A stretch of 64,000 nt of DNA from assembly GCA_015065685.1 (NCBI GenBank), contig SVPU01000005.1:1-64000 (forward strand). Reading direction: 5' to 3'. Numbering within the stretch: position 1 is the first letter of the stretch; each line of letters begins with the position of its first letter. A program made the position numbers and the translations under genes. Source of the stretch: Oscillospiraceae bacterium (GTDB lineage: Bacteria; Bacillota; Clostridia; Oscillospirales; Acutalibacteraceae). Under the pieces are notes generated by a model. That model was given only the letters and a program-made list of their open reading frames with translations. It had not been told where the DNA came from and did not search any database. This document shows, one piece after another, positions 1 to 64,000 of the stretch.

Positions 1-132
1 CGCCATAAATCTATTAAAAATGCCGAAAAAACCGATGAAAACGAGTCCTCTGATGACGGTATTGTAGATATTGGCAGTACGGGACACACTTTTAAGAAAA
101 TGATCGAGTCTTACGAAAACAGCATGAAATAA
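1..132 (+). CDS. C-terminal fragment of an unidentified protein
   Basis: An open frame enters from the left edge and stops at TAA 130-132, giving 43 residues. The visible part is a hydrophilic, acidic and Ser-rich stretch followed by a short charged helix-like end (TFKKMIESYENSMK). A strong hairpin terminator follows 18 bp later, as expected after a real gene end. No domain can be named from so little. It converges on valS. Confidence 0.5.
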   Translation, partial: RHKSIKNAEKTDENESSDDGIVDIGSTGHTFKKMIESYENSMK

Positions 133-149
133 GATTTAATCTTAAACTT

Positions 150-186
150 AAAAGCCGAGGGAAATATCCCTCGGCTTTTAAACTTT
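150..186. terminator. Bidirectional Rho-independent terminator
   Basis: A perfect GC-rich stem (AAAGCCGAGGG and its complement) with a 5-nt loop is flanked by an A-run on one side and a T-run on the other. It can therefore end both the partial gene at the left edge and the leftward valS transcript. Confidence 0.85.
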
Positions 187-192
187 TAAAAC

Positions 193-2826
193 TCAATTAT
201 TATTTTCTATTTCGGCAATGCTGTCCTCAATCAGCTTGATTTTTTCAAGCACTTTTTCGAGTCCTGCCTTTTGCTGTTCAACAAGAGCTGCAGGTGCTTT
301 TGCCAAGAAGCCCTGATTGTTAAGCTTCTTCTCAAAGAATTCCTTATCAACCTCGGCCTTTTTAAGCTCCTTTTTGAGTCTTTCCAGCTCAGCAGTGAAA
401 TCAACAAGCTCACGCATCGGCATATAAACGGTTGCCGCATCTGTAATAACACGAACTGCGCCTTCACTCTCGAAGCTATCGCCTGTTTCAACCTCTGAAG
501 CAGATGCCAAGCGGCAGATATATGCTTCACCCTTCATAAAGGTCTCATTGTCAGCTGACACAATACAAACCTTCGCTTTTCTTGAAGGTGGAACATTCAT
601 TTCTGCTCTGCGGTTACGGATTGCCTTGATTACGGTCATAATCTTTTCGAAATCGGCTTCTTCGCTTTCGAATTTAAATTCTTCCCTATATTTCGGCCAT
701 TCGGTAACCATTAAAGCCTCGCCATTATGCGGCATTGACTGCCAAATTTCTTCAGTAATAAAAGGCATAAACGGATGGAGAAGCGCCAAGGTGTTTGTGA
801 AAACATAGCACAAAACGCTTCTAGCCACATTTTTCGCATTTTCATCGTTTCCGTTAAGGCGTGATTTGCAAATTTCGATATACCAATCGCAGAAAACATC
901 CCAGATAAAATCATAAAGCTTTTGAACCGCAAGACCCAATTCAAACTTATCCAAATTATCGGTAACATCTGCAACCAAGGTGTTATATTTTGAAAGAATC
1001 CATTTATCCTCAAGCGCCAAATCATTGATATCAAAATCAAGCACTTCATCGCTTTCAAGATTCATCAAAATAAATCTTGCTGCATTCCAAATCTTATTGG
1101 CAAAATTGCGGCTTGCCTCAACACGCTCGGGAATATAACGCATATCATTTCCGGGGCTGTTACCCGTTGCTAAAGAGAATCTAAGTGCATCTGCACCATA
1201 TTCGGAAATAACTTCAAGCGGATCAACACCGTTTCCTAATGATTTTGACATTTTTCTTCCCTGAGAATCGCGAACAAGACCGTGGATAAGCACTGTGTTA
1301 AACGGCACCTCACCCGTCTGCTCAATTCCCGAGAACATCATTCTCATTACCCAGAAAGGAATAATATCATAACCCGTAACCAAGGTATTTGTGGGATAAT
1401 AATGCTTCAAATCCTCTGTTTCTTCTGGCCAACCCAATGTTGAGAATGGCCAAAGTGCAGAAGAAAACCAGGTATCTAGTGTATCGGGATCCTGCTCAAT
1501 ATTTTTGCTGCCGCAATGAGCACAAGCATGCGCTTCAGTTTTGGAAACTGTTATCTCGCCGCAGTCTGCGCAGTACCAAGCGGGGATTCTATGGCCCCAC
1601 CAAAGCTGACGGGAAATACACCAGTCTTTAATATTCTCAAGCCAATGGAAATAAACCTTTTCAAATCTTTGAGGCACAAACTTGGTCTCGCCATTTTTAA
1701 CAGCATCAATAGCGGGAGTTGCCAAGGGCTTCATCTTAACGAACCACTGCTTTGAAACTCGTGGCTCAACAGTTGAAGAACAACGGTAGCAAGTGCCAAC
1801 ATTGTGTGTGTAATCCTCAATTTTAACAAGCGCACCCTCTGCCTCTAAATCGGCAACAATTGCCTTTCTAGCTTCATAGCGGTCCATTCCTGCATATTTC
1901 GGATAATCATCAACGATTTTAGCGTCATCAGTCATAACATTGATAACTTCCAAATTGTGTCTGAGACCTACCTCAAAGTCGTTAGGGTCGTGAGCAGGAG
2001 TGATTTTAACAACACCTGTTCCAAAATCCATTTCAACATAATCATCCGCTACAACGGGAATCTCTCTGTGAACGATAGGCAAAATAAGAGTCTTACCTAT
2101 CATATCCTTATAGCGCTCATCGTTGGGGTTAACCGCAACAGCAGTATCGCCGAGCATTGTCTCAGGTCGGGTTGTTGCAAGCTCTAAATAACCGCTACCG
2201 TCTTTAAAGGGATAGCGCAAATGCCAAAAATGGCCTGCTTGCTCTTCATATTCAACCTCAGCATCTGAGATAGATGTCTTACAATGCGGACACCAGTTAA
2301 TTATTCTTTCTCCGCGGTAAATAAGACCTTTTTCATAAAGTCTTACAAACACCTCGTTAACCGCCTTGTTGCAGCCATCATCAAGTGTGAAACGCTCTCT
2401 GTCCCAGTCGCAAGAAGAGCCGAGTTTTTTAAGCTGTTCAATAATTCTTCCGCCGTATTGCTTTTTCCAATCCCAAGCGCGCTCTAAAAAGCCATCTCTT
2501 CCGATATCGGCTTTTGTTACGCCCTCTTCTCTCATTTTTTCAACAATCTTAGCCTCAGTAGCGATTGAAGCGTGGTCGGTGCCGGGAAGCCAAAGGGTAT
2601 CAAACCCTTGCATACGCTTGAAACGGATAAGAATATCCTGAAGTGTATTATCAAGAGCATGTCCCATATGAAGCTGACCTGTAATATTCGGTGGCGGGAT
2701 AACTATTGTATATGTTTCCTTTTCCTTTTCGCATTTAGCATGGAAATATTTTCCCTCAAGCCAACCCTTATAAATTCTGTCTTCAACATCACGAGGGTCG
2801 TATTGCTTGGCTAATTCTTTTGCCAT
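193..2826 (-). CDS. valS: Valyl-tRNA synthetase
   Basis: A class Ia aminoacyl-tRNA synthetase that charges tRNA-Val with valine in the cytosol. The sequence shows the HIGH-type signature as HMGH near residue 54, the KMSKS loop intact in [10 protein letters not shown] near 525, the editing-domain motifs ([13 protein letters not shown]), and a C-terminal coiled-coil of repeated Glu/Lys/Leu, which is the ValS arm that binds tRNA. Its length (877 aa) is normal. I start it at the ATG of MAKELAKQY because GGAG lies 8 nt upstream; a GTG three codons earlier sits too close to that site. It is monocistronic behind its own promoter and a leader of about 180 nt. Confidence 0.97.
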
Positions 2827-2835
2827 TTTTTTCAC

Positions 2836-3014
2836 TCCGTTTGGAAATTTTTTCTTTGATATTTTTAAAATTTTTGCACAATATATATTTGTCGGTGATA
2901 AAAAGCGTTTGCAGCCTTGCCGACTATAAGAGACTGTCTTGTAAGTTAAAAACCCTAGGCGTATTAATTGTTATTTTACAATATAATGCCTTCTCTTTAA
3001 CTTTGAGGCAGTCT
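2836..3014 (-). ncRNA. Structured 5' leader of valS, no T-box signature
   Basis: The leader between the promoter and valS can fold into two elements. The first is a long rod: 3009-3014 pairs with 2931-2936 (AGACTG/CAGTCT), 2996-3003 pairs with 2943-2950 (AAGTTAAA/TTTAACTT), and inside it AGGC/GCCT closes a long AT helix. The second is a hairpin closed by GTCGG/CCGAC around 2891-2926, with an inner AAGGC/GCTTT stem. Aminoacyl-tRNA synthetase genes of Firmicutes often carry T-boxes, but I see neither the GGTGG-type antiterminator bulge nor a terminator here. The function is unknown; the base pairing was read by eye. Confidence 0.45.
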
Positions 3015-3020
3015 TTTTCA

Positions 3021-3048
3021 ATTATACATTATACGCACGCAAAGTCAA
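3021..3048 (-). promoter_or_regulatory. SigA promoter of valS
   Basis: On the minus strand TTGACT (3043-3048) and TATAAT (3021-3026) are 16 bp apart. Transcription would begin near 3014, at the foot of the structured leader. Confidence 0.75.
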
Positions 3049-3064
3049 GTAATATATAAATATA

Positions 3065-5308
3065 TTAAATATCTAATTTTGCTTGCTCTGCGCCCTCGCC
3101 CGAAGGCTTTTTGCTGCCTGCTGCAGGAAGATTTCTTGTTCTGTAACGGTGCTCTGATTCAAGCGTTCCTTTTTCATAAATAACCGCTTCTGAGATGCGT
3201 TGTCCTTTTTTCTGTGTCATAACAGAAATACCGCCGTTATCCTTCGTGGTTTTTGCAGGAATTGAAGCTGTGTTAACAATTAACATTCTGCCGTTTGTTG
3301 ATTTAAGCAAAATCTCTGCTTCTTCTCTTACATAAAGCACAGTGTGAAGAACATATTTTTCAGAATAAGCCTTAATAAGCTTCTTGCGGTTTGTTTTTGT
3401 CTCATATGATGAAAGCGGAACCTTAGCAATTCTGCCGTTATCAAATATGAAAAGCATATTTCCCTTATAATCTGCGGTTTCAACCATATAAATGGCATTT
3501 TCAGCCTCATCGAACTCGAGCTTTGAGGGAATATAATCGCCCATAACGCTTGCCTTTGAATCACTGAATTCTGCGGTTTTAGATTTATAAACCTGACACT
3601 TGTTAGAGAAGAAGAGCAGGTCAACCGCATTGGTGGATTCGGCTATTTGAGTGATTTCATCGCCCTCTTTTAGCTTCTGCTCACCGCTCATTCGAAGCGA
3701 CAACGGAGTAATCTTTTTGAAATATCCATCCTTTGTGAAGAAAAGCGTTACAGGTGAGTTATCCACCTCGATAACATCATCCTCTTCCTTACCCATATCA
3801 GCGCTTATAATCTCTGTTCTGCGGTCTTTACCGTATTTATCGGCAACGGCCGTAAGCTCCTTAATGATAATTTTAAGCAGCTTTGTTCTAGAACTTAGCA
3901 CGCTTTCCATTTCGGCAATCTCTGCCAAAAGGTTTTCTATATCCTTTGTGCGCTTTAAAATATATTCGCGGTTTAAATGACGAAGTTTGATTTCTGCAAC
4001 ATATTCCGCCTGTATTTCATCAATTCCAAAGCCAATCATAAGGTTTGGAACAACCTGCGATTCCTCTTCGGTCTCGCGGACAATTTTAATTGCTTTATCA
4101 ATATCAAGAAGAATTTTTTCAAGACCTTTTAAAAGGTGCAATCTGTCCTTCGCTTTTGAAAGCTTGTAATAAACTCTGCGCTTTACACATTCTTCTCTGA
4201 ATGCAACCCACTCAGAAATTATTTCCTTAACTCCCATAACTCTGGGAGATCCGGCAATAAGAATATTGAAATTGCAAGAGAAACTATCCTCAAGCGGAGT
4301 CATCTTTACAATTTTCTTCATTAATTTTTCGTGGTCAGCACCGCGCTTTAAATCAATAGTGATTTTAAGACCGCCAAGGTCAGTTTCATCGCGGATATCA
4401 TTAATTTCGGTTATTTTCTTAAGCTTTACAAGCTCGATAACCTTCTCAATTATGGCCTCCGAGGTGGTTGTGGGGGGAATTTCGGTAATATCAATGCAGT
4501 TTGCAGATTTATCATAACTCCAAACGCCTCTAACCTTAAAGCTACCTCTTCCCGTTTCATAAATTTTTTCAATTTCCTCGCGGTTGTAAAGAAGCTGACC
4601 GCCTATCGGGAAATCGGGGGCTAAAAGAGTGTCGGCAACATTGATATCGTTATCCTTAATGTATGCAATAGCAGTCTCGCAAACCTCTCTCAGATTGAAG
4701 GGACAAATCGAGCTTGCCATACCAACAGCAATACCCGTGTTTGCATTAACCAACACCGATGGGAATGTAACAGGAAAAAGCACCGGCTCTTTCATTGTTG
4801 CATCGTAGTTATCTACAAAATCAACCGTATCCTTATCAATATCGGTGAAAAGCTCGGCCGCAATAGGCGCTAATTTTGCTTCGGTATAACGCGAAGCCGC
4901 ATAAGCCATATCTCGTGAATAAGCCTTACCAAATGAGCCCTTAGAAGCAACATAAGGGTGCAAAAGTGCTTGATAGCCTTCAGAGAGGCGCACCATTGTT
5001 TCGTAAATCGCGGCATCACCGTGGGGGTTAAGCTGCATTGTTCTACCAACAATATTGGCAGATTTAATAGTGCTTCCATTCAGAAGGCCCATATTATACA
5101 TTGTGTAAAGCAATTTTCTGTGAGAGGGCTTAAAACCATCAATTTCGGGAATTGCACGAGACACAATAACACTCATAGCATAGGGCATATAGTTTGTTTC
5201 GAGTGTTTCTGTAATCGGCTGCTCAACCGTAAGCCCTGCACCTGCAATATAAGCATTGATATCAGGTTTGAAAGCTTTTTTTGTTTCTTTTTTCTTTCTT
5301 GGAGCCAT
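3065..5308 (-). CDS. parC: Divergent type IIA topoisomerase, subunit A (ParC/GyrA-like)
   Basis: The DNA cleavage and rejoining subunit of a type II topoisomerase. The catalytic tyrosine is in the block SRYTEAKLAP near residue 120. The winged-helix region and the long coiled coil (about 350-490) precede a C-terminal beta-propeller without a canonical GyrA box, so topoisomerase IV is more likely than gyrase. The drug-binding helix reads HGDAAIYET: Ala stands where GyrA usually has Ser83 and Glu where it has Asp87. Start: AAGGAT stands 8 nt before the ATG of MAPRKKK; a longer form from 5329 would begin inside a flanking repeat. The partner B subunit lies upstream on the same strand, separated by a small cassette. 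Confidence 0.85.
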   Translation of the reverse strand: MAPRKKKETKKAFKPDINAYIAGAGLTVEQPITETLETNYMPYAMSVIVSRAIPEIDGFKPSHRKLLYTMYNMGLLNGSTIKSANIVGRTMQLNPHGDAAIYETMVRLSEGYQALLHPYVASKGSFGKAYSRDMAYAASRYTEAKLAPIAAELFTDIDKDTVDFVDNYDATMKEPVLFPVTFPSVLVNANTGIAVGMASSICPFNLREVCETAIAYIKDNDINVADTLLAPDFPIGGQLLYNREEIEKIYETGRGSFKVRGVWSYDKSANCIDITEIPPTTTSEAIIEKVIELVKLKKITEINDIRDETDLGGLKITIDLKRGADHEKLMKKIVKMTPLEDSFSCNFNILIAGSPRVMGVKEIISEWVAFREECVKRRVYYKLSKAKDRLHLLKGLEKILLDIDKAIKIVRETEEESQVVPNLMIGFGIDEIQAEYVAEIKLRHLNREYILKRTKDIENLLAEIAEMESVLSSRTKLLKIIIKELTAVADKYGKDRRTEIISADMGKEEDDVIEVDNSPVTLFFTKDGYFKKITPLSLRMSGEQKLKEGDEITQIAESTNAVDLLFFSNKCQVYKSKTAEFSDSKASVMGDYIPSKLEFDEAENAIYMVETADYKGNMLFIFDNGRIAKVPLSSYETKTNRKKLIKAYSEKYVLHTVLYVREEAEILLKSTNGRMLIVNTASIPAKTTKDNGGISVMTQKKGQRISEAVIYEKGTLESEHRYRTRNLPAAGSKKPSGEGAEQAKLDI

Positions 5309-5322
5309 ATTCTCATCCTTCG

Positions 5323-5752
5323 AATTCATAATTCGTAATTCGTAATGCGTAATTACGAATCACACTTTTGAGTTTTGGTTATAGACATTAAAATTTTTAT
5401 AAGTTCTTCACAATCGGAATAAATACTTTTAAATAAGACATTGTCCATATAATCAGTTTCATTGAGTATTTCAAGCCAATACTCCGTTTCGCTGGCTTCC
5501 TTAAGAGCAATATTCATTTTTGAATAAAAATCAGCCTTGCTTTGACCTCTTATAGCCTCTTTAACATTTGCACCGATACTAGTACCGCTTTTTAGTATTT
5601 GTTTTGACAAAACATACTCTTTTTTACTGTCATTAAGGTATTTACTCAATTTAACAATCCTTATTGCGAAAGCTTTGCTTTTTATAACAATTATATTTTC
5701 CATTCTTTTTAATCCTTTAATTACGCATTACGAATTACGCATTACGCATTAA
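5323..5752. mobile_element. Small inverted-repeat cassette carrying a four-helix-bundle gene
   Basis: A perfect 22-bp inverted repeat (5334-5355 and 5718-5739) bounds one small gene. Both arms are built from a degenerate heptamer, ATTACGC/ATTACGA, which continues beyond the perfect part to about 5323 and 5752. The outer repeats abut the stop codon of parE and the ribosome-binding site of parC, so the unit looks inserted into a parE-parC operon. No transposase is present; non-autonomous mobility is inferred from this architecture. Confidence 0.6.
5353..5703 (-). CDS. Four-helix bundle protein (23S rRNA intervening-sequence type)
   Basis: This 116-residue all-helical protein matches the pattern of the four-helix-bundle family first seen encoded in 23S rRNA intervening sequences and related to the Avd accessory protein of diversity-generating retroelements. 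The hallmark is the central stretch around residues 38-62 (KSGTSIGANVKEAIRGQSKADF), followed by a conserved SETEYWL helix. The molecular role of free-standing members is not established. The stop codon lies inside the left repeat arm, and the gene is transcribed with the topoisomerase genes that flank it. Function here is unknown. Confidence 0.8.
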   Translation of the reverse strand: MENIIVIKSKAFAIRIVKLSKYLNDSKKEYVLSKQILKSGTSIGANVKEAIRGQSKADFYSKMNIALKEASETEYWLEILNETDYMDNVLFKSIYSDCEELIKILMSITKTQKCDS

Positions 5753-7731
5753 CTTATGTCTGCCTCATCAAGATACATATAGCCGTTTTCGGCAATAAAT
5801 TCTTTTCTGCCCGCCAAATCATCTCCAAGCAGCAAATCAAACATATGGCTTGTACGTTCGGCATCCTGAGGCATAACCTTAATAAGTCTTCTCGTTTCAG
5901 GATTCATGGTAGTTAGGTTCATCATATCGGGTTGGTTTTCACCGAGACCCTTTGAACGCTGAATCGTATATTTTTTATCCCCTATTTTTTCCAAAATATC
6001 GATTTTTTCCTTTTCATCATAAGCAAAATAGGTCATTTCCTTAGTACCTATTTCATAAAGAGGAGTTTCAGCGATATAAACCTTACCCTCTGAAATTAAG
6101 GTTGGCATTAAACGGTAAATCATTGTTAAAATAAGGGTTCTTATCTGGAAGCCATCGACATCGGCATCGGTACAGATTATAACCTTGTTCCAACGGAGTG
6201 AATCAAGATCAAACATTGAAAGGCCCTTGTTAGCCTTTGATTTAACCTCAACACCGCAGCCCAAAACTTTAATAAGGTTTGTGATAATCTCGCTCTTGAA
6301 AACCTTTTCATAATCGGCCTTAAGACAGTTGAGAATTTTACCTCTAACAGGGATAATTGCTTGGAATTCTGCGTTTCGTGCTAATTTACAGGAGCCCAAA
6401 GCAGAATCACCCTCAACTATGAAAAGCTCGCGCTCATTAATATCTTTTGAACGGCAGTCAACAAATTTATCAACGCGGTCAAGCATTGAATTGGAAGACT
6501 GCAAAGCCTTTTTAATGTTTACACGCTCGCGCTCGCTCTTTTCACGGCTGCGCTTGTTTATGAGCACCTGCTCAGCAATTTTATCTGCCTCGGCCTTGTT
6601 TTCAATGAAATAAATTTCCAACTGATGTCTGAGAAAATCAACCATTGCATCATAAATAAATTTATTTGTGATTGCTTTTTTGGTCTGGTTTTCATAAGAA
6701 GTCATAGTTGAAAACGAAGAAATAACCAACACAAGACATTCTTCAACATCAGAAAAAGTGATTTTGCTCTCATTTGCTTTATACTTGTTTGTTTGCTTAA
6801 TATAAGCATCAATTTGAGAAACAAGTGCCATTCTTGTTGCTTTTTCAGGTGCACCGCCATGCTCAAGCCAGCTTGAGTTATGATAATATTCTTTTAACGG
6901 GTGGCGATTACTGAAAGCTATGGCAGCGTTGATTTTAACCTTATATTCGGGCTTGTCCTCACGGTCGCGACCCTTGCGCTCTGTCTGCCAGAACTGCATG
7001 GAAGAAATCTTCTCTTCGCCGATAAATTCACTTACATAATCCTTGATACCGTTTTGGTAAATTATTTCTTGCTGAATAAAGCGGCTTCCCTGCTGTTCCT
7101 TGAAAACAAAAAGCAATCCATCGTTTACGATAGCCTGTCTTTTAAGCGTATCGATAAAATATTCGGTGGGAATATCAATTTCGGTAAAAACATCAAGGTC
7201 AGGCTTCCAGCGTATTTTTGTTCCGGTGTCTTTTCCCGAATATTCTTCCTTTTGAAGACCGCCTATATTAAAGCCCTTTTCAAAATGCAGGTTATATTTA
7301 AAACCGTCTCGTTTGATTTCAACATCCATATATTCCGAGGCAAACTGTGTAGATGCAAGACCCAAACCGTTAAGACCTATAGAATACTCATAGTCGCCAC
7401 CGTTGTTGGTATTATATTTACCGCCGGCATACAGCGTTTCAAACAAAAGAAAATAGTTATACTGCTGCTCTTTATTGTTGTAATCCACAGGCGCACCGCG
7501 TCCAAAGTCCTGCACCTCTATCGAATTATCCGCAAACTTGGTTACGATAATTTTCTTGCCGTAGCCCTCTCTGGCCTCATCTATTGAGTTTGAAATTATT
7601 TCAAAAACCGAGTGCTCGCAACCGTCAATACCATCCGAACCGAATATAACCGCAGGGCGCAAACGCACCTGGTCAGGTCCTTTAAGTTGGCTTATACTTT
7701 CGTTACCGTATTCAACCTTAGCTTTAGCCAT
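5749..7731 (-). CDS. parE: Divergent type IIA topoisomerase, subunit B (ParE/GyrB-like)
   Basis: The ATPase subunit that drives strand passage for the A subunit downstream. It has a GHKL ATP site (SNSIDEA, GRGAPVD, and GLNGLG in place of GLHGVG), the transducer lysine in ENQTKKA, and a TOPRIM domain with EGDSALG in place of the usual EGDSAGG and DADVDGFQIR in place of DADVDGSHIR. The acidic metal ligands remain, so activity is expected. At 660 residues it is ParE-sized. These substitutions set it apart from housekeeping GyrB, which must be elsewhere in the genome. It is the first gene of the operon. Confidence 0.85.
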   Translation of the reverse strand: MAKAKVEYGNESISQLKGPDQVRLRPAVIFGSDGIDGCEHSVFEIISNSIDEAREGYGKKIIVTKFADNSIEVQDFGRGAPVDYNNKEQQYNYFLLFETLYAGGKYNTNNGGDYEYSIGLNGLGLASTQFASEYMDVEIKRDGFKYNLHFEKGFNIGGLQKEEYSGKDTGTKIRWKPDLDVFTEIDIPTEYFIDTLKRQAIVNDGLLFVFKEQQGSRFIQQEIIYQNGIKDYVSEFIGEEKISSMQFWQTERKGRDREDKPEYKVKINAAIAFSNRHPLKEYYHNSSWLEHGGAPEKATRMALVSQIDAYIKQTNKYKANESKITFSDVEECLVLVISSFSTMTSYENQTKKAITNKFIYDAMVDFLRHQLEIYFIENKAEADKIAEQVLINKRSREKSERERVNIKKALQSSNSMLDRVDKFVDCRSKDINERELFIVEGDSALGSCKLARNAEFQAIIPVRGKILNCLKADYEKVFKSEIITNLIKVLGCGVEVKSKANKGLSMFDLDSLRWNKVIICTDADVDGFQIRTLILTMIYRLMPTLISEGKVYIAETPLYEIGTKEMTYFAYDEKEKIDILEKIGDKKYTIQRSKGLGENQPDMMNLTTMNPETRRLIKVMPQDAERTSHMFDLLLGDDLAGRKEFIAENGYMYLDEADIS

Positions 7732-7790
7732 ATTTTCTAATACTCCTCAAAGTGAAATTATCTTTTTAAAACTTAAATACAATTATAATC

Positions 7791-7820
7791 ATTATACACC
7801 ATATTTTGTGGTTTAGTCAA
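7791..7820 (-). promoter_or_regulatory. Probable SigA promoter of the topoisomerase operon
   Basis: On the minus strand TTGACT (7815-7820) and TATAAT (7791-7796) are separated by 18 bp, about 60 bp before the parE start. Confidence 0.6.
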
Positions 7821-7858
7821 GTAAAAACCCTAAATTTTGCAACTATTATGCCTGTTTA

Positions 7859-7887
7859 TTGACATTTTAAATTGATGATGATAAAAT
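7859..7887 (+). promoter_or_regulatory. SigA promoter of the esterase gene
   Basis: TTGACA (7859-7864) and TAAAAT (7882-7887) have the ideal 17-bp spacer. An AAGGAG ribosome-binding site follows at 7914-7919. Confidence 0.75.
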
Positions 7888-7927
7888 CTTTTTGTAATAG
7901 GTATGTTTCCCCTTAAGGAGTGTTAAA

Positions 7928-8767
7928 ATGAAATACGAAAAAATATATTTGAAAGACTTTTTTTCTGCTTTGGGCGATGGAAACCGTAACCCCACTCTCG
8001 AAATTTATTTGCATTATAACCTTAAGGAAATGGGGCGAAGTAATGAAAAGCGCCCCTGCTTGATAGTTTGTCCTGGAGGTGGCTACTCAATGTGCTCCGA
8101 GCGCGAGGCAGAGCCTATTGCGATGAAATTCTTGCCCGAAGGCTTCAATGTTTTTGTGCTCACTTATTCTGTTGCACCCCACCGCTTCCCCGCGCAAATT
8201 CGCGAAGTGGCTGCCGTTATGGAGCTTATTCATAAAAACCATGAAGAATGGAATTGTGATACTGAAAAAATTGCAATAATCGGTTTTTCTGCGGGCGCTC
8301 ACCTTGCCGCACATTATTCAACGATGTATGATTGCAAGGAGGTTCGCGAGCTTTTCCCCGAGAGCAAGCCTGTTAATGCATCTATCCTTTCCTACCCTGT
8401 TATAACTGCCGATTTTGAGCACGCACACAAGGGAAGCATTATAAATCTCATTGGGCACGAGCCCGAATCAAAGGAAGAGCAGGAATATTTTTCGTGCGAA
8501 TGTCAGGTAAACCAAAACACACCACCCGCTTATATCTGGCACACCGCTGATGACACCTGTGTTCCGGTTAAAAATTCATTTCTTTATGCAGAGGCACTTT
8601 CAAAATATAATATACCCTTTGAATTGCATATATTCCCCTCAGGCGTTCACGGATTATCCACCTGTGATAGAGAAACCCTTGACAATGTAACCGAAAATAC
8701 AATTTACACTCGCAAATGGCTTAGCGAGGTTAAAAAGTGGTTACAATCAACACTTAAATTAAAATGA
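7928..8767 (+). CDS. Alpha/beta-hydrolase, acetyl-xylan-esterase-like
   Basis: A 279-residue alpha/beta-hydrolase of the BD-FAE/acetyl-esterase group, which removes acyl groups from plant polysaccharides or xenobiotics. The oxyanion region is CPGGGYSM (residues 43-50), the nucleophile elbow is GFSAGAH near 118, the acid is in HTADDTCVP near 200, and the histidine is in SGVHGLS near 234. There is no signal peptide, so it should act in the cytosol on imported short substrates. It stands alone between a strong promoter and a terminator. The exact substrate cannot be read from the sequence. Confidence 0.85.
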   Translation: MKYEKIYLKDFFSALGDGNRNPTLEIYLHYNLKEMGRSNEKRPCLIVCPGGGYSMCSEREAEPIAMKFLPEGFNVFVLTYSVAPHRFPAQIREVAAVMELIHKNHEEWNCDTEKIAIIGFSAGAHLAAHYSTMYDCKEVRELFPESKPVNASILSYPVITADFEHAHKGSIINLIGHEPESKEEQEYFSCECQVNQNTPPAYIWHTADDTCVPVKNSFLYAEALSKYNIPFELHIFPSGVHGLSTCDRETLDNVTENTIYTRKWLSEVKKWLQSTLKLK

Positions 8768-8776
8768 TATAAAAAA

Positions 8777-8811
8777 GGCACAGTAACTGTTTTGTTACTG
8801 TGCCTTTTTAT
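8777..8811. terminator. Terminator between convergent genes
   Basis: The stem GGCACAGTAAC/GTTACTGTGCC has a short loop and T-runs on both strands. The stop codon of the opposing AraC gene lies inside the stem, so one hairpin serves both genes. Confidence 0.85.
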
Positions 8812-9667
8812 TTTCTCTTGATTTTCTATATTTTAACGGGGTAGTTTTAAAGCATCTTTTAAATGTTGTGGAAAAATAATCATCAGATTTAAACCCACAT
8901 TCAAAAGCAATATATTTAATTGAATAATCAGTTGTGCACAACAATTCCTTTGCATAATTAAGCCTATAATTTCTAATTTCCTCAGCAACTCCGTGGCCTT
9001 TCACATCACAAAAAAGTCTTTGCAGATAAGCGGTGCTTATATGGCAATGCTTCGCAACCTCTATTGCAGTAATATCCGATGAATAGTTCGCACTGATAAA
9101 TTCCATAGCTCGCAGCACATATTCATTTGTTTTGGGCGTTGCAAACAAGCTCAAATCGATTTTTTCGGTTATATATCGCTTAATTAAATCGGCTAATATT
9201 TCAAGTGAATAAATCACAAACTCTTCCTTCGCAGGTTTTACAAGAACCCTATTTTTTAAATTAATAAGTTCCCTCTCGCCAACCGAAAGTCGCTTGCAGA
9301 TTTGTTGCTTTATGCCATCTCGCAATTCACCGTTATAGCCCGTTGCCGCAACCGTGCAGACAACGCGGTCATCAACCTTTATGTGAATAAGATATTCTAT
9401 TACACCGCAAAAGCAACAGCTTTTTATAACAACATCAGAATTTTGATTTGTTTTGCGAAATATTTTTCTCAAGCTCACACATTTTTTGTGCAAATATGGG
9501 CTTGATTTAATTTTAAGGCAATAATCGTTCGTATGCCATTTTTCATAGACAGAAAGTTTTGCAAATTCCGTGTTTTCAAAAACTCTGTAATCATCATAAA
9601 TGATAATATCAAACTGAGATTCAAGCATTTCTAAATAATGTTTGATAAGTAAAAAGGAATCCACCAT
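8795..9667 (-). CDS. AraC-family regulator with PocR-like sensor domain
   Basis: A 290-residue transcription factor. Residues 1-170 look like a PocR-type ligand domain: spaced cysteines around 50 and 64, then SCCFCGVIEYLIHI, which corresponds to the CHAGL-E block of that family. PocR-type domains are thought to bind small hydrocarbon-derived ligands. The last 100 residues hold the paired AraC helix-turn-helix motifs (ITAIEVAKHCHIS and YSIKYIAFECGF). It is transcribed divergently from the FAD oxidoreductase gene and probably activates it; the effector is unknown. Confidence 0.85.
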   Translation of the reverse strand: MVDSFLLIKHYLEMLESQFDIIIYDDYRVFENTEFAKLSVYEKWHTNDYCLKIKSSPYLHKKCVSLRKIFRKTNQNSDVVIKSCCFCGVIEYLIHIKVDDRVVCTVAATGYNGELRDGIKQQICKRLSVGERELINLKNRVLVKPAKEEFVIYSLEILADLIKRYITEKIDLSLFATPKTNEYVLRAMEFISANYSSDITAIEVAKHCHISTAYLQRLFCDVKGHGVAEEIRNYRLNYAKELLCTTDYSIKYIAFECGFKSDDYFSTTFKRCFKTTPLKYRKSRENKKAQ

Positions 9668-9722
9668 ATAAAATCACCACAAAAGCAAAATTTTATATCA
9701 CAAAATCAAAGTTTTTAAGTAA

Positions 9723-9751
9723 ATTATAGTGTTATAATTAAAAAAAGTCAA
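9723..9751 (-). promoter_or_regulatory. Promoter of the AraC-family gene
   Basis: On the minus strand TTGACT (9746-9751) and TATAAT (9723-9728) are 17 bp apart. A second TATAAT on the plus strand (9733-9738) lacks a good -35 box, which would fit an activator-dependent promoter for the divergent oxidoreductase. Confidence 0.65.
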
Positions 9752-9793
9752 GTTTTTGAGTTCTGAATTTAAAATTTGTTTCGGATGGTATTT

Positions 9794-12013
9794 ATGGGAA
9801 AACTTTGGATTGATGCAATAGACTTCAAAGATTTCGGCGGTTTTACTGTTGAATCGCAATTTGTGCGTGAAATGGGACAGAGTTATCTTTTGGCAAACGG
9901 AACGGGCGAAACTTTAAAACCCGCAACTGTTACTTTCACCATTAAAGAAAGCGGTATGCACCGCTTCTATATCCGAACGAAAAACTGGGTTGCCGAGCAC
10001 TCTCCCGATGGACTTATAATTGAAGTTGATGGGGTTAAATCTAAGCATATCTGCGGTAAAATGCATATTAGAGATTGGTATTTCGAAATTGGTGCAGATT
10101 TTAATTTATCGGTTGGTGAGCACACGCTTAAAATTTACGACACGACCGGTTGGTTTGCAAGATTCGCTTGTGTAATTATTACTAACGACTATGATTACAC
10201 CCCACCGAAAGAAATAACCTTACTCAAAAAACACCGTCTTGAAATAAAGGGTATTAAAGCGAACTTAACCGACCACGGAAATTATGATTTGATAGTTGTG
10301 GGCGGTGGTGCTGCAGGTGTTTGTACGGCGATTTCTGCTGCAAGATACGGACTCAAGGTGGCACTTTTAAACGACCGCCCGATTTTAGGCGGCAACGGAA
10401 GTGAAGAAGGCAGTGTTGCTTTTGAAGGCTCCGCACACAGAGGTTATCAGGATACGGGTATCATTTATGAAATTAAAAACTACCGTCATTACCATAAGGT
10501 CACCTGGACTAAAGCCTTAGATGATATAATATCAAAAGAAATAAATATTGACGTTTTCAAAAACACTTTGTTACTTGAAAGTGATACCGAAAATAACTTT
10601 ATAACCAAAATCAAAGCGGTTAATACATACGATTTAACCGAGCATACTTTTTCTGCCACTTATTTTGCAGATTGCTCGGGTGATGCTTGGCTTGGTTATT
10701 ATTCGGGTGCGGCTTACCGCATTGGCAGAGAGGCAAAATTCCAACACGATGAATCTTTTGCGCCCGAAAATGCAGATGGCAACACAATGAGCGGTTGCGC
10801 TACAAGACCTGTTAGAAAATTCGGGATAGATACCGTTTGCTCTTACTTTGCCGAAGAAACCGAAAAGGAAATTAAATTCAAAGCGCCCGATTGGGCTTTT
10901 AAATTGCCCGATGGTGATAACTTAGGCAGAGTTCCAAACAATATAAACCGCGGTTCTTGGTGGCATGAACTTCAAAACGATTATGACGATTTGTTCGAAA
11001 ACGAGTTTGTGCGTGACTCAATGATTAGAATGGCGGTTGGTTATTTTGATTGGCTTAAAAACTCTTGGACTGACTGCGAAAAGGCCAAAAATTATAAACT
11101 CACAGGTCTTGGAACACACAATTCAAAACGCGAAACAAGAAGACTTATCGGTGATTATATTATGACCGAGAATGATTTTGTTGAGGGCAGAGATTATCCC
11201 GACTCGGTTTGTTACTGCGGTTGGAATATTGATGTTCATCACGTTGACGGAATTTTCTCGGGAAAAGACGGTCTTTTCACACTTGATAAAAAAATTCCGA
11301 TTACCCCTGTTCCCTTTTCAAGCCTTTATTCGAAAAACATAAATAACTTAATGATGGCGGGCAGATGCATAAGTGTAACACACATAGGTCTTGGTCCCAC
11401 AAGAGTTATTATGACAGGTGCTATGATGGGTCAGGCAATCGGAACTGCCGCATATCTTGGCAAAAAATACAATAAAACCCCACGTGAAATTAAAAATGAG
11501 CACATCGGCGAATTACAACAGTTGTTATTAAAAGACGGCATTTGGATACCCTATGTATTTAACAGTGACCCATGTGATTTAGCAAGAACCGCAACAGTTA
11601 CCGCCAATTCTCACGCAGAAAACGGGAATCCCGAAAATATAATTAACGGGAAAACCCGCAAAACCGACGGCGAAGATTACGCTTGGATTTCACAAGATGC
11701 CGCACCGCAGAGTATTACACTTACATTTGATGATGAAAAAGAAATCAGCCAAGCAAGACTCACATTTGAAATGCCGTTTGATAAATATCCATACGGCTAT
11801 ATGGAAATGCCCGAAACAAGTGATGTTGTAACAGATTTCAAAGTTTCTGTTTTAACAAATGACGGTTGGAAAGAAACCGCAAATATTAAAGGTAATTTCC
11901 AACGTCTTGTTGTCTGTGATTTTGAAAAGGTAAATGCAAAAGCAGTAAAAGTCACCGTTTTAAAAACGCTCAATTCAGAAAATGTAATTATCCCCGAAAT
12001 CAGAATATACTAA
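9794..12013 (+). CDS. FAD-dependent oxidoreductase with C-terminal discoidin-like domain
   Basis: A large flavoprotein of the FAD_oxidored type. The dinucleotide fold begins near residue 170 with DLIVVGGGAAGVCTA and continues with the LGGNGSEEG loop. A second FAD contact is near the end of the catalytic part (NLMMAGRCISVTHIGLGPTRV). About 160 N-terminal residues form a beta-rich extension, and the last 140 resemble a galactose-binding, discoidin-like beta-sandwich. Related proteins occur in carbohydrate utilisation loci of gut bacteria, but substrates are mostly unknown. I chose the ATG of MGKLWIDAID, preceded by a GGATGG-type site; ATG 9785 or TTG 9776 are possible. No signal peptide is visible. 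Confidence 0.8.
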   Translation: MGKLWIDAIDFKDFGGFTVESQFVREMGQSYLLANGTGETLKPATVTFTIKESGMHRFYIRTKNWVAEHSPDGLIIEVDGVKSKHICGKMHIRDWYFEIGADFNLSVGEHTLKIYDTTGWFARFACVIITNDYDYTPPKEITLLKKHRLEIKGIKANLTDHGNYDLIVVGGGAAGVCTAISAARYGLKVALLNDRPILGGNGSEEGSVAFEGSAHRGYQDTGIIYEIKNYRHYHKVTWTKALDDIISKEINIDVFKNTLLLESDTENNFITKIKAVNTYDLTEHTFSATYFADCSGDAWLGYYSGAAYRIGREAKFQHDESFAPENADGNTMSGCATRPVRKFGIDTVCSYFAEETEKEIKFKAPDWAFKLPDGDNLGRVPNNINRGSWWHELQNDYDDLFENEFVRDSMIRMAVGYFDWLKNSWTDCEKAKNYKLTGLGTHNSKRETRRLIGDYIMTENDFVEGRDYPDSVCYCGWNIDVHHVDGIFSGKDGLFTLDKKIPITPVPFSSLYSKNINNLMMAGRCISVTHIGLGPTRVIMTGAMMGQAIGTAAYLGKKYNKTPREIKNEHIGELQQLLLKDGIWIPYVFNSDPCDLARTATVTANSHAENGNPENIINGKTRKTDGEDYAWISQDAAPQSITLTFDDEKEISQARLTFEMPFDKYPYGYMEMPETSDVVTDFKVSVLTNDGWKETANIKGNFQRLVVCDFEKVNAKAVKVTVLKTLNSENVIIPEIRIY

Positions 12014-12044
12014 AAAAACGGAACCTCTCGGTTCCGTTTTTTAA
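12014..12044. terminator. Terminator between convergent genes
   Basis: The stem AAACGGAACC/GGTTCCGTTT with a TCTC loop is followed by T-runs on both strands. It sits between the oxidoreductase stop and the serine hydrolase stop. Confidence 0.85.
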
Positions 12045-13177
12045 TTTTCTAAGGTTTTCCAGAATTCTGCTACATCCTTGCCAATCTGCTTAAAATCTTC
12101 TCCATAAAGTTCTGCTTTTATAAAACGGCAAAGCATTGAGCCGTAAATATCCATAAAGGGAAATGAAAACATATTAGCGCCAACAAATATGGTTATACCG
12201 TTTTGCATATCAATTGATGTATGTGCCCCTGCGGCACCGCTCCAACCGAAATCAACATATCTGTCATCACCTTTTGGACAACGAACGCCAAGTCCGTAGC
12301 CATATCTCGCTTTACCGTAAAGCACGGTCTTTTGCTCTTCTTTTAAGCGGTCGGTCATCATAAGTTTTACGGTTTCGGGTTTTATTAGTTCACCTTTTCT
12401 CAAGGCTTCAGCAAATTTTATATAATCTTCTACGGTTGAAATGCAACCCGCACCACCCGAAGCATATTCACTTCCGAATTTATAGCAAACAATATCTCTG
12501 CCTTCGCTGTAACCCTTGCCGTTGCGGTATCTGTATTGCACTACCCTTTCGTTAGCAGTATCTGCAGATTCCATAAAGGAAGAATTATTCATACCAAGTT
12601 TAGAGAAAATATTATTTTTAATAAAATCTTCAAACTTTTCACCCGAAATGAATTCGATAAAAGCCGCTAAAACATCATGACAAAGGCTATATTCCCATCT
12701 CTCGCCCGGTTCGAAAAGCAGCGGCTCTTTTGCTAAATATTTAATCATTTCGCGAGTTGGGCATTTACCGTCAGTTTCATCAATACATTTTTTAATTTGA
12801 GGAGATTCGGTATCGTAAGAAAAACCTGCGGTCATTTCAAATAAATGCTTAATTAAAATGGGATTTTCCGCCTTTTTAAGACCGTTTTCGGTTTTAACAT
12901 ACATTTCACTGAATTCGGGCATATAATCGCTTAATTTGTCTTCAAGCGAAAACAAGCCTTTTTCCCAAAGCATTAACGCCGCAGTACAGGTTATAACCTT
13001 TGAACAGGAATAAATATTATATTTTTCGTTGCCGCTGATTTTAACCTTGTTTTCAAGGTCAGAATACCCATTCATATAACGGAAAATACATTCGCCGTCT
13101 TTATATGCTATAACATCAAACCCCGGCAAACCATATTCTAAAAAAGAATCACAAAACTGTTTGGTTTTTTGGAACAT
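12041..13177 (-). CDS. Beta-lactamase-fold serine hydrolase (class C/EstB-like)
   Basis: A 378-residue member of the penicillin-binding-protein-like serine hydrolases. The catalytic SxxK is in YSCSKVIT near residue 58, the tyrosine motif is in WEYSLCHD near 162, and the third motif is GAHTS near 314. Without a signal peptide it should be cytosolic, so esterase or peptidase activity is likelier than antibiotic hydrolysis. It has its own promoter and terminator. The substrate is not predictable, and resistance should not be inferred from it. Confidence 0.85.
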   Translation of the reverse strand: MFQKTKQFCDSFLEYGLPGFDVIAYKDGECIFRYMNGYSDLENKVKISGNEKYNIYSCSKVITCTAALMLWEKGLFSLEDKLSDYMPEFSEMYVKTENGLKKAENPILIKHLFEMTAGFSYDTESPQIKKCIDETDGKCPTREMIKYLAKEPLLFEPGERWEYSLCHDVLAAFIEFISGEKFEDFIKNNIFSKLGMNNSSFMESADTANERVVQYRYRNGKGYSEGRDIVCYKFGSEYASGGAGCISTVEDYIKFAEALRKGELIKPETVKLMMTDRLKEEQKTVLYGKARYGYGLGVRCPKGDDRYVDFGWSGAAGAHTSIDMQNGITIFVGANMFSFPFMDIYGSMLCRFIKAELYGEDFKQIGKDVAEFWKTLEN

Positions 13178-13206
13178 TTAAACCACCCCAAAATGCATTT
13201 TTTTAC

Positions 13207-13235
13207 ATTATACATCTTCATTTTTGAAATATCAA
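13207..13235 (-). promoter_or_regulatory. Promoter of the serine hydrolase gene
   Basis: On the minus strand TTGATA (13230-13235) and TATAAT (13207-13212) are 17 bp apart. A GGGGTGG ribosome-binding site precedes the ATG. Confidence 0.7.
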
Positions 13236-13240
13236 TAAAA

Positions 13241-13280
13241 AAGTGCAGAAACACAACTTTGTTTGATTTCTGCACTCTTT
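13241..13280 (-). terminator. Terminator of the GH3/HAD operon
   Basis: The stem AGTGCAGAAA/TTTCTGCACT, around a 15-nt loop, is followed on the minus strand by a T-run. It separates the operon from the downstream serine hydrolase gene. Confidence 0.8.
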
Positions 13281-13294
13281 TTTAGTATTAAAAA

Positions 13295-14932
13295 CTAATC
13301 ATTAACACCTGGAATGGTTATCGGTGCTTTGCCATTAACGTTTGTCAGACCAAAGATACGCTCGGCCGCAACCTTCATCCAGTCACGCGCCGCACCGTAA
13401 GTAGCAATATAATCGGTGCAATCGGGAACGAGTTCGATATCGCAAGGAGATTCCATTGCAACAATTATCATATCTTTGCCCAAGGCTTTAAGTGCTTCGT
13501 AAAGCGGAACTTGGTTTTTAAAGATAATACCGCTGCACATACCCAAAACGATTATATCTGCATCTTTTGCGGTTTCAACTGCGGTCTTTATATCTTGCTC
13601 ATCAGGGTCAAGTTTAATAACAATACCGTTGGTATTTTTGTGAATTGCCCTGATTTCTTTTTCCAACATATCGACGCATTGTTTTTCATCCAATGCGGCA
13701 ACAATTTTTTGCGGTTCAACGCTGATTACTGAAATCTTTTTACCGTCATTAGCATTTAAAGGCATAAGTTTTTCTCTGAAAACAGAGATTGACTTAGAAG
13801 CCAATTTGAAAAGTAACTCCTGATTTTCTTTTGTTCCAACAGTTTTATTTGCATTCTCCGGGTCTGCAAATCTGTTTTCAAAAAGGCCTGCTTTTTCCTT
13901 GGCTTTCAAGATTCTAAGTACACTTGCATTTAAAACTTCTTCGCTGATTTCTCCGCTCTTTGCGGCCGCAAGAATTGCATCATATCCATCTTTAAAGTGG
14001 TTTTCATCTCCGCGCAGGAGAACTAAATCGCAACCCGCTTTAATAGCCAAAACAGATGCGACGCCCGTGCCGTAATTATCCTGAATGGCTTTCATTCGCA
14101 TAGCATCGGTCATAATAATTCCCTTAAAGCCTAACTTTTCGCGCAAATAGCCTGTTGTGAGAATTCGGGATAGGGTTGCGGGGTATTGCGGGTCAATAGC
14201 ATCAACAATAACGTGCCCCATCATAATACCGTCAACACCTGCATCAATCAACTTCTTGAACGGTACGATATCTTCATTTTCAAGTTCTTCAACCGTTTTT
14301 GTGATATGCGCAGTTCCCTTATGGGCGTCAGTTGCGATTGAGCCATAGCCCGGGAAATGTTTACCCATTGAAAGCACACCGCCATCACCGTAACCGCGGC
14401 GAAGCGCCACAACGTGCTTTGCAACCGCTTCAGCATTCTCACCAAAGGTTGCGGCTTTCATCGTTTGTCTGCCCGGATATCTGAAAACATCGCAAATAGG
14501 CGCTTGAATCTGATTTATACCCATAGAACGAAACTCTTTTGCGGTAGCCTTTGCAACCTCGTATGTAAGTTCTACATCATCTGCAACACCGAAGCACATA
14601 TGACTCGCATACACCATTGCATTGTTTCGGTTTATATCAGAACGGCAACCGCCTTCCTGGTCAACCGAAATTATTAAAGGAAGTTTTGAAAGTTTTTGCA
14701 AATCGTTTAAAAATTCCGCATTTTCATCGGGTTTGAAATATTTGTTAGGCTCGCCAACTGCCACACTTGCATTATCAAATTCAGCATCGGGACAGTATCT
14801 TATCATACCAACGTGATACTCTGTTACTGCGCGTTTGATTTCTTCTGTAATTACATCGGATTGCAAAATAGGCACACACATCTGGCCTACCTTTTCTTCA
14901 ACCGTCATTTTGCTTAAAATTTCATTAATCAT
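13295..14932 (-). CDS. Glycoside hydrolase family 3, NagZ-like
   Basis: A GH3 enzyme of 545 residues that likely releases beta-linked N-acetylglucosamine or a related sugar. Family markers: the KHFPGYG block near residue 193, the TDAHKGT loop carrying the Asp-His dyad typical of the N-acetylglucosaminidase subgroup, and the catalytic aspartate in IIMTDAMRM near 275. An additional C-terminal domain of about 170 residues is retained. No signal peptide is visible, so it should act on imported disaccharides or muropeptides. It lies 6 bp after a HAD phosphatase gene, probably in one operon. A peptidoglycan-recycling role is plausible but not shown. Confidence 0.85.
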   Translation of the reverse strand: MINEILSKMTVEEKVGQMCVPILQSDVITEEIKRAVTEYHVGMIRYCPDAEFDNASVAVGEPNKYFKPDENAEFLNDLQKLSKLPLIISVDQEGGCRSDINRNNAMVYASHMCFGVADDVELTYEVAKATAKEFRSMGINQIQAPICDVFRYPGRQTMKAATFGENAEAVAKHVVALRRGYGDGGVLSMGKHFPGYGSIATDAHKGTAHITKTVEELENEDIVPFKKLIDAGVDGIMMGHVIVDAIDPQYPATLSRILTTGYLREKLGFKGIIMTDAMRMKAIQDNYGTGVASVLAIKAGCDLVLLRGDENHFKDGYDAILAAAKSGEISEEVLNASVLRILKAKEKAGLFENRFADPENANKTVGTKENQELLFKLASKSISVFREKLMPLNANDGKKISVISVEPQKIVAALDEKQCVDMLEKEIRAIHKNTNGIVIKLDPDEQDIKTAVETAKDADIIVLGMCSGIIFKNQVPLYEALKALGKDMIIVAMESPCDIELVPDCTDYIATYGAARDWMKVAAERIFGLTNVNGKAPITIPGVND

Positions 14933-14938
14933 ATCTTT

Positions 14939-15787
14939 TTATCCTTTCAAAATTTCAGTAAATTCGTTATATAATTTTTGTTCAACTTCTTTTGTATATT
15001 CACCGTTTATAAACATATCAAAATAGGTGTCTTTGAGCGCTTTCCAACTCTCGACTTCCCTTCCAGGTGTTATCGGGTAAAACAAAGCGCCAACTTTTTT
15101 AGCAGAATTATAGTCCCCGAGGGCATCGCCAATCATAAGCATATCTTCCCCACTGTAACCGCTCTGCTTTGCATAAAGCAACTGACTTGCCTTATTTCCG
15201 AATTCCTGACCCGCAATAAAATCAACCTTATCACTGAGTTTTGCATTGGACCAATCTTTTAAAAGGCCTTTATAAGAAGCGGCGGAAACCACCATTATAT
15301 CTGCGGAAATCCGCATTTTTTCTATTGTTTCACTCACATATCTGAAAGGCGGGATATTATCGGTTAGTTTTTCGAAATATTCATCCCCTAACCTACTCCA
15401 TTTTAAAACCTTTTGGTTAAATTCTGAATTATGCTCAGAATTCCAGCTTTCAAGTGACTCATTCGAAAGCGGAGCGCCCGAGTTTAAGAACGCTTCAAAA
15501 TCTTCAATTCCCTCAAATTTAAAAAGTCCTTTTTCTTCCAACTGTTTAAAAGCCATTAACTGCCCTGTAAACCTGTTTACTCCGCGGTCAAGCGAATATA
15601 AATTCACCTTTTCGGCTATTGTCTTGAATTCTTCGGCGCAACTTTCTAAACCGAAGATTTCTATGGTTGCAGGAATAAAAGAATATGTGTGCTTTATTGT
15701 CATAGAATCAAAGGTGGTGCCATCTGAATCAATGCCGACAAAAAAGCGCTTTTTCTTTATAAATTCCAAAATCATACCCCTTTCCAA
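14939..15787 (-). CDS. HAD-superfamily hydrolase
   Basis: This haloacid-dehalogenase-type phosphatase has all four motifs: motif I DSDGT near residue 20, motif II SAAS near 168, a lysine in the FGNKASQ segment near 197, and motif IV IGDALGDYNSAKK near 218. A large helical cap lies between motifs I and II. The substrate is unknown; coupling with a GH3 glycosidase suggests a sugar phosphate. A second ATG at 15775 has its own GGAAAGGGG site and could be the real start, which would remove four residues. Confidence 0.8.
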   Translation of the reverse strand: MERGMILEFIKKKRFFVGIDSDGTTFDSMTIKHTYSFIPATIEIFGLESCAEEFKTIAEKVNLYSLDRGVNRFTGQLMAFKQLEEKGLFKFEGIEDFEAFLNSGAPLSNESLESWNSEHNSEFNQKVLKWSRLGDEYFEKLTDNIPPFRYVSETIEKMRISADIMVVSAASYKGLLKDWSNAKLSDKVDFIAGQEFGNKASQLLYAKQSGYSGEDMLMIGDALGDYNSAKKVGALFYPITPGREVESWKALKDTYFDMFINGEYTKEVEQKLYNEFTEILKG

Positions 15788-15801
15788 ATCTTTCTTTTTT
15801 T

Positions 15802-15830
15802 ATTATACCAAACAATTACCGAAAAGACAA
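15802..15830 (-). promoter_or_regulatory. Promoter of the HAD/GH3 operon
   Basis: On the minus strand TTGTCT (15825-15830) and TATAAT (15802-15807) are 17 bp apart, 15 bp before the first possible start codon. Confidence 0.65.
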
Positions 15831-15841
15831 TCAAATTTAAA

Positions 15842-15876
15842 AAATCTTCGGTCATAAAGACCGAAGATTTTTTATT
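15842..15876 (-). terminator. Terminator of the surface-protein operon
   Basis: The stem AAATCTTCGGTC/GACCGAAGATTT has a 5-nt loop and flanking T-runs, just after the stop of the giant surface protein on the minus strand. Confidence 0.85.
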
Positions 15877-15903
15877 ACGCTATGTGTGACTTGTAAAACC
15901 TAT

Positions 15904-18900
15904 TTAGTTTTCTTGAGTTTCTCTTCTTTTCTTGTTGTAAACGGTAATTGCAACTATGCCGTAGCCGCTTACAAATGTCGTAGCAAACCACATTAACAGA
16001 TTTGAACTGTCACCCGTTTGCGGCAATTCGGGGGTTGGAGTCGGTGTGGGAACAGGCTCTGTGTATACATTGATAAAATCAATATCCTCTGCCTTTTCAT
16101 CACCTTTTGAATACTCATATTCAATCTCAAATGTTCCGTCAAATTTATCGGTAACTATTACAGTTACAGTATAAACAGAATCATCATAAGTGATATTTTC
16201 CCTGCTGTCATCCACCTCACGAACATTGTAAACATATTTTCCTGCGTTTTTAATTTCGATAGCAGCGAATTGGAATTTACCGTCCACACCGTTTTTCACG
16301 GTTTCAAGTTTTTTATTGTCGCTGTTATAAAGTTCGAATGAGAACTCATCGCCTTTGAGGTCACGCCCCTCAAGTTTTTTGGTTCCCGAGATAACTATTT
16401 GTGTTGGGTCTGCCTTATAGGTATTGATAAACTCAATTTTTTCACCTGTAGCCAATCCCTCAAATGTTGTAACTTCGCTGAAAGTACCGCCGATTTGGTC
16501 TTTTATAACAACAGACTTATAAACTCTCTGGCTTTCAATTGAAAGCACACCGTATTCATCCTGAACCACATTAACACGGATGTGGAAGGTGGCGGTGTCA
16601 TAAGAAACGCCCTTTTCATCGCCGATAACCTCTGCTATCTTGAAATGATGAACACCTGTTGTTGCAAGAGGTACTGCGGGAAAAGCAAAATTACCCGAAG
16701 CATAATTATGAACTGTTTCGCCAATCTGTTTTCCGTTTATAGCGTTAATAAGTGCAAAACTGAACTCGCCGTCTTTTAAAGGACGTCCCTCAAGTTTCTT
16801 AAGACCGCCGAAATTTGCGGTTATATCATAAGAAACGGGAGTTGGAACAAATCCGTTACGGAACACGATTTCGCTTGATAACATATTGTCTTTCTTAAGT
16901 TCAACCTTTGCCGAAAGCAAGCCTTCGGAATTGTCGGTTACAGTAACCTTAACCTCATATACGGATTCATCATAATCGTAACGTGAATCTGCACCCTTAA
17001 CCTCGGTTAGTTTATAGTTATAAACGCCCGCTTTTTCGAAGGTTATTTTACCAAAGGTTATTTCGCCTTTTTCATTGTTATTTGCTATATTTGAAGAAGG
17101 CATTGGCGCGTTTGAGGTAACGGCTTCAAGTTTAAAGGCAAACTCGTTGTTTTGCATATCCTTACCGGTAAGAAGTTTGGTGCCGCTTAAAACAACTTCG
17201 GCATCTTTGGGGTCATAAGTGTTTTTGAAGACAATATCGTTAACATTTTGCTGTCCGTTGTTTATAACAGCGGTTGCATAAATCTTCTGATTTACATCTT
17301 CAACTGTTACAGTTACGGTATAAACCGTTGAATCATACTCAAAACCGCCAATAACATTAGCCTTGCTTTCGGTCACCTTGTAAACAAAGGTCTGGTTTTT
17401 ATGAATATCCTTAAATTCAATAACCGGGAACGAGAAAGAACCGTTAGCCATATTTTTAACCGCCAAGTCAGAAGGCATTGGTGCCGCAGCATTGTCAGAG
17501 GTTATATTGAATGTGAATTCACCCTCGTTAAGCAAACGGTCTCCGATAATCTCTTTTCTGCCCGAAATGGTAACGAAATCTGAATCAGAAGGTTCGTATA
17601 CATTCGTGAAGGTAGGAACAGTTGTGCCCGGTGCGAGACCCGAAATAACAGTTTCGGCAAAAATTGTTCCATCTAGATTATCCTTAATCAATACCTCAAC
17701 CTTATAAACCTCATCTGAATATTTGATATTATTTATTGTTTGACCTCTATTTATTTCTGCAAGATAATAAGTGAAGGTCTGACCTGTGGCATTTGCCGAA
17801 TAATCAAGTTTAATTTTAACGTTACCTTCAGCATCGGTTAAACCTGATTTCATAATTTCGGTTGCATCGTTATTCAAAACGGGGTCCTTATCATAAAGTG
17901 CAAACTGATATCCGTTAAGCGCGTGACCCGAAAGTACCTTTTTAATATCAATTTCCGCAGTTGCCGTGCCCGAAGGCGCATAAACGTTGTTAAATGATGC
18001 AGTAACAGTCCATTTTCCGCTGATAATTGTGTTAACATCGTTATTAACCGCAATCACCTCAAGGTCGCCATCCATATCGCTATCTGCAACAACAACCGAG
18101 AATCTGCGTTCTGCAGTATCGTATGTGATACCGCCTTGGTTACCCTTTTCTTCGGTAATTCTGTAATAATAAGTGCCTGCCTCGGCATAATTTTCACTTG
18201 ACAACGAGAAGAGGTGGGATTTATCCGCATCGTTATAATCAATGGTGGCAGTTGCAAGAGGTGAACTCATACTTCTTGTATGGTCTAATCTTTCAAGTTT
18301 GAAGGTATAACTTTCGCCCTGCAACCAATCGGTTCTGTTGCCCGAAATTTCCTTTTTGATAACAACCGAAATATCACTGCCATCAATAGACTTAGGATTA
18401 TATTGGTTAACAATCAAAGCCTCATCATTGGCAGAGGCATCCACAACGCCTGCAAGTGAACTCTTTTCGGCAGAAATTTCGAAGCCCTGAGGAATGTTAA
18501 TTTCCCGAACTTCATATTTCGTTTCTTCGGGAATATTTCTCACAACCAATGATTCGCCTGCTTTAAGATTAACGGTAAATTTACCATTTGAAGAAACTGT
18601 GATATTTCCCTTTGAGGATTCAAAAACGCCCGAAACTGCCGCGCCGGATGAATCTTTAAGTGTAACCTCTGCGGTAAACACAACATTTTCCGAAACATCA
18701 ATTTCGTTTCCGTTTTTATCAACAACCTTCTTTGTAATAACAAGGTCGCCTTCGCCGATAGCGGTATTCACAAATATAACATCATCAATATAGTATTTAG
18801 CAACCGTTCCCGTAGCAGTTGTTCCCGTAGACACATTGTTAACGTGAACGGATTTTATCTTGTAATCGGTATTGTCTGAAATTTCCTCAACCGTATATTT

Positions 18901-21819
18901 TGTACCCTCAGGAACGCCCGAGAGCCAGAAAGTCTGGTCGCGTCTCATTTCAAATTCATAAACACCGTTTTTGAAGGTGGCTGTTGTGGGATTCCCACTC
19001 GGTACTTTGTCAATATCGGTTATCCAACTGTCAAAACTTCCGCCACCCTCTATGCTAACGCGGAATTTGAATAAATCCGAAGTTCCTGTTTCAAAAATAT
19101 CAACAGTTTTAGAAATTTTAATTCCTGTTGCGGGAGTAACAGCGAGAAGTCCGTTATTACCGAGGTTCATATCAACATAATAAGTGTTGTTATGCTCTGT
19201 AAGATATGGGTGGAATACCATTAACGCGGATTGTGTGTCAATAGAATCTGTTGTGCTCTTCTGCTCATCATACATATTAAGTTCGCGGGCAGGTGTTCCC
19301 TTTGGAACTACCCAGGCGCCCGTTGCGGTATCCTGCCCGTAAGGCTTGAAATCCGCCTTCCATCCATTGTCCTTTGCAGCTTTAATGGATGCCGCAGACA
19401 TTTTTTCATAGAAGAACTGCGGTTTTGAATCGCCATCAACAAAGATATACCGTCTGTGGTAATATTCTCCGTTTTCATCTAAGATTTCATTCTGTCCGAC
19501 AAGTGCATAGGTATCAGTTCCTGTTTTCTTATGAACGGCAGAATCAAATGTATAATAAAATCTTTCGTTTTCTTTGCTTGGAGTAAATTCCGATAAAGTA
19601 ACCTTGTGTTCATCGTGAGAAGCCGATGTTATATCATAACTGTTATTCCAGAAAAGGCGTGTATGACCGTCTAACGCTATGTGTCTTTCATCGGTAATTC
19701 TTGAAGTGTCAAGGATACTGTTGCCCGCAACCCCTGTAATATTAAATTCGTTAAGGTCTGAGCGAAGTCCCGTTTCATAGATAAGGCGGATGGGAGTAAT
19801 GCTTTCGGCATTTTCCACCTTGATAGAAACATCCGAAGCCTTATCAACATTAGTACCCTTCAAGGTTACAAGATAGGTCACCATAGGAACTAATGAAGCA
19901 GGTATTTTCCAAGAAACTGTCTGTTTTCCCGTTTCAATATTTGTCTTAACCTGAACCGACATATACATCATATCGCTGTTTTTGATATTGCCCACGGTTT
20001 TTCCTAAGAATCCGTAAGATTTTATCTTATAAACAGCATCTGCGGGTGCCACAGAGGATTCGCTTTCATCCCAATGTTTAATAAATGTGCCATCTGCCTT
20101 AGCATACCAACCAATATAGTTAGACCATTTTATAACATTTCCGTTTTTATCGGTCTCAAAACATAGTTGGCCCGCATTCCAAGCGGCTTTAACCAGACTT
20201 CTGGCATCTGCCGTTTCGGAAATTTTAAGTCTGGTTTTAACCGACCTTATAAACTCATCGCCCAAAGTTGTGGGATTATCGGGTGTGCCGAGTCCGTTTT
20301 CGGAAGTGTCTGCAAGTTTGGATGCCATCATATGACCGTCAAACAAGGTGTCGCCAAGAAGAATACCGGTCATATTTTTCAGTTCCATATATTCACCGAG
20401 GGTATCGGTAAACTCAACATATCCCGAAAAATCAGGACTTCCGCCCTCAAGGTGAGTCGGATAATAACGGGACTGAAGGAGTATTTCTTCAACAAGGGTA
20501 TTAAAGGCATCTGTCAGTCCATTGCCCGATGCCGAAAAATACTCATCAACATAAGACTTACTCGTTGCATAGGAATTTTTGTTAATGGTGATATTTGTAT
20601 ATCCGTTATTTTTGCTTCTGTCCACAACAGATACCTGCATTGTAGCAGAACTCTTATCGTTATAAGCGTTCCAAAGACTATCGGTAACGGTTGTGCTATC
20701 GGGATTAAGAACACTTGTGGCAACACTTTTTGAGGTATCGTTTGTAATAGATGTTAAATTAAATCCAAGCGTATAGAAAAGGCTTCTGCCTGCTCCGTTT
20801 TTATCGTGAACCTTATATTTATTTTCAATGCGGTTTTTAATGTAAGAAGTAGTAAGTTGAACTAAGAAACCCTGTCCAACAGTCATTTGGTCATCATCAC
20901 CGTCGCCGAAATCGGAACCTTTAGTTCCATTTCTTCCATAGGTTTGGTTTTCAACATCGGCAAATTTACTAGCCCCCAAAGTAGGCGCACCGTCAGACAT
21001 AAGCACAACTATCGGCATACGGTATTCGCCCGATTGCCAATTGTTGTCGCTGATGATTATTTCATTATCGGGCACTTCGCTGAACATTTTATACGCTTCC
21101 CAAAGGCCCGCTTGAATATAAGTTGCACCACCGCGGCTCTTTGAACCGAATGAAGCATTTTGTTTTGTCCCTGAAACATATCTGCTGTTTACCGAAACAG
21201 TACCATTATTATAGGTAATAAAGTTTCCGTCAGAAGCGGTGCTTGTGTAACGGTCAAGCGGGAGAAGTCTTGTAACTGCATTTGAATAGGTTCTGTCTGA
21301 ACTCGAACCCGAATAAAGAACCACACCGACTCTGTTATTATTATTGGTTTGCTGAAGTGATTTAATTGCATCGTTGGTGGCCTTGACCAACTGCGCCACA
21401 GAGTCTGAGGACATTGAGCCCGAAAGGTCAAGCACCATTATGGTATCAGTGGGTACCGTGGAATAACCCACAACCTCTTTGTTAGCCGATATTGCAGATA
21501 AAGCAGTAAGGAAATTCTTACTGTCATCCAGCATAGAAACCTTACCGCCAAATGAGGAAGCATCGGTGAAAACCGATTTATCGGTCCAAACGCCGCCTGC
21601 ATTTTTGGTTGTGAGGTTTTCTGTGTCAAAATAATTCTTCCAGTTGTCCATAGTATTTACGTCAACTATACGATTATAGTATTCATTCCCCGAAGGCTCT
21701 GCCGCAAACGCGGTAAGCGGTAAGGAAGAAAACACCACCATCATTGCAACCAATACCGCAACTGCAGATTTAGCCTTGCGGGATATTAATTTTAAACTCT
21801 TTTTAATAATATTTTTCAT
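15904..21819 (-). CDS. Giant LPxTG-anchored VWA/pilin-repeat surface protein
   Basis: This 1971-residue wall-anchored adhesin has a signal peptide (1-39, ending AFA), then a von Willebrand A domain (about 125-450) with an intact metal site: DLSGS at 131-135 and a threonine in GGATY. Two collagen-binding-B/DUF5979-like sandwiches follow (about 900-1120), then six Spy0128/FctA-type pilin repeats, each with a K-x-L-x-G opening and an N-[TV]-Y end where Lys-Asn isopeptide bonds normally form. It ends with a Pro-Thr spacer, LPQTG near 1932, a membrane helix and KKRR. The layout resembles tip or basal pilins of Gram-positive pili. No sortase or other pilin gene is nearby. It is cotranscribed with the TetR gene 15 bp upstream. 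Confidence 0.9.
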   Translation of the reverse strand: MKNIIKKSLKLISRKAKSAVAVLVAMMVVFSSLPLTAFAAEPSGNEYYNRIVDVNTMDNWKNYFDTENLTTKNAGGVWTDKSVFTDASSFGGKVSMLDDSKNFLTALSAISANKEVVGYSTVPTDTIMVLDLSGSMSSDSVAQLVKATNDAIKSLQQTNNNNRVGVVLYSGSSSDRTYSNAVTRLLPLDRYTSTASDGNFITYNNGTVSVNSRYVSGTKQNASFGSKSRGGATYIQAGLWEAYKMFSEVPDNEIIISDNNWQSGEYRMPIVVLMSDGAPTLGASKFADVENQTYGRNGTKGSDFGDGDDDQMTVGQGFLVQLTTSYIKNRIENKYKVHDKNGAGRSLFYTLGFNLTSITNDTSKSVATSVLNPDSTTVTDSLWNAYNDKSSATMQVSVVDRSKNNGYTNITINKNSYATSKSYVDEYFSASGNGLTDAFNTLVEEILLQSRYYPTHLEGGSPDFSGYVEFTDTLGEYMELKNMTGILLGDTLFDGHMMASKLADTSENGLGTPDNPTTLGDEFIRSVKTRLKISETADARSLVKAAWNAGQLCFETDKNGNVIKWSNYIGWYAKADGTFIKHWDESESSVAPADAVYKIKSYGFLGKTVGNIKNSDMMYMSVQVKTNIETGKQTVSWKIPASLVPMVTYLVTLKGTNVDKASDVSIKVENAESITPIRLIYETGLRSDLNEFNITGVAGNSILDTSRITDERHIALDGHTRLFWNNSYDITSASHDEHKVTLSEFTPSKENERFYYTFDSAVHKKTGTDTYALVGQNEILDENGEYYHRRYIFVDGDSKPQFFYEKMSAASIKAAKDNGWKADFKPYGQDTATGAWVVPKGTPARELNMYDEQKSTTDSIDTQSALMVFHPYLTEHNNTYYVDMNLGNNGLLAVTPATGIKISKTVDIFETGTSDLFKFRVSIEGGGSFDSWITDIDKVPSGNPTTATFKNGVYEFEMRRDQTFWLSGVPEGTKYTVEEISDNTDYKIKSVHVNNVSTGTTATGTVAKYYIDDVIFVNTAIGEGDLVITKKVVDKNGNEIDVSENVVFTAEVTLKDSSGAAVSGVFESSKGNITVSSNGKFTVNLKAGESLVVRNIPEETKYEVREINIPQGFEISAEKSSLAGVVDASANDEALIVNQYNPKSIDGSDISVVIKKEISGNRTDWLQGESYTFKLERLDHTRSMSSPLATATIDYNDADKSHLFSLSSENYAEAGTYYYRITEEKGNQGGITYDTAERRFSVVVADSDMDGDLEVIAVNNDVNTIISGKWTVTASFNNVYAPSGTATAEIDIKKVLSGHALNGYQFALYDKDPVLNNDATEIMKSGLTDAEGNVKIKLDYSANATGQTFTYYLAEINRGQTINNIKYSDEVYKVEVLIKDNLDGTIFAETVISGLAPGTTVPTFTNVYEPSDSDFVTISGRKEIIGDRLLNEGEFTFNITSDNAAAPMPSDLAVKNMANGSFSFPVIEFKDIHKNQTFVYKVTESKANVIGGFEYDSTVYTVTVTVEDVNQKIYATAVINNGQQNVNDIVFKNTYDPKDAEVVLSGTKLLTGKDMQNNEFAFKLEAVTSNAPMPSSNIANNNEKGEITFGKITFEKAGVYNYKLTEVKGADSRYDYDESVYEVKVTVTDNSEGLLSAKVELKKDNMLSSEIVFRNGFVPTPVSYDITANFGGLKKLEGRPLKDGEFSFALINAINGKQIGETVHNYASGNFAFPAVPLATTGVHHFKIAEVIGDEKGVSYDTATFHIRVNVVQDEYGVLSIESQRVYKSVVIKDQIGGTFSEVTTFEGLATGEKIEFINTYKADPTQIVISGTKKLEGRDLKGDEFSFELYNSDNKKLETVKNGVDGKFQFAAIEIKNAGKYVYNVREVDDSRENITYDDSVYTVTVIVTDKFDGTFEIEYEYSKGDEKAEDIDFINVYTEPVPTPTPTPELPQTGDSSNLLMWFATTFVSGYGIVAITVYNKKRRETQEN

Positions 21820-21834
21820 AACCTTTCCTCCGTA

Positions 21835-22521
21835 TTATCTATGTAACAGTTCTTCAAATGCATTATTATTTGATTTTTCAACATATTCCTTAAATTCTTT
21901 AAAAACGCGCCGGCTAATCTTTCGGTAATCCATTGCAAGCACCTTATCGATTTTTGTTTTGCGTATTTCTTCTGGGACATTGTATGTCATCATTATATTA
22001 TTTAGCGCATTTGCAATTCGAACGTCAATCGGAACGTCCTCATTTGTTATCATCATTGAGGCATATTCAATACCCGATACCAAAATTTCTGTTTCAGTAT
22101 AATTATGCTCCTCCCAATTAGGACAATAATCACTAAATACCAACTTTGCTCTCTTGGCATCGTTTTTTCTGATTATTTCAAGTGTTATCGGATGTGAATA
22201 TGCCGAAAAATAGAAATCCTTTGCTATTTCGCTTTCTTCGCACATAGCAGTCATTGTGGCAAATTCCAAACACAAAGCCATTAGCGAGGTATTGCCCTCT
22301 TCAACAACACTTTGCATCATTGCCCACTGAAAATCACATAACATTTCAACAAGAATTGCAAGTATGTGCTCCTTTGTGTGAAAATAAAATGTGAGATTCC
22401 CCGTGCTTATTTCAAGTTCATCACATATTGATTTAACCGATGTTGCAGAGAACCCCTTTTCCAAAAACATTTTAGTTGCAACACGAATGATTTCAAGTTT
22501 GGTTGTATTAACTTTAACCAT
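21835..22521 (-). CDS. TetR-family regulator
   Basis: A 228-residue repressor-type protein with an N-terminal TetR helix-turn-helix: MFLEKGFSATSVKSICDELEIS then TGNLTFYFHTKEH, residues 17-52. The rest is helical and should bind a ligand. It is the first gene of the operon that encodes the giant surface protein, separated by only 15 bp with a GGAGG site in between. Autoregulation together with control of adhesin expression is the simplest reading. The ligand cannot be predicted. Confidence 0.85.
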   Translation of the reverse strand: MVKVNTTKLEIIRVATKMFLEKGFSATSVKSICDELEISTGNLTFYFHTKEHILAILVEMLCDFQWAMMQSVVEEGNTSLMALCLEFATMTAMCEESEIAKDFYFSAYSHPITLEIIRKNDAKRAKLVFSDYCPNWEEHNYTETEILVSGIEYASMMITNEDVPIDVRIANALNNIMMTYNVPEEIRKTKIDKVLAMDYRKISRRVFKEFKEYVEKSNNNAFEELLHR

Positions 22522-22568
22522 CGCCGTAATCCCCCTTTTAAGAATGCTCTATTACACAAAAATGCATT

Positions 22569-22627
22569 TAGCACGCATCCTAATTAGTATCTATCCAAAT
22601 TCTAGCATATATCCTAAACTTTGTCAA
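22569..22627 (-). promoter_or_regulatory. Promoter of the tetR-adhesin operon with a direct repeat
   Basis: On the minus strand TTGACA (22622-22627) and TAGAAT (22599-22604) are 17 bp apart. On the plus strand a 12-bp direct repeat, TAGCAyryATCC, occurs at 22569-22580 and 22603-22614, one copy overlapping the spacer and -10 and the other in the early transcribed region. CTAATTAG between them is palindromic. These are candidate operators; which protein binds is inference. Confidence 0.55.
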
Positions 22628-22639
22628 TAGTGAATATAA

Positions 22640-22676
22640 AAAAACAACTTGTGCAAAAGCAAAAGTTGTTTTTAAA
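22640..22676 (-). terminator. Terminator of the araD-araM operon
   Basis: The stem AAAACAACTT/AAAGTTGTTTT with an A-rich loop, followed by T's on the minus strand, lies about 30 bp after the araM stop. Confidence 0.65.
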
Positions 22677-22707
22677 TTATATTAATTGTTTCGCCTGACC
22701 TATTCCA

Positions 22708-23946
22708 TTATAAACATTTTCTAAGTCTCATAAGTGTTAATCTGTTTCTGACCATTGGTGATGAACTGAGAAGTTCCTGTTCTGTTTCTTTAGACACACC
22801 AATATCATTAAGTTCTGATTTTATTCCCTGCTTTAAATATAAATCCTTTAAATATGCTATGTCGGGGATTTTATTTATTTCAATGCAAATTTTTTCCCAA
22901 TTGTTTTTTAAATTCTCGGCTTTAATATTTGTTGCGGCATCGTTTTTGTTTTCTTCTAAAATTTCATTTGATTTTTCTTCTCCAAAAACGCGCAAAATTT
23001 CTTCCTTGCCAAATTCCTTGTAATCTTTAAAACTGATATTATTAAGGTGGGTTAATCTTTGATATTCCCTTATTGCCAAGAGTGTGCCAACTCCAACCTT
23101 TTCGCCGTGGAGAGCATCTGAATGGAGCCCGAGTTTTTCGGGTTCCATTTCAATAAAATGAGAAATGTGGTGTTCTGCACCCGAAGCAGGACGGGAATTG
23201 CCCATCATCTGCATTGCAAGGCCCGAAAGCAACAAACCATACATCAAATTTTCAAAAGCCGATTCGTCACCTTTTAAAATTCCACCGACAGACTCCACAA
23301 CCTTTTGAGTGGCTTGTAAAGTCATATACGCTATTCTCTCACAATAAAACTCACCCGTTAAAATATTGCCGATTTTCCACTCGGTAAGTGCAACATATTT
23401 TCCAACCATATCGCCGAATCCCGATTTTGCAAGGTGTACCGGCGCTTTTTTAATTATATCGGTATCTGCCACAACAATTTTCGGAGCAACCGCGGTTAAA
23501 GTTTTTTTGCAACCTTTCCAGGTCATTGCAGCAACCGATGAACAAAAACCGTCAACACTTGCAGCAGTGGGACAAGAAACAAAATCTATGTTTCTTTTAT
23601 ATGCACAGTATCTCACGATATCGTGAATAGTGCCCGAGCCAACGGCAATTAAAACCTCGGCATTTTGTGGCAACTGTTTCAATAACAGTTCAACACCGTG
23701 TTCATCAGCGTGTAAATTTTCGGGGCTTAAAACAACCTCAAAATCCGCTTTGGGGTGTATACCTTCAGTTGCTTTATATGTGTTTTTATCGTATACAGCA
23801 ACGGTGTAACCACCGAGATTATATTTTTGCATATAATCATTTACATTTTTAAGACAACCGCTTTCAATAACAGAGAAAACCGTTTCCATTTTATGTTCTC
23901 TGCCACAAGAGCAAAGACCGTTATATTTTAAACTTTCAATTATCAT
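22708..23946 (-). CDS. araM: Glycerol-1-phosphate dehydrogenase family (AraM/EgsA)
   Basis: A 412-residue iron- or nickel-type dehydrogenase of the AraM group, which in Bacillus subtilis reduces dihydroxyacetone phosphate to sn-glycerol-1-phosphate. The nucleotide-binding segment is VLIAVGSGTIHDIVRYCA (about residues 99-116). The metal and substrate region CPTAASVDGF follows near 125, and further ligands sit in SGFGDMVGKY and GAEHHISHF. It starts 2 nt after araD, with its ribosome-binding site inside araD. The araD-araM pairing matches arabinose loci of Firmicutes, but araA and araB are not in this window. Confidence 0.88.
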   Translation of the reverse strand: MIIESLKYNGLCSCGREHKMETVFSVIESGCLKNVNDYMQKYNLGGYTVAVYDKNTYKATEGIHPKADFEVVLSPENLHADEHGVELLLKQLPQNAEVLIAVGSGTIHDIVRYCAYKRNIDFVSCPTAASVDGFCSSVAAMTWKGCKKTLTAVAPKIVVADTDIIKKAPVHLAKSGFGDMVGKYVALTEWKIGNILTGEFYCERIAYMTLQATQKVVESVGGILKGDESAFENLMYGLLLSGLAMQMMGNSRPASGAEHHISHFIEMEPEKLGLHSDALHGEKVGVGTLLAIREYQRLTHLNNISFKDYKEFGKEEILRVFGEEKSNEILEENKNDAATNIKAENLKNNWEKICIEINKIPDIAYLKDLYLKQGIKSELNDIGVSKETEQELLSSSPMVRNRLTLMRLRKCL

Positions 23947-23947
23947 T

Positions 23948-24640
23948 TTAGTTCTCCTTTTGTCCGTAATAAGCGTTGGCGCCGTGTTTTCTAAAATAAT
24001 GTTTGTCGGCCAATTCCTGTTGAAATTCGGTATTTGGGTTCAAACTCAAAGTATGCCAAGCCATCATTGCAGTTTCTTCAAGAATTATTGCATTTTCAAC
24101 CGATTTTGCCGCATCACTGCCCCAAGTAAAAGGTCCGTGAGAATTCACTAAAACAGCAGGAATGCTTAACGGATCGGTACCTTTAAATGCTTCGATAATA
24201 ACCGTTCCCGTTTCTTTTTCATATTCCCCTGTTATTTCTTGGGGTATAAGCTTTCTTGTGCAAGGAACATCGCCATAAAACGTATCTGCATGGGTGGTAC
24301 CGAGCGCCTTTAAAGATTTGCCCGCTTGAGCGAATATGGTCGCCCATCTAGAATGGGTGTGAGTTATGCCGCCTATATCAGAAAATGCTTTATAAAGTTC
24401 AATATGAGTCGGCAAATCTGAAGATGGATTAAGTTTACCCTCAACAACATTTCCGTTCATATCCACAACAACCATATCATCCGCCGTCATGGTGTCATAA
24501 CTGACACCCGAAGGCTTTATAACTATGTATCCCTTTTCTCGGTCAATTTCCGAGACATTTCCCCAAGTGAGCACAACAAGTCCGCTGCTTTTGAGCAAAA
24601 CATTTGCTTTATACACGCGTTCTTTCATTGCTTCTAACAT
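23948..24640 (-). CDS. araD: L-ribulose-5-phosphate 4-epimerase
   Basis: A class II aldolase-fold epimerase that converts L-ribulose-5-phosphate to D-xylulose-5-phosphate, the last step of arabinose entry into the pentose phosphate pathway. Motifs: TWGNVSEID near the start, SSDLPTH, the zinc ligands in [12 protein letters not shown], and [16 protein letters not shown]. At 230 residues the length is standard. I start at ATG 24640 because GGGGGAAAA lies 7 nt upstream; an ATG at 24661 has no site. It is transcribed divergently from a DeoR regulator. Confidence 0.93.
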
Positions 24641-24681
24641 AACTTTTCCCCCATTTGACATTTTAATGTTTTATATGTATA

Positions 24682-24710
24682 ATTATATTACAGTGCTCAT
24701 AAATGAGCAA
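24682..24710 (-). promoter_or_regulatory. araD promoter overlapping a 16-bp palindromic operator
   Basis: On the minus strand TTGCTC (24705-24710) and TATAAT (24682-24687) are 17 bp apart. The perfect palindrome TGCTCAT-AA-ATGAGCA (24694-24709) covers the -35 box and half of the spacer. It also lies about where a -35 box would be for the divergent deoR gene (TATAAT at 24721-24726). One bound DeoR-type repressor could shut both directions. Confidence 0.75.
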
Positions 24711-24753
24711 TATATGGCGTTATAATTGATAAACGCGCAAAAGAAGGATTAAA

Positions 24754-25488
24754 ATGAGCATAACAAATAGACAAGAACAAATTTTAAATATTTTAAATGA
24801 GCGGACCTTTATAACTGTTAACGAACTTTCCCAACTAACCTTTACTTCTCCCTCAAGCATTCGCAGAGATTTAACATACCTTCAAAATAATGGTCTTGCC
24901 CAGCGCACTCACGGTGGCGTTTCTATGCCAAATCCGATAAAAGGTGTTGCGAGTTTTCACGATAGGTCGCACAAAAATATTAAACAAAAAAGAATTATTG
25001 CGCAAAAAGCATCTACTCTTTTAAAAGAAGGGCAAAACATTATTCTTGACAGTTCAAGCACAGCAACGTTTATGTTGCCTTACATAGCTAAATTTAGTTC
25101 CATCACAATATTTACTAACAATCTATCAACCGCATTAAGGGCTATCGAATTAGGTATAAACACATATTGTATTGGTGGGCATGCAATAAACGATTCGGTT
25201 GTTCTTTCAGGAACAGAAACATACAAAACACTTTCGAATATAAAGGCCGATATTCTGTTTTTTTCCTCGCAATCACTTAATATAAGTGGTGATATTTCCG
25301 ATTCTACTGAAGAAGAAAACTATGTACGAATGTTAATGATTGAATCATCAAAAAAATCTGTGTTTTTATGTGATAATGAGAAATTCAACAAAACATCACT
25401 ACACAGACTTTGTAACATCGACGATATTGATATTGCTGTTTTTAATGAAAGCTTTGAAGGCTTGAATACAAAAAGTAAAATACTATAA
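24754..25488 (+). CDS. DeoR-family sugar-operon regulator
   Basis: This 244-residue regulator has the DeoR N-terminal winged helix (RQEQILNILNERTFITVNELSQL, then SSIRRDLTYLQNNGL and the RTHGG turn) and a C-terminal sugar-phosphate sensor of the isomerase fold (ILDSSSTATFM, FTNNL, IGGHAINDSVVLSG). Such proteins release DNA when they bind a pathway sugar phosphate. Divergence from araD-araM, with a shared palindrome between them, makes it their likely repressor, with L-ribulose-5-phosphate or a related compound as inducer (inferred). Confidence 0.88.
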   Translation: MSITNRQEQILNILNERTFITVNELSQLTFTSPSSIRRDLTYLQNNGLAQRTHGGVSMPNPIKGVASFHDRSHKNIKQKRIIAQKASTLLKEGQNIILDSSSTATFMLPYIAKFSSITIFTNNLSTALRAIELGINTYCIGGHAINDSVVLSGTETYKTLSNIKADILFFSSQSLNISGDISDSTEEENYVRMLMIESSKKSVFLCDNEKFNKTSLHRLCNIDDIDIAVFNESFEGLNTKSKIL

Positions 25489-25491
25489 ATT

Positions 25492-25530
25492 ACGCCCAAA
25501 GACGCTGTTACACGTCTTTGGGCGTTTATT
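25492..25530. terminator. Terminator after deoR
   Basis: The stem ACGCCCAAAGACG/CGTCTTTGGGCGT is followed by TTTATT. It is a strong hairpin that also faces the decayed spoIVB fragment arriving from the other strand. Confidence 0.85.
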
Positions 25531-25690
25531 ATGAAGCTTCTTTAAATTTATTTCCCTCTGCCACGCTTTCCGCAGTTTCCAACATATTTTCCGCAAAGAT
25601 AGCGTACCCCTTGGTCGGGTCATCGACTAATACGTGCGTAACTGCACCGATTAGTTTTCCGTTTTGAAGAATCGGACTTCCGCCCAAGAA
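25529..25690 (-). pseudogene. Decayed duplicate of the spoIVB 3' end
   Basis: In the minus-strand frame ending at 25529 the translation runs [19 protein letters not shown] and then [18 protein letters not shown], which matches the C-terminus of intact SpoIVB encoded at 28503-29750. A 68-nt stretch (25590-25657) is identical to 28561-28628, silent sites included. The copy lacks everything upstream, and the catalytic block GMSGSP is replaced by FLGGSP. It is therefore a fragment, not a functional protease, and the identity implies recent duplication or gene conversion. Confidence 0.85.
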
Positions 25691-25758
25691 TATGTCAATA
25701 TAGGACCAACATTTGAAGACACGTAACCTTCCCCTGTCTCTCTTGTTACCCTTTAAAA

Positions 25759-27069
25759 TTACGATGTTCTTACAAATGTTATTTTCTCATTACCTGATAT
25801 ATTGCTAACTATTATTTTATTTTTATTAATTAGCTCTACTTCACCACCTAACATAAGGGTTGAGTGACAACTAACCCATAAATGAACTCCTTCGTAACCA
25901 ATGTCCAACCAAACCGTTCCGTCTTCATAATCAATTTTGCTAATACTACGCGATACAGAACACACTCCACCCATATCCGTTATTGTCATATTTTTATACA
26001 AGGTTCCAATAGTTTTATCGCTTATTGCTTTCCAACTTCCTTGTATTTTTTCAACGACACTTAAGTTTTTCAACGCTTTTTTTGCAAGGTCATATTCGCC
26101 ACATAAACTTAAATAGTGTTTAACATCTGATATACTCTCTGATTCTATACCTTTGCAAAAATTATATTCTTTTAGATTTTCTATGTCTTCGCCTTTTTTA
26201 ATTAAAGAGTTAAAAGCCTCTAATGAAGAAGAATAAGATTTTTCTTTGAATTCAAAATATGCTTTTGAATATAAATATTTAACTTCGCCATCTTTATAAT
26301 CTTTTGATTTTTCGAAAAATGGTATGGCTTTTTCGAAATCTTGATTGTTGTAGAATTTCAAACCATTATAATAATTATAAAGAATTGTGGAATCTTTATA
26401 ATCATCACATTCTTTTAAACATTTTATTGCTTTGCCATACTCTTTGTTTTCAAGAAGTTTGATAGCTTTATTATAAAAAAGTTCTTCTGCTTTTTCGCTA
26501 AATTCAAACCATTTGCTATCAGAATATGATTTAGTTGCTTTTTCAATTTTTCCATTAGATAAAAGATTTTGATAGTATGAAAATCTTCCCAAAGGAATAA
26601 AAACAAAGTAAGTTAGCGCAAGCAATACAACTATTGATACACTAGAAATTGAAGAGATAATTATTCTCTTTTTAGTTTTAGCTTTCTTTTGATTGATTTT
26701 CTCTTCAACTAAAGAATAATACTTTTTAAGCTGTTGCTTATAATTATCTTCAGCATATTTAACCGCCATTTTAAAATCATCAAATTTAGTGAGTTTTTTG
26801 TTAACGGAAGAAAGGCTTGTTAAATCGGATAATTTAAGTTTTGCTAATAATCTTCCAATATATGCTTTTGCTTTATTATCGTTATTCACAATAGCAAAAT
26901 CAAATAACTCTTTAGCCTTTTTCCATTCTTTTAATTCAAGATATGTATATCCTTTTTCTATATCTGAAACAGCATTAGTTTCAACAATTACTTTTTCCAC
27001 AATATTTCCGCAAAACGGGCAATATTCACTGTCATTAGGCACATTGTTATTACACTGCTTACAAATCAT
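25759..27069 (-). CDS. Zinc-ribbon, single-pass membrane protein with TPR-like repeats
   Basis: A 436-residue protein of unknown function. Residues 3-21 form a zinc ribbon (CKQCNNNVP and YCPFCG). A short TPR-like unit follows (about 38-75), then one membrane helix at about 134-157 after a basic stretch, so the ribbon should face the cytosol. Outside are four or so TPR/Sel1-like helix pairs with repeated aromatic and Lys-rich patterns (about 190-330), and the last 90 residues look like a small beta-barrel. Its ATG overlaps the stop of the preceding gene by 4 nt, so the two are translationally coupled and probably work together. Confidence 0.7.
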
Positions 27070-28301
27070 TTAATATTCTCCTTTATAATCCTTAATCCAC
27101 ATTTATGACAAAAATCACTATCATCTAAAAGTTTTGTCCCACATTTACGGCAGAATAAAACTTTTTTAGTTTCTTTGCTATTGAACGTCTCTTTTTCGGG
27201 GATTGGCGGTTTAACTTCGCATTCAGCTTTTTCAGGTTCATACACTTGTAATATAGATTCATTTTCTAATACAGGTTCTTCAAGTTCCTTTACCTCAAAC
27301 CCTCCTACGAAAATCTCATTTTCTTCATTTTTATTTGCGGTAATGGCAATACTTTCCTCAGTCACTTCTTTTAAATCTGTTTCTTGATTAATTTTATCAT
27401 CAGATTTTTCATAATTTAATCCAATGTCATTTTTGTTTGGAGTTGTTAAAACTTTATAATTAACAAAACTCCATAATATAATCGCACCGCCAGGTGCGCC
27501 ACCAAGGAAAATTGCCATAACAAAAAATGCAATAATTCCATAGATAATAGTTATCTTTTTAGCTTTCTTTTCTGGCAACGCCTGTTTTTTTATTCCATAT
27601 CTATATATTATTATTGGCAAGGAATACACTGCTATTGTAATAACCAAACTTAATATCAAATTAGGAAAATTAAATTGTAAATTACCATCACTATCTATAT
27701 CTATAATTTCATTGCCTACACTTGTAGTGGTCTTATATTTTACGCTTTCCATCATTGTCTCGAATTCTTGGTAGTGACTTTCTTCATCCATATCACCGTA
27801 AACAAATTGATACCAATATCCGTTATCAACTCTCAATAGTGTAATCATTGTTACATCGGCGGAAACATCAAAAATCGACATTTCTGTATCAATAGTTATT
27901 TCTAGATATTCAATTCCATTATAGTAGACAGTATCTATTTCCGCACCAAGGCTATCATAGCCTATCATTTGCAATATTTCTTCCTTTGTAAAACTATCCG
28001 TCATTGCAGAATGATTTATATCAGAACGAGAATAGCCCACTTTATCACTATCTGACATTTGTCCCCATATATCAGCATAACCAAACTGAATTGATGCACC
28101 GTCATTGTTTTCTGGTAGATATTTAACTTTAATATATTCTCTTTCTTCATTTAACGGAGTTTCATTCCAACCTTGCGGAATGGTGAAAGAAACTCCTGTA
28201 ACAGAATCTTTATATGTATTTGTACTTTCAGCAAAAACCGACACAGAAAAAGAAATTACCATTACAATAACGACAAAAAATGTAACTAATCTTTTAAACA
28301 T
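27066..28301 (-). CDS. Exported/membrane protein with C-terminal zinc ribbon
   Basis: A protein of 411 residues when started at the ATG preceded by GAGGA; a longer frame would put 23 residues before the signal sequence. It opens with a signal peptide ending SVFA, then a beta-rich extracytoplasmic domain (residues 25-190, resembling PsbP/DUF1795-type domains of the form YKDSVTGVSFTIPQGW). Two membrane helices lie around 205-260. A cytosolic acidic linker leads to a C-terminal zinc ribbon (FCRKCG and FCHKCG). It is translationally coupled with the next zinc-ribbon protein. The function is unknown; mirrored ribbons suggest an inner-face complex. Confidence 0.7.
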   Translation of the reverse strand: MFKRLVTFFVVIVMVISFSVSVFAESTNTYKDSVTGVSFTIPQGWNETPLNEEREYIKVKYLPENNDGASIQFGYADIWGQMSDSDKVGYSRSDINHSAMTDSFTKEEILQMIGYDSLGAEIDTVYYNGIEYLEITIDTEMSIFDVSADVTMITLLRVDNGYWYQFVYGDMDEESHYQEFETMMESVKYKTTTSVGNEIIDIDSDGNLQFNFPNLILSLVITIAVYSLPIIIYRYGIKKQALPEKKAKKITIIYGIIAFFVMAIFLGGAPGGAIILWSFVNYKVLTTPNKNDIGLNYEKSDDKINQETDLKEVTEESIAITANKNEENEIFVGGFEVKELEEPVLENESILQVYEPEKAECEVKPPIPEKETFNSKETKKVLFCRKCGTKLLDDSDFCHKCGLRIIKENIK

Positions 28302-28384
28302 AAAATCCTCACACCTTATTTTTGTATTATATAACATTTTGACATTTTTTTCAATTATAAATATAGACATATTTCAAGAAACAT

Positions 28385-28498
28385 AAAAAGGCTCCCTCTG
28401 ATTGAGGGAGCTAGATTTTGCGAAGCAAAAGACTGAGGGAGAGATTCTATTTTCTCTCCTTCCACCGCAAGCGGTCCCCTTCCTCGTGAAAGGAAGGC
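28385..28498. repeat. Palindromic repeat element (MITE/REP-like)
   Basis: About 115 nt of stacked hairpins: GCTCCCTC/GAGGGAGC (28391-28411), TTTTGC/GCAAAA (28416-28430), CCGC/GCGG, and CCTTCC/GGAAGG at the end, with alternating CTCCCTC and GAGGGAG modules. It lies between the zinc-ribbon pair and the spoIVB stop codon. The composition is far from the surrounding coding DNA. It resembles the dispersed palindromic repeats common in gut Clostridia; that comparison is from memory. No ORF is present. Confidence 0.6.
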
Positions 28499-28502
28499 AA
28501 TG

Positions 28503-29750
28503 TTATGATGCCTCTTTTAATTGTTTTTCAGATACCGATTGCGCTGTTTCTAGCATATTCTCCGCAAAGATAGCGTACCCCTTGGTCGGGTCATCGACTA
28601 ATACGTGCGTAACTGCACCGATTAGTTTCCCGTTTTGCAAAATGGGGCTACCACTCATCCCCTGTACTATTCCGCCTGTGAGGGAGAGCAGTTTTTTATC
28701 GGTTATAGTTACAATCATATTTTGTGTTTTTGAAAGAAAGGCCGAGGCTCTAAGTTCCACCTTGCAAGAATAAAGCTGGGGCTTATCCCCTTCTATTGTA
28801 CAAAGAATTTGCGCTTCGCCGTTTTCAATCTCCCGCTTAAAAGCCACCTCAACTATTCTCTCGGTGTTAATTTTGCCTTTAAGCTTTGAATAAACTCCAC
28901 CGTTACAGTTTAAATTGATTTTGCCAAGGCTCTTATATAAAAATCTGCCGTTGAGCTTACCCGGTGCTCCTACCGTGCCCTTCTCATATGAAAGTATTTC
29001 GGCTTCAACTATTTCGCCCGAATTCAATTTTAAAAGATTACCTGTTTCTTCATCGCAAATTCCGTGTCCCAAGCCGCAAACAATGTTTGTGGCAGGGCTA
29101 TAAAAGGTTAGTGTGCCGATTCCCGCCGAGCTATCCTTAACCCAAAGACCGATTTTATATCTGCCGTTTTCTTTGGAAATCTCAGCCTTAACTTTAAGGT
29201 TTATTTTTGTTCCGTTACGAAGAATTTTAAAGCTCATATTCTCACCCTTAGAATTTTCAACAATCCCCGATAAATCTTCGTTTGTATAAACCTTTTGACC
29301 GTTGACCGAAATAATATAATCGCCCTTTTTTATCCCCGCCTTTGCTGCGGGATTTATCGCGCCGTTTTGAGTTATAACCTCAGTTACTTCACTAACTAAA
29401 ATGCCCTCGGTATAAAGTTTCATTCCAAAAGGATGACCTAAAACCACCACCTGAAGTTCATCAACAATCTGCACATTGACACTTGAAAAAGGTATTATAC
29501 CAAGAATTTTTAAATCCACTTCGTACTCGCCGCCAACTTGTGAAAAATCGGTGGTGTTTTGAGAAAGTTTTGCGCCATTATAAACAGCCGTAATCGGCAC
29601 TGATGAATTAAACTCTAATTCTTCGCCCTTTCGCACCTTATAATCTTTATTTATGTTTTGCTCTAAATAAAGAATTGAAGAAAAAACTGCAAGCGACAAT
29701 GCCAAACATATAAAAAACGAGCTTTTTATTAAAAATCTCATCGTTTTCAA
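28503..29750 (-). CDS. spoIVB: SpoIVB peptidase (sporulation signalling protease)
   Basis: A serine protease of family S55 that is secreted from the forespore and triggers pro-SigmaK processing in the mother cell. It has an N-terminal membrane anchor, a PDZ domain (about 110-195 with GIKKGDYIISVNGQ), and a catalytic domain with the histidine in GLGHGICDEE and the serine in QGMSGSPIL near residue 370. I start at TTG 29750, 8-9 nt after GGGAG; ATG 29741 is an alternative. Its presence implies a spore-forming lineage. A truncated second copy of its tail lies 2.9 kb away. Confidence 0.93.
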   Translation of the reverse strand: MKTMRFLIKSSFFICLALSLAVFSSILYLEQNINKDYKVRKGEELEFNSSVPITAVYNGAKLSQNTTDFSQVGGEYEVDLKILGIIPFSSVNVQIVDELQVVVLGHPFGMKLYTEGILVSEVTEVITQNGAINPAAKAGIKKGDYIISVNGQKVYTNEDLSGIVENSKGENMSFKILRNGTKINLKVKAEISKENGRYKIGLWVKDSSAGIGTLTFYSPATNIVCGLGHGICDEETGNLLKLNSGEIVEAEILSYEKGTVGAPGKLNGRFLYKSLGKINLNCNGGVYSKLKGKINTERIVEVAFKREIENGEAQILCTIEGDKPQLYSCKVELRASAFLSKTQNMIVTITDKKLLSLTGGIVQGMSGSPILQNGKLIGAVTHVLVDDPTKGYAIFAENMLETAQSVSEKQLKEAS

Positions 29751-29872
29751 AAAAATCACTCCCTTTTTTATATTGCTCAGTCTTGCGTTTTTAATTATTG
29801 TTAAAAACACTCAAAAATTACAATTTTTTAATAACGCTTTAATTTGGGCACATAATAAAATCGGGTGAAAAA

Positions 29873-30385
29873 ATGGTAATTTTATTATCTGAAAGGAAGA
29901 GCAAAATCGCCCGTGAAATAAGAGAGATTTTGTCCTTTTATAATGCGAACTTTATTGATGATAAAACCGTTATAAATAATAACGGTTCTTTTTGCGTTAT
30001 TAATATTTTCAAACCTTGTGAAATTAAGCTAACAAAAGGAATTGCGGTTATTTGCGATAACACAAAAAGGTTCGAAAACCAAACGCTGCCTATAAATATT
30101 ATTGGCATCTGTGAAGATAATAATCGAAATGCCGTAAGGATTTTTCACAAAAACCACCTAGCAGTTATAAGCTGTGGTATAAATTCGAAAAACACGGTTA
30201 CCTTTTCAAGCATTGATGAAAGCTTTTTTGTGCTCAGCTTGCAAAGGTGCATTTACAGCAAAGATGGCAAAAAGATAGAGCCAACCGAGCTTAAAATTAA
30301 GCTCCGACAAAAATACGAGCCCTTCTCGATTTTAGCCGCTTGCGCCGTTTTGCTCTATTTTGGAATAACACCAACCGAAATTTAA
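29873..30385 (+). CDS. Conserved-looking hypothetical protein
   Basis: A 170-residue protein that I do not recognise. It opens with an alpha/beta pattern (MVILLSERKSKIAREIREILSFY), alternates short strands and basic loops, and ends with a hydrophobic helix (SILAACAVLLYFGITP) that may be buried or membrane-associated. It is divergent from spoIVB and 80 bp before the BofC-like gene, so a sporulation link is possible by position only. The ribosome-binding site is weak (GGGTG). Confidence 0.55.
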   Translation: MVILLSERKSKIAREIREILSFYNANFIDDKTVINNNGSFCVINIFKPCEIKLTKGIAVICDNTKRFENQTLPINIIGICEDNNRNAVRIFHKNHLAVISCGINSKNTVTFSSIDESFFVLSLQRCIYSKDGKKIEPTELKIKLRQKYEPFSILAACAVLLYFGITPTEI

Positions 30386-30466
30386 CATAAATTAAAATAC
30401 CTAATATTATGTAATATGAATAAAAAGTGCCAAAACGACCAAAATACCAATAAAGGATGGTGCTTT

Positions 30467-30766
30467 ATGGAAAGGGTTAATTTAAAAAAACTCGGAATTT
30501 TAGCAATTTTAGTAACCGTATGCTTGTGCGCAATTATTATTACACTAAGTTATGTCTTTAAAGCGGCAACACCCGAGGAAGAGGTTTGGGTGCTTCACTC
30601 ATACGGCAACAATGTCGCCCTTTATAACGGTGAAGATGTGGTTGAGGTTTACGGCACAATTCTGCTTGACACTCTGCCCGAAGCAGATAAGCGGCAACTT
30701 GAAAACGGAATTGCCTTTCCAACAAAAGCCGAAGCAGTTTTGGCGATTGAAGATTACGACGGATAA
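30467..30766 (+). CDS. Small membrane protein with BofC-C-like domain
   Basis: A 99-residue protein with an N-terminal membrane helix (residues 7-29) and an extracytoplasmic domain whose pattern, WVLHSYGNNVALYNGE then LLDTLPEADKRQLENGI and a final AIEDYD, fits the C-terminal domain of BofC. BofC restrains SpoIVB during sporulation in Bacillus, and spoIVB is the neighbouring divergent gene, so this could be a minimal SpoIVB regulator. I start at ATG 30467, 9 nt after AAGGA. The family match is by eye and the domain is short. Confidence 0.6.
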   Translation: MERVNLKKLGILAILVTVCLCAIIITLSYVFKAATPEEEVWVLHSYGNNVALYNGEDVVEVYGTILLDTLPEADKRQLENGIAFPTKAEAVLAIEDYDG

Positions 30767-30768
30767 AA

Positions 30769-30810
30769 AAACACTGGCTAAACTTAAATGTTTAGTCAGT
30801 GTTTTGTTTT
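30769..30810. terminator. Terminator between the BofC-like gene and argF
   Basis: The stem AAACACTGGCTAAAC/GTTTAGTCAGTGTTT has one mismatch, a 6-nt loop and T-runs on both strands, so it ends both converging transcripts. Confidence 0.8.
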
Positions 30811-31795
30811 AAACTAATGTTGCCGACATAACGGCTTTTATTGTGTGCATTCGGTTTTCGGCTTCATCGAAAACAATTGACTGCTCACTTTCAAAAACTT
30901 CGTCGGTAACTTCCATTTCATCAATTTTGAACTTTTGACTAATTTCTTTTCCAACAGTTGTTTTAAGGTCGTGAAATGCAGGTAAACAGTGCATAAATAC
31001 TGCTTTTTCACCCGCATTAGCCATAAGTTTTGAGTTAACTTGATAAGGAGAAAGTTCCCCTATTCTTTCTTCCCACACTTCTGCAGGCTCACCCATTGAA
31101 ACCCAAACATCCGTATAAATAACATCGGCATTTTTGGTGGCAACCATTGGGTCTTCACAGAAATTAAGGGTTGCACCTGTGAGTGCCGCTATTTCCTCAC
31201 ATTTCGCAATAAGTTCTTTATCGGGGAAATATTTTTTAGGTGCACAAGCGGTGAAATTAAGTCCCATTTTAGCGCAGCCCACCATTAAAGAATTACCCAT
31301 ATTGTAACGGGCATCACCCATATAAACAAAATTAATTCCCTTTAAATAACCAAATTTTTCTTTTATTGTAAGAAAATCGGCCAGAATTTGAGTTGGGTGG
31401 AATTCATTTGTAAGTCCGTTCCAAACAGGAACGCCCGCATATTTTGAAAGTTCTTCGACAATTTCTTGCCCAAAACCGCGATATTCAATACCATCATACA
31501 TACGGCCAAGCACTCTCGCGGTATCGGCAATGCTTTCTTTTTTGCCGATTTGTGAACCTGTGGGGTCAAGATAAGTAACACCCATTCCTAAGTCATAACC
31601 TGCAACCTCAAAAGCGCAGCGTGTTCTTGTGCTTGTTTTTTCGAAAATGAGAGCAATATTTTTGCCCTCGCACACTTTGTGCGGAATTCCCGCCTTTTTC
31701 TTATACTTAAACTCTGCCGCCATATCAATGAGGCAAGCAATTTCCTCCGATGAAAAATCTAAAAGCTTTAAAAAGCTTTTGCCCTTTAAATCCAT
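30809..31795 (-). CDS. argF: Ornithine carbamoyltransferase
   Basis: Transfers the carbamoyl group from carbamoyl phosphate to ornithine, giving citrulline. The carbamoyl-phosphate loop [13 protein letters not shown] is near residue 52 and the ornithine loop [10 protein letters not shown] near 265. At 328 residues the length is normal. It is the last gene of the arginine operon, and its position behind the full biosynthetic set argues for the anabolic rather than the catabolic enzyme. Confidence 0.96.
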
Positions 31796-31848
31796 TACTC
31801 TTTCTCCTTTAAACAGTCAGTTGGAAACGCCCGTTCCTACAACATAAA

Positions 31849-33009
31849 TTATTTACAAGCATCAATAATAACATCCACCGCTTTTATAAGCAATTCTTCG
31901 GGGATATTAAGAGCAGGTAAAAGCCTTACCTTATTCTTCGCCTTAATCACAAGCACACCGTTTTTGCGGCACTCTGCAATAACCTCGCTTGCATCCTTTT
32001 CGGTTTCTATTCCGAGCATAAAGCCTAAGCCCGAAACCGATTTGACACCCTTTGCCGCTGTTAATTTTTCTTTTATGTAATTTGATTTTTCGCAAACACC
32101 GTTTAAAAGTTCTTCATCAATTCGGCTCAAAATATTTACAGCGCCCGCACAAGCAATTGGATTGCCACCAAAGGTTGAGCCGTGGTCCCCGTTACCCAGA
32201 ACATTCTCCACCTTGCTTCCAAGCACGGTAGCGCCTAAAGGGAGTCCTCCTCCGAGGCCCTTTGCGGTTGAGAAAATATCGGGCTTCACGCCGTAATTCA
32301 TAAATGCATAAAGCTTTCCTGTTCTGCCGTTACCGGTTTGAACCTCGTCTGCAATGGTTAAAATATCATATTCTCTTGCAAGGTCAAAAATGGTCTCAAC
32401 AAACTCTTTTGTCAGTGGCAGCACTCCGCCCTCGCCCTGAACTGCTTCGAACATTATTGCTGCAACATTGTTTTTTTTAACCAATTCCCTGAGTTCTTCA
32501 CAATTATTTGCTTCGCAATGAATAAAACCATCTGTAAGAGGTAGGAAATCCTTGTGGAAAACATCCTGACCCGTAGCAGCCAAAGTGGTTATTGTTCTGC
32601 CGTGAAAGCTGTTTTTAAGAGTTATGATTTTATAACAGTCTTCGCCCTTTTTCGCGGCAGCATATTTTCTTGCAACCTTTATGGCACACTCGTTAGCCTC
32701 TGCACCCGAATTAGAAAAGAAAACCTTTTTCATTCCCGTTTTCTCGCAGAGCATTTCAGCCAACTTAACACAAGGCTCAGAATAATAAAGATTTGAAGTG
32801 TGCTGCAATAAATTAAGTTGCTCGGTTACCGCTCTTACCCATTCGGTATCAGAATAGCCAAAAGTGTTAACTGCAATGCCCGTTGCCATATCTATATATT
32901 CGTTGCCATCATCATCATAAGCCAAAGAGCCGCTCCCCGATTTTAAAGCAATCGGGAAACGGGCATAAGTGTTCGCGATATATAAACTGTCTTTCTCTTT
33001 AATATTCAT
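31849..33009 (-). CDS. argD: Acetylornithine aminotransferase
   Basis: A PLP-dependent class III transaminase that makes N-acetylornithine from N-acetylglutamate semialdehyde. Visible are the cofactor-phosphate site SNSGAEANE, the DEVQTGNGRTG motif, and the Schiff-base lysine in STAKGLGGGLPLGA near residue 237. The ATG of MNIKEKDS is preceded by GAGG at 9 nt and overlaps the end of argB by 11 nt, so the longer 399-residue frame is unlikely. Confidence 0.95.
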   Translation of the reverse strand: MNIKEKDSLYIANTYARFPIALKSGSGSLAYDDDGNEYIDMATGIAVNTFGYSDTEWVRAVTEQLNLLQHTSNLYYSEPCVKLAEMLCEKTGMKKVFFSNSGAEANECAIKVARKYAAAKKGEDCYKIITLKNSFHGRTITTLAATGQDVFHKDFLPLTDGFIHCEANNCEELRELVKKNNVAAIMFEAVQGEGGVLPLTKEFVETIFDLAREYDILTIADEVQTGNGRTGKLYAFMNYGVKPDIFSTAKGLGGGLPLGATVLGSKVENVLGNGDHGSTFGGNPIACAGAVNILSRIDEELLNGVCEKSNYIKEKLTAAKGVKSVSGLGFMLGIETEKDASEVIAECRKNGVLVIKAKNKVRLLPALNIPEELLIKAVDVIIDACK

Positions 33010-33877
33010 TATTTTTATCCTCGATAACCATAGTACCTGCACCCTCATCAGTCAGGGTTTCAATGAGCAATGAATGAGGCACTCTTCCATCCATAATAAA
33101 CACCTTTTTAACTCCGTGGAGAATAGCCTCAATGCAGCATTCAACCTTAGGAATCATACCGCCTGAAATTGTGCCGTCCCCGAACAACTTTTGAGCGTCC
33201 TTAAGGTCAATAACGGGAATAAGAGATTCAGGATTATCCTTATCCTTAAGAATTCCCGCAATATCTGTCATAGAAATAAGACATTCGGCACCCAAAGCAC
33301 CCGCAATATAAGCTGCGGCAGTATCGGCGTTGATATTATAAACATTACCGTTCTTATCACAACCAACGGTTGAAACAACAGGTATGTATTTGTGAGCAAG
33401 CAAATCAAGAATGGGTCCAACATTAACATTTGTGATTTTACCCACAAAGCCCAAACGCTCGTCTTTCACCTCGGACTCAATCAAATGAGCATCAATGCCC
33501 GAAATACCCATTGCCTTACCGCCCTTTGTTCCCAAAAGGTTAACAAGGCTTTTGTTGATTTTACCCGCCAAAACCATTTGAACAATTTCGGCAGTTTCTT
33601 TATCGGTTACACGAAGACCATCCACAAAAACAGATTCCTTACCCACTTTTTTAAGGGTTTCTGTGATTTCAGGCCCGCCGCCGTGAACTAAAACAACCTT
33701 AACTCCAACCAAGCGCAGAAGAATTATATCCTCCATAACCTGTTGCTTTAGTTCCTCGTTAATCATAGCGTTTCCACCATATTTTATAACGATTATTTTG
33801 CCGTTATAGTTTTGAATATAGGGCAAAGCCTGAGTTAAAACCTCTGCGCGTTGCGCATTAGTGATGTTTAAAGACAT
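32999..33877 (-). CDS. argB: N-acetylglutamate kinase
   Basis: Phosphorylates N-acetylglutamate in the second committed step of arginine synthesis. The amino-acid-kinase fold shows KYGGNAM near residue 33, VLVHGGGPEI near 62, and the C-terminal DGRVPHSLLIE block. At 292 residues it has the length of the arginine-inhibited hexameric type; feedback inhibition by arginine is inferred. It overlaps argD. Confidence 0.95.
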   Translation of the reverse strand: MSLNITNAQRAEVLTQALPYIQNYNGKIIVIKYGGNAMINEELKQQVMEDIILLRLVGVKVVLVHGGGPEITETLKKVGKESVFVDGLRVTDKETAEIVQMVLAGKINKSLVNLLGTKGGKAMGISGIDAHLIESEVKDERLGFVGKITNVNVGPILDLLAHKYIPVVSTVGCDKNGNVYNINADTAAAYIAGALGAECLISMTDIAGILKDKDNPESLIPVIDLKDAQKLFGDGTISGGMIPKVECCIEAILHGVKKVFIMDGRVPHSLLIETLTDEGAGTMVIEDKNNEY

Positions 33878-33898
33878 ATTTAAAATATCCTTTCATAA

Positions 33899-35113
33899 TT
33901 AAGTACGATAATCGCCGTTAATTTTAACATATTCGTATGTAAGGTCGCAACCCCACGCAGTTGATGAAGCGCAGCCGCTGTTGAGGTTAACATTTATTTC
34001 GATTTCATTCTCCAGCAAAATCTCTTTTGCAATTTCTTCTGAGAAATCCACACCTGCGCCGTTCTCGCAAACAGAAATTTCGCCCTTTGCCGATTTAAAC
34101 GATACATCTATTTTGTTAACATCAACCTTAGCGCCCGAATAACCTATTGCACAAAGCACTCTTCCCCAGTTTGCATCTGCGCCGAACATTGCCGCCTTTG
34201 TGAGTGAAGAGCAAATAACAGACTTTGCGACTGTTTTTGCAATTTCCAAGCTCTCGGCACCCGAAACATTGCACTCAAGAAGCTTTGTAGCACCCTCACC
34301 ATCGCCCGCAATTTTTCTGCAGAGATTAACCGTTACGGTGTTAAGCGCCTTCATAAACTCGTTAAAATCATCGCCCTCGGCGGTGATTTCTTGGTTTTCT
34401 GCCATACCGTTTGCCAAAACCACAACCATATCATTAGTTGAAGTGTCCCCATCAACAGACACCATATTAAATGAGGTCTTAATATCTGTTGAAAGCGCTT
34501 TACTTAGCATTTCTGAAGAAATTGCACAGTCGGTAGTTATAAAGACAAGCATTGTTGCCATATTGGGATGAATCATTCCCGAGCCTTTGGCAATACCGCC
34601 GATTTTACACTCTTTACCGCCGATATTAAATGACACCGCAACCTCTTTCATCTTGGTATCGGTGGTCATAATACCCTCTGCCGCCTCGGCGCTTTTACCA
34701 TAGTCAAGCCCTAAAACAAGCTCGGGAATTCCGCTCTTAAATGGTGCAATATCCATAACCTGACCGATAACACCGGTTGATGCAACCACAATATCACTTG
34801 AAGAAATTCCGAGCTCATCTGCTAATATATCACAGGTTTGCTCTGCTATTTCAATGCCGTTTGCGTTGCAGGTGTTAGCGTTTCCGCTGTTGCAGATAAT
34901 AGCCTGCGCCTTGCCGTTTTCAAGATGTTTTTTTGTTACTAAAAGCGGTGCGCCTTTTACAAGGTTAGTTGTATAAACCGCAGCCGCATTTGCGGCGGTT
35001 TCACTTACTATAAGAGCCAAATCACGCTTTGATTTATTTTTTCTAATTCCACAATGTATTCCATTTGCCTTAAAGCCCTTAGCCGCACACACGCCGCCTG
35101 AAATGATTTCCAT
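33899..35113 (-). CDS. argJ: Glutamate N-acetyltransferase (ornithine acetyltransferase)
   Basis: Recycles the acetyl group from N-acetylornithine to glutamate and so makes the pathway cyclic. The self-cleavage site is in GSGMIHPNMATML near residue 180, where the threonine becomes the N-terminal nucleophile of the beta chain. The 404-residue length is typical. Since no argA-like synthase or argE is in the operon, ArgJ may be bifunctional. Confidence 0.95.
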   Translation of the reverse strand: MEIISGGVCAAKGFKANGIHCGIRKNKSKRDLALIVSETAANAAAVYTTNLVKGAPLLVTKKHLENGKAQAIICNSGNANTCNANGIEIAEQTCDILADELGISSSDIVVASTGVIGQVMDIAPFKSGIPELVLGLDYGKSAEAAEGIMTTDTKMKEVAVSFNIGGKECKIGGIAKGSGMIHPNMATMLVFITTDCAISSEMLSKALSTDIKTSFNMVSVDGDTSTNDMVVVLANGMAENQEITAEGDDFNEFMKALNTVTVNLCRKIAGDGEGATKLLECNVSGAESLEIAKTVAKSVICSSLTKAAMFGADANWGRVLCAIGYSGAKVDVNKIDVSFKSAKGEISVCENGAGVDFSEEIAKEILLENEIEINVNLNSGCASSTAWGCDLTYEYVKINGDYRT

Positions 35114-35128
35114 TTTATTTCTCCTATA

Positions 35129-36061
35129 TTAAAGTTCTAAGCCCGTGGTCTTATCAACACCGAGCACAATATTCATACATTCAACTGCCGCACCCGAAGC
35201 GCCTTTTCCAAGGTTATCATAACGGGCGATAAGCAATATTCTCTCTTGGTTGCCGGAAACCGAAATTTCCATACTATCTTTAAAAGAAAGCTTGTTTGCA
35301 GAAACAAAACCGCTCTCATCAAAGCTCTCGGTGTATTTCACAACGGGACCCTGATATTTTTCTTTATAAACCGCTTTAATATCCTCAACCCCAAAGCCCT
35401 CATTCAGCTGTGAAGCAAAAATCGGCACGGTTACTTCCATTCCGCTGTAAAAATCATCAACCACGGGTATAAATGCGGGTTTATTATCAATGCCTGTTAT
35501 TTTCTGCATTTCGGGAAGATGCTTATGGTTTTGAGAAAGTCCGTACTGACGGGGTGCACAGAGCAATTCATCACGCACATTATCCTCATATTCTGCAATC
35601 ATCTTTTTGCCGCCACCCGAATAGCCCGTTAAAGAAAAGCAAGAAAGCAACGCATCCTTATTTAAAATCCCATTTTCAATAAGTGGGAAAATGAGTGCTA
35701 TAAATCCGCTTGCGTGGCAACCGGGAACTGCAATTCTCTTTGAGCTTTTTATTTTTTGCTCAAAATCACTTGAAAGCTCTGCAAAGCCGTATGCCCAATC
35801 CTCATTGGTTCTGTGAGCAGTTGAAGTATCCAGCACAACAGTAGTATCGTTTTCAATTAAAGATACCGCCTCAACAGCCGCCGCATCAGGCAGACATAAA
35901 AAAGCAATATCCGCGGTGTTCAAAGCCGCCTTTCTTGCGGCAATGTCCTTGCGGTTTTCTTCTGTTAGCCTTATCAGCTCAATATCATTTCTGCTTTCAA
36001 GTCTATCGGCAATGCGAAGACCCGTTGTCCCCGCACTGCCGTCTATAAATACCTTTTTCAT
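35129..36061 (-). CDS. argC: N-acetyl-gamma-glutamyl-phosphate reductase, short type
   Basis: NADPH-dependent reductase that forms N-acetylglutamate semialdehyde. The Rossmann start GSAGTTGLRIADRL and the catalytic cysteine in VPGCHASGFIAL (near residue 114) are present. At 310 residues it belongs to the shorter AGPR type rather than the roughly 345-residue form usual in Bacillus. Its start overlaps the argH stop by 4 nt. Confidence 0.93.
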   Translation of the reverse strand: MKKVFIDGSAGTTGLRIADRLESRNDIELIRLTEENRKDIAARKAALNTADIAFLCLPDAAAVEAVSLIENDTTVVLDTSTAHRTNEDWAYGFAELSSDFEQKIKSSKRIAVPGCHASGFIALIFPLIENGILNKDALLSCFSLTGYSGGGKKMIAEYEDNVRDELLCAPRQYGLSQNHKHLPEMQKITGIDNKPAFIPVVDDFYSGMEVTVPIFASQLNEGFGVEDIKAVYKEKYQGPVVKYTESFDESGFVSANKLSFKDSMEISVSGNQERILLIARYDNLGKGASGAAVECMNIVLGVDKTTGLEL

Positions 36062-37434
36062 TTAAGAAACTCCGTAATATAATCAATTTGCGCCTTTACA
36101 GACTGCGGTCCCGTTCCGCCCGCGGAAATACGCTTATTAACACAGGTTTCAAGGGATATTTCGTTATATAAATCCTCATCAAACAAGGGGTCAAACTCTT
36201 TGTATTTCTCAATGGGTAAATTTTCAAGAATTAATCCCTCTTTTATGCAAAAGCCAACAATCTCACCAACATGCTTATAGGCAGTTCTGAAAGGCATACC
36301 CTTTTTAACGAGATAATCCGCAAGGTCGGTAGCATTGATAAAGCCCTCGCCTGCCGCCTTTTTCATATTAACCTTATTGGTTTTCATTGTGGCAATCATG
36401 GGAGCAAAAATGCCAAGGCACTTTTTAACGGTATCAACCGCATCAAAAATTGCTTCCTTGTCCTCCTGCATATCCTTATTATACGCCAAAGGCAAGCCCT
36501 TAAGGGTTGTGAGCAATGCCATCAAATTGCCATACACCCTACCCGTTTTACCTCTCACCAATTCTGCCATATCAGAATTCTTTTTCTGCGGCATAATGCT
36601 GGAGCCGGTTGTATAACTGTCATCAAGCTCTATAAACTTAAATTCCCAGCTTGACCAAAGAATGATTTCTTCAGAAAAACGGGAGAGATGCATCATAAGA
36701 ATAGAAAATGCACTCATAAGCTCAAGGCAGAAATCCCTGTCAGACACGCCATCAATACTGTTAAGCGAAATGCCGCTAAAGCCAAGGCGCTCGGCCTCAA
36801 AATAACGGTCGGTATTATATGTTGTGCCCGCCAAAGCGCAAGAGCCGATAGGACTCTGACTCATCATTCTGCCTGACGCATCCTTTATTCTGTCAAAATC
36901 ACGCATCAACATAAAGGCATAGGTTAAAATGTGGTGAGCAAAGGTTATGGGTTGCGCTCTTTGAAGATGGGTATAACCCGGCATTATAGCATCAGTATTC
37001 TCCGAAGCCTTGTCCTTTATCGCCTCAACAAGCTTCTTAATAAGTCTGCCAATTTCTTCGCATTCCATCATAAGATAAAGTCTTATATCAAGCGCCACCT
37101 GGTCATTTCGGCTTCTTGCAGTATGCAATTTTTTACCCGAATCCCCTATTCTCTTTGTGAGTTCGGATTCAATAAACATATGGATATCCTCGGCATCCAT
37201 ATTAAAGGGAAGCTTACCGCTTTCAATATCCTCTAATATACCGCCGAGTCCATCTATAATCTCAGCCTTCTCGCTCTCGGTTATAATGCCTTTATCACCC
37301 AGCATTTTAGCGTGAACTACCGAGCCGATAATATCTTGTTTATACATCCTCGAATCAAAATGAATGGAAGAATTGAAATCATCTGCCTGTTTATCAAGCG
37401 CTTTTTCGAATCTTCCCGCCCACATTTTATCCAT
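36058..37434 (-). CDS. argH: Argininosuccinate lyase
   Basis: Splits argininosuccinate into arginine and fumarate. The fumarase-superfamily signature GSSIMPQKKNSD is near residue 278, and the conserved HTARSRNDQ and GYTHLQRAQP blocks supply the other active-site residues. At 458 residues the length is standard. It lies second in the operon, 17 bp after argG, and overlaps argC by 4 nt. Confidence 0.96.
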   Translation of the reverse strand: MDKMWAGRFEKALDKQADDFNSSIHFDSRMYKQDIIGSVVHAKMLGDKGIITESEKAEIIDGLGGILEDIESGKLPFNMDAEDIHMFIESELTKRIGDSGKKLHTARSRNDQVALDIRLYLMMECEEIGRLIKKLVEAIKDKASENTDAIMPGYTHLQRAQPITFAHHILTYAFMLMRDFDRIKDASGRMMSQSPIGSCALAGTTYNTDRYFEAERLGFSGISLNSIDGVSDRDFCLELMSAFSILMMHLSRFSEEIILWSSWEFKFIELDDSYTTGSSIMPQKKNSDMAELVRGKTGRVYGNLMALLTTLKGLPLAYNKDMQEDKEAIFDAVDTVKKCLGIFAPMIATMKTNKVNMKKAAGEGFINATDLADYLVKKGMPFRTAYKHVGEIVGFCIKEGLILENLPIEKYKEFDPLFDEDLYNEISLETCVNKRISAGGTGPQSVKAQIDYITEFLK

Positions 37435-37451
37435 AATTTTACCTACTTAAA

Positions 37452-38681
37452 TTATTTTATGTTATTCTTTGCTTTCATTTTTGCATAAACCTTTGTCGGC
37501 AAACCGTAAAGATTTATGAAGCCTTGTGAATCCTTCTGGTCATAAACCTCATCCTCATCAAAGGTTGCAATTTCGGGGTCATAGAGTGAATAAGGCGACG
37601 TAACACCTGCGTTAATCATATTACCCTTGTAAAGCTTTAATGTAACATCACCTGTTACATATTTCTGAGTTGTTTTAACAAATGAAAGAATAGCCTCAAC
37701 CAAAGGAGTGAACCACTGTGCATTATAAACAAGCTCCGCAAGCTTTTGTGCAACAAGCGATTTATAATGTGCGGTTTCTTTATCGAGACAAATGCTCTCA
37801 AGCACACTGTGAGCCTTATAAAGAATAGCTCCGCCGGGGGTTTCATAAACGCCACGGCACTTCATACCAACAAGACGGTTTTCAACAATATCAAGAAGAC
37901 CAACGCCGTTTTCGCCGCCAAGCTTGTTAAGTGTTTCAACCAATTCTACCGCACCCATTTCCTTACCGTCAATCGCGGTGGGAACACCCTGCTCGAAATG
38001 AACAGTTACATAGGTTGGCTTATCGGGTGCCATTTCGGGAGAAACGCCCATCTCCAAAAAGCCTTCCTTATTATATTGAGGCTCGTTTTTGGGGTCTTCA
38101 AGGTCAAGACCCTCGTGTGATAAGTGCCAGATGTTCTTATCCTTTGAATAATTGGTCTCGCGGTTAATCTTAAGAGGCACATTATGAGCCTCAGCATATT
38201 CAATCTCTTCTTCACGAGATTTAATGTCCCACTCTCTCCAAGGAGCGATAATAGGCATATCGGGAGCAAAAGCCTTAATAGCAAGCTCGAAACGAACCTG
38301 GTCGTTACCCTTACCCGTACATCCGTGGCAAATTGCATCTGCACCCTCTGCAAGAGCAATTTCAGCAATTCTCTTGGCGATTGGGGGACGCGCAAAAGCA
38401 GTACCTAACATATATTCTTCATAAAGAGCGCCCGCCTGAACACAGGGGAAAACATAATCGGTTAAGAACTCTTCGGTTAAATCTTCTATGTAGCACTTTG
38501 AAGCGCCTGTTTTGATAGCCTTTTCCTCAAGTCCCTCAAGCTCGCTTGCCTGACCAACATTGCCGGAAACCGCGATAATTTCAGGATTATTGTAATTTTC
38601 CTTGAGCCACGGAATGATTATAGATGTATCCAAACCACCCGAATATGCAAGAACTACCTTTTTTATGTCTTTTTTATTCAT
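37452..38681 (-). CDS. argG: Argininosuccinate synthase
   Basis: ATP-dependent ligase joining citrulline and aspartate. The N-terminal PP-loop is [17 protein letters not shown]. Further signatures are [13 protein letters not shown] near residue 120 and the C-terminal [17 protein letters not shown]. At 409 residues the length is normal. It is the first gene of the seven-gene operon and follows a promoter with a candidate ArgR site and a GGAGG ribosome-binding site. Confidence 0.97.
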
Positions 38682-38697
38682 TTTTTATTCCTCCGTT

Positions 38698-38763
38698 TGC
38701 ATAATATGCACTTTGAATTAATTTCTATGCATAAATTATACTATATTTTGAATAAATATGCAA
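38698..38763 (-). promoter_or_regulatory. Arginine operon promoter with candidate ARG box
   Basis: On the minus strand TTGCAT (38758-38763) and TATAAT (38735-38740) are 17 bp apart. On the plus strand TGAATAAATATGCAA (38749-38763) differs at one position from the Bacillus AhrC/ArgR consensus core TGAATAAAAATKCAA and covers the -35 box. A perfect palindrome TGCATAATATGCA (38698-38710) lies in the leader. Caution: the unrelated rodA promoter has a similar AT-rich 15-mer, so part of the match could reflect promoter composition. Confidence 0.6.
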
Positions 38764-38855
38764 CATTTATTTTCGTTTTTTAATTTTTTTACCTCTTGCA
38801 CATATCTTACTTATTTTCACACCCGCTTTTGTGGGTTTTGCACAATAAATATAAC

Positions 38856-38884
38856 TTGATTTATAATTAAATAAGATTTATAAT
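38856..38884 (+). promoter_or_regulatory. Promoter of the ABC exporter gene
   Basis: TTGATT (38856-38861) and TATAAT (38879-38884) are 17 bp apart. GGAGG at 38894-38898 precedes the ATG. Confidence 0.7.
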
Positions 38885-38905
38885 CTTTATATTGGAGGTA
38901 AAAAT

Positions 38906-40666
38906 ATGAAAAACTCTAAATATAAAGAAAGCAGAAAGCTGCTTAAAAGCTTTCTGCCTTATTATAAAAAGTACCGTTTTACATTGGTTTGCGACCTTTT
39001 ATGCGCAGCCCTTACAACCGTTTGCGAATTGGTGCTTCCAATGATAGTGCGCGAAATCACAGGTCTTGCGGCCGAAAATCCGATGCTCATAACAACCGCT
39101 CTTATTTTGCGCTGCACCCTGCTCTATCTTGTTTTGCGTATAATAGACACGGCCGCAAATTATTATATGGCTTCAATCGGTCATATAATGGGCGCAAAAA
39201 TCGAATCGGATATGCGGCACGACTTTTTCAGCCACCTGCAAAAGCTTTCATTTTCATATTACGACAGTGCCAAAATCGGTACGCTTATGTCAAGAATAAC
39301 AAACGATTTATTCGATATCACCGAATTTGCCCATCACGGACCCGAAGAGGTTTTTATTGCTTCAATCAAAATCATTTGTTCATTCATAATTCTTTGCACA
39401 ATAAATGTTCCGCTCACAATTATAATGTTTGCGGCAATTCCGCCAATGATTATTGTGCTTTCATTCTTTAACAAGCGAATGAAAAGCGGCTTTAGAGATT
39501 CGCGCAAACAAATCGGTGTTTTAAATTCTCAGGTTGAGGACAGCTTGCTTGGAATTAGGGTTGTTAAATCTTTTGCAAAGGAAGAATATGAGCAAAATAA
39601 GTTTGACAACGGCAATCTCACCTTCTTAAAGGTTAAAGCCAGAGTTTACAAAATAATGGGCGCATTTCATTCAAGCACCCGTTTATCCGACGGTTTAATG
39701 TATATAATCGTGGTGGCTGTTGGCGCATTTTTCCTTAAGGCAGAAAAAATTTCTGCGGGAGACTATGTTGCATATCTTCTCTTCGTTTCAACTCTTATGA
39801 CCTCTATCAGAAGAATTGTTGAATTCACAGAGCAATTCCAAAGGGGCATGACAGGTATCGAGCGATTCACCGAAATAATGGCTATAGAGCCTGATATTAA
39901 AGACAGCAAAAACGCTAAGGAAATTAAAAATGTTAAGGGCGAAATCTCCTTTAATAATGTATCGTTTAATTATGGCGAAGGCAACCGCGATGTTATTTCT
40001 AACCTTTCCCTTAATATAAATAAAGGTGAGAATGTCGCGTTGGTTGGTCCCTCGGGTGGCGGCAAAACAACACTTTGCTCACTCATTCCAAGGTTTTATG
40101 ATGTAACCGATGGCGAAATTTTAATTGATGGCATTAATATTAATGATATTACGCTTCGCTCATTAAGAGAGAATATTGGAACAGTAGCACAGGATGTTTA
40201 TCTTTTCTCGGGCAGTATCAGAGAAAACATTGCCTATGGCAAAGAGGATGCTACCGAACAAGAAATTATCGAAGCGGCACGGCTTGCGGGGGCAGATGAA
40301 TTTATTTCTCAGCTCCCCGACGGTTACGATTCTTATGTTGGCGAGCGCGGTATTAAGCTTTCGGGCGGTCAAAAACAGAGGATTTCTATTGCTCGAGTTT
40401 TCCTCAAAAACCCGCCGATACTCATTCTTGATGAGGCCACAAGCGCACTTGATAACGAGAGTGAGCATTTAGTGCAGCAATCTCTTGAGCGCTTGGCAAA
40501 AGGCAGAACAACCATAACCATAGCACACAGGTTAACCACTATTAAAAACGCTGATAGAATTCTTGTTTTAACCGAGAACGGAATCGAAGAAAGCGGAAAT
40601 CACAAGGAACTCATTTCTAAAGGCGGTATTTACAGTCAACTCTACAAGCTATATTCTGCTGAATAA
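38906..40666 (+). CDS. ABC-type exporter, fused membrane and ATPase domains
   Basis: A 586-residue half-transporter of the MsbA/LmrA type. Six membrane helices occupy residues 1-310. The ATPase follows with Walker A GPSGGGKTTL near 375, signature LSGGQKQRISIAR near 480, Walker B ILILDEATSALD near 500, and the switch His in AHRLTT. It should act as a homodimer in the cell membrane. No partner half-transporter, regulator or peptide gene is adjacent, so the cargo (drug, lipid or peptide) is unknown. It is monocistronic. Confidence 0.92.
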   Translation: MKNSKYKESRKLLKSFLPYYKKYRFTLVCDLLCAALTTVCELVLPMIVREITGLAAENPMLITTALILRCTLLYLVLRIIDTAANYYMASIGHIMGAKIESDMRHDFFSHLQKLSFSYYDSAKIGTLMSRITNDLFDITEFAHHGPEEVFIASIKIICSFIILCTINVPLTIIMFAAIPPMIIVLSFFNKRMKSGFRDSRKQIGVLNSQVEDSLLGIRVVKSFAKEEYEQNKFDNGNLTFLKVKARVYKIMGAFHSSTRLSDGLMYIIVVAVGAFFLKAEKISAGDYVAYLLFVSTLMTSIRRIVEFTEQFQRGMTGIERFTEIMAIEPDIKDSKNAKEIKNVKGEISFNNVSFNYGEGNRDVISNLSLNINKGENVALVGPSGGGKTTLCSLIPRFYDVTDGEILIDGININDITLRSLRENIGTVAQDVYLFSGSIRENIAYGKEDATEQEIIEAARLAGADEFISQLPDGYDSYVGERGIKLSGGQKQRISIARVFLKNPPILILDEATSALDNESEHLVQQSLERLAKGRTTITIAHRLTTIKNADRILVLTENGIEESGNHKELISKGGIYSQLYKLYSAE

Positions 40667-40669
40667 CGA

Positions 40670-40706
40670 TAACCACCGAACCGTGTAAACGGTTCGGTGG
40701 TTTTTG
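40670..40706. terminator. Terminator between the ABC exporter and rodA
   Basis: The stem AACCACCGAACCG/CGGTTCGGTGGTT with a 6-nt loop is followed by a T-run. The convergent rodA stop is 9 bp away, so it may serve both. Confidence 0.85.
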
Positions 40707-40714
40707 TGGTCCTT

Positions 40715-41845
40715 TTAATCTCTTAAGTAAATTGTTCGGGAATTGCGGTGGATATAAACACTAAGCACCAAACCGATTCCAAGGAACAAGCATATAAGTG
40801 ATGTTCCGCCCGAAGAAAAGAACGGAAGTGTTATACCGATAACCGGAAGCAAAGATAAGCACATTCCGATATTTATAACCGACTGTGCCAAAATCATTGC
40901 AAAAATGCCCACACAAATAAATTTTCCGCCATCATTAGTGCAGATACGCGCAATTCTTATGCATCTAAAGCAGATAGCCGCAAGAAGCAAAATAACGGCC
41001 ATACAGCCAAGATAACCAAACTCTTCGCCAACACTAACAAATATAAAATCATTAAAGCTTTCGGGTATTAATCCCGCTTGTGTGAGGTCGCCCTTTAAAA
41101 AGCCTTGACCTGTAAATCCACCATTTGCAAGCGCCATTCTACCGCGCCATTGTTGGTAACCTATGCCTTGTATATCCGCATTAATATCAAAAATTGATTT
41201 GATTCTTTCGCGTTGGTCATCATTCAAAATAAAGAAATAAATAAGCGGCGAAGCAATCACTGCCGTGGAGAATGCCGCCGTGAAATATTTCCACGACACG
41301 CCTGCTGCCCACATCATCGAAAGCACCATAACCGCGAACACAAGGGCTGTTCCATCGTCTCCCTGCAAATGAATAAGCAAAACCGGTGCCGCGCCGTGAA
41401 CACAAAGCGGGAGCAAATTTTTCAATTTATTGATATTAGGTTTAATCTTCTTAAGGTGCGCGCTAAAGGTTAAAACAAAGCAAACCTTAAAAAGCTCTGA
41501 GGGTTGGAATGTGGTGAAACCAAGGTCGAGCCACGCCCTGTCATCAGTTCCCTCGGGTGCCACACCGATAAAAAATGTAAGTATAACAGGAATAACGCCA
41601 ATAAGCGCCGCCAAAGGCCAATATTTAAGAAAATCCTCGTGGTCAAATGTTGATATAACAAGCGCCGCACAAATGCCCGCAACCGTACCAAAGGTTTGAA
41701 CGATTACAGGACGGAATGTTTCAAGATAATAGGTGGTTGAAAAAACCGCAACGCAGCCGAATGTTGCCGCAAAAAAGCAGAGTATTAAAAGAATCTTATC
41801 CGACTCACGAAGAAAGTCGGCTATTTTTGCAAACAGATTTTTCAT
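40715..41845 (-). CDS. rodA: SEDS glycan polymerase, RodA/FtsW/SpoVE family
   Basis: A 376-residue polytopic membrane protein with about ten helices that polymerises lipid II during wall growth. The SEDS block ITLPFFSSGGTSL is near residue 340, and the family aspartate region is around DDRAWLDLG and QPSELFKV. The length and lack of a long tail favour RodA, but FtsW or SpoVE cannot be excluded from this sequence alone. The start has a perfect AGGAGG site and a clear promoter. Confidence 0.85.
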   Translation of the reverse strand: MKNLFAKIADFLRESDKILLILCFFAATFGCVAVFSTTYYLETFRPVIVQTFGTVAGICAALVISTFDHEDFLKYWPLAALIGVIPVILTFFIGVAPEGTDDRAWLDLGFTTFQPSELFKVCFVLTFSAHLKKIKPNINKLKNLLPLCVHGAAPVLLIHLQGDDGTALVFAVMVLSMMWAAGVSWKYFTAAFSTAVIASPLIYFFILNDDQRERIKSIFDINADIQGIGYQQWRGRMALANGGFTGQGFLKGDLTQAGLIPESFNDFIFVSVGEEFGYLGCMAVILLLAAICFRCIRIARICTNDGGKFICVGIFAMILAQSVINIGMCLSLLPVIGITLPFFSSGGTSLICLFLGIGLVLSVYIHRNSRTIYLRD

Positions 41846-41872
41846 TACGCACCTCCTATTAAGTATACTAAC

Positions 41873-41901
41873 ATTATATTTTATTTTAAATAAATATGCA
41901 A
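41873..41901 (-). promoter_or_regulatory. Promoter of rodA
   Basis: On the minus strand TTGCAT (41896-41901) and TATAAT (41873-41878) are 17 bp apart, about 30 bp before the ATG. Confidence 0.7.
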
Positions 41902-41966
41902 GTAGGTCTTTTCAATTTGATAAAAATGTGTTAAAATAAACTAAATTAGCGTTTGGAAGGTTTATT

Positions 41967-42401
41967 ATGGAGATTTTTATATCTGACAGTCCCGAAAAAA
42001 CAGAAAAAATAGCGGAAAATGTTGCAAAAGCCCTTAACGGTGGCGAAGTTATTGCATTTCGCGGCAATTTAGGAATGGGCAAAACCTGTTTCACAAGGGG
42101 ACTTGCCCGCGGTCTTGGTTTTAGCGGTACTGTTACCTCCCCCACCTTCGCGCTCATAAACGAATATCTTGGCGGTAGATTACCCATTTATCACTTCGAT
42201 ATGTACCGTATCTCAACTTGGGAAGAGCTTTACTCATCGGGCTTTTTTGAATATATTGAACAGGGCGGCATTGTTGCTTGTGAATGGAGCGAAAACATTG
42301 AAAACGCCCTGCCTGACAACACAATTTATATCGAATTTGAATTTTTAGGTGAAAATGAGCGTAAAATAACCGTATTTCATAAAGAGGAAGTTTTAGAATG
42401 A
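41967..42401 (+). CDS. tsaE: tRNA t6A biosynthesis ATPase TsaE
   Basis: The small ATPase of the threonylcarbamoyladenosine complex, which modifies A37 of ANN-decoding tRNAs. The P-loop is RGNLGMGKTCFTRGLA near residue 36, followed by TSPTFALINEY and the YHFDMYRI block. At 144 residues the length is typical. Its stop overlaps the tsaB start by 4 nt. TsaD and TsaC must be elsewhere. Confidence 0.94.
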   Translation: MEIFISDSPEKTEKIAENVAKALNGGEVIAFRGNLGMGKTCFTRGLARGLGFSGTVTSPTFALINEYLGGRLPIYHFDMYRISTWEELYSSGFFEYIEQGGIVACEWSENIENALPDNTIYIEFEFLGENERKITVFHKEEVLE

Positions 42402-43120
42402 AAATTTTAAGTATTGAGTGTTCTGCAACACCTTGCAGTGTTTCCCTAGCAGAAAACGGTAAAATATTAGCTTCCGCTTTTACAAATGAGGGTCTTACCC
42501 ACTCTCAAACCCTTATGCCAATGGTTGAGGATGTTTTGAAAAGAGCCAACACAACCGTTAAAGAAATTGAGGGATTTGCCGTGGCAGCAGGCCCCGGTTC
42601 TTTCACGGGTGTTAGAATAGGAATCAGTGCTATAAAAGGGCTTTCTGCCGCAAATAAAACTCCTTGCGCCGCAGTTTCAACCCTTTACGCAATGGCTAAT
42701 TTACAAACCGAGAACTCGATTGTTTGTCCCGTTATGGATGCGCGTTGCAATCAAGTTTATAATGCACTTTTTGATATTGAAAACGGCCAAATCACAAGGC
42801 TTTGCGAGGACAGGGCTATTCTTTGCGAGGATTTGGCAAAAGAAATTGAAAAAATCGTGCAAAAACATAATAAATCTGTTATAATAATGGGAGATGGGGC
42901 TAAACTGTTTTTCCCTTATGTTGAATCTTTCGGCGGCACTAAACTTGCAGAAAAAGGCAAACTTTTCCAGGATGCCGAAGGCGTGGCAAAAGCCGCAGAA
43001 GAAATGTTTAAAAAGGGCGAAACCGTTTCACCAAACGAGTTATTACCCGTTTATTTAAGATTGCCACAGGCAGAAAGAGAATTAAAACTAAAAAAGAAAA
43101 TTGAAACTAAAAAGGAGTAA
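42398..43120 (+). CDS. tsaB: tRNA t6A biosynthesis protein TsaB
   Basis: The ASKHA-fold scaffold that pairs with TsaD in t6A formation. Family blocks: SIECSATPCSVSLAENG at the start, GLTHSQTLMPMVEDVL, and AVAAGPGSFTGVRIGIS near residue 62. At 240 residues the length is normal. It is translationally coupled to tsaE and followed by rpiB and upp on the same strand with gaps under 15 bp. Confidence 0.94.
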   Translation: MKILSIECSATPCSVSLAENGKILASAFTNEGLTHSQTLMPMVEDVLKRANTTVKEIEGFAVAAGPGSFTGVRIGISAIKGLSAANKTPCAAVSTLYAMANLQTENSIVCPVMDARCNQVYNALFDIENGQITRLCEDRAILCEDLAKEIEKIVQKHNKSVIIMGDGAKLFFPYVESFGGTKLAEKGKLFQDAEGVAKAAEEMFKKGETVSPNELLPVYLRLPQAERELKLKKKIETKKE

Positions 43121-43126
43121 TGAAAA

Positions 43127-43567
43127 ATGAAAATTGCAATCGGTTGTGACCACGGCGGTCTCGAGCACAAAAACGCAATCGCAGAGCATTTAAGAAGCCG
43201 AGGTTTCGAGGTTGAGGATTTCGGAATTTACGAGCAGGTGTCTGTGGATTATCCCGATATTGCTGTTAAGGTTTGCGAAAGCATCGCTTCAAAGAAAAAC
43301 GAGCTCGGCATTTTAGTTTGCGGCACAGGTATTGGAATGTCCCTTGCTGCAAACAAATTCAAGGGCATTCGCGCAGCCGTTTGCAGTGAGCATTTTTCTG
43401 CGAAATACACAAGGCTTCACAATAATTCCAACGTTTTATGCTTGGGTGGAAGAGTTGTTGGAATCGGCACTGCTTTAGAACTTGTTGACCTATTTGTTGA
43501 CACCGAGTTTGAAGGCGGCCGCCACCAAAAAAGAATTGATAAAATTACAGAAATTGAAAATAGATAA
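43127..43567 (+). CDS. rpiB: Ribose-5-phosphate isomerase B
   Basis: Interconverts ribose-5-phosphate and ribulose-5-phosphate in the pentose phosphate pathway. The RpiB signature CDHGGLEHK is at the start, the catalytic cysteine is in LVCGTGIGMSLAANK near residue 66, and the ring-opening histidine is in RLHNNSNVLCLGGR. At 146 residues the length is standard. A role in an allose or galactose pathway (LacAB type) is less likely, given the upp neighbour. Confidence 0.93.
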   Translation: MKIAIGCDHGGLEHKNAIAEHLRSRGFEVEDFGIYEQVSVDYPDIAVKVCESIASKKNELGILVCGTGIGMSLAANKFKGIRAAVCSEHFSAKYTRLHNNSNVLCLGGRVVGIGTALELVDLFVDTEFEGGRHQKRIDKITEIENR

Positions 43568-43579
43568 GGAGTTTTTACA

Positions 43580-44212
43580 ATGAAAAGCAATGTTTTTATT
43601 ATGGACCATCCCTTAATTCAGCACAAGCTTACAATCCTTCGTGATGAGCGCACGGGTTCAAAGCAATTCCGCGAGCTAGTTAGCGAAATTGCAATGCTTA
43701 TGTGTTATGAATCAACACGAGACCTTCCCCTTAAAGAGGTTACCACTAAAACACCTATCACAACTGCAAAAACAAAGGTTTTAGCCGGAAGAAAAATGGC
43801 TTTTGTGCCCATTCTCAGAGCGGGACTCGGTATGGTTGACGGTGTGCTAAGTCTTATCCCTGCCGCAAAGGTTGGTCATATTGGTATGTATCGCGATCCC
43901 GAAACACATATGCCCGTTGATTATTACTGCAAGCTCCCCGCAGACCTTGATGAGCGCGATGTTTTCGTTCTTGACCCAATGCTTGCAACAGGCGGCAGCG
44001 CTATTGATGCTGTGGCTCGCATAAAAGAATTTGGTCCTAAAAGAATTAAGTTTATGTGCATTATAGCGGCACCCGAAGGAATCGAAGCCTTCACAAAGGC
44101 TCACCCCGATGTTCCCGTTTATTGTGCAGGTCTTGATGACCACCTTAACGACCACGCTTATATTGTCCCCGGTCTCGGAGATGCCGGCGACCGTATTTTT
44201 GGCACAAAATAA
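43580..44212 (+). CDS. upp: Uracil phosphoribosyltransferase
   Basis: Salvages uracil with PRPP to give UMP. It shows [14 protein letters not shown] near residue 75, the PRPP loop [16 protein letters not shown] near 130, and the uracil-binding end [16 protein letters not shown]. At 210 residues the length is normal. It is the last gene of the tsaE-tsaB-rpiB-upp run, and RpiB supplies the ribose-5-phosphate for PRPP. Confidence 0.96.
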
Positions 44213-44229
44213 TTAATCGATTAAAAATT

Positions 44230-44264
44230 TAAAAAGGCAGAAACGCTTGTTTCTGCCTTTTTTA
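44230..44264. terminator. Terminator between upp and ppa
   Basis: The stem AAAAAGGCAGAAAC/GTTTCTGCCTTTTT with a 4-nt loop and T-runs on both strands lies between two convergent genes. Confidence 0.88.
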
Positions 44265-44795
44265 TTATTTACAAAACTTATCAATATAACTATCTAACGC
44301 GGCGCTAATAACACCTATGGCCGCCTCTCTTCCATTTACCTCGCCCGCCACAGTTTCTTTATTTTCAAGCGCTTTATACACGCTGAAAAAGTGTATCATT
44401 TCATCGAAAATATGCTGTGGCAATTCTGAAATATCCTTATATTTATTATAAGTTGGGTCTGCAAACGGAATTGCTATAATCTTTTCATCGTTTTTGCCGC
44501 TGTCAAGCATAGAAAAATAACCTATGGGATAGCAGCGCACAAGAGTCATAGGTTCTAACCCCTCAGAGCAAAGAATAAGTACATCTAACGGGTCTCCGTC
44601 ATCACCATAGGAGCGCGGAATGAAGCCATAATTCGTGGGATAGTGAGTGGAAGTATATAAAACACGGTCAAGCATAAGCATACCTGTTTCCTTATCAAGC
44701 TCATACTTCTTCTTACTTCCCTTTTTAATTTCAACAACCGCCATAAAATCTTCGGGTGTAATTCTTTTAGGGTGTATATTATGCCAAATATTCAT
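44265..44795 (-). CDS. ppa: Inorganic pyrophosphatase, family I
   Basis: Hydrolyses pyrophosphate to drive biosynthesis. Family I motifs: THYPTNYGFIP near residue 50 and the metal-binding DGDPLDVLIL near 65, with a third aspartate in FADPTY. At 176 residues it has the usual bacterial size. I start at the ATG of MNIWHNI; a TTG two codons earlier is an alternative. Confidence 0.94.
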   Translation of the reverse strand: MNIWHNIHPKRITPEDFMAVVEIKKGSKKKYELDKETGMLMLDRVLYTSTHYPTNYGFIPRSYGDDGDPLDVLILCSEGLEPMTLVRCYPIGYFSMLDSGKNDEKIIAIPFADPTYNKYKDISELPQHIFDEMIHFFSVYKALENKETVAGEVNGREAAIGVISAALDSYIDKFCK

Positions 44796-44820
44796 TTGCA
44801 ATAAACCTTTCTGAAAAAAT

Positions 44821-44846
44821 TAACCGGAAGAAATCTCTTCCGGTTA
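44821..44846 (-). terminator. Terminator of the rpsB-tsf operon
   Basis: The stem TAACCGGAAGA/TCTTCCGGTTA with a 4-nt loop is followed on the minus strand by AATTTTTTC, directly after tsf. Confidence 0.85.
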
Positions 44847-44852
44847 AGATTA

Positions 44853-45764
44853 TTATTTTACCATTGCAGCAACTTCAGCAGCAAAATCATCTACACGCTT
44901 CTCAATGCCTTCGCCCTTTTCGAAACGAACAAAAGAAGCAATCTTAATATCTGCGCCAAGTTCTTTAGCGGTTTTTTCAACATACTTACCAACAGTTAAA
45001 TCACCATCGATAACATACTGCTGCTCAACAAGACAGTTTTCTTTGTAGAATTTACCAATTTTACCTTCAACAATCTTACCGAGAACTGCATCAGGCTTGT
45101 TAGCCATTTTAGGATCTTCCTTCATCTGAGCGATAAGGATATCCTTTTCTTTAGCGATAACCTCTGCCGGTACAGAAGCCTCGTCTAAATAGCCGGGGTT
45201 CATAGCAGCAATCTGCATTGCAACATTTTTACCCATAGCAACAAAATCAGCGTTATCAGCAGCAAGTGATGTTTCAAAGTTAACCATAACACCGATTTTA
45301 CCACCAGCGTGAACATAAGTTACAACCTTACCTTCAACGCGCTCAAAACGGCGGATTTTAATATTTTCACGAATTGCAAGGAACAATTCCTGAACTTTTT
45401 CTTCAACGGTCATACCGTCTTTTTCGCACTTGAGAAGAGCATCAACATCAGCAGGATTCTGCTCTGCAACAACTTCTGCAACTTCCTGTGCCAAAGCCTT
45501 GAAGCCTTCGCCGTTAGCAACAAAGTCTGTTTCGCTGTTAAGCTCAACAACAACGCCAACACCATCTTTTGTGAAAGCACATACAGTACCTTCAGCAGCG
45601 ATACGGGTTGATTTTTTAGCTTGTGAAGCCAAGCCTTTTTCTCTTAAATAATCTGTTGCAGCATCCATGTCGCCATTGGTCTCAACAAGAGCCTTTTTAC
45701 AGTCCATCATACCGCAACCGGTTTTTTCTCTTAATGCTTGAACGTCTTTTGCAGTAAAAGCCAT
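44853..45764 (-). CDS. tsf: Translation elongation factor Ts
   Basis: The nucleotide-exchange factor for EF-Tu. The N-terminal UBA-like module has the hallmark REKTGCGMMDCKKAL, and the contact with EF-Tu is in SETDFVA near residue 80. At 303 residues it is full length. It lies 26 bp after rpsB in the classical rpsB-tsf operon. Confidence 0.97.
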   Translation of the reverse strand: MAFTAKDVQALREKTGCGMMDCKKALVETNGDMDAATDYLREKGLASQAKKSTRIAAEGTVCAFTKDGVGVVVELNSETDFVANGEGFKALAQEVAEVVAEQNPADVDALLKCEKDGMTVEEKVQELFLAIRENIKIRRFERVEGKVVTYVHAGGKIGVMVNFETSLAADNADFVAMGKNVAMQIAAMNPGYLDEASVPAEVIAKEKDILIAQMKEDPKMANKPDAVLGKIVEGKIGKFYKENCLVEQQYVIDGDLTVGKYVEKTAKELGADIKIASFVRFEKGEGIEKRVDDFAAEVAAMVK

Positions 45765-45790
45765 CTCTATTTCCTCCGAACTAATTAAAA

Positions 45791-46537
45791 TTATTCAGCA
45801 GCCTCTTCAGCTACCTCTTCCTCTGCCTCTTCAACAGCTGCAGTACCCATTTCAGAACCCTGTCTGCCTTCGATTACAGCAGCAGCGATAGTTTCTGCAA
45901 TAAGCTTTACAGCGCGGATAGCGTCATCATTACCGGGGATAACTGCATCGATTTCATCGGGATCACAGTTAGTGTCAACAATAGCGATAATCGGGATACC
46001 GAGTTTCTTAGCTTCTGCAACTGCGATTCTTTCTTTGCGGGGGTCAACGATAAACAAAGCTGAAGGAATCTTCTTCATATCTTGGATACCGCCGAGGAAT
46101 TTCTCAAGTTTTTCAATTTCAAGGTTAAGCTTAATAACTTCCTTCTTAGGTAAAAGCTCAAAAGTACCGTCGTCTCTCATATTGCGAAGCTGATTAAGAC
46201 GAGCGATTCTTGTACGGATTGTTGAGAAGTTTGTGAGCATACCGCCGAGCCAACGTGCATTTACATAAGGCATGCTGCAGTGCTCTGCTTCTTCTTTAAC
46301 TGAATCCTGAGCCTGTTTCTTTGTTCCAACGAAAAGGATATCTCCACCTTCTGCTGCGATATCGCGAACAAACAAGTAAGCCTCGTTAAGCTTCTTAACG
46401 GTCTTCTGAAGGTCGATGATATAAATTCCGTTACGTTCTGTGAAAATGTACTCCGCCATTTTCGGGTTCCAACGTCTTGTCTGATGTCCGAAATGAACAC
46501 CTGCTTCAAGAAGTTGTTTCATTGATACTACTGCCAT
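45791..46537 (-). CDS. rpsB: 30S ribosomal protein S2
   Basis: A ribosomal protein on the back of the 30S subunit that is needed for S1 association. It starts [27 protein letters not shown], preceded by CAGGAGGAAAAAGAA; the longer frame to 46609 would include the leader. Signatures are FVGTKKQAQ and VDTNCDPD. At 248 residues it includes an acidic Glu/Ala-rich tail similar in composition to the tail of the IspH-S1 fusion in this window. Confidence 0.97.
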
Positions 46538-46661
46538 TTCTTTTTCCTCCTGAGGTTTTTCCTCCATCCCACCCAATGCTTCGGAAATTGCCAAAATGCT
46601 TGGCAACACCTCTCCGACCGAGAGCGGAATGTGTGTTTTTTATTTGCTAAATATCATTAGC
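46538..46661 (-). ncRNA. Probable structured leader of rpsB
   Basis: About 125 nt lie between the predicted transcription start and rpsB. They contain a hairpin TTGCCAA/TTGGCAA (around 46582-46600) and a second pairing region between CCGAAGCATTGGG and the GGAGG area. Ribosomal operons of this kind are often autoregulated by their own protein; whether S2 binds here is inferred. The structure was not computed. Confidence 0.4.
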
Positions 46662-46667
46662 CGTATG

Positions 46668-46696
46668 ATTATATCACAAACGCTCCCTATTTGCAA
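46668..46696 (-). promoter_or_regulatory. Promoter of the rpsB-tsf operon
   Basis: On the minus strand TTGCAA (46691-46696) and TATAAT (46668-46673) are 17 bp apart, with TGTGA just upstream of the -10 box (an extended -10). Confidence 0.75.
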
Positions 46697-46718
46697 GTGT
46701 TTTTTAAAATAATTTTAC

Positions 46719-46747
46719 TTGAAATAATCTATCCTGTGTGATAAGAT
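46719..46747 (+). promoter_or_regulatory. Promoter of the DtxR-type regulator gene
   Basis: TTGAAA (46719-46724) and TAAGAT (46742-46747) are 17 bp apart, with TGTG before the -10 box. Confidence 0.6.
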
Positions 46748-46781
46748 AAATACAAACTATAAATAAAGTGAGGTGCGGGTG

Positions 46782-47141
46782 TTGAATTTGCAGGAATCAG
46801 GCGAAATGTATCTGGAGACTATATTTGTTCTTTCTAAAAAAATAGGCAATGTGAGGTCGCTTGATGTTGCCGAATATATGAACTTTTCAAAACCCAGCGT
46901 TTCTCGTGCAGTGGGTCTGCTCAAAAAAGGTGAATTCTTAACCACAACAAAGGAAGGCTTTTTATTATTGACACCAATCGGTTTGGAAATTGCCCAGAAA
47001 ATTTACGAACGCCACACAATTATAACCGATTATCTCGTTAAAATTGGTGTTGATCGTGATACCGCTTTGCAGGATGCTTGCAAAATGGAGCATCACATAA
47101 GCGAAGAAACCTTCAATGCATTTAAAAAACAATTAGGCTAA
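46782..47141 (+). CDS. DtxR/MntR-family metal-dependent regulator
   Basis: A 119-residue regulator that starts with the family opening MNLQESGEMYLETIFVL. A winged helix follows (SLDVAEYMNFSKPSVSRAVGLLKKGEFL), then a dimerisation and metal-binding region with KIYERHTIITDYLV and KMEHHISEET. The Glu/His ligands of the MntR type are present, while the SH3-like third domain of DtxR is missing, so a manganese or iron sensor of the short form is likely. I chose TTG 46782, 8 nt after GAGG; GTG 46779 is close. No metal transporter is adjacent, so the target genes are unknown. Confidence 0.85.
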   Translation: MNLQESGEMYLETIFVLSKKIGNVRSLDVAEYMNFSKPSVSRAVGLLKKGEFLTTTKEGFLLLTPIGLEIAQKIYERHTIITDYLVKIGVDRDTALQDACKMEHHISEETFNAFKKQLG

Positions 47142-47146
47142 TTTTT

Positions 47147-47178
47147 GGACATCCTTTGAGGATGTCCTTTTTTATTTT
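47147..47178 (+). terminator. Terminator of the DtxR-type gene
   Basis: The stem GGACATCCT/AGGATGTCC with a short loop is followed by TTTTTTATTTTATTTTTTTT. Confidence 0.85.
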
Positions 47179-47273
47179 ATTTTTTTTAAAATCGTGGTTT
47201 ACATTTTTGCGATTTTTTTCTTTATGTTTACAGAACGCATTCGTTCAAGAAAAAATATAAGGAGATGCAAAAT

Positions 47274-47681
47274 ATGTTTTACTGCGATAATTGCGGTGCC
47301 CAATTCGAAGAGCCGAAAAAGGTTTTGGAAACACACGGGAATGCCACTCCCCCGTATGAAAAGCTTTTTATTTGTCCGTTTTGCAAGAGCTGTTTGTTTC
47401 ACGAAAAAAGCAACACCCATTGCCGATGCTGCGGTGCAAAGCTAAAGGTGGCCGGCACAGATTACTGCTCAGACACATGCAGGCAACAAGGTATTAAGCT
47501 GAGAGAAAAGGAAAGGAAACGAAAAAGGCTGCTTAGCTCTCACCCTATAAACGAAATTATAAGGCAATTAGAAATTTATAACAAAGAGCACAACACAAAC
47601 TATAGCTACGGTCAATTCGTGGCACTTATTTTACCGAAAAAGAAGGCAAGAAAATGCGCAAAGAGAAAAAAGAATATTTAA
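47274..47681 (+). CDS. Double zinc-ribbon protein, phage-like
   Basis: A 135-residue protein of unknown function with CXXC pairs at the start (YCDNCG), at CPFCKSC, at CRCCG and at CSDTC, i.e. at least two treble-clef or ribbon zinc sites, followed by a long basic helix rich in Lys and Arg. The last part resembles small DNA-associated proteins of prophages. I start at ATG 47274, 9 nt after GGAG. It overlaps the next gene by 28 nt. No integrase or structural phage gene is nearby. Confidence 0.6.
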   Translation: MFYCDNCGAQFEEPKKVLETHGNATPPYEKLFICPFCKSCLFHEKSNTHCRCCGAKLKVAGTDYCSDTCRQQGIKLREKERKRKRLLSSHPINEIIRQLEIYNKEHNTNYSYGQFVALILPKKKARKCAKRKKNI

Positions 47682-47965
47682 ATCAATATTTACTGCAGGA
47701 ACCCAAGATTAACCGACTTTATAATATGATTTCTATTAATCCGCAAAAGAGAGATTATTATGAAAATTTAATTTCAGAAGCACTAGCCTTACGCGAGGAA
47801 ATTGAAAAGAAAATCAACAGAATAGATGATAAGGTTTTGGTTGAAATTTTATATAACAAGTATATCTTCGGCAGAACACTTGAAGAAACCTCATATATTA
47901 TAAATTACAGCAAGCGGCACACCGAAAGGCTGCATGTGAAAGCATTGGAAAAATTTAAAATTTAA
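47654..47965 (+). CDS. Sigma-70-region-4-like phage-type regulator
   Basis: A 103-residue protein with a helical N-terminus and a C-terminal helix-turn-helix (VEILYNKYIFGRTLEE then YSKRHTERLHVKALEKF). It resembles DUF1492/ArpU-RinA-type activators that control late genes in phages of Firmicutes. It is coupled to the zinc-ribbon gene by overlap. In the absence of other phage genes, this pair is either a prophage scar or a small domesticated module. Confidence 0.65.
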   Translation: MRKEKKEYLNQYLLQEPKINRLYNMISINPQKRDYYENLISEALALREEIEKKINRIDDKVLVEILYNKYIFGRTLEETSYIINYSKRHTERLHVKALEKFKI

Positions 47966-47971
47966 AAACCC

Positions 47972-48017
47972 TTTACTTTTATTTTTTTATAATGTATAAT
48001 AAAAGAACAATTGTTCT
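47972..48017 (+). promoter_or_regulatory. dinB promoter with LexA box
   Basis: TTTACT (47972-47977) and TATAAT (47995-48000) are 17 bp apart. Immediately downstream lies the perfect palindrome AGAACAATTGTTCT (48004-48017), matching GAAC-N4-GTTC, the Firmicutes LexA/DinR box. Its position over the transcription start would give SOS repression of dinB. Confidence 0.8.
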
Positions 48018-48034
48018 ATGGGAGGGCGATTAAT

Positions 48035-49216
48035 TTGGGCGACAGAATAATACTTCATTGCGACCTTAATAATTTTTTCGCATCTGTTTCCTTGCTTTTT
48101 AACCCCACCCTCGTTAGTCTTCCCGTGGCGGTTTGCGGAAGTAAAGAAAAAAGACACGGAATTGTTTTGGCAAAAAATGAAATTGCCAAAAAATTCGGTG
48201 TTAAAACCGCCGAGCCGATTTTTGAAGCCAAGGCAAAATGCCCCGAGCTTGTAACACTGCCCGCTCTCGATGAAAAATATGAAGAATATTCCCAAAAGGT
48301 AATCTCTATTTATGAGCGCTACACCGATATGATTGAGCCCTTTGGCATTGATGAATGCTGGCTTGATGTTACCGGAAGCACCGTTCTTTTCGGAAGCGGA
48401 GAACAAATTGCAGATAAAATCAGAAATGATGTTAAGCGTGAATTAGGGCTTACGGTATCGGTGGGTGTGAGCTTTAACAAGGTTTTTGCAAAGTTAGGCT
48501 CTGATATGAAAAAGCCTGATGCCGTTACCGTTATTTCGAGAGATAATTTTAAACAAAAGGTGTGGCCCTTGCCTATTTCCGACCTTTTGTTTGTGGGCGC
48601 TAAGACCTGCGAAAAGCTTAAAAGCTGCGGCATTCACACCATTGGTGATATAACCGACTGTGATGATATAACACTGAAAAGACTTTTGGGCAAGAACGGC
48701 GCAGAGCTTAAAAAATATGCGTTAGGTCAAGATACCTCCCCCGTTGTAACCCCTACTGAAGCTGATAAGCCAAAGAGCATTGGAAGAAGCGTTACTTGTG
48801 AAAAGGATTTTACAAAAAACGGTGAGGTTAAAAAAGCGTTTTTTGAATTTGCACAATATATCTGCGACTGTCTGCATCAAAAAAAGCTTTATGCGGGCGG
48901 TGTGCAGGTGCATATCCGCACATCAAACCTTGTTGTGAAAGAATTCAGCAAAACCTTTCCCGACTCGACTGACAGCGCGCTGATTTTCGCCACCCGCGGT
49001 TTCGAGCTTTTTTGCGAAAACTATTCATTTGGTGAGCCTTTGCGCTCGGTGGGACTCAGGGCAATTAATCTCAAGGACAACCGAATTGCTGTTCAGCAGG
49101 ATTTGTTCGGTGAATCTGATAAAAAAATAGAAATTGAAAAGCTCGATAATTCCATCTATGAGCTCAGGAAAAAGTTTGGAAGTGATGGAATCAAACGCGC
49201 AACCACGCTTGATTAA
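48035..49216 (+). CDS. dinB: DNA polymerase IV (Y-family)
   Basis: A translesion polymerase of 393 residues. The catalytic site shows the first aspartate in HCDLNNFFASV, including the steric-gate aromatic, and the second acidic pair in GIDECWLDVTGS. The helix-hairpin-helix and little-finger domains follow. I start at TTG 48035, which has GGAGG 9 nt upstream; TTG 48011 lies inside the LexA box. Control by LexA is indicated by the upstream palindrome. Confidence 0.92.
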   Translation: MGDRIILHCDLNNFFASVSLLFNPTLVSLPVAVCGSKEKRHGIVLAKNEIAKKFGVKTAEPIFEAKAKCPELVTLPALDEKYEEYSQKVISIYERYTDMIEPFGIDECWLDVTGSTVLFGSGEQIADKIRNDVKRELGLTVSVGVSFNKVFAKLGSDMKKPDAVTVISRDNFKQKVWPLPISDLLFVGAKTCEKLKSCGIHTIGDITDCDDITLKRLLGKNGAELKKYALGQDTSPVVTPTEADKPKSIGRSVTCEKDFTKNGEVKKAFFEFAQYICDCLHQKKLYAGGVQVHIRTSNLVVKEFSKTFPDSTDSALIFATRGFELFCENYSFGEPLRSVGLRAINLKDNRIAVQQDLFGESDKKIEIEKLDNSIYELRKKFGSDGIKRATTLD

Positions 49217-49267
49217 TTATAAAAAATGTAATATAATAAGACTTGCAGATTATTGCAAGTCTTTTTA
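49209..49267 (+). promoter_or_regulatory. Terminator-like hairpin overlapping the LCP gene promoter
   Basis: TTGATT (49209-49214) and TATAAT (49232-49237) are 17 bp apart and overlap the dinB stop. The hairpin AAGACTTGCA/TGCAAGTCTT followed by T5 (49239-49267) would end dinB and sits at the start of the LCP transcript, so it could also act as an attenuator. Confidence 0.6.
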
Positions 49268-49323
49268 ATATAAAGGAAGCGATTAAAATAAATAACAAAA
49301 ACGAAAACGGTTTTGAAATTAAA

Positions 49324-50430
49324 ATGGAAAATATCTATTCAAACTCACCTCGTGATATTTCATCACATTCCTTTGAAGATATTTCCTCTAATTCCAACCG
49401 AAGAGAAGTACAAAATTCAAAAAAGCCTCCAAAAAAAAAGAAACGCCGCAAAAAACACACCTTGCTTAAAATCACCGCGGCTCTGCTTTGCTTTATAATT
49501 ATTTTTGGTGTCGGGTTTTATTCTTATTGCTATAATCTTTTGAGCAAGATAAACCGTGCCGAGCTTGATAAAAGCGATTTAGGAATTTCCTCAAGTGATT
49601 ATGACGGCATTAAAAACATCGCACTGCTCGGTCTTGATACGAGAGAAGACAATAAAACTGGCAGAAGCGATGCTAATGTTATTGTAACCATTGATAAGAA
49701 AAACAAAAAGATAAAGTTAACCTCAATAGCAAGAGATTCCTATGTTTCAATTGATGGGCATAAAAAGGACAAGCTGACCCACGCTTATGCATACGGCAGG
49801 TCGCAGTTAGCCGTTAAAACACTTAATCAGAATTTCGGGCTTGAAATAACCGATTATGTTACAATGAATTTCTTCGAGCTTGCAAGAATTATAGATTATA
49901 TAGGTGGGGTTACGGTTGATGTGGATGAAGCCGAAATGAAAGAGCTTAATTCTTATGTTTTTCCAACCACAGATTTCGGTGATATGCCTTGTGAGGATAT
50001 AAAATTCGCAGGTGTTCAGCTTTTATCGGGCACTCAAGCGGTTTGTTATGCGCGAATCAGACATACCGATGGCGATATCGAGCGCGGCAACAGACAAAAG
50101 GAAGTGCTAACTGCTATGTTCCAGTCTGTCAAGAGTATGAATCCTCTGAAGCTACCCAAAGTTGCAGAGCTTATTTTAAGCGAATGTGAAACCTCGCTTT
50201 CAACCGATGATATTATGGGGCTAGGTTTATGGACTGTGCTGACCGTTCCCGAGTTCGAGCAGCTGAGTATCCCAAGTGAAAATATCAAGGCCTCTGGCAA
50301 AACAATTAACGGCGGTTGGTATTATGTTTATGATATTGATGCCGCAAAGCAAGAAATAAAGGATTTTATTTTCGAAGAAAATTATTATTCTGCCGAAGAA
50401 AAATTGAAACGCGAAAGCGAACAAAATTAG
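49324..50430 (+). CDS. LytR-CpsA-Psr family glycopolymer transferase
   Basis: LCP enzymes attach teichoic acids or other glycopolymers to peptidoglycan outside the cell. This one has a cytosolic Ser-rich and basic tail, a single membrane helix (about residues 45-68 of the 368-residue form), and an LCP domain with ALLGLDTREDNKTGRSD, LTSIARDSYV and RHTDGDIERGNRQ. The start is uncertain: ATG 49324 lacks a site, while AAAGGAAG at 49272-49279 has no standard start codon after it in frame. The protein may be longer at the N-terminus than given. Confidence 0.85.
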   Translation: MENIYSNSPRDISSHSFEDISSNSNRREVQNSKKPPKKKKRRKKHTLLKITAALLCFIIIFGVGFYSYCYNLLSKINRAELDKSDLGISSSDYDGIKNIALLGLDTREDNKTGRSDANVIVTIDKKNKKIKLTSIARDSYVSIDGHKKDKLTHAYAYGRSQLAVKTLNQNFGLEITDYVTMNFFELARIIDYIGGVTVDVDEAEMKELNSYVFPTTDFGDMPCEDIKFAGVQLLSGTQAVCYARIRHTDGDIERGNRQKEVLTAMFQSVKSMNPLKLPKVAELILSECETSLSTDDIMGLGLWTVLTVPEFEQLSIPSENIKASGKTINGGWYYVYDIDAAKQEIKDFIFEENYYSAEEKLKRESEQN

Positions 50431-50435
50431 ATAAA

Positions 50436-50467
50436 AAAACGACTGCCGATTGGCAGTCGTTTTTAAC
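50436..50467. terminator. Terminator between the LCP gene and ispH-rpsA
   Basis: The stem AAAACGACTGCC/GGCAGTCGTTTT with a 4-nt loop and T-runs on both strands serves two convergent genes. Confidence 0.88.
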
Positions 50468-50475
50468 TTTATAAA

Positions 50476-52596
50476 TTATTCAGCAGTCTCTTCTGCTACT
50501 TCTTCTACAACCTCTGTTGTTTCTTCTGCAACAGGTGCGATTTCTTCTGCCACTTCTTCTGCAGCGGGTGCGTTTTCTTCAGTTGCTTCGTAAACAACCT
50601 CATCAGCCTCTGCAACAGCGGGCTCCTCTTCCTTAACTTCGGGCTCTAAAAGAGCACGGATAGAAAGGCTAACACGCTTTTTGTCAAAGTCAACAGCTGT
50701 AATCTTAGCTTCAACCTCTTGACCAACGGTGAGTTCATCCTGAGGCTTTGCAATATGCTTATTAGCAATCTGAGAAATGTGGATAAGACCATCAATTCCG
50801 GGGATGATGCGTGCGAATGCACCGTATGTAGTCATACTAACTATAGTTACCTTTACAACATCGTCAACATTATAGTTGTTCTGGAAGATAACCCAAGGAT
50901 TTTCCTCTTCCTTCTTGTAGCCTAAAGAAATCTTTTTCTTCTCAACATCGATAGCCTTAACATATACCTCAACAGTGTCTCCTACTAAAACTACCTCTGA
51001 AGGATTCTTGATTCTTGACCAAGAAAGCTCTGAAATGTGAACCATTCCGTCCACTCCGCCGATATCAACAAAAGCACCGTAGCCTGTGATAGACTTAACA
51101 GTTCCTGTGAAACGGTCGCCAACAGCGATTTCAGACCAAAGCTTAGCTTGAGCTGCCTTTCTCTCTTCACGAAGAACGCTGCGGATAGAGCCAACTGCTC
51201 TGCGGCCTCTGCCAATTTCAATGATTCGGAATGAAACTTCCTTGCCCTTTAAATCTTCAAGAGCTTCGCTTCTTGAGAGTGTTGCCTGTGAAGCGGGGAT
51301 GAATACTCTTACATTGTTAGTGTAAACCACAACGCCGCCCTTGATAATTTCTTTTACGAAACCTGTAATAACTTCGCCCGACTCTTTGGCTGCAACTATA
51401 TTGTCCCAACCGGCAATAGCATCATAACGACGCTTTGAAAGCATTGCGGTTCCTTCCTGGTCACTGATTTTCATAATGATAAGGTTAATCTTATCATTGA
51501 CCTTAACTTCATCTTCCATCTTAACATTGGGGTCAGAAGAATATTCAGCAGCTGTAACATAACCCGTTACACCTCTGCCGATGTCCACTGTGATTTCAGT
51601 GGGATTAACAGCAATAACTGTGCCCTCTACCTTCTGGTCGCCTGTTAAGCTGCTTAATGAAGCCTCGAATGCTTCCTCATCTGTCATTTCTTCGAAGCTC
51701 TTTTGAACAGATTCTTTTACCTCCATCTGTTCTTCAACCGGTTGTAAATTTTCCGACATGGTATAGATTACCTCCTTTATTATGCCTGCAGGTGTCGAAG
51801 CACCCGCAACAACCCCAACTAAGTCGCTATCTTTAAGGTCGATACCAGATAATTCATCGGCCGTTTCAAGATAATGCGTTCTTTTACAGTTGTTACTGCA
51901 AACATCATAAAGCTTTGCAGTGTTTGAACTGTGTCTTCCTCCAATAACCAAAATAACATCGTTTATTTTTGAAAGAGACTCAGCCTCAGCCTGTCTCATT
52001 GAGGTTGCGTTACATATTGTATCAAAAATTTCCGCATTTGTACATACTTTTTTGAAATTTTTTTGTATTTCTTCCCAAATTTCTGCATTAAATGTTGTTT
52101 GAGAGACCAAAATGACACTTTTTTGCTCAAAATTTGCTTTTTCTTTCAGTAAATCGTTTAGTTCATCAACAGTTGAGATAACAAAGCATTCGCCCGTGCA
52201 GTGCCCGATTATACCTTTTACCTCTTGGTGATTCTCATCCCCTGCTATAACCGTTACATACCCCGCACCGCTTTTTTCTGCCACAATTTTATGTATTTTC
52301 GAAACAAACGGACAGGTTGCATCTGCAATTTTCAAGTTTTTTTGCTCTGCTTCCTTAAAAACCGCAGCCGACACTCCGTGTGAGCGGATAACAAGCGTTT
52401 CGCCCTCTACCACTTCACTCGGAGACTCAACAATTCGCACACCACGGTCCTCTAATTCTTTCACCAACTGTGGATTATGAATTATAGGCCCTAAGGTGCA
52501 AACCTTTTCGCCTTTGTCAAGCAATTCATAAACCATATTAACTGCGCGGTTAACTCCAAAACAAAATCCCGCAGTTTTAGCCAAGGTTATTTTCAT
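50476..52596 (-). CDS. ispH: IspH fused to ribosomal protein S1
   Basis: Two proteins in one chain of 706 residues. Residues 1-282 are 4-hydroxy-3-methylbut-2-enyl diphosphate reductase, the last enzyme of the MEP isoprenoid pathway, with iron-sulfur cysteines in GFCFGV (C12), DATCPF and DTICNATSMRQ. After a linker come four S1 RNA-binding domains, starting at about 315, 400, 485 and 570 (the third shows VKSITGYGAFVDIGG), then an acidic Glu/Val/Ala tail. The fusion is known in Clostridia and ties an oxygen-sensitive metabolic enzyme to translation. It is the third gene after the flavoprotein and cmk. Confidence 0.95.
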   Translation of the reverse strand: MKITLAKTAGFCFGVNRAVNMVYELLDKGEKVCTLGPIIHNPQLVKELEDRGVRIVESPSEVVEGETLVIRSHGVSAAVFKEAEQKNLKIADATCPFVSKIHKIVAEKSGAGYVTVIAGDENHQEVKGIIGHCTGECFVISTVDELNDLLKEKANFEQKSVILVSQTTFNAEIWEEIQKNFKKVCTNAEIFDTICNATSMRQAEAESLSKINDVILVIGGRHSSNTAKLYDVCSNNCKRTHYLETADELSGIDLKDSDLVGVVAGASTPAGIIKEVIYTMSENLQPVEEQMEVKESVQKSFEEMTDEEAFEASLSSLTGDQKVEGTVIAVNPTEITVDIGRGVTGYVTAAEYSSDPNVKMEDEVKVNDKINLIIMKISDQEGTAMLSKRRYDAIAGWDNIVAAKESGEVITGFVKEIIKGGVVVYTNNVRVFIPASQATLSRSEALEDLKGKEVSFRIIEIGRGRRAVGSIRSVLREERKAAQAKLWSEIAVGDRFTGTVKSITGYGAFVDIGGVDGMVHISELSWSRIKNPSEVVLVGDTVEVYVKAIDVEKKKISLGYKKEEENPWVIFQNNYNVDDVVKVTIVSMTTYGAFARIIPGIDGLIHISQIANKHIAKPQDELTVGQEVEAKITAVDFDKKRVSLSIRALLEPEVKEEEPAVAEADEVVYEATEENAPAAEEVAEEIAPVAEETTEVVEEVAEETAE

Positions 52597-53267
52597 TTTA
52601 TAGCTTCAATTCCTTTTTCAACAATGTTTATAAGTAAATTAAGAGAATCTTCAAAACGGAAGCCTGTGGTGTCAGCAAGAACGGCATCGTCTGCCTGTTT
52701 AAGCGGCGCTGTCGCACGATTCATATCATTATAATCTCTTTTAATCATATCTTCACAAACATCTTGGAAGGTAACCTCTTGACCTTTTGCTATAAGCTCA
52801 TCATAACGGCGCTTTGCCCTATCTTCTACCGATGCAGTAAGATAGATTTTAATCTCGGCGTTTGGAAGAACAACTGTGCCGATATCCCTGCCATCCATAA
52901 CAACATTATTATTTTTTGCCATTTCTCTTTGCATTTCGAGTAAAAATGCTCTTACCTCGGGCTTTGCCGAAACGGCAGATGCCATCATAGATGCCTCGGG
53001 TGTTCTGATTTTTTCACTGACATCCTCACCGTTTAAAAACACTCTTTGCTCGCCATTCACAAACTTCATTTCAACCTTTGTGAGCGCCAGAATTTCCTCT
53101 ATATTGCAATTAAGCTCGGTATCAGCACCGTGCTGTGCAAACATAAGACCCACCGTTCTGTAAAGCGCGCCTGTATCAACATAAATAAAACCGAAATGCT
53201 CGGCAACCTTTCTTGATAATGAGCTTTTACCCGCACCTGCCGGTCCATCAATAGCTACTGAAATCAT
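52593..53267 (-). CDS. cmk: Cytidylate kinase
   Basis: Phosphorylates CMP and dCMP. The P-loop DGPAGAGKSSLSRKVA starts at residue 6, DTGALYR near 32 binds the nucleotide, and VMDGRDIGTVVLPNA is near 127. At 224 residues the length is standard. It overlaps ispH-rpsA by 4 nt and the upstream flavoprotein gene by 4 nt, so all three are translationally coupled. Confidence 0.96.
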   Translation of the reverse strand: MISVAIDGPAGAGKSSLSRKVAEHFGFIYVDTGALYRTVGLMFAQHGADTELNCNIEEILALTKVEMKFVNGEQRVFLNGEDVSEKIRTPEASMMASAVSAKPEVRAFLLEMQREMAKNNNVVMDGRDIGTVVLPNAEIKIYLTASVEDRAKRRYDELIAKGQEVTFQDVCEDMIKRDYNDMNRATAPLKQADDAVLADTTGFRFEDSLNLLINIVEKGIEAIK

Positions 53268-54517
53268 AAATCTTCACACCTCAAAACATTTTTTCCCGCA
53301 AGATAACCCGTTGAAAAGGCTATTTGCAAATTAAAACCACCCGTGAGGGCATCAACATCAATTATCTCCCCCGCAAAGAAAAGACCGCTCACTAATTTTG
53401 ATTGCATTGTTGTGGGGTCAATTTCTTTAACACTCACTCCGCCGCTTGTTATAATAGCTTCTTCAATCGGTCTGAAGGCGGTTATTGTGAGTGGGAATTT
53501 CTTAAGCAAACGGCAAAGGGCTTGTCTTTGCTCGCGGGTTATATTATTAACCTTTATGTTATCGGGTATTCCCGATAGCCTTACAACAATCGGAATAAGG
53601 CTTTTAGGAAGCAGCATATCCAACGAATTGACAAAATCCTTATTAATTCTCTCGCTAAAATCTCTTAAGATTCTGCTATCGAGCTGCTCTTCTGAAAGCG
53701 CGGGCTTTAAATCTATAAATGCCTTATACTGCTTTTCGCCCATTTTTTTAATGTGCGAGGATGCGCTGAGCACAAGCGGACCCGAAATTCCAAAATGCGT
53801 GAAGAGCATTTCGCCCATTTCGGAGAAAATCGGCTTCTTTTTGCCCTCTTCGAACACAGAAAGTGTTACATTTTTAAGCGAAAGACCCGATAATCTGCTG
53901 CAAAAGCCCTCGTGGCACTCAAGCGGCACTAACGAAGGTTTGATTTTTGTAATTGTATGTCCTAATTCTTTAGCGAAGCGGTATCCATCCCCCGTCGAGC
54001 CTGTAACCGAATAGGACATGCCACCCGTTGCAATAATCACGGCATCTGCCTTTATAAGCTCGCCATTTGATAGCTTAACCTTGCTAATTCTTCCCTCTTC
54101 TTGCAACACTTCTATAGCGGTGGCGTTGATTAGCTTAACATTTTTAAACCTTGTAACACTCGCGAGCGCATCAACAATATCAACCGCTTTGTCGGAAACG
54201 GGAAAAACCCTGTTTCCGCGCTCGGTTTTAAGCTTAACACCGTGTTTTTCAAAAAAGGACTGAGTGTCAGCCGAAGAAAAAAGTGAAAAGGCGGAATATA
54301 AAAACCTCGGGTTTTTAAGAGTGCTTGAAATAAGGGTTTCGGTGTCGCAATTGTTGGTAACATTGCATCTGCCCTTGCCCGTTATCATAACCTTTCTGGC
54401 AGGGCGTTCATTTTTTTCTATAATTAAAATTTCGGTTTGTGCGTCTGCGTTTTCTGCCGCGCTGTGTGCCGCCATAAGACCTGCCGCACCGCCGCCGATT
54501 ATAACAACCCTTTTCAC
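53264..54517 (-). CDS. HI0933/BaiN-type flavoprotein
   Basis: A 417-residue NAD(P)/FAD-dependent oxidoreductase of the HI0933 family. The FAD site is VVIIGGGAAGLMAAH at the start, then RKVMITGKGRCNVTN near residue 43, and ends with GLFFAGEIIDVDALTGGFNLQIAFSTG. BaiN, a relative, reduces bile-acid intermediates, but most family members have no known substrate. I start at the second GTG (54517), 9 nt after GGGGA; a GTG at 54526 touches that site. It heads the flavoprotein-cmk-ispH operon seen in many Clostridia. Confidence 0.85.
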   Translation of the reverse strand: MKRVVIIGGGAAGLMAAHSAAENADAQTEILIIEKNERPARKVMITGKGRCNVTNNCDTETLISSTLKNPRFLYSAFSLFSSADTQSFFEKHGVKLKTERGNRVFPVSDKAVDIVDALASVTRFKNVKLINATAIEVLQEEGRISKVKLSNGELIKADAVIIATGGMSYSVTGSTGDGYRFAKELGHTITKIKPSLVPLECHEGFCSRLSGLSLKNVTLSVFEEGKKKPIFSEMGEMLFTHFGISGPLVLSASSHIKKMGEKQYKAFIDLKPALSEEQLDSRILRDFSERINKDFVNSLDMLLPKSLIPIVVRLSGIPDNIKVNNITREQRQALCRLLKKFPLTITAFRPIEEAIITSGGVSVKEIDPTTMQSKLVSGLFFAGEIIDVDALTGGFNLQIAFSTGYLAGKNVLRCEDL

Positions 54518-54546
54518 CCTTTTCACTCCCCTCTTTTAACTATACT

Positions 54547-54575
54547 ATTTTACAACAAAACAAATAAAAAGTAAA
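54547..54575 (-). promoter_or_regulatory. Promoter of the flavoprotein-cmk-ispH operon
   Basis: On the minus strand TTTACT (54570-54575) and TAAAAT (54547-54552) are 17 bp apart. Confidence 0.55.
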
Positions 54576-54591
54576 TAAAATTATTTAAATT

Positions 54592-54620
54592 AAAAAAGAC
54601 GGTTGAACCGTCTTTTAATC
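54592..54620 (-). terminator. Terminator of the nrdD-nrdG-dut run
   Basis: The stem AAAAGACGGTT/AACCGTCTTTT with a very small loop and T-rich flanks lies directly after the dut stop. Confidence 0.7.
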
Positions 54621-55061
54621 TTACTTTTTGCCTGTTGAGCCGAAGCCGCCTTCACCGCGAACGGTGTCTGAGAGTTCTTGGGTCTCATTATATTCAACCT
54701 TTAAGAAAGGAGTTATAACCAACTGTGCAATACGCTCTTTATCTGCAATGGTCTGGTCCTCGTTTGAATGGTTGTGAAGCGCCACCATAATTTCACCGCG
54801 ATAGTCAGCATCAATAACACCAACCTTGTTTGCGGGAGCAAGACCTCTTTTGCAGGCAATTCCGCTTCTCGCATATATAAGACCCGCATAACCCTCGGGA
54901 ATTTCGAGAGAGAGCCCTGTGTGGATAAGCTTTGTTTCACCCGATTTAATTGTAACCTCGCCGCCTTCACAAGCATAAAGGTCGGCACCTGCCGCAAACT
55001 CTGTGCCGTAGGTGGGTTTAATTGCGTTCTCATTAAGCTTTTTAAAGTTAACCTTAATCAT
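54621..55061 (-). CDS. dut: dUTP diphosphatase (trimeric)
   Basis: Removes dUTP and supplies dUMP for thymidylate synthesis. All five trimeric dUTPase motifs are visible: AGADLYA, ARSGIACKRG, GVIDADYRGEI, RIAQLVI, and the C-terminal GEGGFGSTGK that closes the active site. At 146 residues the length is standard. It lies 11 bp after nrdG and so is tied to deoxynucleotide supply. Confidence 0.95.
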   Translation of the reverse strand: MIKVNFKKLNENAIKPTYGTEFAAGADLYACEGGEVTIKSGETKLIHTGLSLEIPEGYAGLIYARSGIACKRGLAPANKVGVIDADYRGEIMVALHNHSNEDQTIADKERIAQLVITPFLKVEYNETQELSDTVRGEGGFGSTGKK

Positions 55062-55072
55062 AAATACATCCT

Positions 55073-55630
55073 CTATTCGTAAATATTACCCGAGCCCATT
55101 TTTCTTTGCCAAACGCCCTCTAACCAAACCACTTCGCCCTTTTTGAGCGAAGCCTTAACATCAATCACTCTTTGATTAGAAGAGCCTCTGAAGATAAGGT
55201 CGGGGCTTTTTAAATCTTCAACGAATTTGCCATCAACCAAAACATCTATATTATTTAGCATTTTGGTAGCTGTTTCGATGCCTCCAACCTTTCCGTTTAA
55301 AATATCCTCAAACAAAAAGCCTGTGTAACACCAAACTGTTTTTTGCGGCAGCTCTGTTTTGATTTTTGCAAGAAGAATTGCTAAATCGCCTTGATTTTCG
55401 GGCTCAAAGGGCTCGCCGCCCAAAAGTGAAAAGCCTTCAATATGTGAAGGGGCAAGTGCCGTGAGAATTTCTGCTGCCACCTTATCATCAAAAAGCTCAC
55501 CATAACCGAAATCCCACGCCTCTTTGTTAAAGCAGTTCTTGCAGTGGTGTCTGCAGCCGCTAACAAAAAGCGAAACTCTAACGCCCGGTCCGTTTGCAAT
55601 ATCAAATTTTTTGATTACTGCGTAATTCAT
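55073..55630 (-). CDS. nrdG: Anaerobic ribonucleotide reductase activase
   Basis: A radical-SAM enzyme that creates the glycyl radical on NrdD. The cluster motif CRHHCKNC (Cx3Cx2C) is near residue 27 and the SAM-binding GGEPFEPEN near 70. At 185 residues the length is normal. It follows nrdD after a 57-bp gap with a hairpin. Confidence 0.95.
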   Translation of the reverse strand: MNYAVIKKFDIANGPGVRVSLFVSGCRHHCKNCFNKEAWDFGYGELFDDKVAAEILTALAPSHIEGFSLLGGEPFEPENQGDLAILLAKIKTELPQKTVWCYTGFLFEDILNGKVGGIETATKMLNNIDVLVDGKFVEDLKSPDLIFRGSSNQRVIDVKASLKKGEVVWLEGVWQRKMGSGNIYE

Positions 55631-55649
55631 TAGTAAAACTCCAATAAAA

Positions 55650-55676
55650 AGGGCGGTGATATTTACCGCCCTTGAC
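55650..55676 (-). terminator. Intercistronic hairpin between nrdD and nrdG
   Basis: The stem AAGGGCGGT/ACCGCCCTT with a 7-nt loop is followed on the minus strand by TTTTTATTGG, directly before the nrdG ribosome-binding site. It looks like a leaky terminator or an mRNA-stabilising hairpin that would lower nrdG relative to nrdD. Confidence 0.6.
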
Positions 55677-55687
55677 TGATTAACTTT

Positions 55688-57865
55688 TTACAGATGCAAA
55701 ACTCTTTCTTTAATTTCCTGAGTTCTGCCCTGATTCCAATACTGTGTTCCGATATATCCGCAGGTGCGGCGGGCAACATTCATCTTATCCTGGTCGGTGT
55801 TGCCACAGTTGGGGCACTTCCAAACAAGCTTTCCGTGCTCATCCTCCTGCACCTCAATTTCACCATCGAATCCACATTCGTGGCAGAAGTCGCTCTTTGT
55901 GTTAAGCTCTGCATACATAATGTTATCATAAATAAACTGCATAACAGAGATAACTGCATCGATATTATTCTGCATATTGGGAACTTCAACATAAGAAATA
56001 GCGCCACCGGGTGAAAGAAGCTGGAATTTAGCCTCTAATGCCAATTTATCGAAAGCATCAATTTCTTCGCCCACGTGAACGTGATAGCTGTTGGTGATAT
56101 AATTTCTATCGGTTACTCCCTTAACCACGCCAAAACGCTTCTGCAAGCACTTTGCAAACTTATAAGTTGTACTCTCAAGAGGTGTGCCGTAAAGTGAGTA
56201 ATCAATATTTTCGGCAGCCTTCCATTTAGCAGTATATTCGTTAAGCTTTCTCATAACCTTAAGGCCGAATTCTTCGCCCTCAGGCTCGGTAAGCTTTTTG
56301 CCGTTCATAGCATAAACGCACTCCCAAAGACCTGCATAGCCGAGAGAAAGGGTTGAATATCCACCGTGGAGATATTTATCAATAGTTTCGCCCTTTTTAA
56401 GACGCAGTAAAGCACCATATTGCCAGAGAATCGGAGCAGCATCGGAAACGGTTCCTGTGAGTCTTTCATGGCGAGCCTGCAATGCTCTGTGGCAAAGCTC
56501 CATTCTTTCATCAAATATCTGCCAGAACTTTTCTTCATCTCCACCTGCTGAAAGACCGATATCAACAAGGTTAACTGTTACAACGCCCTGATTGAAACGG
56601 CCGTAATACTTAGGCTTGCCGTTCTCATCAACAAAGGGAGTAAGGAAGCTTCTGCAACCCATACATGTGTAGCAATGGCCCTCACCGTTTTTATCAATCT
56701 TATTCTGAAGCATAATCTTCTCAGAAATATAATCGGGCACCATTCTCTTTGCGGTGCATTTAGCAGAAAGCTGTGTTAAGTACCAATATTTCGTTCCCTC
56801 TTTAATATTATCCTCTTCGAGAACATAAATAAGCTTGGGGAACGCAGGGGTTATCCAAACTCCTTTTTCGTTTTTGACACCCTGATAACGCTGTTTGAGA
56901 ACCTCTTCAATAATCATTGCAAGGTCTGCCTTTTCGCGTTCATCCTTAGCCTCGTTAAGATACATAAAGACAGTAACGAAAGGAGCCTGACCGTTGGTTG
57001 TCATAAGAGTTACAACCTGATACTGAATAGTCTGAACGCCCTTGCGGATTTCATCGCGCAAACGCTTTTCGGCAATCTCTCTTATCTTTTCATCAGATAT
57101 TTCAATCTCTAAGCCCGCAAGCTCAGCCCTAACCTCTTCAACAAGCTTTTTACGGCTGATATCAACGAACGGAGCCAAATGAGTAAGGCTAATACTCTGA
57201 CCGCCATACTGACAAGAAGCAACCTGTGCAATAATTTGTGTTGCAATGTTACAAGCGGTTGAAAATGTGTGGGGTTTTTCAATATAAGTTCCGCTTATAA
57301 CGGTTCCGTTTTGAAGCATATCCTCAAGGTTAACAAGGTCGCAGTTATGCATATGCTGAGCAAAATAGTCAGCATCGTGGAAATGAATAAGACCACGTTC
57401 GTGAGCATCTACAATATCAGGAGAAAGCAAGATTCTCTTTGTGATATCCTTACTAACCTCACCTGCCATATAATCACGCTGAACGCTGTTAACGGTGGGA
57501 TTCTTGTTACTGTTTTCCTGCTTAACCTCTTCATTATTACATTCAATAAGGCTTAAAATCTGTTCATCAGTGGTGTTAGACTTACGAACAAGGGCGCGGT
57601 TATAACGATAGGTTATGTAACGGCGTGCAACATTAAATGCGCGCTGATTCATAATCTGGTCTTCTACCATATCTTGTATTTCTTCCACGCTGAGTGAACG
57701 GTTTATATTAGCAGCAGCGCTCTCAACATCCTCTGCAATACGCTTAATCTGAATTTCAGACATACGCTCACTGGGAACAACGCTTTCGTTAGCTTTTGTT
57801 ACCGCTATTACGATTTTTTTGGGGTCAAACTCAACTTCTGCCCCACTTCTTTTAATAATTTTCAT
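55688..57865 (-). CDS. nrdD: Anaerobic ribonucleoside-triphosphate reductase
   Basis: A class III ribonucleotide reductase of 725 residues that makes dNTPs without oxygen. An N-terminal ATP-cone (about 1-95) serves allosteric control. The zinc site is CHECGF and CPNCGN near 665-690, and the glycyl radical site is RTCGYIGTQYWNQG near 700. The start at ATG 57865 has GGGGAAG upstream; the longer frame is not supported. An NrdR box overlaps the promoter region. Strict anaerobiosis is implied but not proven. Confidence 0.96.
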   Translation of the reverse strand: MKIIKRSGAEVEFDPKKIVIAVTKANESVVPSERMSEIQIKRIAEDVESAAANINRSLSVEEIQDMVEDQIMNQRAFNVARRYITYRYNRALVRKSNTTDEQILSLIECNNEEVKQENSNKNPTVNSVQRDYMAGEVSKDITKRILLSPDIVDAHERGLIHFHDADYFAQHMHNCDLVNLEDMLQNGTVISGTYIEKPHTFSTACNIATQIIAQVASCQYGGQSISLTHLAPFVDISRKKLVEEVRAELAGLEIEISDEKIREIAEKRLRDEIRKGVQTIQYQVVTLMTTNGQAPFVTVFMYLNEAKDEREKADLAMIIEEVLKQRYQGVKNEKGVWITPAFPKLIYVLEEDNIKEGTKYWYLTQLSAKCTAKRMVPDYISEKIMLQNKIDKNGEGHCYTCMGCRSFLTPFVDENGKPKYYGRFNQGVVTVNLVDIGLSAGGDEEKFWQIFDERMELCHRALQARHERLTGTVSDAAPILWQYGALLRLKKGETIDKYLHGGYSTLSLGYAGLWECVYAMNGKKLTEPEGEEFGLKVMRKLNEYTAKWKAAENIDYSLYGTPLESTTYKFAKCLQKRFGVVKGVTDRNYITNSYHVHVGEEIDAFDKLALEAKFQLLSPGGAISYVEVPNMQNNIDAVISVMQFIYDNIMYAELNTKSDFCHECGFDGEIEVQEDEHGKLVWKCPNCGNTDQDKMNVARRTCGYIGTQYWNQGRTQEIKERVLHL

Positions 57866-57909
57866 AATTTCACTTCCCCAAAATATACGCTTTTTGAAAA
57901 ATATTCCAT

Positions 57910-57962
57910 ACAACATATTGTGTCGGTGAATTCTATTATAACATAACTTTTAAAAAAAGCAA
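57910..57962 (-). promoter_or_regulatory. nrdD promoter with NrdR box
   Basis: On the minus strand TTGCTT (57957-57962) and TATAAT (57935-57940) are 16 bp apart. The sequence ACACAATATGTTGT (57910-57923, minus strand) closely fits the NrdR box and lies at the expected transcription start. Only one clear box was found, whereas NrdR usually binds two. Confidence 0.7.
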
Positions 57963-58076
57963 GGACTATTTGAAAAAAAGCTTAATTTTCCTTAATTTCT
58001 ATATTTCCTACAAAATAAATGCCTAAATTTACAAATATAGAACAAAAATCCAAGCACCAAAACCATAAAAACAGAT

Positions 58077-58114
58077 AAAAATCGACCACCTACTATATAT
58101 AGGTGGTCGATTTT
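58077..58114 (-). terminator. Terminator after the ribbon-helix-helix-like gene
   Basis: The stem AAAATCGACCACCTA/TAGGTGGTCGATTTT has a 7-nt loop and is followed by T's on the minus strand. Confidence 0.85.
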
Positions 58115-58115
58115 A

Positions 58116-58292
58116 TTATTCTTCTACCTTAATTTCGCCGTTTTCTTTTTCAAAACGCTTTATATACTCATTAAGCACATATATAACCTGTCCGTTACCC
58201 GAACGCCCCTCGTATTGTGCCACATACCTTAGTTTATAATGTAAGGTCTTATTAATTTCTATACCGAGATGCTTATTTTCCTTGTTTCTCAT
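58116..58292 (-). CDS. 58-residue ribbon-helix-helix-like regulator
   Basis: A short gene with an AAGGAG site 6 nt before its ATG (58290-58292) and a terminator right after its stop. The protein has a basic start (MRNKENKHLGIEINKTL), then HYKLRYVAQYEGRSGNGQV and VIYVLNEYIKRFEKENG. That is a beta strand followed by two helices with the Gly-Arg-Ser turn of the Arc/MetJ fold. It would bind DNA as a dimer; the upstream direct repeats are its likely sites. The function of the regulon is unknown. Confidence 0.7.
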   Translation of the reverse strand: MRNKENKHLGIEINKTLHYKLRYVAQYEGRSGNGQVIYVLNEYIKRFEKENGEIKVEE

Positions 58293-58310
58293 AATTTCTC
58301 CTTAAAAAAT

Positions 58311-58374
58311 CTTATTTTAAGTTTATTTTAAGTAGAAATTGTGTTATAATGTTAAAAGCCTACTTATTTTAAGT
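58311..58374. promoter_or_regulatory. Operator array between two divergent small genes
   Basis: The motif yTTATTTTAAGT occurs three times in the same orientation: 58311-58322, 58322-58333 (11 bp apart, about one helical turn) and 58363-58374. The last copy is the core of a perfect inverted repeat, ACTTA-TTT-TAAGT (58362-58374). TATAAT at 58345-58350 lies between the copies. Closely spaced repeats fit cooperative binding by a ribbon-helix-helix dimer. Confidence 0.6.
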
Positions 58375-58398
58375 ATACTAAATTTTGAGGTGAATATA

Positions 58399-58665
58399 AT
58401 GACTAATGATGAAAATGTTGTTGTTTGTTGGTGTTGCGAATATTTTTTCCCTGAATTTGGCGACCCTATAAACAAAGGAAAAATGACAGGCAGTATGTGT
58501 TCTAAGAGAGAAGCTTCTCGTTTACCATCTGATAATGTGTGCGAAGAATTCCTGTTACGCTCCGGTTTACACACCCGAAAATCTATACCCTCTTATTGTA
58601 AACACTATAAATATAACTTCATTGAAAAGATTTTAAAAAACAAATCCCCTAATTCATCCTCTTAA
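58399..58665 (+). CDS. Small cysteine-rich protein
   Basis: An 88-residue protein that I do not recognise. Cysteines occur as VCWCCEYF, SMCSKRE, NVCEEF and SYCKHY, which suggests a metal site. A GAGGTG site precedes ATG 58399; the frame extended to 58339 starts inside the operator region. It is divergent from the 58-residue regulator and shares its control region, so it is the most likely target. Its last 17 nt overlap the end of yitT on the other strand. Confidence 0.65.
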   Translation: MTNDENVVVCWCCEYFFPEFGDPINKGKMTGSMCSKREASRLPSDNVCEEFLLRSGLHTRKSIPSYCKHYKYNFIEKILKNKSPNSSS

Positions 58666-59503
58666 ATCCTTCTCCGATTATTTCGCCTACATCGCTCAGC
58701 ACTATAAAAGCATTGCGGTCATATTTATCTACAATATTATATACCGCAGAAACCTCATATCTTCTCACGGTGCAAAGCAGCAGTGCTCTATCCTGCCCCG
58801 TGTAACCGCCTTTTGCATTTATAATGGTAACTCCCCGCGAAATAACCGTGTTGATTTCATTGCAAACATCTTGCGGAAACTGTGTTACAATGTAAATCAG
58901 CTTTCCCTTATCTGCGCCGTATAACACAGTGTCCAATACAATCGAAGAAGCATAAAGCGCAACTATGGAATATAAGGCGCTCTCTAAATTTTTATAAGCA
59001 ATGGTTGCAATAACAATTACAAAGGCATCAATAATGAGAATCAGTCTGCCAACTGTTAAATGACGGAACCTTTTGTTTATTATCTTTGCAATAATATCAA
59101 TTCCGCCTGTGCTGGCACCCCTTCGCATAACTATGCTAAGTCCCAGACCCATTATGATTCCGCCAAACACAGATGCCAATATCTTATCAACCTGAAAAAC
59201 AGGTAAAATAGCATCGGTTAAAGTGAGAGAGGCCGAAAGAATTATTGTTGCTATTGATGTTTTAACAATGAAAATACCGCCCAATTTAAAAAATCCCAAC
59301 AAAATCAGTGGTATATTCAATAGAAAAAGTGTTATTCCGCTAGGCAATGTGAATAGATAATTAAGCACCGTCGCAATACCCGTTAATCCCCCGGGGGAAA
59401 TTTCGTTAGGCGAAATAAACATTGAAACAGCTGCGGAATATATAAGGCTTCCTATTATATAACATAAAATATCAATACCTATCCGCGAGATTTTTTTATT
59501 CAT
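58649..59503 (-). CDS. YitT-family membrane protein
   Basis: A 284-residue protein with five or six membrane helices in residues 1-185 (blocks SPGGLTGIATVLN and RRGASTGGIDIIAKI are typical of the DUF161/YitT repeats), followed by a cytosolic DUF2179 domain (about 195-280, with GKLIYIVTQFPQD and VLSDVGEIIGEGF). Its transport substrate is unknown. It is convergent with and overlaps the small Cys-rich gene. Confidence 0.88.
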   Translation of the reverse strand: MNKKISRIGIDILCYIIGSLIYSAAVSMFISPNEISPGGLTGIATVLNYLFTLPSGITLFLLNIPLILLGFFKLGGIFIVKTSIATIILSASLTLTDAILPVFQVDKILASVFGGIIMGLGLSIVMRRGASTGGIDIIAKIINKRFRHLTVGRLILIIDAFVIVIATIAYKNLESALYSIVALYASSIVLDTVLYGADKGKLIYIVTQFPQDVCNEINTVISRGVTIINAKGGYTGQDRALLLCTVRRYEVSAVYNIVDKYDRNAFIVLSDVGEIIGEGFKRMN

Positions 59504-59555
59504 AAATATTACTCCCGAATATTATTTTTTGATATATTATTCCACCAAGCCACAA

Positions 59556-59590
59556 AAAAATGCAGACAGCAAAAGCTGTCTGCATAAATT
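59556..59590 (-). terminator. Terminator of the beta-helix protein gene
   Basis: The stem TGCAGACAGC/GCTGTCTGCA with an A4 loop is followed on the minus strand by a run of seven T's. Confidence 0.85.
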
Positions 59591-59594
59591 TAAA

Positions 59595-61217
59595 TTATTC
59601 TTCGTAAACCAGCATATCTTCGCTTCCGCCAACAATTTGGTTGCCTTCAATCTCAACATTATCGCAAGCATCAAGCGAAATAAAGTAACTCTGATATTCT
59701 TCGCAGTTTTCCTTGTGCTTATCACAGTTAATGAACTTATTGTCCTTAATTTTAAGTCCATCAACAGCCAACGCTGAAATTGCGGTTGCATTTAGGTTAA
59801 CAAAGGTGTTGCCCTCAATTGTAATGTTCTTGTGAACACCCGCCTTATAAATTCCGTGGCCATGTGTGTTATGGTCATCGCGGCAGTCAATTCTAACGCC
59901 GGCAGCTCTGCGGTCTCCTGCAGCAGTTCCGCAACCCTCAAAAATATTGTTTCTTATAACAACATTCTTTGCGGGGCCCATTTCACTCCACTGAACCGCA
60001 TCCAAAGTAATTAAAATAGCCGCAAAGCTTGTGCCGTGGAAATAGCAATCCTCAACTAAAATATTTTCAGTGCGGAGTAAAAAGCCTCTTGCTCTTGAAC
60101 CGTTAACTCGACAACGGCGAATTTCAACAGAAGCATAGAAAGCGGAGTTTGCAAGGCAATCCCCCTCGCCGAGCTCACCCTCTAAATCGGTGAAGGTGAT
60201 TCTCTCGGTTGTACAGTCCTTAACCTTAAACTGACCCTTTTTCTCAACACTGTTTATATCATAAATATAAACTATATCTCCCTCTCGGGCCCAATCCTCA
60301 CTAACCGTTCCAATATTAACTGCATTTTCTTCAACCGTTGTTACAACTGCGCTCTTATTATGAATATTAAGTATATCATCACCAACAAATGCGAAATCGC
60401 AATCTTCCACAATAAGCTTTCCTGTCATACCCTTAATGTGAATTCCGTCAAAAGGAATAGCGCATAATGCCTTTGTTCCGTTTTTAACTGTTGCGCGAAT
60501 TCTTCTGAAGGTGAAGTTGTGGCTTCGTGGATATACGCCGAAAATAATGCCCGCCGTTGACAGGAAGGTTAAATCCTCAATAGTGATATCGCTACAAGCG
60601 GTGAAATTAAAGGGTGGGCGGTCATAGAACACATGCTTGATATACATTAGCTCATCAATAGAGATAGTTTCAAGATAACAAGCATTTGTGGGATACATAA
60701 AGATGCGAACAACATTATCCCCTATCATAGTATAGGGATAAGGATTCGGAGTGTTAAACGATGCGTGCCAGTTGGGTGCATAGTCTTCATTACAACTGTC
60801 AATCGCGTGAATTGGCTCATTACCTGTCATTCTATAGCCTTCTAAAAGGCGAACATCCACTGTGTTTGCCTGTCTGTCAATACCGCAGATTCTTCCCACA
60901 GAGGAGGTATTGTTATCATTCGTATATGTAAAGCCTTTAAAGGTACATTTCTCGCAGTTTGTAACCTCAAAAGCACCCGCGGAAAAACGGGGATTTGGAT
61001 TAAAGTGGCCTATAAGCTTTGCACCAAAGCCCGAAATAGTTACATTTTTAAGGCCATCAAGTTCAATTTTCGACTTTAATATATACTCGCCTGCCGAAAT
61101 ATAAAAAATTGCATTTTCGGTGGCTTGGTCAAAAAACGCCTGAAACTGCTCCGAAACATCCTTACCCGTGTTTGCAACGATACCGAAATCCTTTGAAACA
61201 AAAATCTTTTCTGCCAT
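59595..61217 (-). CDS. Right-handed parallel beta-helix protein, GH110-like
   Basis: A 540-residue protein with the periodic pattern of a parallel beta-helix (repeats such as NVTISGFGAKLIG, DITIEDLTFLS, NVVIRNNIFEG and NITIEGNTFVN). The overall order, including a mid-region beta-barrel-like insert and the GFLLRTENILVEDCYF block, resembles GH110 alpha-1,3-galactosidases, which act on blood-group B and related glycans. That assignment is by pattern only; GH28 or a polysaccharide lyase are alternatives. No signal peptide is visible, so it would act in the cytosol. The start ATG follows AGGGGCGG. Confidence 0.75.
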   Translation of the reverse strand: MAEKIFVSKDFGIVANTGKDVSEQFQAFFDQATENAIFYISAGEYILKSKIELDGLKNVTISGFGAKLIGHFNPNPRFSAGAFEVTNCEKCTFKGFTYTNDNNTSSVGRICGIDRQANTVDVRLLEGYRMTGNEPIHAIDSCNEDYAPNWHASFNTPNPYPYTMIGDNVVRIFMYPTNACYLETISIDELMYIKHVFYDRPPFNFTACSDITIEDLTFLSTAGIIFGVYPRSHNFTFRRIRATVKNGTKALCAIPFDGIHIKGMTGKLIVEDCDFAFVGDDILNIHNKSAVVTTVEENAVNIGTVSEDWAREGDIVYIYDINSVEKKGQFKVKDCTTERITFTDLEGELGEGDCLANSAFYASVEIRRCRVNGSRARGFLLRTENILVEDCYFHGTSFAAILITLDAVQWSEMGPAKNVVIRNNIFEGCGTAAGDRRAAGVRIDCRDDHNTHGHGIYKAGVHKNITIEGNTFVNLNATAISALAVDGLKIKDNKFINCDKHKENCEEYQSYFISLDACDNVEIEGNQIVGGSEDMLVYEE

Positions 61218-61256
61218 ACTTACCGCCCCTAACAAAAGGAATTTTTATATGCTTGA

Positions 61257-61285
61257 ATTATAGCATATAGCCTTTGCGATGTAAA
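61257..61285 (-). promoter_or_regulatory. Promoter of the beta-helix protein gene
   Basis: On the minus strand TTTACA (61280-61285) and TATAAT (61257-61262) are 17 bp apart, with TGC before the -10 box. Confidence 0.7.
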
Positions 61286-61331
61286 GAAAAACCACAATAT
61301 ATATTAATTTTAATTTTTTTAAAATTAATGC

Positions 61332-61360
61332 TTGATTTTATATCCAAGTTGTGATATTAT
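61332..61360 (+). promoter_or_regulatory. Promoter of tRNA-Arg
   Basis: TTGATT (61332-61337) and TATTAT (61355-61360) are 17 bp apart, 28 bp before the tRNA. Confidence 0.65.
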
Positions 61361-61387
61361 ACTATGGCAGCCCAAAAAGTTGCATTT

Positions 61388-61464
61388 GCGCTGATAGCTC
61401 AGCTGGATAGAGCGTCTGGCTACGGACCAGAAGGTCGGGAGTTCGAATCTTCTTCAGCGCGCCA
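61388..61464 (+). tRNA. tRNA-Arg (anticodon ACG), CCA encoded
   Basis: The acceptor strands GCGCTGA and TCAGCGC pair fully, with G as discriminator and an encoded CCA. The D-arm is TAGCTCAGCTGGATAGAGC. The anticodon stem TCTGG/CCAGA holds the loop CTACGGA, giving ACG for CGN codons. The T-loop GTTCGAATC is standard. A terminator hairpin begins at once after CCA, and a tandem repeat derived from the tRNA 3' end follows. Confidence 0.97.
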
Positions 61465-61856
61465 ATAAGGAATCTACTAAAAAGTAGGTTCCTTATTTTT
61501 TATTTAATAGAAAGAAGATGAGAACTCCCGAAAGGGAGTCGTCGAAGCAGCCAAGACGCAAAGCGTGTTGGCTGCGAAGTCTCGAGTACGAACAATTTTT
61601 CGTTCACCGCTGAGAGCGGTCGAAAAATTGGAGAGCGCAGAGTATCTTCTTCAGCGCGCCAATAAGGAATCTACTAAAAAGTAGGTTCCTTATTTTTTAT
61701 TTAATAGAAAGAAGATGAGAACTCCCGAAGGGAATCGTCGAAGCAGCCAAGACGCAAAGCGTGTTGACCGCGAAGTCTCGAGCACGAACAATATGTCGCT
61801 CACCGCTATGAGCGGTCGACAGATTGGAGAGCGCAGAATACCTTCTTCAGCGCGCC
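61447..61856 (+). repeat. Tandem repeat of 197/196 bp seeded by the tRNA-Arg 3' end
   Basis: Two units lie end to end after the tRNA, and each ends with a copy of its 3' end (CTTCTTCAGCGCGCCA at 61449, 61646 and 61842). From 61447 to 61532 the sequence is identical to 61644-61729 (86 nt, including the terminator). Each unit holds three hairpins; in unit 1 these are 61524-61539, 61547-61575 and 61593-61630. At 61513-61531 and 61710-61728 a 19-nt stretch is the reverse complement of tRNA positions 61435-61453 with two mismatches. No ORF is evident. I do not recognise the element. Confidence 0.85.
61464..61498 (+). terminator. tRNA-Arg terminator, copy 1
   Basis: The stem AATAAGGAATCTAC/GTAGGTTCCTTATT has one G-T pair and is followed by T6. 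The same hairpin recurs at 61661-61695 and, with changes, at 61857-61896. Confidence 0.85.
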
Positions 61857-61898
61857 AATAAGGAATCTACTTTAAAGTGGGTTCCTTATTTTTTTATT
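61857..61898 (+). terminator. Terminator hairpin, copy 3, ending the tRNA repeat array
   Basis: The hairpin AATAAGGAATCTACTTT/AAAGTGGGTTCCTTATT followed by T7 closes the array. Its stem is longer than in copies 1 and 2 because the loop A's have become pairing T's. Confidence 0.8.
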
Positions 61899-61904
61899 AT
61901 AATC

Positions 61905-61933
61905 TTGCATCCCGTTTGGTAATATGGTAAAAT
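61905..61933 (+). promoter_or_regulatory. Promoter of the small zinc-ribbon membrane protein
   Basis: TTGCAT (61905-61910) and TAAAAT (61928-61933) are 17 bp apart. Confidence 0.65.
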
Positions 61934-61984
61934 TAATTGAAAAATTTGATAAATTGACCTTAACACCAAAAGGAATGAGAATTA

Positions 61985-62383
61985 ATGAAAGTTTGTCCCA
62001 AATGCAAAATGACAGTAGATGAAAAAAGCGAATGTCCGTTTTGCTATACAACCATAACCTATGAGCCAATTTGCAATAGCGAAAAAGAAAAATATGTTTT
62101 TAACAAATACTTTGTTTTATATTTACTTAAACAATGTTGGTTTACAGTTCTTTGTTGGGTTTTCATAATTTTAAGATTGTTATTAACCAAAACCGAGTTG
62201 AATTACGCTCATCTTTCACTTCTTTTATATTTGCTGGTTTCACTTTTATTTGCAATTTTTGAACGACAAATTACAAAATACATACAATGGAAATATTCTA
62301 AAGATTATGCCGCTTTTAAAACACAGGGTGTGAAAATTATAAGCGGATTACTTGCCGTGCTTTTTGCAATTATAATGAGTTAA
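61985..62383 (+). CDS. Small zinc-ribbon membrane protein
   Basis: A 132-residue protein with an N-terminal zinc ribbon (VCPKCKMTV and CPFCYTT) and three hydrophobic segments (about 44-65, 74-92 and 112-131). AAAGGAATG precedes the ATG. It is the third zinc-ribbon membrane protein in the window but is not similar in length or layout to the pair at 25.7-28.3 kb. The function is unknown. It has its own promoter and terminator. Confidence 0.7.
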   Translation: MKVCPKCKMTVDEKSECPFCYTTITYEPICNSEKEKYVFNKYFVLYLLKQCWFTVLCWVFIILRLLLTKTELNYAHLSLLLYLLVSLLFAIFERQITKYIQWKYSKDYAAFKTQGVKIISGLLAVLFAIIMS

Positions 62384-62389
62384 ATTAAA

Positions 62390-62424
62390 ATTCCGAATGT
62401 TCTTTCGAACATTCGGAGTTTTGT
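62390..62424. terminator. Terminator between convergent genes
   Basis: The stem TCCGAATGTTC/GAACATTCGGA with a short loop is flanked by A- and T-runs, so it works in both directions. Confidence 0.85.
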
Positions 62425-62425
62425 T

Positions 62426-63187
62426 TTAATTCATACCCTTTTCTGCACGTCTTATTCTTTCAACAACTTCAAAACACTTACGCGCATCAACAAGCATTGA
62501 ATCGGCATCGCCGATTTTTCCGTAAGTAATTGCATCTGCTTCTTCGAGCGCTTTTGTATAACGGTCAAAGGTGGAAGAGCCCGGACCCGCGGTGAGATTC
62601 AAAGTTTGTTCCCAAGTTTTGCCGTCGTAATCGGTCATTGTTACAACCAATGTTTTATAAACTTCTGTATCAATTGTTTCATCAACCGCGTGAATAAATG
62701 TGTTACTCGTTAAACCTACACCGATAAGCAGAATTTTGCCGTTGTTATGGTAAAGTTTTCCGTAACTGCCTGACATTGGGTTACGGGTGGTTGCAAAGCG
62801 GTCATCCCACGCGAACTCCTTTGCATTTTTTCCAAATGCTACAATCGAATGTGACGGGTGAACAGAACGGATACAGGTGTCATCCCCCGAATCTGCCGCC
62901 TTGTTTGCCATCTGGACTGCAACACAAGGAACAGCGCCAACACAAGGCTTTGTATTGCGAACATCAAACAAAAAATCTTTTACAACAGTTGCAAATGTAT
63001 GAGCAGGAATCATAAGCAAACCTTCACTCACGCTTTCTTTCAAAGCATCAATTAAAACCTCTGCCCCGCTTTTCTCTGAAACATCAATTCTACCTACCGA
63101 TTTAAGCGAAGTATGAACGGTTAAATAATCCGTGTTTTTAATGCCCATTGAACGAATATTTTCCAAAAGCATTTTTTCGGTAAACAT
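62426..63187 (-). CDS. AAC(3)-fold N-acetyltransferase
   Basis: A 253-residue protein of the aminoglycoside 3-N-acetyltransferase family (Antibiotic_NAT fold). Markers: LTVHTSLKSVG near residue 22, LLMIPAHTF near 58, RSVHPSHSIVAFG near 107 and the LLIGVGLTSNTFIH block near 152. Many chromosomal members (for example YokD-like proteins) do not acetylate antibiotics, so resistance is not implied. It is transcribed from a strong promoter, divergent from the gene at the right edge. Confidence 0.88.
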   Translation of the reverse strand: MFTEKMLLENIRSMGIKNTDYLTVHTSLKSVGRIDVSEKSGAEVLIDALKESVSEGLLMIPAHTFATVVKDFLFDVRNTKPCVGAVPCVAVQMANKAADSGDDTCIRSVHPSHSIVAFGKNAKEFAWDDRFATTRNPMSGSYGKLYHNNGKILLIGVGLTSNTFIHAVDETIDTEVYKTLVVTMTDYDGKTWEQTLNLTAGPGSSTFDRYTKALEEADAITYGKIGDADSMLVDARKCFEVVERIRRAEKGMN

Positions 63188-63222
63188 ACAAAAAACACAC
63201 CTTTTTTTGAATCTTCAAACCG

Positions 63223-63251
63223 ATTATATTATGGGTTTTAAAAAATGTCAA
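63223..63251 (-). promoter_or_regulatory. Promoter of the acetyltransferase gene
   Basis: On the minus strand TTGACA (63246-63251) and TATAAT (63223-63228) are 17 bp apart, a consensus SigA promoter. Confidence 0.8.
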
Positions 63252-63269
63252 TGACTATGTAAAAAAGTA

Positions 63270-63298
63270 TTGACTTTTACTGTACTAATAGGTATTAT
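63270..63298 (+). promoter_or_regulatory. Promoter of the right-edge gene
   Basis: TTGACT (63270-63275) and TATTAT (63293-63298) are 17 bp apart. A run of seven G's (63316-63322) serves as ribosome-binding site. Confidence 0.7.
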
Positions 63299-63329
63299 TA
63301 AGGCAGATTTCAAAAGGGGGGGTTATATT

Positions 63330-64000
63330 ATGAAACCCGAAAAAATAATTTTTAACAAAAACTCTGACTTGACCTATAATTTATCCTTAAATTCGCAAAC
63401 CAATATTGAAAACGCCGAAATTTATATTGAAGTAAACGGTAAAAAAGTTAATGCCCTTGAAAACGCCACTAAAGAAATCAAAGAAAATATAAACGGCGAA
63501 TTTGGTATTTACACATCTGAAATATATAAAAAAGAATTAAACGGTTTAGAATTTGTGACAGAATTCCAAATATTCTGTGATAAGATTTTCATTTCTTTGA
63601 AAATTGAGAACAATTCTAAAGAAACCGTTATTCTCGGCAAATGCGGTTTGTTAAATACATATTCGAGTGGTAAAGTGGATATGGGCGAGATAGATGATAT
63701 ACGCATTTTATGCCGTGACGGTTGGGGCGTTAGAAGCGAAGTTCTTAATTTAACCGATTCCCCATTCTTCCCGCGCCAATGGAAAGGCAATGCGCAAATA
63801 AAACCAACCCGACACCGCACTGTTATTACAGGAGACATCTATAATTTAAAAAACAAAATTTGTTTAAGCACAAGTTTTTTAACCTTTGACAGAGCAAACA
63901 GTGTAATATACTATTCTAACGAAAATAATTCTTTGCAGTTTGAAGCATTATGCGATTTTGCGAATTTCGAGTTACTCCCCTCCCACACTCAAAAAAGTGA
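63330..64000 (+). CDS. N-terminal part of a large beta-rich protein, possibly GH36-like
   Basis: An open frame from ATG 63330 runs without a stop to the window end (223 residues). It opens MKPEKIIFNKNSDL and has the alternating hydrophobic pattern of a beta-sandwich. Segments such as NTYSSGKVDMG and RDGWGVRSEVLNL resemble the N-terminal domain of GH36 alpha-galactosidase-like proteins; this is a weak match by eye. There is no signal peptide. The catalytic part lies beyond the window. Confidence 0.6.
   Translation, partial: MKPEKIIFNKNSDLTYNLSLNSQTNIENAEIYIEVNGKKVNALENATKEIKENINGEFGIYTSEIYKKELNGLEFVTEFQIFCDKIFISLKIENNSKETVILGKCGLLNTYSSGKVDMGEIDDIRILCRDGWGVRSEVLNLTDSPFFPRQWKGNAQIKPTRHRTVITGDIYNLKNKICLSTSFLTFDRANSVIYYSNENNSLQFEALCDFANFELLPSHTQKS

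Follow-up and report, generated by a model that had tools for sequence, protein, structure and literature searches.

Directly behind a tRNA-Arg(ACG) gene in the genome of an Oscillospiraceae bacterium lie two tandem units of nearly 200 bp, each closed by a copy of the 3' end of the same tRNA, and the question is what kind of element these units represent. The window analysed here is a stretch of 64,000 nucleotides at the start of contig SVPU01000005.1, and all features described for it lie on the forward strand. The host gene is intact (61388..61464, called by ARAGORN and scoring 62.7 bits with the Rfam tRNA model) and is followed by a terminator-like hairpin and a T-run (61464..61497). Then come unit 1 (61512..61652, core and arms, 113.5 bits and E = 1e-33 with our covariance model R1), a copy of the tRNA's final 18 nt (61644..61661, 18/18 identical) and a second copy of the terminator (61661..61694), followed by unit 2 (61709..61848, 105.5 bits), another copy of the tRNA tail (61840..61857, 17/18) and a third copy of the terminator (61857..61890). 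The repeat spacing is 197 bp and then 196 bp, and unit 1 and unit 2 are 93% identical over 197 nt. The earlier note on this DNA, made from the sequence alone, had described tandem units that each restore the tRNA tail and its terminator, and this description stands, with the terminator hairpin present three times. The units contain no open reading frame of 60 or more amino acids (a 65-aa antisense frame overlaps the last terminator only), and the same check found no integrase gene within them. We found no promoter-like site in unit 1 and one weak site inside unit 2 (9/12), and in a scan of the window with Rfam 15 only tRNA exceeded its gathering score.

Fold and covariation of the units

The stretch that opens unit 1 (61512-61531) is an inverted copy of the T-arm and acceptor strand of the tRNA (61435-61454), with 90% complementarity over 20 nt; such a reverse complement had been noted before and is real. 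Its first eight positions (61512..61519) match the inverted 3' strand of the T-stem and the start of the acceptor strand in 8/8 positions, and form the left arm of a closing stem, P1, whose right arm lies in the copied tRNA tail. Hairpin P2 (61524..61539) consists of an inverted and a direct copy of the 5' strand of the T-stem, and is followed by hairpins P3 (61547..61575) and P5 (61593..61630), both of which contain covarying helices. The minimum-energy RNA fold of unit 1 has a predicted free energy of -63.1 kcal/mol (z = -5.2), a value as low being reached by 0/200 shuffled sequences. In this fold P1, in which the inverted tRNA 3' strand pairs with its direct copy, encloses P2, P3 and P5 side by side; the three hairpins proposed earlier are thus present, but they are not nested in one another as had been thought. 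The changes reported for the third of them, which is P5, are readable in the sequence, one T-A pair having become G-C and another pair an A-G mismatch between the units. With DNA parameters the three hairpins were kept and P1 was lost.

The test of a covariance model and of covariation that the earlier note had proposed was carried out with R1, which was built from 13 units, and gave a positive result. In an alignment of 87 distinct core sequences, 95.7% of 2905 cells were standard pairs, two-sided changes were found in 32 of the 36 pairs, and none of 500 shuffles reached any of the measures, keeping in mind that this alignment was fitted to the model and so favours the model's pairs. Sliding the partner columns by 1-3 positions lowered pairing to 36-46%, and two-sided changes were already present in 20/36 pairs of an unfitted alignment of 13 sequences. 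As modelled, the core is a four-way junction with strong covariation.

Wobble pairs were counted against A-C mismatches in the stems. With all pairs included there were 136 G-T against 29 A-C; when two G-T-rich end pairs, picked post hoc, were left out, the counts were 38 and 28, compared to 96 and 6 in tRNA stems at the same loci. Wobble exceeded A-C in P3/P4 (33 vs 12) but not in P5 (5 vs 16), and stood at 13 vs 4 in the 40 best-scoring rows. For 13 units of a second type, described below, the counts were 74 and 7, with a structure that itself permits G-T. Our first idea was that the stems are DNA-like; the wobble counts, which vary by helix and unit type, do not firmly favour either RNA or DNA.

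Distribution, targets and matching ends

Units with this core (type 1) are not confined to the window. R1 found five matches at three loci in the window's own genome and, across the genus, 40 matches spread over 21 of 70 genomes, with further matches in 11/295 genomes of the order (4/148 genera), 12/391 of the class (7/222 genera) and 5/398 of the phylum (3/267 genera), the window's genome being included each time; stricter filters applied to any search of more than 40 genomes, which makes the genus, order, class and phylum counts lower bounds. Scanning named contigs for a pattern returned 95 stretches, many of them by chance, and 25 of the 44 that were scored with R1 reached at least 90 bits. 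These 25 are titled Oscillospiraceae, Ruminococcaceae or Clostridia bacterium, and come mostly from ruminant-gut metagenome assemblies. In the phylum sample, one genome (G1090) has two units behind tRNA-Ser, 184 bp apart, and three genomes of a single genus (6.5-7.3 Mb) have versions only 88 nt long behind tRNA-Ser, tRNA-Arg or tRNA-Glu. These phylum matches are weak (20-37 bits), with the sequence read at two loci, and were accepted mainly because they have the same position and the same letters; in their predicted folds P1 and P2 are in place in the G1090 unit and missing from a short unit of G1059. Recurrence of the core at many other loci contradicts a local chance duplication.

Gathering-score Rfam scans of the Clostridia loci returned only tRNA, 6S, 5S and the lysine riboswitch, no family reached its gathering score over any type-1 unit in the relatives scanned, and E-value scans added, beside tRNA and rRNA, sub-gathering matches only. 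Among 50,697 phage records, 30 match the window stretch, and the 20 matches listed cover only its tRNA part. None of 72,556 plasmid records matched a sister array (L003) used as query. A pattern scan of viral contigs gave six places, which we take to be chance because R1 scores none of them above 11.8 bits.

The placement of the units was examined for 88 matches from 82 chosen sources, of which 12 lie at contig edges and 76 are testable. Of these, 70 adjoin a tRNA or tmRNA gene: 49 start no more than 90 nt downstream of such a gene and on its strand, eight are later units of arrays behind such genes, and 13 have a mirror form before tRNA-Gln(ttg); the remaining six have no called tRNA nearby. 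In the usual form the targets comprise 17 kinds of tRNA or tmRNA gene. One unit that seemed an orphan adjoins the 3' side of tmRNA, and its right arm equals the T-stem strand of that gene.

The ends of the units follow the local gene. This was measured on 46 of 58 aligned units, the other 12 being excluded for gaps or for want of a CCA-ended gene upstream. For the 8-nt right arm, the local gene was the best of 38 possible in 37/46 units, and 333/368 positions agreed (at most 241 over 1000 permutations). The match was looser for the left arm, the local tRNA being the best in 16/46 units and 242/368 positions agreeing (permutation maximum 211). An earlier count on 48 units, in which the best of nearby offsets was taken and cut units were included, gave 6.9/8 for the right and 5.7/8 for the left arm, compared to 4.3 and 3.8 with swapped tRNAs. 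In some copies (L019, L170) the inverted arm comprises the whole tRNA 3' end and lies directly behind the terminator. Some left arms, for example at L007 and L057, match another tRNA better than the local one; we do not claim them as traces of a donor, since chance matches are expected with 38 tails and several fixed letters.

Cores are shared across targets, with identities of 89-95% behind different tRNAs. The cores at tRNA-Ser(tga) and tRNA-Arg(acg) in one genome are 89% alike, and those at tRNA-Tyr and tRNA-Gln(ctg) in another are 90% alike. Among 79 cores compared, 49 nearest-neighbour pairs had a known tRNA on both sides; 20 of them joined the same tRNA in different genomes, 18 different tRNAs in different genomes, seven different tRNAs in one genome, and four the same tRNA within one genome. 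That different tRNAs carry near-identical cores supports a change of target, and the 20 pairs at the same tRNA in another genome fit descent in place equally well.

Occupation of a given site is patchy. A search of the genus for the downstream gene, aimed at an empty site, gave nine places in 8/70 genomes, and the tRNA-Arg itself was used instead. The exact tRNA was matched at 34 genus loci, and in the 30 that were read by eye, each in a different genome, a type-1 unit stands in two, type-2 units in eight, remnants in two and an integrase-like fragment in one; 17 have none of these, and some of the 17 carry other repeats.

The type-2 units have a different core and the same kind of ends, and are the commonest kind at the genus tRNA-Arg(ACG) loci read. 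They were seen at L003 (two units), L194, L011, L057, L140, L252, L257, L259, L264, L266, L268, L270 and L273, the second unit at L252 being without a core. Further unit kinds stand behind Lys, Met, Pro, Ser(gct) and Arg(ccg) tRNAs in the window's genome, several with cores that look unrelated to type 1 by eye, and other cores were seen behind Met, Ser, Arg and Lys tRNAs at L185, L197, L201, L218, L219, L223, L161 and L168. Copies of the tRNA tail, allowing up to four mismatches, followed 6/24, 2/23 and 6/20 of the tRNAs fetched from three genomes (one of the last six being merely the next tRNA-Ser), compared to 20/1219 in a control with swapped tails. Several loci (L188, L189, L193, L195, L199, L200, L273) carry a palindromic repeat with arms like TACTTTTTACCTCTTCACT directly behind the tRNA terminator, part of which is repeated on its far side. 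At L173 and L179 (G196) a common sequence of about 100 nt breaks or replaces part of the core and may be a nested element. At L049 (5927-6074) the left arm fits tRNA-Arg and the right tail equals that of tRNA-Ser(gga), as recombination between loci or an assembly error might produce. Upstream of tRNA-Arg(ACG) at L005 (G004) lie four tandem, shortened copies of the 5' half of tRNA-Arg.

In the mirror form the core sits in the apparent T-loop of an extra 5' part of tRNA-Gln. This was found at 13 loci (L127-L135, L143, L166, L167 and L020), all at tRNA-Gln(ttg) and mostly between tRNA-His and tRNA-Gln; the extra 5' part with its core mostly ends in an acceptor-strand hairpin upstream of the real tRNA-Gln. 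An intact tRNA-Gln follows 26-34 nt downstream in 11/13 loci, and in five of the 11 measurable loci the 55 nt before the core are identical (55/55) to the 5' part of the local tRNA-Gln. In the usual and the mirror form alike one tRNA is intact and one side of it is duplicated, which indicates the T-loop as the point of insertion.

Likeness to the tRNA-linked repeats of Escherichia coli

The closest known counterparts are the tRNA-linked repeats (TLRs) of E. coli, first described in 1978, for which PMC8144298 cites Egan and Landy 1978 and Rudd 1999. The parts of that paper used here describe 22 units at ten loci in K-12, with one to five units per locus, a position between terminators at proK and rrnB, and a 3'-terminal stretch of 18-19 bp identical to the corresponding end of the tRNA or rRNA gene upstream (PMC8144298). 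The window units resemble them in the identity of the tail to the upstream gene (18/18 and 17/18), in the number of units directly behind the gene (two), in their position behind a terminator and in the occurrence of several loci per genome. Unlike the E. coli repeats, the Clostridia units also stand behind tmRNA and have a mirror form upstream of tRNA-Gln, their cores have diverged beyond detection by Rfam, and their hosts are Clostridia plus a handful of genomes from elsewhere in the phylum. Our literature search, mostly of open-access papers and without the name "tRNA-linked repeat" as a query, listed no title that reports TLRs in Clostridia.

The E. coli units at tyrT, tyrV and proK, which are RtT units of Rfam family RF00391 (rttR), have the same anatomy as the Clostridia units. 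Their order is an inverted tRNA arm, TGAGAA, a P2 made of T-stem pieces, GGTTC, the core, GAGTA (GAATA at tyrT) and the tail; the arms follow tRNA-Tyr and tRNA-Pro, and the tyrV and proK units fold with P1 and P2 at the same positions. The Clostridia units have in common with RF00391 the inverted arm, TGAGAA, the P2 hairpin, GGTTC and the GAGTA before the tail, but the rest of the core differs, and the Rfam consensus structure is without P2. Partial views of two further sources mention a tandem GA motif in RtT RNA (PMC7657543) and, in a table, the Salmonella rtT RNA as a 175-bp repeat of variable number (PMC2658671). In E. coli, short TLR-like stretches with tail copies were also seen behind argV, argZ and argQ of the argV-argY-argZ-argQ cluster (L303), where RF00391 is silent.

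Model comparisons were made in both directions. RF00391, with a gathering score of 45 bits, gave no match in the window at E-values up to 10. With filters off, R1 was run on seven E. coli stretches (13,907 bases), and its five best places were all RtT (three units at tyrV and, at proK, the left ends of the unit and of the remnant), at weak scores of 14.2-7.7 bits (E 0.001-0.13). Homology of the window units to the E. coli units is likely on these matches, but weakly so. By anatomy, and given the silence of the Rfam RtT model on the window, the units look like a divergent variant of the TLR class and not like members of RF00391.

Copy number at proK could be compared directly between strains. 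Some match to the locus occurs in 5375 of 5426 E. coli genomes, and five records that were read have zero, one or two full units, differing by exact 168-bp steps: K-12 has one full unit and a remnant, two records have a remnant and no full unit (one of these cut by an IS element), and the other two have two full units, in one case with a remnant. Recombination between direct repeats is the plain reading of these steps, and by analogy may also have changed the copy number of the window array.

A mobile-element reading and its alternatives

We consider it somewhat more probable than otherwise that the units are divergent TLRs in the form of small, gene-less mobile elements, which insert at the T-loop and duplicate one side of the host gene. 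Such an origin, which the earlier note had offered as a minimal tRNA-anchored mobile repeat, fits the copies at different tRNAs, the ends matched to the local gene, the patchy occurrence, the shared cores and the variation in copy number in E. coli. A tRNA or tmRNA gene would receive the core at its T-loop, probably in one step, and the insertion would duplicate usually the 3' part of the gene with its terminator, as in the window, and sometimes the 5' part, as upstream of tRNA-Gln; because one side is duplicated, the host gene would stay whole. The arms would be copied from the target at insertion rather than by later gene conversion, the enzyme would act in trans, and tandem copies would be gained or lost by recombination between the direct repeats of tail and terminator. 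RNA of the unit would be expected mainly through read-through of the terminator. We take mobility here from the presumed products of movement, as preserved in the sequences, and not from movement itself. Counted against this reading are the poor fit of many left arms to the tRNA beside them, the six of 76 matches with no called tRNA, and the lack of a copy in the phage matches listed and the plasmid records searched. No candidate enzyme was found when RVT_1 reverse transcriptase and Y1 transposase were tested in 30 carriers and 30 non-carriers: RVT_1 was present in 7/30 carriers vs 10/30 non-carriers and Y1 transposase in 17/30 vs 10/30, these sets being hand-picked from earlier lists and a non-carrier being a genome without a type-1 match, so that several may hold other types, and the status of one (G044) perhaps resting on a DNA search alone. 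Neither gene was detected at E 1e-6 in the window's genome, which is 91% complete.

The strong covariation of the core could instead have another meaning, namely a function for the host. The unit would then be a small RNA, read through from the terminator and processed by tRNA enzymes, that binds a protein or an RNA. In the portion of PMC8144298 consulted, three TLRs behind 5S rRNA, conserved in Enterobacteriales, are reported to be transcribed by read-through and to bind Hfq and CsrA in vitro, and the excess of wobble over A-C pairs in P3/P4 and in the type-2 units also suits an RNA. The same portion of the paper gives TLRs no known function, states that an early proposed role in starvation was retracted, and reports modest effects only on deletion of the rrn-linked repeats (PMC8144298). 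This alternative also has to accommodate 49/70 genus genomes with no match under strict filters, units tied to many unrelated tRNAs, and the near lack of promoter-like sites in the window units; we regard it as unlikely. A narrower version, in which the RNA regulates tRNA-Arg by pairing with it, had been suggested by the 20-nt complementarity to the T-arm. That stretch is the unit's own closing stem and P2, the core stands behind 16 other kinds of tRNA or tmRNA gene with arms that match those genes, the units lie behind terminators, and type 1 occupies only two of the 30 genus tRNA-Arg loci, so that this proposal is barely credible.

Integrases that attach at tRNA and tmRNA genes likewise leave a duplicated gene tail at the junction. 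The 18-bp tail copy might then be the attachment core of a gene-less cassette integrated by a tyrosine integrase, an idea in keeping with the targeting of tmRNA and with a fragment behind the same tRNA-Arg in another genome (L260, G010) that by eye resembles the end of a tyrosine integrase and has its own tail copy. Yet the units are very short, have no gene in the window and have arms fitted to each tRNA, and a site-specific recombinase would have difficulty in switching to new tRNAs with matching arms. Such an origin also leaves P2 and the inverted arm unexplained, and what is shared at the right junction is not the entire T-loop but just the AT preceding the T-stem; we judge this origin quite improbable. 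A SINE-like retroelement, in which a reverse transcriptase supplied in trans copies a read-through transcript whose 3' end resembles a tRNA and the copy is inserted, would account for a sense-strand fold that includes the tRNA 3' end, and at L019 and L170 one long palindrome runs through the tRNA tail, the terminator and the inverted tail, as snap-back copying would give. With RVT_1 absent from the window's genome and from 23/30 carriers, and not enriched among them, this is very unlikely. As identities, group I introns, known ribozymes, attC sites and Y1-type ends also came into consideration and were not adopted.

Returning to the reading as mobile elements, a wider form of it can be put forward tentatively, as a possibility we would not yet call probable: that TLRs are one widespread, gene-less mobile class, found from Gammaproteobacteria to Clostridia and beyond, whose four-way-junction core may enter the T-loop of any CCA-ended RNA gene, the closing stems being rebuilt from the target so that the gene always survives, and whose moving form may be a folded single strand handled by a putative enzyme. 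The Clostridia copies add to what is known from E. coli: diverged units can be compared by the dozen across 17 kinds of target gene (tRNA or tmRNA), the fold is backed by covariation, the match of the arms to the adjoining tRNA is supported by statistics, and the mirror form indicates insertion at the T-loop. They turn an old curiosity, in the literature since 1978, into testable questions: what moves the TLRs, and in which form.
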